A program made the position numbers and the translations under genes. From a virus: DNA of 43,968 nucleotides. Numbering within the stretch: the stretch's first letter is position 1; the number at the start of each line of letters is the position of its first letter. Below the pieces are notes generated by a model. It was not told where the DNA came from. It was given only the letters and a program-made list of their open reading frames with translations, and did not search any database. The stretch covers positions 1 through 43,968 of IMG/VR virus record IMGVR_UViG_3300020457_000021, one strand, 5' to 3'. Below are positions 1 to 43,968 of the stretch, in pieces.

Positions 1-84
1 ACCTTCGATGTACATCTTTTTATTGGCACCTTTGCCTTCTGTGATGAACTCAACGTTTGAGACTTCTTCTGTGATTAGTTTCAT
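1..84 (-). CDS. gp21: gp21 prohead core protease, N-terminal 28 codons only
   Basis: The first 28 codons of a gene that runs off the left edge. The reading frame starts with ATG at 84 and reads MKLITEEVSNVEFITEG followed by a Lys/Gly stretch and MYIEG. This resembles the N terminus of the T4-family prohead protease, which cleaves scaffold and capsid proteins during head maturation. Its place directly after the portal gene and the gp67-like gene is the T4 order (20, 67, 68, 21). The catalytic part lies outside the window, so the call rests on the N terminus and synteny. Confidence 0.8.
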   Translation of the reverse strand, partial: MKLITEEVSNVEFITEGKGANKKMYIEG

Positions 85-88
85 TTTT

Positions 89-361
89 TTAATTTGCGTA
101 TCCTACAGCTGTACCTAAGACAGCAGCGTTTGCTGCAAAAATTGCCTCGGTTGTTTTTTTCTCAACAAATTCAACAGTATTACCTGGCATTGTAAAAGTT
201 CCAATTGTTGTTGACCCTCCAACTTCATCAATCACAGTCACTAGTCTAGCATCATCGCCATTATTACAAAGACGTACTACAGTTGCACTTCCAAATGTAG
301 AAGCACCTGCAGCATCAGTGCCACATGCGGCCTGACTACCTGTTACTAAAGTTCTAGTCAT
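89..361 (-). CDS. small virion-associated protein of unknown function (gp68 position)
   Basis: A 90-aa protein with no motif I recognise. It is rich in Ala, Gly, Thr and Val with alternating hydrophobic residues, so it is probably a small beta-sandwich; there is no signal peptide or membrane segment. It lies between the gp67-like gene (8-base overlap) and gp21 (4-base gap), where T4 has gene 68, but I see no similarity to gp68. Position and composition suggest a head-associated or decoration protein. That function is inference only. Confidence 0.7.
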   Translation of the reverse strand: MTRTLVTGSQAACGTDAAGASTFGSATVVRLCNNGDDARLVTVIDEVGGSTTIGTFTMPGNTVEFVEKKTTEAIFAANAAVLGTAVGYAN

Positions 362-599
362 TTGACTCCTCTTCTTGATCTACTTCGTTTGTTGCTTCAG
401 GTTCAACTTCACTTTTGGTTTCAGTATCAGTTTCTGGTTCTGCTTCCTGATCACCAAACATACTATTGGCAACGCTAGGTTTCATACCATCAACTCTTGA
501 TGCACTTTTTGCAAAAAGTAAATCTTTTATCTGATCACTTACTTCAGAAGCACTCGCTCCTTTGTCAAGTAATGCATTAATTACATCATCATTTGGCAT
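354..599 (-). CDS. gp67: gp67-like acidic prohead core protein
   Basis: An 81-aa protein whose C-terminal half (from about residue 50) is almost entirely Glu, Asp, Thr and Ser, ending EEESND. The N-terminal half looks helical. Length (T4 gp67 is 80 aa), acidity and position directly after the portal gene match the T4 gp67 prohead core protein, which fills the scaffold core and is degraded by gp21. A TATAAATA late promoter lies 24 bases before the ATG. Sequence identity to gp67 is not strong by eye; the call is largely synteny and composition. Confidence 0.65.
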   Translation of the reverse strand: MPNDDVINALLDKGASASEVSDQIKDLLFAKSASRVDGMKPSVANSMFGDQEAEPETDTETKSEVEPEATNEVDQEEESND

Positions 600-622
600 T
601 GTGTCATAAAATAACTAAAAAG

Positions 623-630
623 TATTTATA
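623..630 (-). promoter_or_regulatory. late promoter TATAAATA before the gp67-like gene
   Basis: An exact match to the T4-type late promoter -10 element on the minus strand, 24 bases before the ATG at 599 and overlapping the stop codon of the portal gene. It would let head-core genes be transcribed separately from the portal. Confidence 0.65.
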
Positions 631-2302
631 TCTCTCCACCCTTGGGCATTTTTACTTCTGTCGCACTACCATTAACTTCTTGCCCATTTATAGGAGCACC
701 CATCATACTTTGGCCAGCAAGTGGGTCAAGTGGCATACCTGTTTCTGGATCCATCATTGATGCAGGATCAGGTAATATACCATCTTCAATTTCTTGATCA
801 ATCTGTCCATCAATTTCTTTTATTTCTTCTTCAGTCTGCTTAAGAATTTTGGATCTTACATATGCAGCAGAGAAATATCTACCCATATATGGTTCCATTG
901 CAGCAAGAACACCAAGTTGCTCATTAAGAAGTTCATTCTCTTTAAGATCTGAGAAATGATTATCATAAAGATAATCAAATTGAATATGTTCTTCTAAATG
1001 ATCCCAATCTTCTGGGGTACAAATATTCTTAAGAATCAACTGAGTCTTAAGCATATCAAGAAAAATTCCAGAGAATCTCTTACGTAATCTACCAACAAAC
1101 TTGGTAAACTTAAGTTCATCTCTTAAAATCTCTGATGATCTACCTAGATTGAATCCACCTTGGCTGTCCATTCTACTTGATGGAACATTCAATGACTTGT
1201 AAAGTTTACTTTGGAAATACTCGATATCAGTAAGTTCTCCGAGGTTTTGTCCACCAGGAAGTGTAGTAATTTCTGTTCCTCTACCACCTTCTCTTCTTGG
1301 TAACCAGAAATCTTCAAGCATTGCCATATACTTACGGTCATCTCTGATTTCTCCAGTATCAGCATTATAAACCAATTTATTTCTATAACGGTTCATAACA
1401 TCACGCAGATATTGCTCTGCTTTGATCTTTGGAAGATTACCTACATCAATGTAGAATATTCTTCTTTCTGGAGCACGAGATAATCTGTAGATAACAAGAC
1501 TATCCTCAACCATTCTTAACTGGTTAAGAGACTTGATTGCTTTATGTAAGTATGATAATACTGTTTGCTTATTCCTATCTACAAGTCCTGATGTGACATA
1601 TGTTATTGCATCTTTTGCTATCTGAACACTCTTCTGATCTCCTCTATTTGGAAGCATTACATTGCCACTATTCTTGGTAGTAGCATTTGGACTATAAACA
1701 TAATACTCCTCAAGTTTAGGAGCTTCAAACATTTTTGTTTGATTTAACTGATCAGTATATACTGGTGACTGATAGTTAGGACCAAGTTTCTCTTGCTTTC
1801 TTACTAATTTTATTTTTAATGGATCAATATATCTAATTTCTTGTAAACCATCTTCTGGTTTCTTTAAGTCAATTACTTTGTGGTAATATACTCTTCCATC
1901 AATATACCAGGTACGAAAAATCTCATGAGACTTCTTATCGAAGTTCATGAGTTGCTTAATGTATTTAAATTCTTCTCTTATAGCATCTTTTAATTTATCA
2001 GATCCTGGCAGATTTGATAGCTCAACTTCTACAGGAGAATCATTTAGATCTGAAACGATTGCTTCATTTACAATATCTTCAATTGCACTATCTGCCTCTG
2101 GGTGCAGACACATTTCACGATATCTACGAACTAAATCTTGTTCGTTTTTGTATACACCTTCAATATCTACGTATTGTCCGTAGAAACCACTGGAGATATA
2201 AAAATCTGATTTATCTTCGTCGTTAGAAGGTACTGGAGAAACAATGTTTTTACTTTTGTTTTCTCCAGCACTTGGTAACTTAAAGCCAAAGAGCTTTGCC
2301 AT
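626..2302 (-). CDS. gp20: gp20 portal vertex protein
   Basis: A 558-aa protein (T4 gp20 is 524 aa) recognisable as the T4-family portal. It forms the dodecameric ring at the unique head vertex through which gp16/gp17 pump DNA and onto which the neck assembles. N-terminal features include an IVNEAIVSDL segment typical of cyanophage gp20. The C terminus is Met/Pro/Gly-rich and probably disordered. It follows gp19 and precedes the gp67-like gene, as in T4. A GATAAATA late promoter lies 31 bases upstream. The gene is intact. Confidence 0.95.
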   Translation of the reverse strand: MAKLFGFKLPSAGENKSKNIVSPVPSNDEDKSDFYISSGFYGQYVDIEGVYKNEQDLVRRYREMCLHPEADSAIEDIVNEAIVSDLNDSPVEVELSNLPGSDKLKDAIREEFKYIKQLMNFDKKSHEIFRTWYIDGRVYYHKVIDLKKPEDGLQEIRYIDPLKIKLVRKQEKLGPNYQSPVYTDQLNQTKMFEAPKLEEYYVYSPNATTKNSGNVMLPNRGDQKSVQIAKDAITYVTSGLVDRNKQTVLSYLHKAIKSLNQLRMVEDSLVIYRLSRAPERRIFYIDVGNLPKIKAEQYLRDVMNRYRNKLVYNADTGEIRDDRKYMAMLEDFWLPRREGGRGTEITTLPGGQNLGELTDIEYFQSKLYKSLNVPSSRMDSQGGFNLGRSSEILRDELKFTKFVGRLRKRFSGIFLDMLKTQLILKNICTPEDWDHLEEHIQFDYLYDNHFSDLKENELLNEQLGVLAAMEPYMGRYFSAAYVRSKILKQTEEEIKEIDGQIDQEIEDGILPDPASMMDPETGMPLDPLAGQSMMGAPINGQEVNGSATEVKMPKGGEI

Positions 2303-2332
2303 TGTATAATTCTTTTACTGCTATTATAGCAC

Positions 2333-2340
2333 TATTTATC
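2333..2340 (-). promoter_or_regulatory. late promoter GATAAATA before gp20
   Basis: A seven-of-eight match to TATAAATA on the minus strand, 31 bases before the gp20 start, overlapping the last codon and stop of gp19. A separate TATAAT lies just downstream at 2323-2328 without a good -35 box. Confidence 0.55.
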
Positions 2341-2992
2341 AACTTTGAACAGTACTTGGAATACTTGAAGGAGTACTACCTAGTATTGTCTTACCTTGGC
2401 CAGTCATTGAATCGAACCATTGGTATTCTAGTTCTACTGTAAATTCTTCAATTGCATCAGTATTCTCATAACTTAAATCTATTGAAGATACCGTAGTTGG
2501 GAATGCACCTCTGAATTGATATTCCTTAAGAACAGGAATAGCTTCTCCACTGTTATGCTGATCCATACTAGATCTACCAAGTTGTCTAACAACTAGATCT
2601 TTTTGATATGATGTTGGATTTGTTAATCCAGCATTATCCTCATGTTTATTCATGAGGTTCATCCATCTTTCAAATGAATCCCTTAGTTTGAAATCAACAT
2701 CGTTAATAACTGTTATTGACCAAGGTTCAAATGTTCTGTCTCCAGCAATTTTTAATTGCCTTCCTCTAAATGGAATAGCAATATTACTAATAGTTGATGC
2801 AGGAAGAGAAGCAGCTTTGACCATAAATCTTGCTTTCTCAGCTAAATCATTATCATTGCTATCCTCTGGTGATGAACCTGCAGGCCAATATAATTCACAT
2901 TCGAATAAATTAGACCTTGCACCTCCACCAATCAGTTTACCCTTGAATTCATCAAGGGTTCTATCTGCTGTACTTGGATTGTTTCTAGACAT
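2339..2992 (-). CDS. gp19: gp19 tail tube protein
   Basis: A 217-aa member of the T4 gp19 tail-tube family (T4 gp19 is 163 aa). It forms the stacked hexameric rings of the inner tube through which DNA passes. It lies directly between the sheath gene gp18 and the portal gene gp20, as in T4. The extra length is spread through loops and a Ser/Thr/Gly-rich C terminus. The start is ATG; no late promoter is visible in the 15-base gap from gp18, so it is probably read through from the gp18 promoter. Confidence 0.92.
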   Translation of the reverse strand: MSRNNPSTADRTLDEFKGKLIGGGARSNLFECELYWPAGSSPEDSNDNDLAEKARFMVKAASLPASTISNIAIPFRGRQLKIAGDRTFEPWSITVINDVDFKLRDSFERWMNLMNKHEDNAGLTNPTSYQKDLVVRQLGRSSMDQHNSGEAIPVLKEYQFRGAFPTTVSSIDLSYENTDAIEEFTVELEYQWFDSMTGQGKTILGSTPSSIPSTVQS

Positions 2993-3007
2993 TAATTTTT
3001 CCTCTAA

Positions 3008-5470
3008 TTAAACGTTTCCAACGACTTCTTCAAAACTAACACCAGTACGGGTAGCAACGAAGGTTAGACCGATGAAGTTGATTGATCTTGCAGGTTTGAT
3101 AAAGATGTCAGCCTTAAACTGGTTAGCATCAATTATATCAGGAGTGTTGTTTGATTCATCGCAAACAACAACAAAATCAGTAATACCTCTCTTTGACTTA
3201 ACATCACGTAGGTATGGTTCAACGATATTTACAAAATTGGATCTTGTAATAATATCATTAAATTCAAAGAGTTGTGCTCTTGCTGCTCTCTCAATTGTTC
3301 CTTCTATTGTTAGGAATAATCTACGAACATTAATTCTATCGAAGGCAGACTGTACTCCAAGTCCAGTTCTATCTCCAAAAAGAATAATTCCAGCACCAGG
3401 TGAGAATACAACAGGGTTAATTCTCTTAGGATAAATTTGATCTCTTTGTGCTTGAGATGGATTATATGCTAACTTAATAGCACTATTGATTGCACCTCTT
3501 GCAGCACCAGCAGGTGAGAACCATGAATACTGATTTATAGAAGTTCTACACATTGCACCAGCAGTATCTGAGTTTAAAGCAATGTATCTAAACTGATTGT
3601 TAAATCTATCATAAACATATTTGTAACCAGAGTCAAATACAGCATAAGATGATGAAGCAATAGAATCATAGTAATTAATAATATTATCAGTTTGTGTATC
3701 AGAATCTGATATGTTTACAACTCCACCTTTATGTGGAGAAACGCAAGCAATACAATCTTTTCTTAATTCTGCAAGTGAGATTAGATAATTTGCTTTTGCT
3801 TGTGACTCCTGTACAGAAGCACCACCAGATGGTCCCTGAATTAGGAAATTGATGTCATACTCTGCTTGATTTTTGAATTTCTCATAACCACCTACAACAT
3901 CTCCAAGAGTAGCACTATATCCACCAGTAGCAGAATAGTTTTCTCCACCTGTTAATGTATAAGTTTGATTACCATTTACAGAGTAATGAACTCCTTGTGC
4001 ATTAGTATTCCAGTTACCAACACCCTTTTGAGTGTATGCGAAACCACCAGCAGTACCAGTCAATCCAGAAGTCTGACCAGCACCAATGTGTCCAGCATAG
4101 ACATATTCTGAATTAGTTGCTACATAATCCTTCCAGTAGATGTTTTCTGATGGAGAAATCTTACCATCAAATGCCTTAGAAAGACCTGTAAATTTCTCAA
4201 CAATGTTACCAGCAGTACCAGTTACATCTCCAGTGTCATCTATTACAACAACATGGATTTCATCATTCTTACCATTTCTATTTTTTGCGTACTCAGTAGT
4301 ATCTGGTCTTGAAGCAATTGACTTCCAGTAGATAGTTACATTGTCTGAACCACCATCTTGAACACTGGTTAGCATCTTCTGCTCGTTGTACCAATCCTTA
4401 GTTGTTGCTGAATTAATAGCACCAGATTCTGCAGCACTTGTATCAAGAGTACCATCTAGTTTTACCACATTAATTGGGTTACTAGTTGTACTTGCCGTTG
4501 ATACCTTACTGAAGGTAAATGCTTGAGTAGTACCAGCACCAACTGTAATGACTTGGCTTACAGTAACAGTACTTGCTCCTATAGCAACAACTGTTGTTCC
4601 TGCACCAACTCCAGTTCCAGTAACTGTAATCTGACTTCCACCTGTTATGTCTGCAGGTAAAAGATCTTGATCAGCATCACCATTCATATTTGCTGTTGTG
4701 ATTCCAGTAATCGTAACATCAAAATCATTATCAATAGTACCAACTGTTGATCCTATACTAGTAGTAACTGTTGTGGATTCTGTTACTGTATCTTTAAATT
4801 CATTAACTCCACCAACCTTGTAGTCAACTTGACTAGAAACACCAGCAGCAGTTACTTGATCAACAACTTTAACAGCAGCCCAACCTGTTCCAACTTGAGT
4901 AATAACTCCTCTAAGAAATCCACTACTAAATTGACTTGTTGTACCAGCACCAGCAGTATCTCTACCTGCTAATGATTGAGTTACACCAGCACCTACTTTT
5001 AAACCAGATGTCTGTGAAGTTGTAATTATCTGATCAGCAAATCCATCAACTGTACATACTTTTAAATTATTTGCCCATCTACCTGGATCTCTGGCAGCCC
5101 AGTTCCAAGCAGTAGCTGTTTGATGATTATTAATATAATTCTCATATGATTCAATTTTTGTACTTGAATCTCCATTATTATTTGCGTTATTCAAATTAGA
5201 GTTATCTGTTCTAACGACTCTTAAAACACCGCCATAAGAAAGATAATTAGAAGCACTCATCCAATACTCATATTGTGAGTCTGTTGAAATAGGCTTTCCA
5301 AATGTGTTTAATAGGTCTTGCTCCGTCTCAATTAAGATTGGAGTGTTAATTGGTCCCTTTTCAAAAGGGCCAGCGATTGCACCGACTTGTTCATTAGCAG
5401 CAGTAATACCACCAAGTGTTAAATCGACTTCTCTTACCTTAACGCCAGGTGAAACTAGGTTTAGCGTCAT
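3008..5470 (-). CDS. gp18: gp18 contractile tail sheath protein
   Basis: An 820-aa protein of the phage tail sheath family, polymerising around the gp19 tube and contracting at injection. N-terminal residues 1-90 and the C-terminal 300 residues look like conserved cyanophage gp18. T4 gp18 is 659 aa; much of the excess is a Thr/Gly/Val-rich insertion at about residues 229-335, containing ITVTGTGVGAGTTVVAIG. That resembles an Ig-like beta repeat and probably sits on the outer sheath surface. A related motif is in the 463-aa protein at 11447. Its promoter TATAAATA is 36 bases upstream. Confidence 0.95.
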   Translation of the reverse strand: MTLNLVSPGVKVREVDLTLGGITAANEQVGAIAGPFEKGPINTPILIETEQDLLNTFGKPISTDSQYEYWMSASNYLSYGGVLRVVRTDNSNLNNANNNGDSSTKIESYENYINNHQTATAWNWAARDPGRWANNLKVCTVDGFADQIITTSQTSGLKVGAGVTQSLAGRDTAGAGTTSQFSSGFLRGVITQVGTGWAAVKVVDQVTAAGVSSQVDYKVGGVNEFKDTVTESTTVTTSIGSTVGTIDNDFDVTITGITTANMNGDADQDLLPADITGGSQITVTGTGVGAGTTVVAIGASTVTVSQVITVGAGTTQAFTFSKVSTASTTSNPINVVKLDGTLDTSAAESGAINSATTKDWYNEQKMLTSVQDGGSDNVTIYWKSIASRPDTTEYAKNRNGKNDEIHVVVIDDTGDVTGTAGNIVEKFTGLSKAFDGKISPSENIYWKDYVATNSEYVYAGHIGAGQTSGLTGTAGGFAYTQKGVGNWNTNAQGVHYSVNGNQTYTLTGGENYSATGGYSATLGDVVGGYEKFKNQAEYDINFLIQGPSGGASVQESQAKANYLISLAELRKDCIACVSPHKGGVVNISDSDTQTDNIINYYDSIASSSYAVFDSGYKYVYDRFNNQFRYIALNSDTAGAMCRTSINQYSWFSPAGAARGAINSAIKLAYNPSQAQRDQIYPKRINPVVFSPGAGIILFGDRTGLGVQSAFDRINVRRLFLTIEGTIERAARAQLFEFNDIITRSNFVNIVEPYLRDVKSKRGITDFVVVCDESNNTPDIIDANQFKADIFIKPARSINFIGLTFVATRTGVSFEEVVGNV

Positions 5471-5505
5471 GTTTTTCCCTCTGAAGGTATCAATTTATCT
5501 GAAAT

Positions 5506-5513
5506 TATTTATA
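5506..5513 (-). promoter_or_regulatory. late promoter TATAAATA before gp18
   Basis: An exact T4-type late promoter in the 67-base gap between gp17 and gp18, 36 bases before the gp18 ATG. It fits the high demand for sheath and tube subunits. Confidence 0.7.
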
Positions 5514-5537
5514 AATTGGATACTCTTACATGCAAAT

Positions 5538-7196
5538 TTACATGTACTCCCACATGTATTCCATTCCTCCACCCTTATCTCCATATTCGTCTGTATACCA
5601 TCGATCTCCTTCTGGATCTACAAATGACATATCATCAGTACCGTCACTAATGAACCCAAACGGTGCCATATCTTGTTCAATCTGATCTCGTTGATCTTCA
5701 TATAATTTTTTTCTTACATCTTGATCGGTAAGTTCCTTAAAATAATCTTGTTGAACTAACCAAGCATAAATTACCATACACATGGCAAGGTCATCATTGC
5801 ATCCATCCTCTGCTTCAAATGAATTACTTTTTTGTATAAAGGTGGTCAATTCTGAAATAATATCCAGATCTTTAAAAAGTACTTTATCAGATTCTACTAC
5901 TTGCTTTAAATTTAATGATCCAATCTTTTTCACAGTCTTGGACATCTTTACACCCAACTGTGTCTTATTACCAGAGAATCCTTGTCCTACAATCTGACCT
6001 GCTCTACCTCTCATAGAACACATAAGAAGGTTAATATACTCCAAATCAAAGTTTAGGATAGCAGCTACCTGATCTCCTACATCATTTACCTCACATAATA
6101 CAAATGCATTATTATAACCCCTTACTGTTTCATATATTATATTTGGAAATAGCATTGGTTTAATAGTATTATTCCTATACTTTGCAACTACTTGGTGTGG
6201 AAATTCTGTAATGTCTATTATCACAAATGCAGAATAATCTTCTCCTACACCACGAGCAACGTCAACAGTACATAAGTAATCATGGTTTTCTTCTGGTGCT
6301 GCATAGATATCCAATCCACTATTTGATGTCAATGGTTTCTCGTATACCAATGCTCGTAGTTTTGCTGGACTAATAAGAGTATCAACAGATCCTAAGAACT
6401 CACATTCAAACTCAACTTTGAACTGCTGTTCTGATGTGTTCTTAATAGTTTGCTCTTTCCATGCAGCATCTCTACCAGGAACTTCAGACCAATGGACTAC
6501 AGTAGGAACATATTCATTTTCACCATTCTCTGCATCGTGCCACATTCGGTAGAAATGATTCATACCTTTGGGGGTGGATACAATTATAATCTTTGTTGAT
6601 TTACCAGATGAAATAGTAGGATATACTGAACTAAAGAAGTCATCTGCAATATGATTCGGTACGAAAGCAAATTCATCTAAGAATATAATGTTAAAAGTCA
6701 TACCTCGAACAGCTGCAGCAGATGTAGATGCTGCCATAATCTTAGAACCATTCTCTAATTCCAAACTACCTTTGTTCCAAGTTAGAATACCTTGTTGCAT
6801 CCACTTAGGTAAGTTCTCATAAGCAATCTGTAATCTACCAAGTAGATCTCGTGCAGTTGCTGCCTTGTTAGCAAGAATACCAATATTTACATTATCATTG
6901 AATATTGCATAGTGTAACAGATATGATACGGATGTTGTAGACTTACCAGTCTGTCTAGGCATCATACAGATATTAAATCTATTATCGTGGAATCTATTAA
7001 TTAACTTCTCTTGAAACGGCCACATATCGAAACCGACAAGACCTTCATCAACGTTTACGATCTTAATGTAGGTTCTTGCAAAATATACAGGATCGTCTTT
7101 ACATTTAATGAATTCTGATATTTGATCTGCATTAAATTCTACAGGCGTATTTGCCTTTTTTAAATTGGGGTTACCAAGATATATGTTGTCAGACAT
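5538..7196 (-). CDS. gp17: gp17 large terminase subunit (packaging ATPase and nuclease)
   Basis: A 552-aa terminase of the T4 gp17 family (T4 610 aa). The N-terminal ATPase shows Walker A MPRQTGKST at residues 79-87, Walker B IIFLDEF at 170-176 (D174, catalytic E175), and the coupling motif VSTPKG near 207. The C-terminal RNase H-like nuclease shows acidic metal-ligand candidates in CTVDVARG (D312), CEVNDVGD (E369/D371) and NDDLAM (D468/D469). It docks on the portal, translocates DNA and cuts concatemers. It starts 5 bases after the 92-aa gene and is intact. Confidence 0.97.
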   Translation of the reverse strand: MSDNIYLGNPNLKKANTPVEFNADQISEFIKCKDDPVYFARTYIKIVNVDEGLVGFDMWPFQEKLINRFHDNRFNICMMPRQTGKSTTSVSYLLHYAIFNDNVNIGILANKAATARDLLGRLQIAYENLPKWMQQGILTWNKGSLELENGSKIMAASTSAAAVRGMTFNIIFLDEFAFVPNHIADDFFSSVYPTISSGKSTKIIIVSTPKGMNHFYRMWHDAENGENEYVPTVVHWSEVPGRDAAWKEQTIKNTSEQQFKVEFECEFLGSVDTLISPAKLRALVYEKPLTSNSGLDIYAAPEENHDYLCTVDVARGVGEDYSAFVIIDITEFPHQVVAKYRNNTIKPMLFPNIIYETVRGYNNAFVLCEVNDVGDQVAAILNFDLEYINLLMCSMRGRAGQIVGQGFSGNKTQLGVKMSKTVKKIGSLNLKQVVESDKVLFKDLDIISELTTFIQKSNSFEAEDGCNDDLAMCMVIYAWLVQQDYFKELTDQDVRKKLYEDQRDQIEQDMAPFGFISDGTDDMSFVDPEGDRWYTDEYGDKGGGMEYMWEYM

Positions 7197-7201
7197 AACA
7201 A

Positions 7202-7480
7202 TTAATAAGTAGTATTACTACCTTCTCCTGAAAATAATAGTGGTTTAGTTGGATCCCTTCTTGTTGGGTTATATGTAATTAACTTTGCATTAGGATATAC
7301 TTTTCTTATTGCTGCTAATACTTCACTTCTTGATGGTCGTGTAAAAACATTAGGAAAAAACATTTGTGTGTATATTCCCTTTCCTCTCCAGTTTAAAGTA
7401 ATTCCATAAGTAGAACCTCTTTCTTGAACACGTAAATATGCTTCTCTAAGAGATGATTTGTACTGTCTATAATTCTTCAT
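7202..7480 (-). CDS. conserved small protein between gp16 and gp17, unknown function
   Basis: A 92-aa basic protein with a helical N terminus (KNYRQYKSSLREAYLRVQ) and a short alpha/beta body ending in a Thr/Pro/Gly-rich tail. I recognise it only as the extra gene cyanophages often carry between the two terminase genes. It overlaps gp16 by four bases (ATGA) and is followed by gp17 after 5 bases, so the three are translationally linked. A packaging-accessory role is a guess from location. Confidence 0.75.
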   Translation of the reverse strand: MKNYRQYKSSLREAYLRVQERGSTYGITLNWRGKGIYTQMFFPNVFTRPSRSEVLAAIRKVYPNAKLITYNPTRRDPTKPLLFSGEGSNTTY

Positions 7481-7893
7481 TTACTCATACCTTTTTTTAA
7501 TAATTTTTGTAATTCTGCAGTAGAACCAACAAATAGTGCATTATTGACAGTTGAAGGCCCTTTTGCTTGCTCCTCATTCAAATCTTTCATCTTTAATTGT
7601 AGATCAATTAACTTATCAGTTGTGTCGGCAACATTTTTAATTAATTGACTGACAACTTCAAATGCTCGTGGTTGTTGACCATCTTCGGCAACTTCCATAA
7701 TACGATCAAGTGCTTCCTGACCTTTCTCAATTAAAGAATAAAGATTTCCTCGTGTGTACTCATAATCAAGAGTACGATTATCTTTACCTTTCTCAAGTTT
7801 CTTTAATTGATCCTTCCCACGCTGAAGGACATCTTCTGCTTCTTTGACAACTTGAATATCTAAAGAATCATTTATAGAATCAAATTTACTCAT
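7477..7893 (-). CDS. gp16: gp16 small terminase subunit
   Basis: A 138-aa, mainly helical, Lys/Glu-rich protein of the T4 gp16 family (T4 164 aa). It should form the ring that recognises or remodels DNA and stimulates the gp17 ATPase. The segment EYTRGNLYSLIEKGQEALD and the C-terminal VNNALFVGSTAELQKLLK are typical of cyanophage gp16. It overlaps gp15 and the 92-aa gene by four bases each, so these genes form one operon from the CTAAATA promoter before gp15. Confidence 0.92.
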   Translation of the reverse strand: MSKFDSINDSLDIQVVKEAEDVLQRGKDQLKKLEKGKDNRTLDYEYTRGNLYSLIEKGQEALDRIMEVAEDGQQPRAFEVVSQLIKNVADTTDKLIDLQLKMKDLNEEQAKGPSTVNNALFVGSTAELQKLLKKGMSK

Positions 7894-8945
7894 ACGTCAG
7901 TACCTTTTGTAGGACTCCAAACTCTACCATCATTAAAATCAAAACGCTGTTCACTAAATCCAAAGTCATCTCCAAGTTCAAGAGCAGCATCATCTGCAGA
8001 ATTTACAACATTGACAGCAGATTGTTGAATGTGAGATTTTTTGGTAGTTCCATCTTGACCCCTTCTTACGGTTAAGTTATTACCATCTTTACTTACTATG
8101 TACATTAACTCTTCATTAATATCAATATAACTATTAATAACCAATGCTGTAGCATCAGCAACAGCAAATTGAGTCTTGGTTGCTGTAATATCTGCTACTA
8201 ATGTTGTAGTTGCATCATCATTATAATCCTTAAGTGCTCTTGGTTCAGCAACATACCTAAGTTGTCTAGATGCAGTCTTAGTATTTTCATAATCCGTATA
8301 CTTATCAATTGTAACTTTCTTAATAAGTCCAGTACCACTACTAGGAACATCACCAAACAGATAAGTTTTTGCATTAAATTGTAATGTATGTGTTATAATT
8401 CTTTTCTCTTCATATCCTGAATCGTAATTATCCTCAAAATCAACACTTTCTAGTACCATAGGTACATCTCTTTTTTCTCCAATTGCTTCAACTAAATCAA
8501 TAGTCAAATTAAATGAAGGTTGAAATACTGGAAGAATTTGTTCAACTATTTGTAAAGAATCCTCATTATACTGCGTCATTACATCTAATCTAAACCCTAG
8601 ATTATAAGGAACTGGCATGTAGACTTTTCTTGCAGCCTTAGTTCCACTATTATTTGTTGCCTTAAAGGTTTGCATCGTAGAAACCTTTCTCTCATTATCA
8701 TATTGAATACTTGTTAATTCAAATGCTAATCTAGGTAATGTTATTGCTACTCTTGATCTTAAATCTGGTTTTTGCTCTAATCTTGCAAGAAATTTCTCTC
8801 TAGGACCATAAGCAATAGGAACTCTCATAGTGCTATAAGCACTACCATCTTGTTTCTTATGTCTAATATCAATTGTATTAAAAAGAGTACCAAAAGCAAT
8901 GATAGTCTTCCTAATAATTTCGTGGTAGTAATACGTTCCTAACAT
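7890..8945 (-). CDS. gp15: gp15 tail terminator/sheath stabiliser
   Basis: A 351-aa protein of the T4 gp15 family (T4 272 aa), which caps the tail tube and sheath and joins the tail to the neck. Residues 1-200 carry the conserved core, from MLGTYYYHEIIRKTI through the GYEEKRIITHTLQF region. Residues about 245-315 form an inserted beta module with the pattern IDINEELMYIV then LTVRRGQDGT and a His. The same module appears in gp7 and in the 2493-aa protein. A CTAAATA late promoter lies 26 bases upstream. Confidence 0.93.
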   Translation of the reverse strand: MLGTYYYHEIIRKTIIAFGTLFNTIDIRHKKQDGSAYSTMRVPIAYGPREKFLARLEQKPDLRSRVAITLPRLAFELTSIQYDNERKVSTMQTFKATNNSGTKAARKVYMPVPYNLGFRLDVMTQYNEDSLQIVEQILPVFQPSFNLTIDLVEAIGEKRDVPMVLESVDFEDNYDSGYEEKRIITHTLQFNAKTYLFGDVPSSGTGLIKKVTIDKYTDYENTKTASRQLRYVAEPRALKDYNDDATTTLVADITATKTQFAVADATALVINSYIDINEELMYIVSKDGNNLTVRRGQDGTTKKSHIQQSAVNVVNSADDAALELGDDFGFSEQRFDFNDGRVWSPTKGTDV

Positions 8946-8970
8946 AATATTGAGGTTTACTTATATTATC

Positions 8971-8977
8971 TATTTAG
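8971..8977 (-). promoter_or_regulatory. late promoter CTAAATA before gp15
   Basis: CTAAATA on the minus strand in the 28-base gap between gp14 and gp15, 26 bases before the gp15 start. This variant of the T4 late element also lies before the baseplate operon at 36509. Confidence 0.55.
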
Positions 8978-10404
8978 AACTCACCAAACGGGTTGGTTTC
9001 TGAGAAGTCTAAAATTGCATCTGCTTCTGATTCAAATGGACTATTATCCCCATAAAGATCAGTGTCATCTTGACCATCAGACACTGTTTTAACTATGTAT
9101 GCCGTATCAGAACCATTCATAGTAGTTCCAATACCTACAATCTTTTCTCCTTCTATGAAACTGCCACTAAGATTAGTTACTTTAAGTATTCTATCATCTC
9201 TATCCCAACTCTGTACGAATGCAGTAGTACCAGAACCAACACCCCTCACCATTTCCTTGAAAAGATAATTTCCTGTTTGTGCAATACCAAGAGCAGGTCC
9301 AGATATAGTAACTGATGGTGCAACAGTATATCCAGCACCAGCATTAGAGAATCTCAATGCAGCAAGTTCACCATCCGTATTCAAGAATGCTTCTGCTATA
9401 GCATTAGTTCCTCCAGCTGGAGCAGTTCCAATAGAAACAGTTGGAACCTCACCATATTGAGCACCACCATCAGTAATCGTAAATGCACTTAGACCACCAT
9501 CAGAAAGAACAGCAGTTGCTATTCCTCCAGCACCAAATTCATTTACAGAAGTAATAGTAACTGTTGGTGGTAAAGTATAACCAAAACCTGGATTGACTAG
9601 AAGTATTCTATCAATAGATTGACCTGTTTGACCAGTACGACTAGTCATAATTGCAACAGCACTTGCAGTTATACCTGAAGATGGTGCAGTAGTAAATCCT
9701 ATTGATGGTGGTGCAGTATAATCATATCCATCATTAATTAGATCAATCGTTCCGATACCATGCCCATCACTTAATCCAGAAGGTGTTGTTGCCTTTTGAA
9801 CAGTTGCAGTTGCAGTACTTGCACCTAAACCAACCATAGCAAGTGTAACAGTATATCCAAATTCTACTGCTGCCTTGTCTACTGCCTCGATACTTGTATC
9901 AATTTGATCATCAAGCTCGTAATCCATGACCTCACAAGACAACGTATATGCATAAAGTTTATTTAATTGATAAAATGGTTTCTTTGCTTCAACATACTTA
10001 ATTTCAAATATTGTATTGTCTAGTGGAAGATATATTAAATCTCCTTCTTGTGGTCTAGTAGTTAATTCTAATTCTGGATCTCCAGATAAAAATGGACTAA
10101 CAAAGTCTTCATATCTTTCTTTGGATATCACGAAAGTTACTGAATCAGTTGTTTGTACACCAAACTTAGATAGAACATCTCCAGATCCCTCAAATCCTTC
10201 ATAATTTAAAAGATATGCTTCCAATCTAAAAGCATCATCAAATTTTGATGATGTTACTTCATTTAAAATATTTGTCTTATTAACAATTTTTCTGGGCATA
10301 TACACAACGTCTTGCCCAAACATTTTCAATTGTTCATTTATAAGATCTTGAACTAATCTTTGTTCGCTTGCAGAGCCTTGTAAAAAATATGGATTGAGTG
10401 GCAT
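8974..10404 (-). CDS. gp14: gp14 neck protein with a four-repeat insertion
   Basis: A 476-aa gp14-family neck protein (T4 256 aa), which with gp13 seals the head-tail connector. Residues 1-175 and the C-terminal segment ending NPFGEF are the gp14 core. Residues about 219-370 hold four copies of a beta repeat with the pattern G-x-G/D-Y-x-x-x-P-x-V-x-I, for example NPGFGYTLPPTVTI and NAGAGYTVAPSVTI. The same repeat is in gp7, gp8 and the 2493-aa protein. The insertion accounts for most of the extra length and would project from the neck. The frame is intact. Confidence 0.93.
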   Translation of the reverse strand: MPLNPYFLQGSASEQRLVQDLINEQLKMFGQDVVYMPRKIVNKTNILNEVTSSKFDDAFRLEAYLLNYEGFEGSGDVLSKFGVQTTDSVTFVISKERYEDFVSPFLSGDPELELTTRPQEGDLIYLPLDNTIFEIKYVEAKKPFYQLNKLYAYTLSCEVMDYELDDQIDTSIEAVDKAAVEFGYTVTLAMVGLGASTATATVQKATTPSGLSDGHGIGTIDLINDGYDYTAPPSIGFTTAPSSGITASAVAIMTSRTGQTGQSIDRILLVNPGFGYTLPPTVTITSVNEFGAGGIATAVLSDGGLSAFTITDGGAQYGEVPTVSIGTAPAGGTNAIAEAFLNTDGELAALRFSNAGAGYTVAPSVTISGPALGIAQTGNYLFKEMVRGVGSGTTAFVQSWDRDDRILKVTNLSGSFIEGEKIVGIGTTMNGSDTAYIVKTVSDGQDDTDLYGDNSPFESEADAILDFSETNPFGEF

Positions 10405-10408
10405 GACA

Positions 10409-11230
10409 TTATCCTATAAGATCCATAGGGGGTAGTTCGTACTCCTTCCTAAGTTGCTCTTCAATTATTTCAATTTCTCTTACTGCATCTTCATAGATTT
10501 CTCTACCATTTAGTGCAACACCACCTGGTAATAGAACTCCATTAAACTTAATTAAATTTTGACCCCACTGCCTCTTAACGGTAGCAACAAAATATTTCTT
10601 TAACCACCAATCATTAAAAATATCTCCATTTTTTGAAGGATCTAATATTCTCCAACAATCAATAATCATCCAAGTATTATCTGGAGTTTGACTCCAATCA
10701 ATGTCTAGATATAATCTATTACTTCTTTTATTAAACCTAATCTGTGTATCTGGAGTAATAATTCTACTTAAATCCTCTAGATATGTTTTTGTCATTGCAT
10801 AGTTCATCAAATCCAATGCACCATAATAATAAAGATCATTCAAAAAGATTTGATATTTGATATTAAATAAACCACTAGATATCGTACTCGCATCCATTTT
10901 AAATACTTTATCTACCCCAATAACATGATCTGGTAACTGTAAAAAGTTATTTGATTCTGTCCAAGTAACAGATGTTACAGCAGTAGTTGCTATTCCAACA
11001 GAAGTAGCTGTAGACTCCTTCATTTTAGTTATTTCATCTGCAGTAAGTTCATGCTTTAGATATACTTTTTCAATACCATCAAAATGCCTTTCTTGAAAAT
11101 ATTGAAGAGCATCATCCAACAAATCTTCAATTTGGTCATCATCTACATTAACTTCAAGGACAGGTTCCCCAAGTCTTCGTAGAGCATACCGTTTTAGAGT
11201 ATATCTATCAGCTATTGCATGTCCTGCCAT
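10409..11230 (-). CDS. gp13: gp13 neck protein
   Basis: A 273-aa protein of the T4 gp13 family (T4 309 aa), forming with gp14 the neck ring under the portal. Conserved-looking parts include RYALRRLGEPVLEVNVDDDQ near residues 15-34 and VATVKRQWGQNLIKF near 216-230. It starts with ATG sharing one base with the stop of the 77-aa gene (TAATG) and is followed by gp14 after 4 bases, the T4 order 13-14-15. Confidence 0.93.
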   Translation of the reverse strand: MAGHAIADRYTLKRYALRRLGEPVLEVNVDDDQIEDLLDDALQYFQERHFDGIEKVYLKHELTADEITKMKESTATSVGIATTAVTSVTWTESNNFLQLPDHVIGVDKVFKMDASTISSGLFNIKYQIFLNDLYYYGALDLMNYAMTKTYLEDLSRIITPDTQIRFNKRSNRLYLDIDWSQTPDNTWMIIDCWRILDPSKNGDIFNDWWLKKYFVATVKRQWGQNLIKFNGVLLPGGVALNGREIYEDAVREIEIIEEQLRKEYELPPMDLIG

Positions 11231-11463
11231 TAATCTACCTCTTTTTTCTTTTTAGGATTTGCTAGTGCATCCAATTGTTGTTGTAATTCCAAATTAGTCT
11301 TTAATAAAAGGTTTTTCTCATCTTCAAAGTCTTTCTTCAGCGTAGTAATTTTCGCTTCTAATAGAACATTTTGATTCATTATGGTTGCTAATTTTTGATT
11401 ATACAATCCAACCAAAACATTCACATCAACATCATTATTCATAGGGCTAATAAGTTCCTCCAT
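11230..11463 (-). CDS. small coiled-coil protein upstream of gp13
   Basis: A 77-aa protein. Residues about 17-68 form a likely coiled coil (QKLATIMNQNVLLEAKI and following heptads), ending in a Lys-rich tail. Function unknown; its position between a tail-fibre-type gene and gp13 suggests a virion-assembly role. The ATG used overlaps the 463-aa gene by 17 bases. A second in-frame ATG at 11442 follows a GGAGG sequence by 14 bases and may be the true start, giving 70 aa. Confidence 0.65.
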   Translation of the reverse strand: MEELISPMNNDVDVNVLVGLYNQKLATIMNQNVLLEAKITTLKKDFEDEKNLLLKTNLELQQQLDALANPKKKKEVD

Positions 11464-12838
11464 CTAGAGTAGTTGTCCATTTAGGTATGCCAGAAGCATT
11501 TGTTGTTAGTATATAGTTGGAAGTAGTTATACCAGAAGATGTGGCAGCAGCACCAACCATTTTACCAGAAGTATCGAAATAAACGATACCATTACCAGTA
11601 GCATCAAAATTACCAGTTTGGAAGTAGATCTCTCCAATATCCAAAACACCTCTTGCACCAGTTACAACATTACCTGTAATAGTTGCATCTGGGATATAAG
11701 TGAAAGATCTTGCTGGAGCATTACTGTTTTCTCCTGTACTATCATTATATCCAATAAAACCTGTCTTATTATTAGAAGCACCAGTACTAGTATTGTACTG
11801 GAATGAAATACCACGGTCAGTATTGGTATCAAATGCATGAGTAACTGTTATTTGAGTTGTTGTACTAATACCAGCAGTAGTTGTTCCAGTAAAAGTAACA
11901 ACTTTGGTACCAGTATCATAACTTGCAACAGTTGCAATACCAGAAGCATCAATACCTGTACATGCAAGAGTATCACTAGTATTAATACCAGCAATAGAAT
12001 CAACAGTAACAGTAGAAACTCCAGATGCGACTGGTGCCATGACAGTCACTGTACTAGTAACGTCACCAATATTCATTATTGGATCGTTAAGAGTAGCACT
12101 TGTAGAGTTAACTGTAGTTGTAGTACCATCTACTTGCAAACTACCTTTAACAACAACTAAACCGTCACTACTTAGACCATCTGGATAAGGGTCAATGTAT
12201 ATTGTATTTCCTCCTCCAGACTTAGAAAATATCTGATTTGATTTAATTCCAATATTATCAACTGAGAATCCACCAGTACCTCCATTTAGTTCGACTGTTG
12301 TATTGAATACCCAACCTGCACCATCTACTTGTACCTTATCAGAAGATGCTTCATTATAATATACTCTAGAATCTTCGCTTGTACCAAAAGTTAGTTCATT
12401 CTCATCTTCAATAATTACTCGTCCAGCACCATTTGGTCTAAGGATTATATCACCATCAGTATCGTTAGATGATAATACGTTTCCATCAAGTGTTAAATTA
12501 TCTACACTCCATTGATCAACTCTTGGTAGATTATTGACAAGTCCTCCACCTCCTGGATTACCAGAGCTCTCCCTATCCATGATAGGAATAAATCCATTAG
12601 ATGCTGTCGAAGCATTAGCACCAGCAGCAACAACACCAGGTGCATTTGCCATCAAATCGGTGTAGTATTCACCACCAATTATTACTGGATTGCTACTAGC
12701 ATTACCAATGAATAACCTTTCACCGTTATTTGCCTGAGTACCACCACCAAATGAAGCAGCAAGTTCACCATAATTCAGAGTACCGTTAGTTGGTGCGGTT
12801 GCAGATGACGATCTTTTTACTCTTATAATACTTGCCAT
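11447..12838 (-). CDS. tail or fibre structural protein with MTD-like N terminus
   Basis: A 463-aa, Gly/Thr/Ser-rich, cysteine-poor protein. The N terminus RVKRSS...PTNGTLNYGELA (residues 6-27) resembles the N-terminal domain of major tropism determinant and many phage fibres. Later segments (GDIILRPNGAGRVIIEDE, TLNDPIMNIGD) are typical of long marine phage tail proteins. About residues 258-332 hold a TG-rich beta module related to the gp18 insertion. It lies among small structural genes upstream of gp13, where T4 encodes fibre and whisker components (11, 12, wac). A host-contact or whisker role is inferred. Confidence 0.75.
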   Translation of the reverse strand: MASIIRVKRSSSATAPTNGTLNYGELAASFGGGTQANNGERLFIGNASSNPVIIGGEYYTDLMANAPGVVAAGANASTASNGFIPIMDRESSGNPGGGGLVNNLPRVDQWSVDNLTLDGNVLSSNDTDGDIILRPNGAGRVIIEDENELTFGTSEDSRVYYNEASSDKVQVDGAGWVFNTTVELNGGTGGFSVDNIGIKSNQIFSKSGGGNTIYIDPYPDGLSSDGLVVVKGSLQVDGTTTTVNSTSATLNDPIMNIGDVTSTVTVMAPVASGVSTVTVDSIAGINTSDTLACTGIDASGIATVASYDTGTKVVTFTGTTTAGISTTTQITVTHAFDTNTDRGISFQYNTSTGASNNKTGFIGYNDSTGENSNAPARSFTYIPDATITGNVVTGARGVLDIGEIYFQTGNFDATGNGIVYFDTSGKMVGAAATSSGITTSNYILTTNASGIPKWTTTLDGGTY

Positions 12839-12840
12839 GA

Positions 12841-13068
12841 CTACCAGTTACCTCCGTTGATGTCCAAGTTTTGTGTACTACCTGGGGTTAATTCTAAAGT
12901 GGCCTCCCACTTTGATGATGAAGCATTATAAACTAACACCATACCATTAGATAATCCACCTGAAATATCAACATCACTAGATCCACCTAAAGTTCCCCCA
13001 CCGCCAGAAAATGACGATAAAACCTTAATAGCATCTTGTGATCCAACTCTTACTTTAATGTCTGCCAT
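12841..13068 (-). CDS. small virion structural protein with fibre-type motif
   Basis: A 75-aa protein. Residues about 41-54 read GMVLVYNASSSKWE, a motif common in phage fibre and structural proteins (G-x-V-L-V-Y-N...K-W). The first half is Gly/Ser-rich. It sits 2 bases before the 463-aa gene and 5 bases after the 115-aa gene, so it belongs to the same cassette. Exact role unknown. Confidence 0.7.
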   Translation of the reverse strand: MADIKVRVGSQDAIKVLSSFSGGGGTLGGSSDVDISGGLSNGMVLVYNASSSKWEATLELTPGSTQNLDINGGNW

Positions 13069-13073
13069 ATCCT

Positions 13074-13421
13074 TTAACTCATGGTTGTGGTAACACCAGC
13101 AGTTACGATTGCACTTCCTTCAACTATTCTAGTTTTTACACTAGATGCAGAAGAAACTAATACGTCATAACAATAACGACCTGGTTTTATTCCAGCTGTC
13201 GTTGATGATGCTAATGATATTTTAACTTGTCCTGCTGATCTATTTGGAAAAGAAACAGAAAATGTAGCAGTAACACCAAGTGATCTAGGATGCTTCTTCA
13301 TTCTTGAAGAAGCAGTATAACCAGTCAAATCAAGAGGAGCATTGCTACTATCCTCAAGATTAAAGGTCTGATTAAAATCAGCACCTGCATCAATTACTAC
13401 GTTGCTAACATATGCTGCCAT
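13074..13421 (-). CDS. small baseplate/fibre-type protein
   Basis: A 115-aa protein with alternating hydrophobic residues and the motif DFNQTFNLEDSSNAPLDLTG near residues 15-34. That pattern resembles the N-terminal domain of upper-baseplate (BppU-like) proteins, but only loosely. The C-terminal half ends in a Thr/Val-rich strand. It is the first gene of a cassette with its own TATAAATA promoter 29 bases upstream, followed by the 75-aa and 463-aa genes. Confidence 0.7.
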   Translation of the reverse strand: MAAYVSNVVIDAGADFNQTFNLEDSSNAPLDLTGYTASSRMKKHPRSLGVTATFSVSFPNRSAGQVKISLASSTTAGIKPGRYCYDVLVSSASSVKTRIVEGSAIVTAGVTTTMS

Positions 13422-13449
13422 TATTATATCAATTAGAATCTATCTTAGA

Positions 13450-13457
13450 TATTTATA
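13450..13457 (-). promoter_or_regulatory. late promoter TATAAATA before the fibre cassette
   Basis: An exact late-promoter match on the minus strand in the 38-base gap between the 74-aa and 115-aa genes, 29 bases before the ATG at 13421. It opens the cassette 115 aa, 75 aa, 463 aa, 77 aa, gp13, gp14. Confidence 0.7.
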
Positions 13458-13459
13458 AT

Positions 13460-13684
13460 TCATTTATGCACAATAGTTTTTAGAAGAGATTTTATCTCAT
13501 CTAAATCATTTTTCATGGTATTTACATCAGATTTTAAGATTTCTATTTCCTTTTTCTCATTATATTTTCTTCTTGATGCTTCCATAAACTGATCAAACTC
13601 ATTTGAGTTATTATTAATAATAGCCTGTGAATCCGTATTCCTAAGTAAATTAGGATCGGATTCAACTTTCAAATACTTTGTCAT
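13460..13684 (-). CDS. small coiled-coil protein after the 2493-aa gene
   Basis: A 74-aa charged protein with a predicted coiled coil in its second half (heptads in KEIEILKSDVNTMKNDLDEI). It overlaps the stop of the 2493-aa gene by four bases (ATGA), so translation is probably coupled. Function unknown; it could be a chaperone or a trimerisation partner for the giant protein. Confidence 0.65.
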   Translation of the reverse strand: MTKYLKVESDPNLLRNTDSQAIINNNSNEFDQFMEASRRKYNEKKEIEILKSDVNTMKNDLDEIKSLLKTIVHK

Positions 13685-16600
13685 GAATCAACTTCGAATG
13701 CTCTTAATGCTATTGCCCTAAAGTTCTTTAATCTTGGTGGTTTTGCCTGATCAGTAGAAGTCATAACAACTTTAATTTTAAATCCAGTAAATTGTGGAGT
13801 ATTGTTGATTGTATACTTATATTCACTAAATCCATTTTCCTTCTTATTTGGATTTACTAATTTGTCGGAAGAACCATCTGTGTTAAATGGAGCATATGTT
13901 TGTTGGGAATCTTGACTATCATTTCTAAAGAGTTGGTAGAATACTCTAAAGTCTGCATTTGCTTTTCTATGTCCATCAAATTGAACATAAAGTGAGTTTG
14001 AAGCAAACTCAAGATTTATTCTCTTAGTTTCATATATTCCACTATTTGGATCTTCACCAACAATTCTTGGTCTATTATCTGTAGTGTAATCACTTACATT
14101 ACTATCAATAATATTACTATGGGCAATAATATTTGCAGTATCCAAATCTACCATAGGAGAAACATCTTCATTAGCAGTTGCTAGTTGCAATTCAATAGCA
14201 AGTGATCTTGAATCATCCAATAATTCATATTCATTAGTTTTAGATGCAACAATTCTTGGTGTGTCTAAAATATTAATTGAATTAAGTGTTATTGGTTCAT
14301 ATCCCTTATCACTAAATGAAGATTCTGATCCACTAATACTTGTTCCAGAAGTGGATTTCATTCTAGCAATAACATTTGTTCCAGTTGGAGTTGCTATATT
14401 TATTTTTGGTGTAATAGCTTCAAATGGAATGTTTTGAGAAATTTTTACGTTCTTACCACCACCTGTTTTTGTAAAACTAAACATCTTATTATTATCACTA
14501 AGTTTAACATAGTAACTATCAAATGTCTTAGTTCTAGTATCAATATTGTGTGTTTTGTTAATTTTTCTCAGTGAAACTCCAGAGAATTCATACTTAGCAA
14601 CATCTGCATTTGTATTGTGAGTGGATTGTAAACTATTGTCAATTGCCCTAGTTATACTAGTAAGTTCATTAGTTGAGGTATTTGTAGCCTCATATGATAT
14701 AAGTTCTTTTCCAATTTTAATATATCCACTATTTGCAGCACCAACAGGTGATCCTTCAAATGTAGTTAATATACCAACATTATCAACTTTAATTACAGTA
14801 GTATCAGAATCAATTTTTTCTTGTAAAATTACAGGAGCAAATTCACTTGCAAAATCTTCAATTTTTAACTTATTGTTATCACCATGCATACCATGATTCT
14901 TATGGTCAACAAACAAGGTAAGACCATCTCTAATAGCATCATTAGCTACTGCTGTAGGTGTAATTGCAACACTATTCTTAACTCCACTGCCCAAATAATG
15001 TGTTACTGCTGTACCTGCTTGTATTCCAGGTGATCCTGCAACTTGAGTTGCACTTTCCACATTATCAAGAATTATTGTATTAGTTGTAGTAACAACCCCA
15101 ACAACTGCACGTATTGCTGAACCAGTAAATCCAACATTACCTGAAACTAATACATCACCAACTGCATAACCAGTTCCACCATCAGTCATTGTAATCCTAT
15201 CAACAGTTCCACCAGCAACTCTTACTGTTGCCTTAGCATTTTGACCAAATCCAGTTAAAGATGTAAATGTAACATTAGTATATTCAAGATTACCTGCCAA
15301 TGGAGTAATTCCGATTCCAGTATTTTGATGACTGAAAGTAACAGCAATTCCTGGTCCATCTACAATGTCTATAGGACCACCAGTTGCAAATACACTACCT
15401 TTAGTAGTTACATTACTAACAGTTTGTTCTATAGTAGTTCCTTGTTCAAATATCCTAGTTGTTGCAGCAATAGAAACGGTTTGTCTCTTAGAGTAAGCAG
15501 TAATTGGATTTGGTTTACGTATTTCTCCTAAAGGAAGATCATTATTTGTCAATATCAAAGAATTGGTTCCAGTAACAAATTTTGCCTTATTAAGTTTAAA
15601 CTTCAAGTCTTCTTGCTGACTTTCTGTCCATAATTGACTATTCTGTGACTTGAATAATGATCCCAATGTTGGTTGCTTATCATTTAATCTACCAGAGATT
15701 AAATCTGGTTCATTCATTCTTGTTATAAATGTATTCCATCCAATCGTTGGTGTTAGTAAAACAATTGCATACATTCCATTAGGATTCAAATAAACTGGGG
15801 TAGTAAATGTAAATCCAGTTCCAACTGATCCATCAGTTGATGTTGCAACACTCTCTGGAGTAATATTAGTTGTACTAAATGGAAGAACTATTTCAGATGG
15901 TCTTCCAGCAGCATCTAATTCTCTTATTTGTACAGTTACATCACTATCTTCATCCTTCGTTTTGAAGTATAATTCACCACCTGTTAGGAATACTCCATCT
16001 TGATGTGTATCACCAGGAACCATAAATGATTGTGCTAATGGATCACGCCAAGGTCCAGTTTCTCTTATATTAATTGCCCTTACACCAACTACTTGAGAAT
16101 CAGTCCAGTTATTTACAGCACCACTGCTACTAGCAACAACTCTACTTAATGCTCTAGATCCTGTTTGTACTCTTTCTACAACTGGATTTCTAATAGAAAG
16201 TGTTTGTTGAACACTATTAACTTGTTGACCAGCAGCAAGATATTGAGCCTCAGCAAATGCTTCTCCTGGATCAAGAACCAATTCATTAGTTGGACTTGAT
16301 GTTACTTTAATTGAACTAAGACCAGTATTAAATCTAGGATTAGTTTCAACTGAAGGTTCTGGAATATGTAAAGAAAATAATAGATTACCAAACTCATCAC
16401 TTATAAGTTCTATTTCACCATCAGTTAATGCTACAGTTGCCTCTGCTGTTCCATCAGCATTTGCCAATTGCATTCCATTATTAATAAAACCTCTACGAGA
16501 TTGTGCTCTGAAATCAGCAAGATCAAATGTATCTACATTTATAGTATTACTTGTAGATGAATAAGTAGAACCTAAAGTAGATTGTGTGTATGGTTCAGTA

Positions 16601-19600
16601 GCATATGTTTGTGATGGATTATTCCATTCTCCAATTTTATGATTTGCTTGTGCTGCTCTAAATGATATACTTGCTTGACCAAGAACTGCTGCAGATACTC
16701 CAACATCTTGAATTATATCTCCAGCACTAAATGATCCATTTACCATTGTAATAGGAATCAATTTAGGAACACAGAATCTAGTTACATTCTGATTTTCCAT
16801 AAAGACATAATATCTTGTATTTGGTTTTAGTCTAGTACCAGATACTTCAATATTCCTAGATCTACAATGGAATAAAGTCTCTATTCCAGTTACTTTATTG
16901 CCTAGTTGTGTTTCTTCAACTCTTGCTGATAATTCAAGGTTAAAGTCTCTCTCTTCACCACTTTGAGTAGTTGTACTAGTTGTAGTAGTTCTAGTACCAG
17001 TTTGTTCCCATGTTCTTTGCCAATCTCCTCTTAAACCTGGAGAATTAAATCCTCCTCTTTCTACAGTATTAAATCGTAAAGAAATATCCTCAGTTCGAGT
17101 GCTTGTAGTTGTAGTGGTTCCACCCCAAACAGTATCAGAAGTCTGCCACATAGCAGATGCCATACCACCATTTTCTCTATCATCAACACCCAACACAGTA
17201 GCAAATGCTTGGAAAATATCATCACCTAAACTTATCACTTCTGGTGTATCTGACAAGAATTCATCTATCCAGTAATCAGTAGAAGGTGTTAATTCTATTG
17301 AACCAGTATATCTGGCTATAACAAATGGGTTTAAATTTTCAACTCTTGATGCTAATGGTTGATTCAAAAACTCTTCTTCTGTATATGCAAGAGTTAATCC
17401 TGTTCCTTTCTTTGTTATATTGGATTCTAAGTTAAAATTAGTCCACCTATAATCAGTGTTTATTGGATCTAAAGTTGAAGCTTCAGTTTCAAATACTAGT
17501 GAAACATTTCTTTCTGTGGATCTTGGTCTACATTCTGCTCTAGCAATATCAATATCAAATTTAGACTCACCAGTAAAATCATGAGAATTATGATTTCTAA
17601 AATTATCTACATAGAAACCAGACTTAAATTTATCCAATCCAGTATTAGGATCTTTGATTGATAAATTCTTGGTATCAGTCTCAAGAAGAGAAAGTGTAGT
17701 ATATTCCTCAAGATTTTTAATTCTATTTTCAAGACTACCAATATCTTTCATCGTATACCTTCTGTGAGGTATTATTTCTGTAATCATGCTCTTATTTGGT
17801 TTGAGCATATATGGTTTCAATGAAAATCTAGCTATTTCCATTCCATCATCACTAGGAAGAGGTAGTCTAGGTTGTAATGAAGGTTCTCCTTGTTTTAGTT
17901 CAAATGTACCATCTTTTGTTAGATATAATCTATCTTTTCTTCCAAGATAGAAACTATAATCAGCAATAACAGTCTGATTTGTAGCTAAATTTTCATTTCC
18001 AGATGCTGTAAAATCTCTTTTATTAAACGTAAATGGTGATCCAGAACCAGAATATGGAGAAACTCTAGGTCTAAGATCCATAAAGTCTGATGCTCTTGCA
18101 TCTACAACAAATGGGATTTCTGTACGATAATCTAAATCAGTGTAACTAGAAACTGTCTCTATAGTTCCAGCAACTTCTACATTAGTATAATGATCAAAAA
18201 TTATCTTAAGTTGTCTTGTAGGTGCATCAATTTTTTTCCTTCTAATAATTCTACCAATATCAACATATTCCTTTCTATGACCTTGATCTAACTCATAATT
18301 CTTTGCAATATTTCTATCTCCTTTTTGAAGTATATTAATATCGGCAACAATTCCAGAAGTTTTTAAAGTAATTGTTTCGCCAATTTCAAATTCATTATTA
18401 TTTTCATATACAAATTCTAATTTAGTAGCATTAGAAACTACAACTACTCTAGCAAGAGCACCAGACTTATTTCCTATAAATTGTTCACCTATAACAACAT
18501 TATTGCTATTGAATACATCAGAAGCATTATTAACTGTTATTGATGGGAGTTGTGCTGCATTATTATCATTAGATTCGAATATTCCCAAAATTCTATGAAT
18601 ATCAGGGTAATTTAATGAAATTTCTTCATCCTGAACTCTTAATCCATATGTACGATCATAAGTAAGACCATCATCAAATGTAGTTGTTCCAATACCAGCA
18701 CCAGTTTCTGATGATTTATCAACAATTAAAGATCTACATCTAGTAATAGTTTTCTCCTTAGATGATAACTTAGTTCTCTTAAGAGTAGCAGTCAGTACAT
18801 ACTGTTCCTGATTTTCCAATCCTGTAATTTCTATTTGCTTGTTTCCAGCTGCAATAGTAACTTGACTATTATTTAAATCAATTTTATCTCCAGTAGTCTT
18901 AGATAAAATATAGTTATCTACACTAAATGGTTCGAAATATAGATTATCATCACCAATATCAGCTGCACCAATAGTAATTTTGGATGCAGTACTTGAAGTA
19001 GTAGTGAATTGTTTCTTAATTATGTAAGAAGAATCTAAAAGATTTACGGAAGAAATAAAGTCTTCAGGGAAATCTACTCTAAATCCAGGATTACTTGCTT
19101 GTATTAAAGTAGGAACAAGAACCTCTACTCCAGTAGGAGTGCTAGGACGGATTGCACCAGTACAAATTCCAGCAACCGTTGAAATACCTGTTACAGTAAG
19201 ACTAGTTCCACCAACACCTATAGCAGTTATTTGGTTTACATTTGTATCTTGATAATCCCTCGTAGGACTACCATATGATATCAAATCTCCAACCCTAACA
19301 TATTTTCTAAAATCGCTTATACTAGAAGCAGTTACTTGGGATTCCCCATACTTAGTACCAATCTCTACTGTGGTAATATTGAATTCAATTCCAGGATCAA
19401 ATGCTTGTCTTCTAGTTAGAGATAAGTCAGCAGCGAATGTATTAACTCCAACTTGACCAATATGCCCTAATCCTTGACTATTTCTGTGAATTGCTTTAAT
19501 ATCATCAAATGTGTAGTCGGTAACAACACCAACATTTCTACCAACTTCTTTACCATTAAGTATGATTGGTTCATTAATCTGGAAACTACCTTTTACGTCT

Positions 19601-21162
19601 TGTAGTGTTAATGATGTAGTTGTAGTACCGATTCCAGCAATACTCTCAGTTCCTGGTGCAAAATTTACAAATCCAGAAGCACCACTATACTTTCCTTTAA
19701 CATGGTCATTTTCCTGTACAGTTGCTTCAAGACTAAGAGATACCTTACTAAAAGTAGTGATATCAAATAATCTAACTTCATAAGTTGTTGATATACCTGA
19801 ACTATTTTGATTCCAATCATATACTCTTGCTTTACCTATAACTTCTGTTCCAGATTCTGGATATTTAGTATCTGCTAATCTTTTATTCAATAAATTGACA
19901 GTACTTTGAGTAGTTCCATATCCAGTAATTGGAGCTCCAAAAGTATTATTAATTTCTACTACATTTCCAATTTGAATTGGAAGTGTGGCATTCTCCTTTG
20001 ACTGTATACTTCTTGTTTTAGGAACATCTATAGAAGTAGTATATGGATTATCTATTCTGTACCCTTTAACATATGCTCTACCTGGAGAAATACTTAAGCA
20101 GAAGAAATCATCAGTTGGAGTGTTCCCACTCTGAGTTAATTCGTTTTCAAAGAATAATCCCCTATTTCCTAATCTATCATTAAGACTTTCTCTAATATCA
20201 ATAGAAAATGGTTTTACATAATAGTCACCAGATTCGTCATATGTTCTTTTTGCTAATGCATCTTCAACAAATGCAAATTGTGGATCATCACCTTTTTCAA
20301 ATTTGAATATTTCACCTTTTTGAATTCTAAGTAATTCAACAAAATTCTTATCATCGGCATCCGTTAGAAGTTTCTTGCCTAATTTTAATTCAATAGCGAA
20401 TCTATCTGCACCAGGAGCAGCTTCATTTGAGAATCCTTGAGCATTATCATATAAATCCTTATTTGATGTAGTAGCAGTAATTATTTTTTCTGAAATGCTA
20501 AATCCGACCTTATATGAAGGTGAATTACTATATTGATCTAATATTAATGTTTCTGTTGGAACTTTTATAAAGTATCCTCTAATAAAATATATTCCTTCAC
20601 TAATTGAAGCAGAAGATCCAGTTTTTGTTGCACCACTATCAATACACTTAGCAAAAGTAGCATTTGCCTCAATTTTAGTATTACTATAATCAATATCACT
20701 AAGTGTTATTAAATTTTCTCCATCTAAAAACTCTCTAGTACTATTATCAGTACCTGAAGAATTATACTTAACATATAATGTGTCAAATTTATCAGTAGAT
20801 TCTACTTCAGTAAGTCTATTAACAACTGTAGCAGTAACTCCAGAAGTTTCTCCTTTAATCTTAATATTTTTTGTTGCTAATACATCAGTATATGAATTGA
20901 CAGTTACATTTAAAAATGATGATTCTAATCTTACTGAAGTGTAGTTAGTATCATAACTTATACCACCAGGAATAACTACAGAACCTTCTTTAAAGAAATA
21001 TTGACCAAACTTCTCTATCTGATTATGAAGTATTGATTGCAGCGTAGTAAGTTCCCTTGCTTGGATAGGAAATCCAGGCTTAAACAACACCTTATTATAA
21101 TTTTTACTATCATCGAAATCGTCAAAATATGGCGATACGTTTAAATTGGTATTTTGTGTCAT
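13681..21162 (-). CDS. giant baseplate/fibre structural protein, DUF4815-type N terminus
   Basis: A 2493-aa protein. The N terminus (PYFDDFDDSKNYNKVLFKPG and GFPIQARELTTLQSILHNQI) matches the DUF4815 family seen in large cyanophage virion proteins. The middle is a series of beta-rich segments with many G-I/V-G-T-T motifs. About residues 1985-2005 hold one G-G-x-G-Y repeat (MTDGGTGYAVGDVLV). About residues 2110-2190 hold the module shared with gp15 and gp7 (GYIKIGKELISYE...R...STH). It lies just after gp8, where T4 has genes 9-12, so it may replace gp10-type baseplate-to-fibre connectors. No frameshift is seen over 7.5 kb. Confidence 0.85.
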   Translation of the reverse strand: MTQNTNLNVSPYFDDFDDSKNYNKVLFKPGFPIQARELTTLQSILHNQIEKFGQYFFKEGSVVIPGGISYDTNYTSVRLESSFLNVTVNSYTDVLATKNIKIKGETSGVTATVVNRLTEVESTDKFDTLYVKYNSSGTDNSTREFLDGENLITLSDIDYSNTKIEANATFAKCIDSGATKTGSSASISEGIYFIRGYFIKVPTETLILDQYSNSPSYKVGFSISEKIITATTSNKDLYDNAQGFSNEAAPGADRFAIELKLGKKLLTDADDKNFVELLRIQKGEIFKFEKGDDPQFAFVEDALAKRTYDESGDYYVKPFSIDIRESLNDRLGNRGLFFENELTQSGNTPTDDFFCLSISPGRAYVKGYRIDNPYTTSIDVPKTRSIQSKENATLPIQIGNVVEINNTFGAPITGYGTTQSTVNLLNKRLADTKYPESGTEVIGKARVYDWNQNSSGISTTYEVRLFDITTFSKVSLSLEATVQENDHVKGKYSGASGFVNFAPGTESIAGIGTTTTSLTLQDVKGSFQINEPIILNGKEVGRNVGVVTDYTFDDIKAIHRNSQGLGHIGQVGVNTFAADLSLTRRQAFDPGIEFNITTVEIGTKYGESQVTASSISDFRKYVRVGDLISYGSPTRDYQDTNVNQITAIGVGGTSLTVTGISTVAGICTGAIRPSTPTGVEVLVPTLIQASNPGFRVDFPEDFISSVNLLDSSYIIKKQFTTTSSTASKITIGAADIGDDNLYFEPFSVDNYILSKTTGDKIDLNNSQVTIAAGNKQIEITGLENQEQYVLTATLKRTKLSSKEKTITRCRSLIVDKSSETGAGIGTTTFDDGLTYDRTYGLRVQDEEISLNYPDIHRILGIFESNDNNAAQLPSITVNNASDVFNSNNVVIGEQFIGNKSGALARVVVVSNATKLEFVYENNNEFEIGETITLKTSGIVADINILQKGDRNIAKNYELDQGHRKEYVDIGRIIRRKKIDAPTRQLKIIFDHYTNVEVAGTIETVSSYTDLDYRTEIPFVVDARASDFMDLRPRVSPYSGSGSPFTFNKRDFTASGNENLATNQTVIADYSFYLGRKDRLYLTKDGTFELKQGEPSLQPRLPLPSDDGMEIARFSLKPYMLKPNKSMITEIIPHRRYTMKDIGSLENRIKNLEEYTTLSLLETDTKNLSIKDPNTGLDKFKSGFYVDNFRNHNSHDFTGESKFDIDIARAECRPRSTERNVSLVFETEASTLDPINTDYRWTNFNLESNITKKGTGLTLAYTEEEFLNQPLASRVENLNPFVIARYTGSIELTPSTDYWIDEFLSDTPEVISLGDDIFQAFATVLGVDDRENGGMASAMWQTSDTVWGGTTTTTSTRTEDISLRFNTVERGGFNSPGLRGDWQRTWEQTGTRTTTTSTTTQSGEERDFNLELSARVEETQLGNKVTGIETLFHCRSRNIEVSGTRLKPNTRYYVFMENQNVTRFCVPKLIPITMVNGSFSAGDIIQDVGVSAAVLGQASISFRAAQANHKIGEWNNPSQTYATEPYTQSTLGSTYSSTSNTINVDTFDLADFRAQSRRGFINNGMQLANADGTAEATVALTDGEIELISDEFGNLLFSLHIPEPSVETNPRFNTGLSSIKVTSSPTNELVLDPGEAFAEAQYLAAGQQVNSVQQTLSIRNPVVERVQTGSRALSRVVASSSGAVNNWTDSQVVGVRAINIRETGPWRDPLAQSFMVPGDTHQDGVFLTGGELYFKTKDEDSDVTVQIRELDAAGRPSEIVLPFSTTNITPESVATSTDGSVGTGFTFTTPVYLNPNGMYAIVLLTPTIGWNTFITRMNEPDLISGRLNDKQPTLGSLFKSQNSQLWTESQQEDLKFKLNKAKFVTGTNSLILTNNDLPLGEIRKPNPITAYSKRQTVSIAATTRIFEQGTTIEQTVSNVTTKGSVFATGGPIDIVDGPGIAVTFSHQNTGIGITPLAGNLEYTNVTFTSLTGFGQNAKATVRVAGGTVDRITMTDGGTGYAVGDVLVSGNVGFTGSAIRAVVGVVTTTNTIILDNVESATQVAGSPGIQAGTAVTHYLGSGVKNSVAITPTAVANDAIRDGLTLFVDHKNHGMHGDNNKLKIEDFASEFAPVILQEKIDSDTTVIKVDNVGILTTFEGSPVGAANSGYIKIGKELISYEATNTSTNELTSITRAIDNSLQSTHNTNADVAKYEFSGVSLRKINKTHNIDTRTKTFDSYYVKLSDNNKMFSFTKTGGGKNVKISQNIPFEAITPKINIATPTGTNVIARMKSTSGTSISGSESSFSDKGYEPITLNSINILDTPRIVASKTNEYELLDDSRSLAIELQLATANEDVSPMVDLDTANIIAHSNIIDSNVSDYTTDNRPRIVGEDPNSGIYETKRINLEFASNSLYVQFDGHRKANADFRVFYQLFRNDSQDSQQTYAPFNTDGSSDKLVNPNKKENGFSEYKYTINNTPQFTGFKIKVVMTSTDQAKPPRLKNFRAIALRAFEVDS

Positions 21163-21165
21163 TTG

Positions 21166-22728
21166 TTAGAACTCTACTACGATTTTTAGCTCTTCTTTTT
21201 GTGATTTAGACCTAGTTATAGGTGCTCTATTGTCAACATAGATAATTTCACCAGAATATGGTTCAACATCAGGATTTGCCTTTCCATTATCAAAAGTTTG
21301 ACCAAACTGAATAACTTTATTATTAATAGTTTGACTTGAGCCATCGAATGTATTATCTATACTCAAAGCAGTACCCACTCCTACGTTGATAACTGTTCCA
21401 ATACCAGCTTGTGTGGAATTAGTAAAATCTAAGACTTTATATCCATAACCACTAAGTTCAGAAAGACCTGATGGTTGGTAATATCTCAAAACACCAGTAT
21501 CACTACTGTATGAAGCAACATAACCAACTGCAGTAGAACCAACACCAACAGTTTGTGTTATTATTTCATTGTTTGGATAATCACCAATTTCTGGATTTGC
21601 CATTTTCAACGCACTAAGACTAGTTGCAGTTGACACATCCAATACTTCAGTTTTACTAGCAAATACAGTTGGGTTCTTTACGATTCCTATTCTAGAAAAA
21701 TCATTGCCAATAATATAATCAGCATTAGTATCATACTTAGAGTAAACCATTACTCTATGACCACCCAATTCCCTATAAATGTCATATCCATGACCACCTT
21801 TTGGTGGAATTGGAACTTCAAATGTTGCATTTAACCCTGAATCAACTGTAATAGCATTACCAGTTGCATCTACGTTCAATCCAACAGCACCAGTAACCAT
21901 TCTTACAAATGCTCTAGTATAATTCTTTCCACCAGCAGTTACAGTGGCAGTAGATACCTCATTATTAGCAATAGTAATAGTAACTTCACCTCCAGTACCA
22001 TCACCAAGAATCGGAAGTCTAACTGTTGATCCTTCCTTTAAAGTATAATTAATTCCCCTATTTGTAATAGCTACAGTCTCAATTTTTCCAGTTTGAGAAG
22101 CATTTTTTACTGTTTCTGTATTGGCATCGCCCCATTTCTTTGGTAATGGTATATATTTTTCAGTAGCAAACTTTATAACATCAGCAGGAGAAATAGTATA
22201 GAGATATTTCCATACATACCCATCTTGTGCTGTTACGGAAGCAGCTTGAGGAATAGTAGAAACAAAATTTGGTTCAACTACAGATTTCTTTCCACGAGGG
22301 TTTTCTGGATCTTGACCATTGTTTATACAAAGATATACCTTATATTCAGAATTAATGACAACATATTTTGCTTCATATAGAGTACTAGACGATAATTGAG
22401 GAGCAGTATTAACACTATCATAATTATGCTTGTACATATCATAGGTAGATCCAGACTGCCAATCATACCTTGGAACTACTCTAGCAATGTCTTCCGAAGT
22501 AATCCTCTTCATAAACATCATACTATCATGATAACCATACTCCTGTTCAAAGGAATCTTTTGGTTCTTGTGGCCAATCAGCATTACCATAATTTGGAATA
22601 GTAACGTTAGCAGGATTGGGATGTCCTAAGAATGTGTAATAATTAGCAGTTGTCCCAATACCTGTAAAACTTTGTACAAAAGTTTCAGCATTCAATATTC
22701 GAAACTGATCAGAGATTATTGCTGGCAT
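21166..22728 (-). CDS. gp8: gp8 baseplate wedge protein
   Basis: A 520-aa member of the T4 gp8 family (T4 334 aa), a wedge component binding gp7 and gp10. Residues 1-205 show the family signature, including YDWQSGSTYDMYKHNY near 88-103 and GYVWKYLYTISPADVIKF near 170-187. About residues 217-280 carry two G-x-N-Y beta repeats (ITNRGINYTL, VTAGGKNYT) like those of gp14 and gp7. It starts 36 bases after gp7 with a TATAAATA promoter in the gap, and ends 3 bases before the 2493-aa gene. Confidence 0.92.
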   Translation of the reverse strand: MPAIISDQFRILNAETFVQSFTGIGTTANYYTFLGHPNPANVTIPNYGNADWPQEPKDSFEQEYGYHDSMMFMKRITSEDIARVVPRYDWQSGSTYDMYKHNYDSVNTAPQLSSSTLYEAKYVVINSEYKVYLCINNGQDPENPRGKKSVVEPNFVSTIPQAASVTAQDGYVWKYLYTISPADVIKFATEKYIPLPKKWGDANTETVKNASQTGKIETVAITNRGINYTLKEGSTVRLPILGDGTGGEVTITIANNEVSTATVTAGGKNYTRAFVRMVTGAVGLNVDATGNAITVDSGLNATFEVPIPPKGGHGYDIYRELGGHRVMVYSKYDTNADYIIGNDFSRIGIVKNPTVFASKTEVLDVSTATSLSALKMANPEIGDYPNNEIITQTVGVGSTAVGYVASYSSDTGVLRYYQPSGLSELSGYGYKVLDFTNSTQAGIGTVINVGVGTALSIDNTFDGSSQTINNKVIQFGQTFDNGKANPDVEPYSGEIIYVDNRAPITRSKSQKEELKIVVEF

Positions 22729-22745
22729 TGCTATAGTTTTTTGAT

Positions 22746-22753
22746 TATTTATA
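22746..22753 (-). promoter_or_regulatory. late promoter TATAAATA before gp8
   Basis: An exact late-promoter match on the minus strand in the 36-base gap between gp7 and gp8, 18 bases before the gp8 start. The leader would be about a dozen bases. It restarts transcription after the 11-kb gp7 gene. Confidence 0.65.
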
Positions 22754-22764
22754 CAGTATTTTGA

Positions 22765-25700
22765 TTATGTTGATTCTCTTAGACCCAATAGTCTAGAGAC
22801 ATAGGCACTAGTTGATAGTCCAATTTGATAATTTGAGTCATTAAGATTACCTACACCATTTTGAGTATAAGCATTAAATGACTTAGAATTAGCATTTCTA
22901 TTTACATTTATAACACCCCAAGTATAAGTACCTGCGTTTTTATGCCCAGTTGCTCCAGGAATTACAGATTCTAAACCTGCAGTAGTTATTCCTACTTGAT
23001 GATCCTGAACATTACATGTAACACGAACAGTAGATGATCCTGCACCAGTTGGTTGATGCTCATGATGATATACTTGGTACACACTATTTAAGAACTGTGT
23101 TCCAATACCTACTGTAGTAGCAGTATTAACACCAACAGCAGTAACTCCAATGCTAGGTGAACCAAGGTTGGTATTATCAATTACAAAGTAGTCACCAGTT
23201 GCAAGACCTGATTTAGTCTTTGCTGCAACAATATTTGGATGTGGAATTAGATCATATATGATCTGATGTGTTGTGACACCAGCATTAGTAATAGTTGCTG
23301 TTTGAATTCCAATTACTAATCCATAATCACCATCATAAGTAACTTTTTCAATTTTTTCTTCAACACTTCCTTCTGGTTCAATCAATACTACTGGTGGATT
23401 TGCACTACTATATGCAGCACCAACATTAGTCAAAGTAATTGAAGTAACAATTCCAGCAGTTATGTTTGCAGTACCAGTAGCAGTTGTTCCTACTCCATAA
23501 CCTTGTTCTGGCATTGGTTGTATAGAAACTTGAGGTGCAGATGTGTATCCAAATCCACCATCTGTAATAGTAATAGTAGAAATGGTCCCACTTAACGAAA
23601 CACTAGCAGTAGCAAAAGCAGGTCTAGTTACATCTTGAGAAATTATTCTAATATCATTTAAATTTTGTGCCAAATCATCAGTATGTGAGAATGTTGGATA
23701 TGTATTCTTCACATATATCTTATTATCGGTTGAACTAACATCTTTAATAATATTTGTAGATGGAGTTAATTGGGGAGCCCAAGAAACTCTAGATTTTGAA
23801 ATGTATACACCATCTATAACCATATCTGATGTTTGCTTACACCATTTAATTGGTCTTTCAAAACCATCTGTTCTAATTCCAACTCCGCCATAAACCTGTG
23901 TTTGTACTGAATCAGAAGATAATAACTCATAAATTTTTCTTTCATCTTGTGCTGTAGTCCAAGATGGAATTTTACTTACATCATCAGTTCTCCATTCCTG
24001 TAAAGTTAGACCATCACCTTCTTTAACTGTTTGGTCAACATCAACACTTAAGTAATCTTCTGTAGAAGCAACATACAAATATATTCTAAGTTTGCTTCCA
24101 GGTTTTGGTGCTTCAATAAATTTTATCCTAGTACCACCATTAAACTCATAATCTTGATTTGGTTGTTGTAAAACATCATTTATGAAGATGAATAAATTAT
24201 TAGCAAGAACAATTCCAGAATCCTGCATTGCTCTAATACTATAGTATTCTTTATTAACAATAGTTCTTGTAATTAAGAAACTCTTTCTAAACCCATTGAA
24301 TAGACTACTAAAATCATCTAATTCTAATAACTGTCCAACAGTCCATCCAGAGAATTTATCTTGATGTCTATTCTTAACAGTTAAAGTAAATCTAGAAGTA
24401 CTAATTCCTGGTGTGTATGGTGGATCTATATGTAATACATCATTAACTGAATATCCAACTCCAGGATCATTCAAATTGTAAGATATAGCACTACCTGCTA
24501 CTCCTACAGTAAGATCGACAGTAGCTCCAGATCCATTTCCACCAATTAATGGTACATTCTTCCAAGGAGAAGGTGCATCAATGATAATTGTAGGCATATC
24601 AGTTGATGTATAACCAGTTCCTGCATTTGCTATTGTTAATCCACTAACCATTCCATTAGAAATTGTAGCAGTTATAGAAGCACCAATACCTGCTCCTGCT
24701 CCAACATTAACTGTTATAGTATCATCGGTTTTTGCAGTAATAGCAGTCTGTATACCAGAAACTGGATCAGTTGATCTTGGATAAGTTTTATTGCTAGTGT
24801 AATTGTCTCTTGAACATTGAAATTCTAATGTATCATTGGCAATTGCTACTGTATTACTTGTAGTTAGTCCATGATTAGGAATGGTTAATACCAAATTTCC
24901 AGTTGTTGAATTATATGTTGCGTATGTTGGTGTATGTGTTCCACTTCCATTATCTGTAACTGAATTAGTACCTGCACTTACAAATCTATGTTCATAATGA
25001 GACTCGGTTGTTGCAACACTTACACTAGGTGCCTCTAAATACCCTGTTCCGCTATTTCCAATGCTTACAGATGCAATCGTACCACCAACACCTATTACAC
25101 ACGTTGCAGTCGCTCTGAATGAGGACTGTATCCCAGATCCAGGAGTAACATCAAACTCATTTATTATTCCACCTTGTGGAAGGTCTTGAGTAGCACCTGC
25201 TATCTTTCCAGTTGGAGAATAAGTACCAGCAAATGTGATAGAATTTCCAGCACCTGCAATAGTATAATCAGACTTATTCAAACTTGATCCACCTTCACCA
25301 TGATGTGGATCTTGGAATATATTATTAACTAGAACGAATCCATAATTTGTAGTTATACCAGCATCAGCTGTTAATGTTAACATATCAACATTATTAGAAT
25401 ATAACATAAATTCATCTTCTTCACTATCAAAACTCTCAGATATATCATCAAAAATGAAGTTGTTATCATACTTTAATCTATAGAATGATCTACCATCAAA
25501 ACTTGACTTATTACTGAATATACTTGTAGATCCAATACCTGCACTATATCCATATGGAGCATCAATAAAGTGAATGCTACCATCTTGAATTCTATAATCA
25601 CCAGAAAGGACAGTTACACCAGCACCAGTGGTATGTGCAGCAGCTACAGTACCCATTGCACCCCTAGTCACACTTAATGCTTGTGTAGACCCCAAACTAA

Positions 25701-28700
25701 CTGTTGCATCACCAGGTGTAGTTCCTATTCCTACTAAATTAACTTTTACGATCTCATTTTCAATCTTAAGTAAGGAATTTCCTTTTATCTTAGCAGTATC
25801 ATCTAGGAATAATGTTTCCGTTCCTATACCAGCACTAGTTTGTAGTCCAACAGATAAATTCCTAACAAATGCTAATGGACTTTGTATAATATTATCAATA
25901 GAGATCATAACTCTATTAGTAGCTAATTCTGGAGGAACAGCAAATGTATGAGTATTTCCCACTCCAACTATGTTTGTAATAGTATGAGCAGTTCCAGCAT
26001 TTGCATTAACTTTGCTTGATGCTATTTTAAATGTATTTTTACTTTCTTTAATTACATAAACCTTACTTCCTAATGAAACTTGACCACCGCCACCATTATC
26101 AACCTTAATAGCAGTTGTATCAGCACTATAATCTAACTCTTCACCAGTATTAAATTCATGGTCATTGATTGTAATTACTCCAGTAGAAGTATCAATTCCA
26201 ACAGAAGGTTGAACTGTTTTATAGAATAATCTTTCAGTACTTACTCCTGTGTTTGGTTGACCTGGAGTGTCAATAGTATAAAGTGCAAATGTAGTTAATC
26301 CTACAACTTGGCCACCAGTAGTCGTCGTGAATCCAGTAAATTGATCGCTAATATCCTTCAATAAAAGAACTTTATTTGTTCTTGATTCGTTATAATCAGT
26401 AAGAACTTTTCCATTAAATGTAATAATCTTTGATAGGGTATTAGTTGTAGTGTCTGGATCTTCAAGTCCCATGTCATAATAATACCTACACCAAACTGAA
26501 GCATCACTCTCAAGTTCAATTTTTAAAGAAATATCACCTGCAAACGTACTCATACCTGTATTAGAAACTGCTGGAATAATTTCTAAGTCTGCAAATGGTT
26601 TATAACCAGATATGTGTCCTAAACTTGTAATAGGTTCTTTCCAAGTATCATAAGGAACCTCACCCTTAATTGCATAAGAGAACCTCTGATAATAATCATT
26701 ATCATGCAATCTTTGATCATTATGACTTAATTTTCCTTTATCTGTCTGCCAATTTGTTGCTTTAGATACTAAACTATCGACTTCTAAATCAAAATTAAAA
26801 TCATATACATTTTGAATTATAGATTTTGAACTTCTAAGAGAACTTTCAATTTTATCCTTTTCTTTAAATTTACCTACAACATTTTTCAATTTTAATGTTT
26901 GAGAATCTTTATTCCAACCATCTTTGGCAACAAATCCATATGTTAAACCATCAGAAGATGATATTTTCTCTCCTTCAAGGAATTGAACTTTTTTAACATT
27001 TGCTTCATATCCTGCTAAATCTACTGCCTTAATTACTCTACCAAACTCACTTGTATTGTCATAATTTCCTGCTGTACTTCCTATACCAGAAATAGAGTAC
27101 TTAACACTTGCATTACCACCAAGTGTATTGATTCCCGTAACTGTAAAGTACTGATAATCATAATCACTGGAATTATATCCATCACCATCATCAGTTATGT
27201 CTATATTTTCAACAAAAATTAGATCTCCTAAAGAAAATGGGAAATTTTCACTAGTAAATCCAGCAATAGGCTCTCTTATTCTTATTTCATTAGTTTGGAA
27301 TTGATCACAAGTTGCACCTATCGCTGCAACACCATTTGAGTTAATAGTAGGAATTATCTTTATATTTTCAGAAATACCAGTATCATTTTGAATAACATCA
27401 ACACTGGATACAGAATTTCCGACCAAATGAGTATCGGTTTTAATTACAGTATTACCAATAGCAACTGTTACTGGTGGAGAAGTATAATTATTTCCTCCAG
27501 TAGTAACCCCAATAGAATCTAAAGTATATACATCTCTCAACTTCAATACAACAAATGGATCAGCTTTAGGTGTTAATGTTTTATCATTAGTAAACTCAAG
27601 ACCTTGATCAGAAATTTGAACTCCATTTATTTGACCTATTTCATTAGATTCTTCAGAAAATACAGCGTCAAAACCAACAGTAGTTCCAATAGAAACTATT
27701 CTACTTAAAGTATCAGTATCTACTACATTATTAATTCTTACGGAGTGGACTCCACCTTTTTCTGTTTTAGAATTTGTAGTATAGAATGCACTACTAAATC
27801 CACTAGAAGAATATGAAGTAGTTTCAGCAGCTCCAACTAATGTAATAGCAAATGTAGTTGTTCCGATACCAGCAGAAACTTTATGATCTTTATTGAATAA
27901 TGACTCAACTACATTAATATTTGAATAATTTCTTACCTCAGTATTGGTAGCAGATTCATAAGTATTTACGTAATTTGAACCAACTCCTTCAACTTGATAA
28001 TAAATGTTATCTGGGAATGATTCATCAATATCTAAAATAATTTTTCCAGAACTTCCATCACCAAATGCACCTTCTCTTGTAACTGAAGATGAATCATATT
28101 TAGATATAAAGTTTTTATCATTATAGAAATTAATATCATAGTTCGTCAAACTAGAATCTGATACATCCAGAGTTACAATACTACCTCTATAGAAACTTAA
28201 AGGTGGATTTACACTAGCAATTGTATGAGTTCCTGAACCTTGAGTCGTAAACTTAATGCCTTCGTATGCAGGTTTATTTGCATTATATGCATTTTCCGCA
28301 AGTCTAATTACATCATCAGATATTCTAACAGCATAATAAATCCCATTATTTACCAATGGAGTTGCTGGATTTGCTGAACTATAAACAATAATATCACCAG
28401 TTGTTAATTTGTGATCTGGAATTGTAATTTCATGAATAGTTGTAGTAACAGCAGTTGAAACAAATTGTTTTTCATTAGATGTTAGTTTCTTAATATCATC
28501 GTTATACTTAAATGTTATTGAATCTGTTCTATTAGAAGTAACATTTAAAGAAATAATATCATTTAATTCTAATGAATGAATTGAATCTAATATTAATCTA
28601 CCTTCTCTTTTTATTGATTTGCCAGTTATATTTTCAGGAATAGACTCAAATCTATGATCACTACCATTAACTGTTGAGAAATAAACACGAGATGTTGTAA

Positions 28701-31700
28701 ATCCAAGTTCTTGAGATACTCCCGTTTTTTCTGTTGCTATTCCAATAAATTCATCATTCAATTTGACACAATATAATTTACTGAAATCTTTGAAATCCAT
28801 TTCAGTTCCACCATATTCTCTAGTTCCTTTTAAGGTACTACCAACAGCAACATATGATAATTCTTGACCAGTTACAAATGGATGATTTGGTGCATATATT
28901 GCTCTTGCTGGTACAGTCTTACTTTGAGTAAAACTACCAGCATATCCAACAATTACATCAACAGCAGTACTTCCTATTCCTACAGATCTTTGGCCATCAA
29001 AATTAAACCTTTTAACTTCTTCTATATTTTTATTCTGGGTTGTTTTATCTACTTGGAAAGTAAATTCTAATGGTTTTTTAATAACATCTACACCTACCGC
29101 ATGAGTGGTACCACTAGTACCATTATGTAATCTAGCAACTCTATATCTGTTATTGAATTGATCCTTATTAAGGATTAGCATTTGCTCACTCTGCATTTCA
29201 ATAACATCACCAACTCTAAATCTATCAGTATTAGTTGGTTCGCTAAGAGATATAAATGTAGATACTCCAGTTACAGAAGTTGCAGCAATAGCGACAGATA
29301 CTATGGTTGTGGTTGTTTTTACACCTACTGTCCTATTTCCCTCAATGTAACTATAAAAAGCAGAACTAACTCCAACAATTTCAGCAGAATCTCCATCAAT
29401 ATAATTATGAGGAAGAGTACTAAAAGCAGTTACAGTCTTACCTTTAATAGCAAATTTCAAATTATCTGATGTTATTGCACTTGTTGCTATAGATACTATA
29501 TTTTTACCAAAAATTTTATCAATTGTTCCACTTACAGCACCAGAATTTGTAAATGTTAATGTATCACCTACTTTATAGGAATTACCAGGATCATCAACAA
29601 ATACAGTTGTTACTCCAGAAGATCTTATAGAATCGATCTTTAAAAGTGGATTAGATGCTAATTGATTTGATACAAACTTATACTTAGTAGTAGGGTTATC
29701 GAATCCTAAGTGAGTTATACTTCTTTTATATTCACCAGTATTAATATATTCGTCAGATTGGTCAATTAATGTATCATAATTAAACTTATCAGATTCATTA
29801 TGATGTTTAAATGGCAAATATGGGAATTTTGGACTAGAACTAGTAGAATCGTTTATAGTTGAATAATAACAATAAATTCCATCAGGATAATCATCATTAA
29901 ATTCCCATCTACCATTAAATTCATCTAAATCTCCGCTTCCTTTACTAAAATAAAAGTCTTCTATAAAATAATCAGTAGGATAATTTGGTCTAATACCAGT
30001 ATCAGAAACTGGATTGGAAATATAACTAGACCTCATTGGTCTAATTTCATTAGCACTGAAATCTTTTCCGTATGGAGCATAAATTGGGTTTCCATCGTAA
30101 GCCCAACCAATAATTTTTGAATGCTCTCTTTGGTCTACTGGTTTTTCTTCACCATTACCCTTTAAGTTGTCACCAATATCTTCACGAATCTTTTTAGGTA
30201 CGAAGAAAGAAGCAAGTTTATTCCCTTTAGTTGATCTAAGTTGAACTGCATTATAAGTACTATCATCTATTACATGTTCATATCGCTTTACATTATTAAT
30301 TCTCCATTCATGAATATTACAGTTAAATAATGCTCCCAATCCAGCAGGAACAATTCTTATAGTAGTTTCACCTTGAATATAATTTTTTCCAGGAGCAATA
30401 ACAGTTACAGAATCTATTTTTCCATCAACAATATTTGCTTTTAACTTAGCTAGTTTACCAGCACCAACAACCTCAAGGACTGGTGGGGTTGTATATTCGG
30501 ATCCACCATCTATAACATTAACACTATCTACTTTACCACCAAATCCAATAGATACTCCAATAATTGCACCCTTTCCAGTAAATAAATCAATTTTTGGTTG
30601 TCTTATGTGGTTAACTATATTAGTAACACCATAACCAACACCACCTTTTCTAATAAAGACATTATCAACCTTACCTTTTATAATTGGAATTGCTTTAGCA
30701 GCAGAATATGAAGGAAGAACAGTACTTCCCACACCAACAGCAGTAACACCATCAATATTTACTTTAATTTCTGGATAATCGAATGTATGAGTACCAACTC
30801 CAATTGTAGACATATTTACATACGTCTTATTTCTATAATTTGTATTACTATCACTTAATTTGAATTTATCACTATCAATAACAGTAATTGTATAGTGTGT
30901 TGAAGTAGATAATCCAGTAATTACTGTACCACCATTAGAATATGATACAACATCACCACTAGCAAAGTTATGATTTCTAGCATATATGTAATCATCATGA
31001 GTATTGATTCCAACAAAAGTAGTTAAAATTCCAGACCTATTTTCTGGTGGATATTTCTGAGCATCTATCTCTACCTTATTATAACCAAAATTAGATCCTG
31101 ATGTCTTAACTACAATTTCACTTATTTTCTTTCTTTTTCTTTTAGCCGTGAATGTATGAGTTCCAGATCCATCATCTAAGAAATTAATCAAGAATTTTTT
31201 ATTTAATGCCCTTTCTCTTGTTATTGCAAGTGAAAATTCAGTATCATCAGTTTTTGCAACAAAATACGTTGTACCATCTATTAAAAATGTTGTAGCTCCA
31301 ACTCCTGCTGCATTATAATTTAATTGAGCATTAGTACTAGCAATACCAACAGCAGAACCTGTTGTAGTATATACAATCTCCTCTCCATCTAAAAATCTAT
31401 GTGTTTCACCAGTAGGAAGAGTAATTTTTCCAATTGTAGTTGCTGTACCAACACTAGCTTCTCCAACTGAAACTGAATGTGTAAATGCTTGCAATCTTGC
31501 TTGACATTCTGCACCTACACCATTACCTCCAGTTATTGATACTGCAGGTGGTGCATAATAGTCCCATCCACTTTCTGTAACTACAATTTCGGATACTTTT
31601 CCATCACTCAAATGAACATTACAATCTATAGCACTTCCTTCACTATCTCCAACTGAAACATTTGGTGGATTTATAACATCATAGTCACTTCCACCAGTTA

Positions 31701-34002
31701 AAACATTTATTTTGTCAATTTGACCATAATGAACAGAATCTTGAGAAATTGCAGAATGCAATTCAAGTCCATTTAATGTAACTCCAACTGCACCAATAAT
31801 ATCATCATGTTTATTTGCTATTGCTGGCTTAATTGGTATCTTTTTGAAATTATTCTGATTTTTTAAAGATCCGCCACGATATAAACTATGTGGTATAATT
31901 TTATGCTCATCAAGACCAGAACTGACATGAAGTTGATTCCAGTATGGGTGAGTACTCAAACCAGCAGCAGTTTTAAGATCCCATAATGTATCATTACTGA
32001 AAATACTTTGTCTACTTAATGATAATCTAATATTATCATCATCAATTCTTTGAACATAATAAATTCCAGTATCCAATCCAACTACACCACTATCATCAGT
32101 TGATGGTTGATAATATACCTTTTCTCCATTTAAAAATTCATGGTCAGCAATTGATATTCCTGAACCTACAACATTTTTAGATGTAAATGTCTTAGATCTG
32201 TCAGTAGTGTCAAAATCACTTGAAGGATATCCAGAAAAAGCAATATATGCATTACCTTTAGAGTCAATAAATGAGTTTTGAATATCTGCTAATACATTTC
32301 CTAATCCAAGTCTAGGAGAAACAAATCTTATATTATCTCTTATAGAGTAATTTTTTCCAGCATCTGCTACATTATTAACATTCAACTCATTCGTATATTT
32401 TACAATATTAGCAGTAACTTCACTTACTGGCATATTGTTTCCTAAAAATGCTCCAGTCTCTCTTTCATATACGTCTATAAAATGACCTTTCTTTATAGCT
32501 GGAATATCTAAAAGAGTTATACTACCACCAGAACCAGCACCAGTTTGAATACCAGATATTCCAGTTACCACATCTTTCAATAATACATCATATTCTATAG
32601 GTGAATTATATGTCCAAGTATTGAACTTTCTTTCCAAAACATCTGTTTTCTCACCAACATATCTTGCACTAATTGTATCACCAACATTAAGGAACTTTGT
32701 ACTTTCAAAACCAGTGGAAATGCCAGAAATACCACCACTTATTCTCATTTTACATACTTTAGATGTATCGTTATCTTCATAACCATACACAAAATTACTG
32801 CTAATTACTGGTGTATCTTGAGGAATACTAGTTGTTAAACCTACACATCCAAAGAATTGATTATATGATTTTGAACTATATGATACTTGTTTATATGTCC
32901 CAGATGTATTTGGGTACCAAAAATGTCCAGTAGCACCAAATCCAACAGTAGAATCAACGCTTACAGTGTCTATAGTATCATTTGTCCCAATAACTTTTGT
33001 CTTATTATTAATAGTAAATCTATTCTCAAAAAGAGGATCAATTCCTCTATCGATAGTTTCTCTTGATAGTGAAATTCTGAAATATGTCTTATTTTCTAAA
33101 AATACCTCTTCTACGTTTGAAATTGCACCACTTGCAGTAGAATTTTCTTTAGTTAAAACTGAAAATGTATCTAAATCTCCTTGATATAATGAAGAAAACT
33201 TCAAATTCATTGGATTTCCTTCTATGGCTTCAACCATAACTTGGTCACCCTTATTCCATTCAGCATCAGATGCAACAATAGTACTATTAAATGGTTTATT
33301 GATAGTTACTGGTTTACCAAATAAGACCTTGAATAGTATGTCTAATGAGGTATCAGTTCCCTTTGATGCATAAAAGTCTTTTGCTCTTGTTAATATATTT
33401 TCAATAGAAAGACCAGATGCAAATTGTCTCTTTTCTACTCCTGGTAAAAAATGATTTTTAAACTTATTATAGAACTGTCCCAAATAAACAAAACTTAAAT
33501 TTAAGACAGGAGATAGTGCATCATGTGGATTTGCTTCTGTTTCTGAAAAAACTAAATTTTCTGGATTTCCTGGTGTTTCAAGTTTATCGATTCCACTAAA
33601 TCCACGAGCACAACCAGTAAATGAAGTAGCAGTTTTACCAGTATAAGTAATAATCTCATTACCTATTTTAAGTAGGCCATATGCGTCTGGAAACCCCTTT
33701 GTATGATTTACATTGATTACATCATCAAATGCAAGAGCTCTTTGTGTGAGCACTACTATTTGGGGTGGTGTTGCTGCTCCAGTTGGGGTTATAGTTTGTG
33801 CTCTTACTGTCTCTATCTCTGATAACTTAGAAATACTCTTATATTCGTTAATATTTTCAGCTAAATCTCCAATTCCATATTCATGACCATCAAAATGATA
33901 ATATTGCTCCAAAAATTCCTGAAATAAAGGACTTTCCGATACAACGTAATCAGGTATTATGCTACTTAAGATGTTAGATACTTTTACTTTTTTATCTGCC
34001 AT
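22765..34002 (-). CDS. gp7: giant gp7-type baseplate wedge protein with degenerate YHYH domain
   Basis: A 3745-aa protein in the T4 gp7 position between gp6 and gp8 (T4 gp7 is 1032 aa). N-terminal residues 1-60 and the segment FLPGVEKRQFASGLSIENIL are typical of cyanophage wedge initiators. About residues 1290-1395 form a YHYH-type domain (GWAYDGNPIYAPYG ... YPDGIY ... FPYLPF), but the name-giving tetrad reads YCYY. About ten G-G-x-x-Y-x-x-P repeats are scattered from about 770 to 3540. Three copies of the L-x-I-x-x-E/R-G...H module occur near 88-150, 1570-1640 and 2715-2805. G-I/V-G-T-T motifs are frequent. One open frame spans 11.2 kb. Confidence 0.88.
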   Translation of the reverse strand: MADKKVKVSNILSSIIPDYVVSESPLFQEFLEQYYHFDGHEYGIGDLAENINEYKSISKLSEIETVRAQTITPTGAATPPQIVVLTQRALAFDDVINVNHTKGFPDAYGLLKIGNEIITYTGKTATSFTGCARGFSGIDKLETPGNPENLVFSETEANPHDALSPVLNLSFVYLGQFYNKFKNHFLPGVEKRQFASGLSIENILTRAKDFYASKGTDTSLDILFKVLFGKPVTINKPFNSTIVASDAEWNKGDQVMVEAIEGNPMNLKFSSLYQGDLDTFSVLTKENSTASGAISNVEEVFLENKTYFRISLSRETIDRGIDPLFENRFTINNKTKVIGTNDTIDTVSVDSTVGFGATGHFWYPNTSGTYKQVSYSSKSYNQFFGCVGLTTSIPQDTPVISSNFVYGYEDNDTSKVCKMRISGGISGISTGFESTKFLNVGDTISARYVGEKTDVLERKFNTWTYNSPIEYDVLLKDVVTGISGIQTGAGSGGSITLLDIPAIKKGHFIDVYERETGAFLGNNMPVSEVTANIVKYTNELNVNNVADAGKNYSIRDNIRFVSPRLGLGNVLADIQNSFIDSKGNAYIAFSGYPSSDFDTTDRSKTFTSKNVVGSGISIADHEFLNGEKVYYQPSTDDSGVVGLDTGIYYVQRIDDDNIRLSLSRQSIFSNDTLWDLKTAAGLSTHPYWNQLHVSSGLDEHKIIPHSLYRGGSLKNQNNFKKIPIKPAIANKHDDIIGAVGVTLNGLELHSAISQDSVHYGQIDKINVLTGGSDYDVINPPNVSVGDSEGSAIDCNVHLSDGKVSEIVVTESGWDYYAPPAVSITGGNGVGAECQARLQAFTHSVSVGEASVGTATTIGKITLPTGETHRFLDGEEIVYTTTGSAVGIASTNAQLNYNAAGVGATTFLIDGTTYFVAKTDDTEFSLAITRERALNKKFLINFLDDGSGTHTFTAKRKRKKISEIVVKTSGSNFGYNKVEIDAQKYPPENRSGILTTFVGINTHDDYIYARNHNFASGDVVSYSNGGTVITGLSTSTHYTITVIDSDKFKLSDSNTNYRNKTYVNMSTIGVGTHTFDYPEIKVNIDGVTAVGVGSTVLPSYSAAKAIPIIKGKVDNVFIRKGGVGYGVTNIVNHIRQPKIDLFTGKGAIIGVSIGFGGKVDSVNVIDGGSEYTTPPVLEVVGAGKLAKLKANIVDGKIDSVTVIAPGKNYIQGETTIRIVPAGLGALFNCNIHEWRINNVKRYEHVIDDSTYNAVQLRSTKGNKLASFFVPKKIREDIGDNLKGNGEEKPVDQREHSKIIGWAYDGNPIYAPYGKDFSANEIRPMRSSYISNPVSDTGIRPNYPTDYFIEDFYFSKGSGDLDEFNGRWEFNDDYPDGIYCYYSTINDSTSSSPKFPYLPFKHHNESDKFNYDTLIDQSDEYINTGEYKRSITHLGFDNPTTKYKFVSNQLASNPLLKIDSIRSSGVTTVFVDDPGNSYKVGDTLTFTNSGAVSGTIDKIFGKNIVSIATSAITSDNLKFAIKGKTVTAFSTLPHNYIDGDSAEIVGVSSAFYSYIEGNRTVGVKTTTTIVSVAIAATSVTGVSTFISLSEPTNTDRFRVGDVIEMQSEQMLILNKDQFNNRYRVARLHNGTSGTTHAVGVDVIKKPLEFTFQVDKTTQNKNIEEVKRFNFDGQRSVGIGSTAVDVIVGYAGSFTQSKTVPARAIYAPNHPFVTGQELSYVAVGSTLKGTREYGGTEMDFKDFSKLYCVKLNDEFIGIATEKTGVSQELGFTTSRVYFSTVNGSDHRFESIPENITGKSIKREGRLILDSIHSLELNDIISLNVTSNRTDSITFKYNDDIKKLTSNEKQFVSTAVTTTIHEITIPDHKLTTGDIIVYSSANPATPLVNNGIYYAVRISDDVIRLAENAYNANKPAYEGIKFTTQGSGTHTIASVNPPLSFYRGSIVTLDVSDSSLTNYDINFYNDKNFISKYDSSSVTREGAFGDGSSGKIILDIDESFPDNIYYQVEGVGSNYVNTYESATNTEVRNYSNINVVESLFNKDHKVSAGIGTTTFAITLVGAAETTSYSSSGFSSAFYTTNSKTEKGGVHSVRINNVVDTDTLSRIVSIGTTVGFDAVFSEESNEIGQINGVQISDQGLEFTNDKTLTPKADPFVVLKLRDVYTLDSIGVTTGGNNYTSPPVTVAIGNTVIKTDTHLVGNSVSSVDVIQNDTGISENIKIIPTINSNGVAAIGATCDQFQTNEIRIREPIAGFTSENFPFSLGDLIFVENIDITDDGDGYNSSDYDYQYFTVTGINTLGGNASVKYSISGIGSTAGNYDNTSEFGRVIKAVDLAGYEANVKKVQFLEGEKISSSDGLTYGFVAKDGWNKDSQTLKLKNVVGKFKEKDKIESSLRSSKSIIQNVYDFNFDLEVDSLVSKATNWQTDKGKLSHNDQRLHDNDYYQRFSYAIKGEVPYDTWKEPITSLGHISGYKPFADLEIIPAVSNTGMSTFAGDISLKIELESDASVWCRYYYDMGLEDPDTTTNTLSKIITFNGKVLTDYNESRTNKVLLLKDISDQFTGFTTTTGGQVVGLTTFALYTIDTPGQPNTGVSTERLFYKTVQPSVGIDTSTGVITINDHEFNTGEELDYSADTTAIKVDNGGGGQVSLGSKVYVIKESKNTFKIASSKVNANAGTAHTITNIVGVGNTHTFAVPPELATNRVMISIDNIIQSPLAFVRNLSVGLQTSAGIGTETLFLDDTAKIKGNSLLKIENEIVKVNLVGIGTTPGDATVSLGSTQALSVTRGAMGTVAAAHTTGAGVTVLSGDYRIQDGSIHFIDAPYGYSAGIGSTSIFSNKSSFDGRSFYRLKYDNNFIFDDISESFDSEEDEFMLYSNNVDMLTLTADAGITTNYGFVLVNNIFQDPHHGEGGSSLNKSDYTIAGAGNSITFAGTYSPTGKIAGATQDLPQGGIINEFDVTPGSGIQSSFRATATCVIGVGGTIASVSIGNSGTGYLEAPSVSVATTESHYEHRFVSAGTNSVTDNGSGTHTPTYATYNSTTGNLVLTIPNHGLTTSNTVAIANDTLEFQCSRDNYTSNKTYPRSTDPVSGIQTAITAKTDDTITVNVGAGAGIGASITATISNGMVSGLTIANAGTGYTSTDMPTIIIDAPSPWKNVPLIGGNGSGATVDLTVGVAGSAISYNLNDPGVGYSVNDVLHIDPPYTPGISTSRFTLTVKNRHQDKFSGWTVGQLLELDDFSSLFNGFRKSFLITRTIVNKEYYSIRAMQDSGIVLANNLFIFINDVLQQPNQDYEFNGGTRIKFIEAPKPGSKLRIYLYVASTEDYLSVDVDQTVKEGDGLTLQEWRTDDVSKIPSWTTAQDERKIYELLSSDSVQTQVYGGVGIRTDGFERPIKWCKQTSDMVIDGVYISKSRVSWAPQLTPSTNIIKDVSSTDNKIYVKNTYPTFSHTDDLAQNLNDIRIISQDVTRPAFATASVSLSGTISTITITDGGFGYTSAPQVSIQPMPEQGYGVGTTATGTANITAGIVTSITLTNVGAAYSSANPPVVLIEPEGSVEEKIEKVTYDGDYGLVIGIQTATITNAGVTTHQIIYDLIPHPNIVAAKTKSGLATGDYFVIDNTNLGSPSIGVTAVGVNTATTVGIGTQFLNSVYQVYHHEHQPTGAGSSTVRVTCNVQDHQVGITTAGLESVIPGATGHKNAGTYTWGVINVNRNANSKSFNAYTQNGVGNLNDSNYQIGLSTSAYVSRLLGLREST

Positions 34003-34004
34003 TT

Positions 34005-35894
34005 CTATCTAATATAGTTTTTGGTACTTACAAAGCTTGATGGTGGGATGTATTCATTTCCAGATCTATTAAGACCAGATGTGACAATATCTTCCAAAAG
34101 ATTCAATTTACTGTTTGCTGTAGTATCTAGCACAATATAAAGGTTCTGTTTTGCGATAATATCATTGGATTCTGGTATAACCTCAATTTCTACCTTATCA
34201 GTAAGTCCAGTAGATGAAATATTTGTTGGATACAAGATAATTTCACCTTTTGCATAATCAACTGTACCTGCATTTAGGTTAATATAGTTGGGTTTTTCGT
34301 CAACAATAGTAAAATATCGTATTGTACCAGTATCACCAGTCTCATCGGGTAAATCAGAAAGATATACACTACCTTCAACACCTTGAAGTTTAAATGAAGA
34401 CGATCTTATATTAAATCCTTCCATATCCTTATGGAATCGGTTACCATAACAAAGTTCATAGTTAGCAAGTTTGTCATAAGCAGGAATTAGGTTCCTTCTC
34501 ATCTTAAGAACAGTAATATTAGAAGTAACTGAAGTACTAACAGTGTCAATTATATTTAAAAGTTTACTATACTTCAATCTTCCTCCAAATTGGTTAATAT
34601 CACTTGATTTTGCGTAATTTGAGATAGCATTAGTAATGCTTGATGCTAATCCTTCCTTAGATTCTGCTGATCCAGGATCATAAGAGACTGTTGAATTGTA
34701 TTCAACGTACAAATACTTCAAATCAACAAATTCTTGCTTAATTCCAGCAACTGTATACTGTTTCAATCTTGATCTAATAGCCTCTTTAGAGACATCGGAC
34801 AAATATTCACCATTTTGAGGTTTAATTGTGATATAAACCTTACCATATTCAGGTGGAGTAACCTCTTCTCCTCCATATGCACTGACAGAATCGATATTTG
34901 AGAACAGATTTGGTATTAAACTGATATAATCATTCGCTGTCACTGCCCTCTGCTGCGACGCATAGACCCTTGGAGCAAGATATTTGATGGAATCTACAGA
35001 TTCTATGGATGCACCGTTCTCAGACGGTTGTGTGGTCGATATAAGAGACACTCCTTGAGTAACAGATTGGTCAATTCCACCAATTGTATAAGTTACCTTA
35101 CCATTAAATGAGAAATTTGCAGCTCCATTACCTAATTCACCTTGTGTTACAATATAAGTAACTTTAATTGTACTGCCATTTTCTGGTTTTTTACCTAAAG
35201 TACCATCTCCAAATAGAAGTTGATACCTTTCATCGCTTATTTCTTGTACTAGGAACAATCTTGATAAAGAATTGACTTGATAGATGTTTTCGTACTTATT
35301 ATAAACTTCTTCTGTTCCTGATGGATTTGTTATTGTGACTCTAATTGTAGAGGTATCAATGTTTGCATTTGGTAGAATATACTTTGCATCTACTTGAGAA
35401 TTATCAACTGTGAATGTTTTTGTAAGTAATGTTCCCTCATGTACAGTAATATCACTAAAATTTACTATATCATTGTCATTTGCTCTTGCAGTAATGTCAT
35501 CTGGAATCGAAAATAAGTAATCTCCATTAGAAAGATTACCAGATGCTACTAATCCTTTATGTAAAGTTAGTATTTTTGCCTTAGAAGAACTTACATTTAC
35601 ACTAAAATTGATCTTTGCAGTAGAAGATTTCTTTGAACGTGGGACATAACCAATATTTCTTGCCAATGAAACTACGTTTTCTCTTAAAGTAGCACTATCA
35701 ATGAATGCCTCATTGACTGCCATATTGGTGTTATAAGAGGTAATATAGGAATTATACGCTAAAGTATCGATTAAAACAGAAAAATTAGACCCATCGAAGT
35801 CAAAATCACTAAAATTTGAGTTAGCTCTCAGATAATCCTTAATCTGAGCCTTCAAATCGTTAAAATCTAGGTTAGTGAATTGATTAAATGCCAT
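34005..35894 (-). CDS. gp6: gp6 baseplate wedge protein
   Basis: A 629-aa protein of the T4 gp6/baseplate-J family (T4 660 aa), which forms the ring joining the wedges. The N terminus (FTNLDFNDLKAQIKDYLRAN and the segment NTNMAVNEAFIDSATLRENV) is a clear gp6 signature. A baseplate-J-like middle includes APRVYASQQRAVTANDY near 308-324. It shares its first base with the stop region of gp25 (both at 35894) and precedes gp7 by 2 bases, giving the T4 order 25-6-7-8 (in T4 gene 25 lies elsewhere, but it is adjacent in many T4-like phages). Confidence 0.95.
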   Translation of the reverse strand: MAFNQFTNLDFNDLKAQIKDYLRANSNFSDFDFDGSNFSVLIDTLAYNSYITSYNTNMAVNEAFIDSATLRENVVSLARNIGYVPRSKKSSTAKINFSVNVSSSKAKILTLHKGLVASGNLSNGDYLFSIPDDITARANDNDIVNFSDITVHEGTLLTKTFTVDNSQVDAKYILPNANIDTSTIRVTITNPSGTEEVYNKYENIYQVNSLSRLFLVQEISDERYQLLFGDGTLGKKPENGSTIKVTYIVTQGELGNGAANFSFNGKVTYTIGGIDQSVTQGVSLISTTQPSENGASIESVDSIKYLAPRVYASQQRAVTANDYISLIPNLFSNIDSVSAYGGEEVTPPEYGKVYITIKPQNGEYLSDVSKEAIRSRLKQYTVAGIKQEFVDLKYLYVEYNSTVSYDPGSAESKEGLASSITNAISNYAKSSDINQFGGRLKYSKLLNIIDTVSTSVTSNITVLKMRRNLIPAYDKLANYELCYGNRFHKDMEGFNIRSSSFKLQGVEGSVYLSDLPDETGDTGTIRYFTIVDEKPNYINLNAGTVDYAKGEIILYPTNISSTGLTDKVEIEVIPESNDIIAKQNLYIVLDTTANSKLNLLEDIVTSGLNRSGNEYIPPSSFVSTKNYIR

Positions 35895-36304
35895 TATATT
35901 CTACTAGGTTGTAAGAGAAATTCTATATTTTGAGTCGGAACAGGTAATCCTATGATACTGTATTTAATAGTAATGTACAGACCATTATAATCTAGAGTAT
36001 CATTTACAATAATATCCAATACTTTGATTCTAGGTTCGAAGTTTTCCAATAATGTTCTAATTTCTTCAGTCAATGAAGAAGAAATATCACTACCTACAAG
36101 TTCAAATAATGAAGATTCAACAGAAAGACCCAACAAATCATTAAAAAATCGCTCATTAATTCGAGTTTTTACTAAATTCTGAACTGATTTTTTAATTGCA
36201 TCCTCGTTTCTAAGTACAGTTACGTCATTTGTAACTGGATGTCTCGTAAATGAGAAACTAATGTCCTTAAAACCACGAGAAATTGGTTCTGTATATGCTG
36301 GCAT
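35894..36304 (-). CDS. gp25: gp25 baseplate wedge, lysozyme-like fold
   Basis: A 136-aa gpW/gp25-family protein (T4 132 aa), the wedge core subunit next to gp6 and the base of the sheath. The family pattern is plain: SRGFKDISFSFTRHPVTND at the N terminus, then AIKKSVQNLVKT and a basic segment RINERFFNDLLG. It starts 26 bases after the 51-aa ORF and shares one base with gp6. It is probably transcribed from the CTAAATA promoter at 36509. Confidence 0.95.
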   Translation of the reverse strand: MPAYTEPISRGFKDISFSFTRHPVTNDVTVLRNEDAIKKSVQNLVKTRINERFFNDLLGLSVESSLFELVGSDISSSLTEEIRTLLENFEPRIKVLDIIVNDTLDYNGLYITIKYSIIGLPVPTQNIEFLLQPSRI

Positions 36305-36330
36305 TCAATTTGGATACACTTATAGTATAT

Positions 36331-36486
36331 CTATAATGGTTTTTTCGAATTTGGGTCATTATATAACTCCGAATCCCCCTCATTTAGGTCATAATTAGGT
36401 GCATAGTCATGCATTAACTCCTGAATTACCCTTTTTTTGGGTTTTCTGGGGTCTTCCCACAGGTCACGTACTGTATTTTCGGTCAT
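36331..36486 (-). CDS. 51-aa hypothetical protein upstream of gp25
   Basis: A small ORF read directly from the sequence: 51 aa, starting MTENTVRDLWEDPRKPKK and ending NDPNSKKPL. The N terminus is helical with mixed charge and the C terminus is acidic and probably disordered. It lies between the late promoter at 36509 and gp25, so it would be the first gene of the baseplate operon. There is no strong ribosome-binding site. I do not recognise the family. Confidence 0.65.
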   Translation of the reverse strand: MTENTVRDLWEDPRKPKKRVIQELMHDYAPNYDLNEGDSELYNDPNSKKPL

Positions 36487-36508
36487 TTTCACTAGTTTTT
36501 ACCTACTA

Positions 36509-36515
36509 TATTTAG
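36509..36515 (-). promoter_or_regulatory. late promoter CTAAATA of the baseplate operon
   Basis: CTAAATA in the context ACTAAATATAG on the minus strand, 23 bases before the 51-aa ORF. It follows directly after the terminator at 36525-36545. That arrangement cleanly separates the glycosyltransferase unit from the late baseplate unit (51 aa, gp25, gp6, gp7). Confidence 0.65.
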
Positions 36516-36524
36516 TATTGCATT

Positions 36525-36545
36525 AAAAAACCCCCTTTCGGGGGT
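36525..36545 (-). terminator. rho-independent terminator with GAAA loop
   Basis: On the minus strand ACCCCC-GAAA-GGGGGT is followed by TTTTT: a six-base-pair, G/C-rich stem, a GNRA tetraloop and a U-tract. It lies 6 bases after the stop of the 46-aa gene and ends the unit glycosyltransferase/46-aa gene. It is the strongest terminator in the window. Confidence 0.92.
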
Positions 36546-36551
36546 CTTATG

Positions 36552-36692
36552 TTATTTTCCTTGTCCTCGGTACTTCTTTTTTGCTCCATTTCTGGAGGTT
36601 GCCGAGTATTTTGAGTGTTTACCTCTTCCTTGTCTTGACTTTTTTGGTTTGGCTTCTACTTGTGTATCACCAACCAGACTTCTCATACCCAT
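36552..36692 (-). CDS. 46-aa highly basic protein
   Basis: A small ORF read directly: 46 aa, starting MGMRSLVGDTQVEAKPKKSR and ending KKKYRGQGK. It is very rich in Lys, Arg, Gly and Ser with almost no hydrophobic core, so it is probably disordered and binds nucleic acid or an acidic partner. A ribosome-binding site AAAGGAGAG precedes the ATG. I believe this basic microprotein is widespread in cyanophages near the baseplate operon, but its function is not known to me. A strong terminator follows. Confidence 0.8.
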   Translation of the reverse strand: MGMRSLVGDTQVEAKPKKSRQGRGKHSKYSATSRNGAKKKYRGQGK

Positions 36693-36762
36693 AGTAGTTC
36701 TCTCCTTTTAGTTTACTTTAACGGGGCGATTTTTTTACGCCGATTTTTTTCTCATAAGGACT

Positions 36763-37524
36763 CTAAATGATTCGAGTCTTTTCATGTCCCACACGGACAC
36801 CAGGATCACACCATATCTCAAAACCTGCTTCGATGGCATCTAAACAGAAAGATACGTCTTCTCCACACATATCCTGAACCTCACCAGACTCGAATACCTG
36901 CATCTTCGGAGCAAACCAAGGATACTTAAGACCTTCGTGCTCGAATACACCCTTCTTAATTAATAGCCAACCAAATCCAGTGTAGTCAACAGTGAAAGGT
37001 TTACGTCTCTTGGACATAGTTTCGAGAGTCTCGTGATTCATCACGCCTCCGTTCTGCCTGAAATCGTCTTCCTCCAACCAATGTGCAACGGAAGTAGTCT
37101 TTCCATCCTCGGTACAATACCACCCTGCTGCGATCTGTTTATCCATCCATACCAAGCGATAGAACTTCTCGACATCAAATACAATATCAGAGTCAATCCA
37201 TAACTGATAGTCATACTTAAGTTTGCCATCCCACGGTACTTGATCTGGGCCTCGAAGAACATTAGCACCTAAACACTTACAACGTGCAAAGTTGACCATT
37301 GAAGAGTAGTCTTGTGATATCTGTATCGCTGCCCCACTCTGCACAAGATCGAAACACAACTGAACGAATGCCTTTAGAAAAATGTAGGAGACTCCTCTAC
37401 CAGGTAGACAGAATACAATGGTCTTACCTTTGACCATCTCCTTTGCTTTCTCTATACTGAACTCGTTTGATTTATCTTTCTTCTTTAATGGTGCTGCAGT
37501 TTTAACTGTAAATCCTTTTGCCAT
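36763..37524 (-). CDS. GT-A-fold glycosyltransferase
   Basis: A 253-aa protein. After a Lys-rich N terminus (residues 1-30), residues 34-45 (KTIVFCLPGRGV) form the first strand of a nucleotide-sugar binding fold. WIDSDIVF at 109-116 contains the D-x-D metal-binding motif (D111, D113). Near the C terminus CGEDVSFC (220-227) and GHEK (246-249) are typical acceptor and metal-ligand positions of GT-A enzymes. Substrate and acceptor are unknown; virion protein or DNA glycosylation are options. Its own sigma70-type promoter lies 24 bases upstream. GC content is distinctly higher (48% in one 60-base sample) than in the late genes. Confidence 0.82.
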   Translation of the reverse strand: MAKGFTVKTAAPLKKKDKSNEFSIEKAKEMVKGKTIVFCLPGRGVSYIFLKAFVQLCFDLVQSGAAIQISQDYSSMVNFARCKCLGANVLRGPDQVPWDGKLKYDYQLWIDSDIVFDVEKFYRLVWMDKQIAAGWYCTEDGKTTSVAHWLEEDDFRQNGGVMNHETLETMSKRRKPFTVDYTGFGWLLIKKGVFEHEGLKYPWFAPKMQVFESGEVQDMCGEDVSFCLDAIEAGFEIWCDPGVRVGHEKTRII

Positions 37525-37547
37525 AATCTTTGGAATACTATAAGGTT

Positions 37548-37576
37548 ATTATACCACTTCAATGAAATAATTGCAA
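37548..37576 (-). promoter_or_regulatory. sigma70-type promoter before the glycosyltransferase gene
   Basis: Minus strand -35 TTGCAA (37571-37576), a 17-base spacer, and a perfect -10 TATAAT (37548-37553), extending to TATAATAACC. It lies in the 55-base gap between the 56-aa gene and the glycosyltransferase start at 37524. A late-type CTAAATA lies just upstream at 37588-37594. Confidence 0.82.
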
Positions 37577-37579
37577 TGG

Positions 37580-37750
37580 TTAGTTTTTATTTAGAGTGAC
37601 ATCAATTGTATCTTTAATGGTCTCTATGTTCGGTTCTTTCGATTTCATCCAGATAATCTCTGCAATTTGCTCCTTACGCATCTCTACGTTCTTCTCAGGA
37701 ACATCCTGTAGTACTAATCTTTCATTTACACTAATATTATAAGTATTCAT
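37580..37750 (-). CDS. 56-aa hypothetical protein
   Basis: A small ORF read directly: 56 aa, starting MNTYNISVNERLVLQDVPEK and ending VTLNKN, with a central helical segment (RKEQIAEIIWMKSKE). Function unknown. It starts one base after the stop of the 37-aa ORF and belongs to the three-gene unit driven by the promoter at 38014-38042. A CTAAATA (37588-37594) is embedded in its last codons. Confidence 0.65.
   Translation of the reverse strand: MNTYNISVNERLVLQDVPEKNVEMRKEQIAEIIWMKSKEPNIETIKDTIDVTLNKN
37588..37594 (-). promoter_or_regulatory. possible late promoter CTAAATA inside the 56-aa gene
   Basis: A CTAAATA match on the minus strand, 64 bases before the glycosyltransferase ATG. The distance is larger than for the other late promoters and it lies within coding sequence, so it may be chance. 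If real, the glycosyltransferase would be expressed both early and late. Confidence 0.3.
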
Positions 37751-37751
37751 T

Positions 37752-37865
37752 CTAATCCTCGTCGATTATCAGCATCATCATTAGTACAAACCTGTCAATT
37801 TCTTTACATGTTCTACAATCTCCACATATTGGATAGTATAGCATTCTTAACGGATTAATAGTCAT
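37752..37865 (-). CDS. 37-aa cysteine-motif microprotein
   Basis: A very small ORF read directly: 37 aa, beginning MTINPLRMLYYPICG, with C-x-x-C-x-x-C (PICGDCRTCKE, residues 13-22), a hydrophobic Met/Leu/Ile run, and the acidic tail IDED. The clustered cysteines suggest metal or Fe-S binding or a redox role, though three cysteines alone are not a known full site. The ATG overlaps the last codons of the 49-aa gene by 11 bases and its stop is followed one base later by the 56-aa ATG. The tight packing supports it being real. Confidence 0.55.
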   Translation of the reverse strand: MTINPLRMLYYPICGDCRTCKEIDRFVLMMMLIIDED

Positions 37866-38004
37866 CTTCTATAAACTTGTCTATAAGGTCTTCGAGATCA
37901 TCCTTAATGGAGGCGTTGGTCAGAAGGTGTTCGTCGTTCTCGATGCGATACTGGATTGTCTCGACCAGTGTGTCCTTCTCATACTCGTCTAGTTCTAATC
38001 TCAT
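37855..38004 (-). CDS. 49-aa acidic helical protein
   Basis: A small ORF read directly: 49 aa, starting MRLELDEYEKDTLVETIQYR and ending KFIEDDY. It is a charged, probably two-helix protein. It is the first gene after a strong sigma70-type promoter (leader about 5 bases). The DNA is notably G+C-rich (52% in one 60-base sample), unlike the early and late genes around it. Function unknown. Confidence 0.72.
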   Translation of the reverse strand: MRLELDEYEKDTLVETIQYRIENDEHLLTNASIKDDLEDLIDKFIEDDY

Positions 38005-38013
38005 AACATTCTT

Positions 38014-38042
38014 ATTATATCATTCAAAAGTATATATTGCAA
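38014..38042 (-). promoter_or_regulatory. sigma70-type promoter of the 49/37/56-aa unit
   Basis: Minus strand -35 TTGCAA (38037-38042), 17-base spacer, -10 TATAAT (38014-38019), extending to TATAATAAG. The layout and hexamers are the same as the glycosyltransferase promoter. The -10 ends 10 bases before the ATG at 38004, giving a nearly leaderless transcript. Confidence 0.82.
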
Positions 38043-38299
38043 AGGGGTTTTTAACATTTTTTTATACTGGGAATTTTTTTATAACGCAATTGGGGTCTTG
38101 GGGGTTTTTGAATATCCTCGGAATTTTTATAACTCACTCGATCTGGGTTCGTTGTAGGTTAGGTTAGCTAGCTTTTTTATAAACGGCAACGCCCAAGGGC
38201 GATAACAAACAACAACGCAAAACAACTGGTTATTGTTTATACTTAAGAATGCTAATCTGTTCTATTTGGTTATTACATAAGACTGCAAATCATAAAAAA
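38043..38299. other. 257-base gene-free spacer with phased A/T tracts
   Basis: No ORF with a credible start is seen on either strand. On the plus strand there are four T-tracts ending in ATA at 38057-38066, 38074-38083, 38124-38131 and 38173-38181; the last three are about 50 bases apart. Two copies of a GGAAT(5-7)ATAAC unit lie 50 bases apart (from 38070 and 38120), and G-runs followed by T-runs occur twice. It separates the early terminator at 38300 from the promoter at 38014 and could be an UP-element or protein-binding region. Confidence 0.5.
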
Positions 38300-38318
38300 G
38301 AGGGTGTTAATCACCCTC
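38294..38318 (-). terminator. rho-independent terminator overlapping a stop codon
   Basis: On the minus strand GAGGGTG-ATTAA-CACCCTC is followed by TTTTTT: a seven-base-pair stem, five-base loop and six U's. The stop codon of the 66-aa gene (TAA, 38307-38309) lies in the loop, so the last two codons form the stem. It ends the early unit starting at the promoter near 39224. Confidence 0.92.
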
Positions 38319-38507
38319 AAAGATCTTTAGTGGTTCGTTGTTATCTAAAACACCAAACATGTCGTAGAATAGTTTATAACCAGATTCCTCATATTCTTTG
38401 AGGATTATGTTATAAATGTCTGGAGAATAGGTGTTCATAAGTAATAAGAATTTAGAGAGGATTAGAGGATTTAAAGTGTTACTTTGATTAGAGGATATTG
38501 CCCCCAC
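38307..38507 (-). CDS. 66-aa hypothetical protein (GTG start) or 43 aa from an internal ATG
   Basis: A small gene of unknown function: Leu/Ile-rich middle, then an acidic C terminus (EPLKIFEGD). The longest form starts with GTG at 38507 and overlaps the 113-aa gene by 20 bases, which would allow translational coupling. The first ATG is at 38438 and would give 43 aa (MNTYSPDIYNII...). I see no strong ribosome-binding site for either. Its last codons form the terminator stem. Confidence 0.65.
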   Translation of the reverse strand: MGAISSNQSNTLNPLILSKFLLLMNTYSPDIYNIILKEYEESGYKLFYDMFGVLDNNEPLKIFEGD

Positions 38508-38829
38508 AAAGTATCATTCCATCCCAGAAATCTACTGTCTGATTGTTATTACTTTTGAAGTACCAATCCCAATTCTTTTGAAACACTTTACAACCGTAAT
38601 CTATCTCACATAAAATAGCATTTAGTCGTGATTTTGTGGTGTTTGTTTGATAACCACAGGATGACAATTTCAACGCCTGATTGTTATGATCTAGAGTTGC
38701 AATTTGGTGACCATGTAGATAAACAGAAGAGCAATTTGTGTTTGAATTGTATACAACTGATGTGTTAGATTTAGACCAGTTTGCTCTATTTGAAAGAGCG
38801 AAATTCATTTGCTTTTCTATTAGTCTCAT
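38488..38829 (-). CDS. 113-aa conserved phage protein (H-G-x-x-I-A...T-N-T-T-K-S-R-L-N family)
   Basis: A 113-aa protein. The order of motifs is NTSVVYNSN near residue 23, VYLHGHQIA near 36-44, SCGYQTNTTKSRLNAIL near 57-73, and VFQKNWDWYF near 82-91. I recognise this as a small uncharacterised family common in marine podoviruses and myoviruses; the conserved basic patch suggests nucleic-acid or protein binding. It is preceded by a 175-base gap and followed, with overlap, by the 66-aa gene. Function unknown. Confidence 0.82.
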   Translation of the reverse strand: MRLIEKQMNFALSNRANWSKSNTSVVYNSNTNCSSVYLHGHQIATLDHNNQALKLSSCGYQTNTTKSRLNAILCEIDYGCKVFQKNWDWYFKSNNNQTVDFWDGMILCGGNIL

Positions 38830-39004
38830 AAGAAATTAGAGTTGTTAAGTAACATTTTTGTGGGTATCTCTCCCACTCTTTAATAATAACCGATTTTACC
38901 CTATTTGTGTAATTGTATGTGCCACTTTCTTCACTGTCACAGCTATTCTCTTTACATAAGGTCTCAAATACGTTCAGAGTTGTTTATAAGAACTCACAGC
39001 AATC

Positions 39005-39175
39005 TTATGAGAGATTGTGTATAAAACGCCTGAGGATTCTCTCACCTTTCTTTACATCTTTCTCGAATTTTGTGTCCATAACTAATGCTAACTCTATAAA
39101 GAGTTGTGCATAACATTCTGGAATTCTGATGTGTTTTGTGTTACCTGAGTTTGGAAACTTCTTCTTGAATGGCAT
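39005..39175 (-). CDS. 56-aa basic early protein
   Basis: The open frame extends upstream to 39301, but a near-consensus promoter lies inside that extension, so transcription begins at about 39203 and the first usable ATG is 39175 (MPFKKKFPNSGNTKHIRI). The protein is 56 aa, basic at both ends, with a hydrophobic helix in the middle (YAQLFIELALVM). A textbook AAGGAGG (39196-39202) lies 20 bases before the ATG, unusually far. Function unknown. It is the promoter-proximal gene of a unit reading toward 38300. Confidence 0.7.
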   Translation of the reverse strand: MPFKKKFPNSGNTKHIRIPECYAQLFIELALVMDTKFEKDVKKGERILRRFIHNLS

Positions 39176-39209
39176 TACTTTTCTGTGCCTATTTGCCTCC
39201 TTATGTGTT

Positions 39210-39238
39210 ATTATACCATGTGCCGTGATTATTAGCAA
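39210..39238 (-). promoter_or_regulatory. sigma70-type promoter of the 56/113/66-aa unit
   Basis: Minus strand -35 TTGCTA (39233-39238), a 17-base spacer, and -10 TATAAT (39210-39215), extending to TATAATAACA. Same pattern as the promoters at 37548 and 38014. It lies back-to-back with the plus-strand promoter at 39243, four C's separating the two -35 boxes. Confidence 0.85.
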
Positions 39239-39242
39239 CCCC

Positions 39243-39271
39243 TTGACATTTTTATGCTTTGATGATATAAT
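39243..39271 (+). promoter_or_regulatory. perfect-consensus sigma70 promoter on the plus strand
   Basis: Plus strand TTGACA (39243-39248), exactly 17 bases, TATAAT (39266-39271): a complete match to the consensus of the primary bacterial sigma factor. It is the only convincing plus-strand promoter I found. No plus-strand ORF with a good start follows; the first ATG (39440) opens a 7-codon frame. The transcript would be non-coding, running through the TTTTCCACA cluster and antisense to the 42-aa and 60-aa genes. Confidence 0.85.
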
Positions 39272-39334
39272 GCCCGCCAAGATCACTAAAGAAAGTAACA
39301 TTTAACATAAAGATTCTGAGACATTCTTAACACT

Positions 39335-39500
39335 AATTCCACACGTTAATTATAACAATTCCACACGTTTTCCACACCCTAAGTATCATTAAATCAGCAA
39401 TTGTGGAAAACTAAGTATAAAACAGAGGTATATTTATAATGGCATTTAAAACATCATTTTAACCTAATATCTGTGGAAAACTAACACTTTCTGTGGAAAA
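39335..39500. repeat. cluster of six TTCCACA sites, four exact TTTTCCACA
   Basis: Exact TTTTCCACA occurs at 39368-39376 (plus) and at 39402-39410, 39472-39480 and 39492-39500 (minus, all reading TGTGGAAAACT on the plus strand). AATTCCACACGTT occurs from 39335 and from 39357. The plus-oriented sites start 22 and 11 bases apart, and the last two minus-oriented ones 20 apart, roughly whole helical turns. TTTTCCACA is the DnaA-box form reported for cyanobacteria, one base from the E. coli TTATCCACA. I found no other exact copy in the window. Confidence 0.75.
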
Positions 39501-39501
39501 C

Positions 39502-39630
39502 TCACCTATAATACTTATTACATAGTCTCGTAATCTCTTTTCTCCAATATTCCTTTTCTTTTGCATTTATCCAAGGTGAGTGATAGTTAATATACGCATT
39601 TTGTATCTCTTTCTTATTACTTTCATCCAT
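39502..39630 (-). CDS. 42-aa hypothetical protein
   Basis: A small ORF read directly: 42 aa, beginning MDESNKKEIQNAYINYHSPW and ending CNKYYR, with many Lys, Tyr and Asn residues. Its stop lies two bases before the last TTTTCCACA site. There is no strong ribosome-binding site. It follows the 60-aa gene by 33 bases and would be the last gene of the unit from about 41.36 kb. Function unknown; moderately likely to be real from packing. Confidence 0.55.
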   Translation of the reverse strand: MDESNKKEIQNAYINYHSPWINAKEKEYWRKEITRLCNKYYR

Positions 39631-39663
39631 AAGATTCAGCTGGTTTCATTAATACTTAGTGTG

Positions 39664-39846
39664 TTAATCTTCGTCCTCTTCGTGTATAGGAAAGTCATTC
39701 AATTTGTACTGACTAAGTGCATTAATCATCACCCACATTTTCTCTCCTGATATTAACTTTTCATCGCAATGATACTCTACTACATCTTCAATTAGTTCCA
39801 TAATCTCCATTGCTTCAGATTGTAATTGTTCAGGTGATTGTGCCAT
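39664..39846 (-). CDS. 60-aa acidic helical protein
   Basis: A 60-aa protein rich in Glu and Met with long amphipathic helices (EQLQSEAMEIMELIEDVVEY) and an acidic end (EEDED). I believe close relatives occur in other cyanophages, with no known function. It starts with ATG 8 bases after the 61-aa gene. No motif points to an activity. Confidence 0.72.
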   Translation of the reverse strand: MAQSPEQLQSEAMEIMELIEDVVEYHCDEKLISGEKMWVMINALSQYKLNDFPIHEEDED

Positions 39847-39854
39847 GATTGTTG

Positions 39855-40040
39855 TTAGATAGTGTGAACGTAGGGTTTATATAAGAGTCGAAAGTCATTC
39901 TCTATTTGTGAGAAATAGATGTGAATCTTATCTCTATAAGATGTACTCCATGTTAGATACTTTCGATCCTTGGTTGATAACTTAGGTTTGTTATACTTGT
40001 GATTACGATAACATTTACCATTAGAAATAAAGAACTTCAT
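39855..40040 (-). CDS. 61-aa basic aromatic protein
   Basis: A 61-aa protein rich in Lys, Tyr, Phe and Ser (MKFFISNGKCYRNHKYNKPK). It is strongly basic and could bind nucleic acid. It follows the 42-aa gene at 40050 by 9 bases. Function and family are unknown to me. Confidence 0.65.
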   Translation of the reverse strand: MKFFISNGKCYRNHKYNKPKLSTKDRKYLTWSTSYRDKIHIYFSQIENDFRLLYKPYVHTI

Positions 40041-40049
40041 TGTTATAAT

Positions 40050-40178
40050 TTAGTAGTTGTGAATTGTCCTATAAGGTTTATAACAATATTGCACATCTTT
40101 CTTTTCTTGTTGATACTTTGCTTCTAGCAATTTGTATTCCTTTGTTGTTAGTATTGGGGGAAGATTTGGTCTGTTCAT
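40050..40178 (-). CDS. 42-aa hypothetical protein
   Basis: A small ORF read directly: 42 aa, starting MNRPNLPPILTTKEYKLLEA and ending YRTIHNY, with a charged helix in the middle. Its ATG overlaps the stop of the 91-aa gene by four bases (ATGA), the coupling arrangement seen across this region, which supports it being real. Function unknown. Confidence 0.65.
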   Translation of the reverse strand: MNRPNLPPILTTKEYKLLEAKYQQEKKDVQYCYKPYRTIHNY

Positions 40179-40450
40179 AATAAATTTGATTTAATAGATT
40201 TGAGTTGGTTACGTGTTACTTTCTCGGCATTATCTTTATCATAGAAATTATCAAGTACTGTCTCTAATCTATAAAAGATATTATCAACATCCTCTTTGAA
40301 ATCGTCATCGAAATGATAATCATCAGAACCTTGAATATACCCTTCTAAAACATAAAGAATAGTACTAATTTGTCCTTCCTTAAGTGTTACATTGTGAAGA
40401 CGATTTAGATCCTCTGGTGTATCACCAATAACGTAATTTGATTGAGTCAT
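40175..40450 (-). CDS. 91-aa hypothetical protein
   Basis: A 91-aa acidic, probably all-helical protein (TLKEGQISTILYVLEGYIQG, then a DDD/EDVD stretch and a Lys-rich end). It starts with ATG two bases after the 78-aa gene. No recognisable domain. It belongs to the early unit 41331 to 39502. Confidence 0.75.
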   Translation of the reverse strand: MTQSNYVIGDTPEDLNRLHNVTLKEGQISTILYVLEGYIQGSDDYHFDDDFKEDVDNIFYRLETVLDNFYDKDNAEKVTRNQLKSIKSNLL

Positions 40451-40452
40451 TG

Positions 40453-40689
40453 TTAACCTCCAAATGTAAATTGTGGTTCTTCAAGTATAATATCTCGTAC
40501 TCTTTCACGATCTAAACTATCACCATATCCCCACGTATAATGTTCATTTTGTGAGTGTAATAATCGGTGTTTGTACACATAAAACGCCTGAAATATATCC
40601 TTCTTAGTTAAACCTTTAATCGGATACAATTCGGATTGTGGGTTATAGAAACTCCACACATAATCCACGAATTCTTGTAAACTTGACAT
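40453..40689 (-). CDS. 78-aa hypothetical protein
   Basis: A 78-aa protein starting MSSLQEFVDYVWSFYN. The frame can be extended four codons to a GTG at 40701, but the ATG at 40689 directly follows the stop of the previous gene (TAACTATG) and has AAGGAG 11 bases upstream, so it is preferred. The middle (GLTKKDIFQAFYVYKHR) looks like a small helix-turn-helix-sized region. I do not recognise a DNA-binding family. Function unknown. Confidence 0.75.
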   Translation of the reverse strand: MSSLQEFVDYVWSFYNPQSELYPIKGLTKKDIFQAFYVYKHRLLHSQNEHYTWGYGDSLDRERVRDIILEEPQFTFGG

Positions 40690-40691
40690 AG

Positions 40692-40895
40692 TTAATTGCA
40701 CTCCTTAAGTATAAAGTTGTCAAGTAAATCTACATTTAATTCTTTATCATCAAAATCGATTTTAGCAATACTATATACACCCCACTCACCCAATTCTTCA
40801 ATGAAATCTTGCCAACTTTCACAGAAATATGCAAGATTTAAAAAGTTATCAACTGACTGTATTCTGTTGATAATTGTTGATGTTTTGTTTAGCAT
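40692..40895 (-). CDS. 67-aa hypothetical protein
   Basis: A 67-aa protein with an acidic, hydrophobic body (NFLNLAYFCESWQDFIEELG, then IAKIDFDDKELNVDLLDNF). It overlaps the 84-aa gene by seven bases and is followed two bases later by the 78-aa gene. Function unknown. Confidence 0.72.
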   Translation of the reverse strand: MLNKTSTIINRIQSVDNFLNLAYFCESWQDFIEELGEWGVYSIAKIDFDDKELNVDLLDNFILKECN

Positions 40896-41143
40896 GATTG
40901 TAACCTCTCAGATGAAACATACTGTGGAAATCTGAATAGGTTATCTCTTACTACATAACCGTAATCGTTAACCCTATTGTTAACATCCTCATCCATAATT
41001 TCTTTGGTGACTACTCTTTTGGTTTGAGTTTGTCCCATAAATGATAAGATTCTAAGGAATTTACCCTCGATAATGTTATCATTCCAATCCTTAATTGGAT
41101 AGAAATCTAATACCATAGATCCCTTTTTAGAACAGATTTGCAT
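40889..41143 (-). CDS. 84-aa hypothetical protein
   Basis: An 84-aa protein of mixed alpha/beta composition, with VLDFYPIKDWNDN near residue 11 and RVVTKEIMDEDVNNRVNDYG near 43-62. It shares one base with the stop of the 62-aa gene (TAATG). No known domain by eye. Confidence 0.72.
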   Translation of the reverse strand: MQICSKKGSMVLDFYPIKDWNDNIIEGKFLRILSFMGQTQTKRVVTKEIMDEDVNNRVNDYGYVVRDNLFRFPQYVSSERLQSC

Positions 41144-41331
41144 TACTTAGCACCTCCATTTGCGAAGAAAGAGTTAATCTTAGCATTGATAGAATCCACT
41201 CTATCACTCACAGATAAACCGCCAATTAGTTCATCCTCATTGGCATTTTCGTCATCGTAATGAATGTAATCATCCATAGCAGCAGCGATTGTCTCCAACT
41301 CTGCTTCTGTAAATTGAATCAAGTTTGACAT
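41143..41331 (-). CDS. 62-aa acidic helical protein, first gene of an early unit
   Basis: A 62-aa protein (MSNLIQFTEAELETIAAAMD...), with an acidic centre (DDENANEDE) and a helical C terminus. It is the first gene after a TATAAT element at 41364-41369 and a hairpin terminator at 41398-41429, so it opens the unit running to 39502. Function unknown. Confidence 0.75.
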   Translation of the reverse strand: MSNLIQFTEAELETIAAAMDDYIHYDDENANEDELIGGLSVSDRVDSINAKINSFFANGGAK

Positions 41332-41363
41332 AATAAAAGAAAAGTAAATTTGTTTGGTACTCT

Positions 41364-41369
41364 ATTATA
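41364..41369 (-). promoter_or_regulatory. probable -10 element before the 62-aa gene
   Basis: A perfect TATAAT on the minus strand, in TTATTATAATAG, 33 bases before the ATG at 41331. The sequence 17 bases upstream (CATTTC) is not a good -35 box, so this promoter would be weaker or need an activator. Its position just after a terminator supports it. Confidence 0.5.
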
Positions 41370-41393
41370 ATAACCCAGAATAGAGCGAAATGG

Positions 41394-41429
41394 GAAAAGT
41401 GTATGGCAGTTTATTATCTGTCACACACT
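41394..41429 (-). terminator. hairpin terminator overlapping the stop of the 72-aa gene
   Basis: On the minus strand AGTGTGTGACAG pairs with CTGCCATACACT (12 pairs with one G-U and one mismatch) around the eight-base loop ATAATAAA, followed by TTTTCCC. The stop codon of the membrane-protein gene (TAG, 41428-41430) overlaps the stem. It is weaker than the terminators at 36525 and 38294 because the U-tract is short. Confidence 0.6.
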
Positions 41430-41646
41430 AATTAATAATTTTGGTAAGTGATATTACCATTAAAAAGGTTAACATAACCACCACATCATATCCCTTAGTT
41501 TTTATAAAGAAAGGGAGACTAATTGCATTGGCAGTTAGATACATTAATGAACCAATATATGCACTTATATGTAATACAACATAATAAGCAGTTACTATCA
41601 AGAATGATCCAATAATACGACCAGTAGTGTATAACTTAAGATCCAT
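41428..41646 (-). CDS. 72-aa membrane protein
   Basis: A 72-aa protein starting MDLKLYTTGRIIGSFLIV. Nearly the whole length is hydrophobic, with about three likely membrane helices (residues about 8-27, 29-45 and 52-70). A longer frame to 41691 exists but would overlap the previous gene; the ATG at 41646 lies one base after that gene's stop. An inner-membrane phage protein; functions such as superinfection exclusion or holin are possible but unsupported. Confidence 0.7.
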   Translation of the reverse strand: MDLKLYTTGRIIGSFLIVTAYYVVLHISAYIGSLMYLTANAISLPFFIKTKGYDVVVMLTFLMVISLTKIIN

Positions 41647-41647
41647 A

Positions 41648-41833
41648 TTACTGACCATTAGTATAAGAACCCATTGGCACTTGATTACCATTTAAGGCAC
41701 AGAATAGGACTTCTGAATATCCATATTCTTCGGATAATTCTAAACATAATGTCCAACATTCGTCTAATGTTCTAAACATTGTATTCTCAAAAGGTGCCGA
41801 TGGGCAGTTAACTTTGTACTGATAATAAGACAT
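41648..41833 (-). CDS. 61-aa hypothetical protein
   Basis: A 61-aa protein with four cysteines (CPSAPF, DECWTLCLEL and LFCALNG regions), aromatic and acidic residues, and a short Gly/Ser/Asn tail. The cysteines are not spaced as a known zinc site. Its stop is one base before the membrane-protein ATG. Function unknown. Confidence 0.68.
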   Translation of the reverse strand: MSYYQYKVNCPSAPFENTMFRTLDECWTLCLELSEEYGYSEVLFCALNGNQVPMGSYTNGQ

Positions 41834-41869
41834 GATAATAATAAAATAGTGGTGTACGGTTGTTGTTAC

Positions 41870-42052
41870 TTATTGGCAAAGATCTTCAAATCTTTTGTTA
41901 GTTTCATCTTCGATTGATTGTATAACACCAGTAGGAGAATTCTGCTCTAATGTATATAATTGATCTGAAGTTAGGTTGTGATTCTTTCTATACTCTTCCC
42001 AAACTTCATCGTAGATGTTCTCTAATAGTGTTTCATTCTGTAAGCAAGACAT
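41870..42052 (-). CDS. 60-aa hypothetical protein
   Basis: A 60-aa acidic helical protein starting MSCLQNETLLENIYDEVWEE. The frame is open upstream to 42151, but the ATG at 42052 is preferred because the upstream part lies in a gap between genes with no ribosome-binding site and looks non-conserved. Function unknown. Confidence 0.65.
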   Translation of the reverse strand: MSCLQNETLLENIYDEVWEEYRKNHNLTSDQLYTLEQNSPTGVIQSIEDETNKRFEDLCQ

Positions 42053-42151
42053 AATAGTAATTCGATTGATTATGTACCTATTCTTACATAAAATGGGGCA
42101 AAAATCAAGCGACCTGTTGACACTTTGTGAACTGGCATATAGCTTAAACAA

Positions 42152-42349
42152 TTAAACACGATTAGGTGTACTATGTGTAAACTTCATCCACTTAATCGGT
42201 TGCCCTATTGTTTCCTTCCACAAGTACAATGTTTGTATGCTTGATGTTAACTCTTCACCTGTAATCTTTGCTTCTTCAAAGTTATCGAACTTCCAGTAAT
42301 GTGCATCTGGTGAGTGATACTCATAGGTGTCAGTTAGTGTCCAATTCAT
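42152..42349 (-). CDS. 65-aa hypothetical protein
   Basis: A 65-aa protein starting MNWTLTDTYEYHSPDAHYWK, with many Trp, Tyr and Glu residues. A longer frame to 42391 would overlap the zinc-ribbon gene; the ATG at 42349 lies one base after that gene's stop (TAACATG). Function unknown. Confidence 0.7.
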   Translation of the reverse strand: MNWTLTDTYEYHSPDAHYWKFDNFEEAKITGEELTSSIQTLYLWKETIGQPIKWMKFTHSTPNRV

Positions 42350-42350
42350 G

Positions 42351-42554
42351 TTAGTTTGCTCCTGCAATCTTCCAGTCATACTTATCAACAATGTACTTGC
42401 AATGTTGACATCCTAATGCACTCCAACTGAAGTGAAATACTCGTGCTTCGTTATTACATTCAGGACAGATTATAACCTTTCCGTTATTACCTGCACGAGT
42501 ATATCTATCGACATACTTATACTTAGGAACGAAAAGTTTCTTAGTTGTTGTCAT
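42351..42554 (-). CDS. 67-aa zinc-ribbon-like protein
   Basis: A 67-aa basic protein with a C-x2-C...C-x2-C zinc-ribbon pattern: ICPECNNE near residues 28-35 and GCQHCKY near 49-55, 15 residues between the pairs. Such ribbons bind nucleic acid or proteins. Three consecutive ATGs (42560, 42557, 42554) follow a GGAGG; the third has the best spacing (7 bases) and is used here. It overlaps the 50-aa gene. A role in redirecting host transcription or mRNA is possible but unproven. Confidence 0.75.
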   Translation of the reverse strand: MTTTKKLFVPKYKYVDRYTRAGNNGKVIICPECNNEARVFHFSWSALGCQHCKYIVDKYDWKIAGAN

Positions 42555-42693
42555 CATCATGCCTCCAATTTGCTTTAATTGTTTCATCAATAGTAGGGTA
42601 ATTGTTCGGGTTAAACTTACCCCAAGTCCAGTGGTAATCCTTCAGGATTTCTTGATACAAATTAGGGTAATCTTCCTCTGAGTAATTGTTCAT
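42541..42693 (-). CDS. 50-aa hypothetical protein
   Basis: A small ORF read directly: 50 aa, starting MNNYSEEDYPNLYQEILKDY, with HWTWGKFNPN in the middle and ending HDDDNN. It shares one base with the stop of the 31-aa ORF (TAATG) and overlaps the zinc-ribbon gene by 14 bases. Function unknown. Confidence 0.65.
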   Translation of the reverse strand: MNNYSEEDYPNLYQEILKDYHWTWGKFNPNNYPTIDETIKANWRHDDDNN

Positions 42694-42788
42694 TAGTGAT
42701 GAGGATTGTAATGGTTGAATATCAATGTAATTGCTATAATACCAAGTATTAATGCAATAACAGCATAGGTAATCAGTTGTAAGATCAT
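42693..42788 (-). CDS. 31-aa single-pass membrane microprotein
   Basis: A very small ORF read directly: 31 aa, almost all hydrophobic from residue 2 to 24 (ILQLITYAVIALILGIIAI), then a short polar tail NHYNPHH. It would form one membrane helix. It starts one base after the stop of the 48-aa gene and shares a base with the next ATG. The packing and clean hydrophobic helix favour a real gene, but at this size chance is possible. Confidence 0.5.
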   Translation of the reverse strand: MILQLITYAVIALILGIIAITLIFNHYNPHH

Positions 42789-42789
42789 G

Positions 42790-42936
42790 TTAATTAGGGG
42801 GTGAAGTTTCCTTTTGTGCTTGACACTCACAGGCATCAAGTGTTGGTCTTAACTTATCAGCAAGTGGTTTGTCTGTTGTCATATCTAACCACCAGATTAT
42901 CTTCTTAAGTTCATCTTTAGTGAGGTTAACTAACAT
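42790..42936 (-). CDS. 48-aa hypothetical protein
   Basis: A small ORF read directly: 48 aa, starting MLVNLTKDELKKIIWWLDMT and ending QKETSPPN, with a C-x-C (ACEC) near residue 38. A good ribosome-binding site (AGGAGAAGAAGT) precedes the ATG, inside the end of the 59-aa gene, which it overlaps by seven bases. The start resembles short cyanophage proteins of the LTKDEL type; function unknown. Confidence 0.68.
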   Translation of the reverse strand: MLVNLTKDELKKIIWWLDMTTDKPLADKLRPTLDACECQAQKETSPPN

Positions 42937-43109
42937 ACTTCTTCTCCTAATCTGTTGAATGTTTTATCAATTAGTGGGACATATAATTTGCCAGTTGGTG
43001 TTAATCTATTAATCATATTGTTGAACCACTCATTATTTAAGTGATGTTCTTCCCATGTTAATTGATAATCTTTCATGTAAGATTGTGACCATTCGTGATG
43101 ATATGCCAT
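42930..43109 (-). CDS. 59-aa hypothetical protein
   Basis: A small ORF read directly: 59 aa, starting MAYHHEWSQSYMKDYQLTWE and ending NRLGEEVC, with many His, Trp and Tyr residues. It follows the 44-aa gene by two bases and overlaps the 48-aa gene. Function unknown; local packing supports it. Confidence 0.65.
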   Translation of the reverse strand: MAYHHEWSQSYMKDYQLTWEEHHLNNEWFNNMINRLTPTGKLYVPLIDKTFNRLGEEVC

Positions 43110-43111
43110 GA

Positions 43112-43246
43112 TTAATTGTCCATAGATAAGATTTTATCAAACACATTTGTTTGATTTTCTGTTAACTCAAAGTCCATATCTCTGAGTGTATCGTATAACT
43201 TAACGAACTCATATAGTTCGTCATTAGTAACATGAATTGTTCTCAT
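43112..43246 (-). CDS. 44-aa hypothetical protein
   Basis: A small ORF read directly: 44 aa, starting MRTIHVTNDELYEFVKLYDT and ending ILSMDN, with a charged helical centre. It starts one base after the stop of the 75-aa gene. No family recognised. Confidence 0.65.
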   Translation of the reverse strand: MRTIHVTNDELYEFVKLYDTLRDMDFELTENQTNVFDKILSMDN

Positions 43247-43247
43247 A

Positions 43248-43475
43248 TTACACCCCATTGATTGTTAATGAACCTGCGTAATTATTCTTGTTAATTACAC
43301 ATGACTGATGGATATTAAAGAGAGTTTCATAATTAACTCCCTCCCAATCTGTCCACTCTGATACATAATCTTCTACATCAAAATCACCAGTCCCATCTAC
43401 ATTTAGTGGGCATGATTTGAAATCATTGTTATCATCAACCCAGAAGATTCTTCCAAAAGATTCACTTTTATACAT
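43248..43475 (-). CDS. 75-aa hypothetical protein
   Basis: A 75-aa acidic protein starting MYKSESFGRIFWVDDNND, with VDGTGDFDVEDYVSEW in the middle. The frame is open to 43508, but the ATG at 43475 is preferred: GGAGG lies 10 bases upstream and the previous gene ends at 43481. Function unknown. Confidence 0.72.
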   Translation of the reverse strand: MYKSESFGRIFWVDDNNDFKSCPLNVDGTGDFDVEDYVSEWTDWEGVNYETLFNIHQSCVINKNNYAGSLTINGV

Positions 43476-43480
43476 GATGA

Positions 43481-43675
43481 TTACACCTCCTGTTGAATAA
43501 TGTCCCACACTTTAATATAACATGATAACCAATCTTGTTGCTCTGATGTTAACTTAGTGTAGCAATCCATGTCTGAATTGTTATCACTTTCATAGAGTAA
43601 ATCATCTGCTGAAATGAATGGTAAATCATGCAATGTGCAGTAGTCTCGTAATACGTCAGATAGAAAATCAAGCAT
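43481..43675 (-). CDS. 64-aa hypothetical protein
   Basis: A 64-aa acidic, helical protein starting MLDFLSDVLRDYCTLHDLPF and ending VWDIIQQEV. The longer frame to 43744 would overlap the preceding gene by 31 bases, so the ATG at 43675 is preferred. Function unknown. Confidence 0.7.
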   Translation of the reverse strand: MLDFLSDVLRDYCTLHDLPFISADDLLYESDNNSDMDCYTKLTSEQQDWLSCYIKVWDIIQQEV

Positions 43676-43713
43676 AATAAATGTTAAGTAAGGTTTGCAA
43701 TTTGTGGGGATGA

Positions 43714-43968
43714 TTATCTCATATAGAGATAACCACCTGCCCATCCTGTAAACTTAGGATCATGTAAGTTATTACGATCTCTGATAATTCTTAGATCATA
43801 TCTTACATATTTTGCTGGAGATTTCCAACTTGCTGGTTTATAAACTTCACCTGTATTCTTATCAACAAAGGCATGAACACTTCCATCTCTATATTCATTT
43901 CTATCTCTGAAAGTATCGAAGTCTTGTTGTATAATTTTATAATACTTCTTGCCAGTTCTTATTACAAA
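43714..43968 (-). CDS. conserved phage protein, C-terminal 84 aa, truncated at the window edge
   Basis: The frame runs in from the right edge and ends in TAA at 43714. The visible part has GKKYYKI, then VHAFVDKNTGEVYKPASWK, AKYVRYDLR and the end GWAGGYLYMR. I recognise this as a small conserved family in cyanophages and other marine phages, usually about 90 aa, with no known function. The N-terminal few residues lie outside the window. A seven-pair inverted repeat at 43714-43732 spans its last codons, with no U-tract. Confidence 0.82.
   Translation of the reverse strand, partial: FVIRTGKKYYKIIQQDFDTFRDRNEYRDGSVHAFVDKNTGEVYKPASWKSPAKYVRYDLRIIRDRNNLHDPKFTGWAGGYLYMR

Follow-up and report, generated by a model that had tools for sequence, protein, structure and literature searches.

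Clustered, helically phased DnaA boxes of cyanobacterial type in T4-like cyanophages mark a candidate replication origin at the oriE position

Introduction

T4-like phages are treated as independent of host DnaA for their replication, and we know of no T4 origin that uses this protein. What, then, could a tight cluster of host-type DnaA boxes be doing in a T4-like cyanophage genome? An earlier note, made from the sequence of one virus record, drew attention to such a cluster and suggested either a new type of origin or a decoy that titrates DnaA and stops host replication. The searched literature contained no paper describing DnaA boxes in cyanophages and no mapped cyanomyovirus origin, and for phage Syn9 a single theta origin has been predicted (PMC2984593).

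Results

The window, that is the whole stretch of 43,968 b that was analysed, is a 44-kb virus contig with minus-strand T4-type structural genes (portal, tail tube, sheath, terminase, gp25, gp6 and others). Together with the cyanophage marker genes, they bear out the earlier assignment to the T4-like phages, more precisely to relatives of T4-like cyanophages. One of the markers, the phrog_554 gene, occurs in 375 records, nearly all of them cyanophages, and the contig can be classed as a Kyanoviridae-like T4-type cyanophage. The genes that serve as landmarks below are the following.

34005..35894, minus strand: baseplate gene gp6, which together with gp25 fixes the position relative to T4 oriE
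35894..36304, minus strand: baseplate gene gp25
38488..38829, minus strand: phrog_554 gene, the cyanophage marker used to collect relatives

Between gp6 and other baseplate genes, the window has a single ORF of 3745 aa (22765-34002), which matches a giant structural protein found at the same place in other cyanophages.

A stretch of 166 b (39335-39500) contains four exact copies of TTTTCCACA, of which one is on the plus and three are on the minus strand, together with two AATTCCACA variants, at the coordinates first reported. The exact boxes span 133 b and have the 10-mer GTTTTCCACA in common.

39335..39343, plus strand: variant box AATTCCACA
39357..39365, plus strand: variant box AATTCCACA
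39368..39376, plus strand: DnaA-type box 1, exact match to TTTTCCACA, unchanged in the close relatives L006, L008 and L010
39402..39410, minus strand: DnaA-type box 2, exact TTTTCCACA, inverted with respect to box 1 with a gap of 25 b (25-27 b class)
39472..39480, minus strand: DnaA-type box 3, exact match to TTTTCCACA
39492..39500, minus strand: DnaA-type box 4, exact TTTTCCACA, direct repeat of box 3 at 20 b (20-22 b class)

A scan of the complete record found no exact copy outside the cluster, as had been claimed, and the chance expectation for the whole window, put earlier at less than about one copy, was computed as 0.94, against four observed. Taken alone, this total is modestly unusual (1 of 100 shuffles reached four), and copies with one mismatch are not enriched (16 found, 20.6 expected). 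In 400 order-2 Markov simulations of the window, two copies fell within 140 b once, and three or four copies never did. It is the clustering of the boxes, and not their count, that is far from chance.

Relatives were collected through the neighbouring phrog_554 gene, independently of the boxes, which gave 56 loci of the same gene neighbourhood. Across these, TTTTCCACA is the 9-mer most often found in clusters. At least two copies within 250 b are present at 25 of the 56 loci, compared with a mean of 0.06 and a maximum of 3 for composition-matched 9-mers. Among four close relatives, one of which is the window itself, all 36 box positions are invariant, against 125 of 161 positions in the remainder of the tract; L012, where a contig end distorts the comparison, is excluded from this count. 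Inverted TTTTCCACA pairs are also found at this locus in cultured Kyanoviridae, namely P-SSM7 (45973/45996), S-SM1 (48835/48866), Syn9 (52565/52589) and nine more. In most of these phages, the two boxes of an inverted pair are separated by 23-24 b (31 b in S-SM1), and extra copies are frequent. The Syn9 stretch matched 134 phage records, a number that says nothing about how many cyanophages lack boxes, since the query includes them. The earlier note had proposed that the cluster be sought in related cyanomyoviruses, and boxes are indeed present at the same locus in many genomes.

The conservation is not universal. The locus is without a box pair in P-SSM2, P-TIM40 and S-SSM7, and box presence varies among phages assigned to identical or closely related hosts. 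A profile of the promoter and leader core described below matched P-RSM1 and S-RSM4 and, less strongly, P-SSM4 and P-RSM6, in each case without TTTTCCACA; in P-TIM40, the profile search gave no convincing core. The core looks to be the older part, and the DnaA boxes a module open to loss or replacement. Since some relatives keep the core without boxes, DnaA is probably not indispensable to every version of the element. Where relatives have boxes, S-RSM4 (NC_013085, approximately 140255-140345) has an inverted repeat, TTCTCAATA/TATTGAGAA, with an extra copy of TTGATTCTCA, which is unrelated to DnaA boxes.

The spacing of the boxes is not arbitrary. In an open scan, the gaps of inverted pairs bunch at 3-5, 14-16 and 25-27 b, and the start distances of direct copies at 11-12, 20-22 and 31-33 b. 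These steps of about one helical turn are characteristic of proteins that sit on the same face of the DNA, and the phasing is as would be expected for protein-bound sites. There are several gap classes, with differing spacer sequences. The contigs are related to each other, and nominal and Rayleigh p-values for the phasing are too small. Because a reversed-motif control also matched IMG/VR abundantly, inflated by one repeated gap-10 family, raw pair counts mean little, and the argument for phasing rests on the gap histogram and on the complete lack of inverted pairs with a 19-b gap, set against at least 120 IMG/VR contigs with a 14-b gap. Of 80 contigs carrying the 14-b pair, 73 matched one or more cyanophage proteins from this region.

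A larger element (approximately 39210-39502) contains the boxes. The earlier observation is confirmed in that the feature is real and conserved, and it is larger than the coordinates then given. The cluster sits within a block of small genes, in apparently non-coding DNA that extends from a gene-strand promoter (39238-39210) to the end of a small ORF at 39502. All promoters in the element are sequence matches.

39210..39238, minus strand (gene strand): predicted divergent sigma-70 promoter for the next small gene, 10/12 consensus
39243..39271, plus strand: predicted sigma-70 promoter, 12/12 consensus, 17-nt spacer, extended -10
39279..39304, plus strand: conserved leader AAGATCACTAAAGAAAGTAACATTTA, at the expected transcript start of the antisense promoter
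39411..39470, no strand: AT-rich tract between boxes 2 and 3, candidate unwinding region
39431..39438, minus strand (gene strand): predicted T4-type late promoter TATAAATA, inside the cluster between boxes 2 and 3
39502..39630, minus strand: small ORF of 43 codons (42 aa) that borders the element

The predicted sigma-70 promoter at 39243-39271 points into the boxes and is antisense to the genes. Its TTGACA element and leader are found again in relatives. The leader region (39277-39307) is invariant at 30 of 31 positions in the four close relatives and is also kept in MH319759, and an altered form (GCTAAGAC..ACATTTA) is present in 12 reference phages. For the putative late promoter, there are four other minus-strand TATAAATA copies in the window, each directly upstream of an ORF, and NATAAATA is the reported cyanophage late promoter (PMC2984593). 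Beyond the cluster, gene-strand promoters are found again in relatives. The tract between boxes 2 and 3 is 78% A+T, which places it at the 98th percentile of 60-b windows in a genome of 66% A+T.

Around all clusters, a loose promoter search found more promoters pointing away, mostly the gene-strand promoters of the next gene, than pointing in, so that promoter counts alone give no direction. The TTGACA-leader core points into the boxes in 67 cases and away in 2, a comparison with some circularity, as the core had been defined from loci of this kind. In many relatives, a dyad surrounds the -10 element of the antisense promoter (L005, 586-620; also L031, L035, L042 and L053). It takes the form GCGAG..CTCGC or GGGGAG..CTCCCC, is altered on both sides in some relatives, and looks like an operator. 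The ORF at 39005-39301 is listed with a start (39301) upstream of the likely promoter. Its true start is probably near 39173, which would make the non-coding stretch longer than the ORF list implies.

The position of the element invites comparison with phage T4. In the T4 annotation, oriE lies upstream of gene 5.4 (PAAR) and gene 6, and its primer RNA is complementary to the transcript of gene 5. This origin requires an early promoter and contains 12-nt iterons, which also occur in regions syntenic to it in close relatives (PMC3016281). In cyanophages, the element is found upstream of the PAAR/gp25/gp6 block, and its early promoter points away from gene 6, antisense to late genes. When the T4 annotation is set against P-SSM7, S-SM1 and Syn9, the position in the gene order (upstream of PAAR and gene 6) agrees, and the cluster in the window is likewise upstream of gp25 and gp6. 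The element resembles oriE in position and in repeated sites nearby and, judged by sequence, would also do so in having an early promoter and a predicted early RNA antisense to late genes, and in late transcription in the opposite direction. In contrast to the 12-nt direct iterons of T4, the cyanophage repeats are host-type DnaA boxes of 9-10 nt in both orientations, and the element is intergenic, whereas T4 oriE lies inside gene 5. The cyanophage element has no array of evenly spaced 12-nt direct iterons, and T4 oriE has no exact DnaA box.

There is also some likeness to T4 oriF/ori(uvsY) and oriG/ori(34), in which a promoter is directed into an AT-rich tract roughly 100 b long (PMC3016281). 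However, these origins use MotA middle promoters, which are absent from cyanophages (PMC2984593), and they do without DnaA boxes. With the cyanobacterial oriC beside dnaN, the element shares an AT-rich intergenic setting in which TTTTCCACA boxes occur in either orientation. It differs in the fixed helical spacing of its pairs, in the attached early and late promoters, and in belonging to a phage genome with a phage-encoded replisome.

On the host side, TTTTCCACA is the cyanobacterial DnaA box (PMC4674748), and the published box and the dnaN-side oriC of some Prochlorococcus agree with the cyanobacterial type that had been assigned to the phage sites. Across 12 picocyanobacterial genomes, marine or related, the motif occurs about as often as chance predicts over the genome as a whole. 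Next to dnaN, on the side accepted as that of oriC, there are seven exact copies in 4 of the 12 genomes. Most of the others have one-mismatch copies there, and several host genomes have only such forms and no exact box. DnaA domain IV is evident in 10 of the 12. A phage-encoded DnaA was considered as the reader and rejected, as ten phage records searched contained neither such a protein nor a DnaA domain IV. Host DnaA would be the natural reader of the phage sites.

Discussion

In our opinion, an origin at the oriE position that recruits host DnaA is the best explanation of the data, with a likelihood just short of even. It gains from the synteny with T4 oriE and from the antisense early promoter, and we regard the element as a good candidate for a phage replication origin that borrows a host protein. 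Box-less loci (P-SSM2, P-TIM40, S-SSM7) and the different repeat of S-RSM4 speak against it, as do a nucleotide skew that does not single out the locus and the lack of an exact DnaA box at T4 oriE and, in several host genomes, beside dnaN. P-RSM1 and S-RSM4, and more weakly P-SSM4 and P-RSM6, which match the core without boxes, argue against a strict or general requirement for DnaA. Of the earlier interpretation, the host-type boxes, the T4-like record and the conserved locus have stood; GC skew shows no switch specific to the locus, and some relatives keep the promoter core without boxes.

We infer DnaA binding, strand opening, primer use, origin activity and an early-to-late switch. Early in infection, host RNA polymerase would use the sigma-70 promoter at 39243-39271 and transcribe antisense to the late genes into the AT-rich tract flanked by DnaA boxes. 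In P-SSM7 and Syn9, the antisense start would be expected at GCTAAGA/AAGATCAC. The transcript, or strands opened with the help of bound host DnaA, might then serve to initiate synthesis of phage DNA. At a later stage, transcription from the T4-type late promoter on the opposite strand would run through this tract and put an end to the early use. A broader version of this proposal is that a widespread group of T4-like marine phages starts replication at the oriE position, from an origin that combines a T4 transcript-primed origin with a bacterial oriC. Host DnaA would be recruited to phased boxes beside the antisense primer promoter, and lineages would have gained, lost or exchanged the DnaA module. 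This version is put forward tentatively, as possible rather than probable.

The main rival is a DnaA-based transcription switch without any origin. In other bacteria, DnaA is known both to regulate transcription and to act as a roadblock. If bound at the phased boxes, it could block or terminate the antisense early transcript or tune the divergent early promoters and the late promoter, and the boxes are well placed for this role: they lie downstream of one early promoter and upstream of the divergent gene-strand promoter, and they surround the late promoter. However, a switch of this kind would leave the oriE synteny and the antisense primer-like transcript unexplained, and box-less relatives with the same promoters indicate that these can work without boxes. 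We consider it unlikely, if worth keeping in mind. Alternatively, another host or phage protein with the same preference might bind the sites, the likeness to DnaA boxes being incidental. Phasing points to protein binding, not to a particular protein. The variation in box presence among phages of the same or related hosts, together with the unrelated inverted repeat at the same place in S-RSM4, would suggest that the reader may be a lineage-variable phage protein. Yet the 9-mer is identical to the cyanobacterial DnaA box, hosts carry it beside dnaN, and no candidate phage protein is known. We rate a reader other than DnaA as quite unlikely.

The DnaA decoy of the earlier note is improbable. 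Several host-type boxes on a multiplying genome, in phages in which no DnaA of their own was found, would suit it, and datA-type titration loci are likewise clusters of DnaA sites away from oriC. The phage element differs from these in its attached promoters, oriE synteny and few copies: many phages have just one or two pairs, few for a sponge, and titration needs neither fixed helical spacing nor a fixed locus nor attached promoters. Pure titration fits the fixed geometry and the attached promoters less well. Finally, the inverted boxes might act as a hairpin in the antisense or sense transcript, either as an attenuator or as a stability element. The pairs fold well (-11.1 kcal/mol, z -3.3, in the window; -15.6, z -7.9, in S-RIM8). 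However, direct copies are also common and phased, boxes 3 and 4 of the window make no hairpin together, and it is the sequence rather than the pairing that is kept, with TTTTCCACA facing TGTGGATAA in S-SSM4. A search of the element found no Rfam match at gathering score, no terminator and no tRNA. A role of the RNA structure is the least credible of these alternatives and highly improbable.

If host DnaA is indeed recruited, replication of these phages would be tied to a host protein that controls the cell cycle, and this may be relevant to how infection follows host growth in the ocean. As the candidate sequence is short, fixed and present in many cultured phages, the question is directly testable, for example in P-SSM7, Syn9 and S-SM1.

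Nucleotide skew does not help to locate an origin. Across seven to eight whole cyanophage genomes, it is a uniform coding-strand skew. Once detrended, its extremes lie near the borders of the late-gene block in phages with and without boxes and are not diagnostic. The GC-skew switch that the earlier note suggested looking for has no counterpart specific to the locus. The detrended T-A skew has a minimum at the start of gp25/gp6 in P-SSM4 (55230), P-TIM40 (62996), P-SSM7 (52070) and S-SM1 (53518), which marks the change in composition at the start of the late block.

A further arrangement of the same box was noticed in the hosts. In five picocyanobacterial genomes, an inverted TTTTCCACA pair, exactly 44 b apart, is found in a shared intergenic position that is away from dnaN and flanked by the same small genes. 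It is perhaps a regulatory or titration site for host DnaA.

L380, 1555-1607: host 44-b pair
L381, 1583-1635: host 44-b pair
L382, 1473-1525: host 44-b pair
L383, 1528-1580: host 44-b pair
L384, 1476-1528: host 44-b pair
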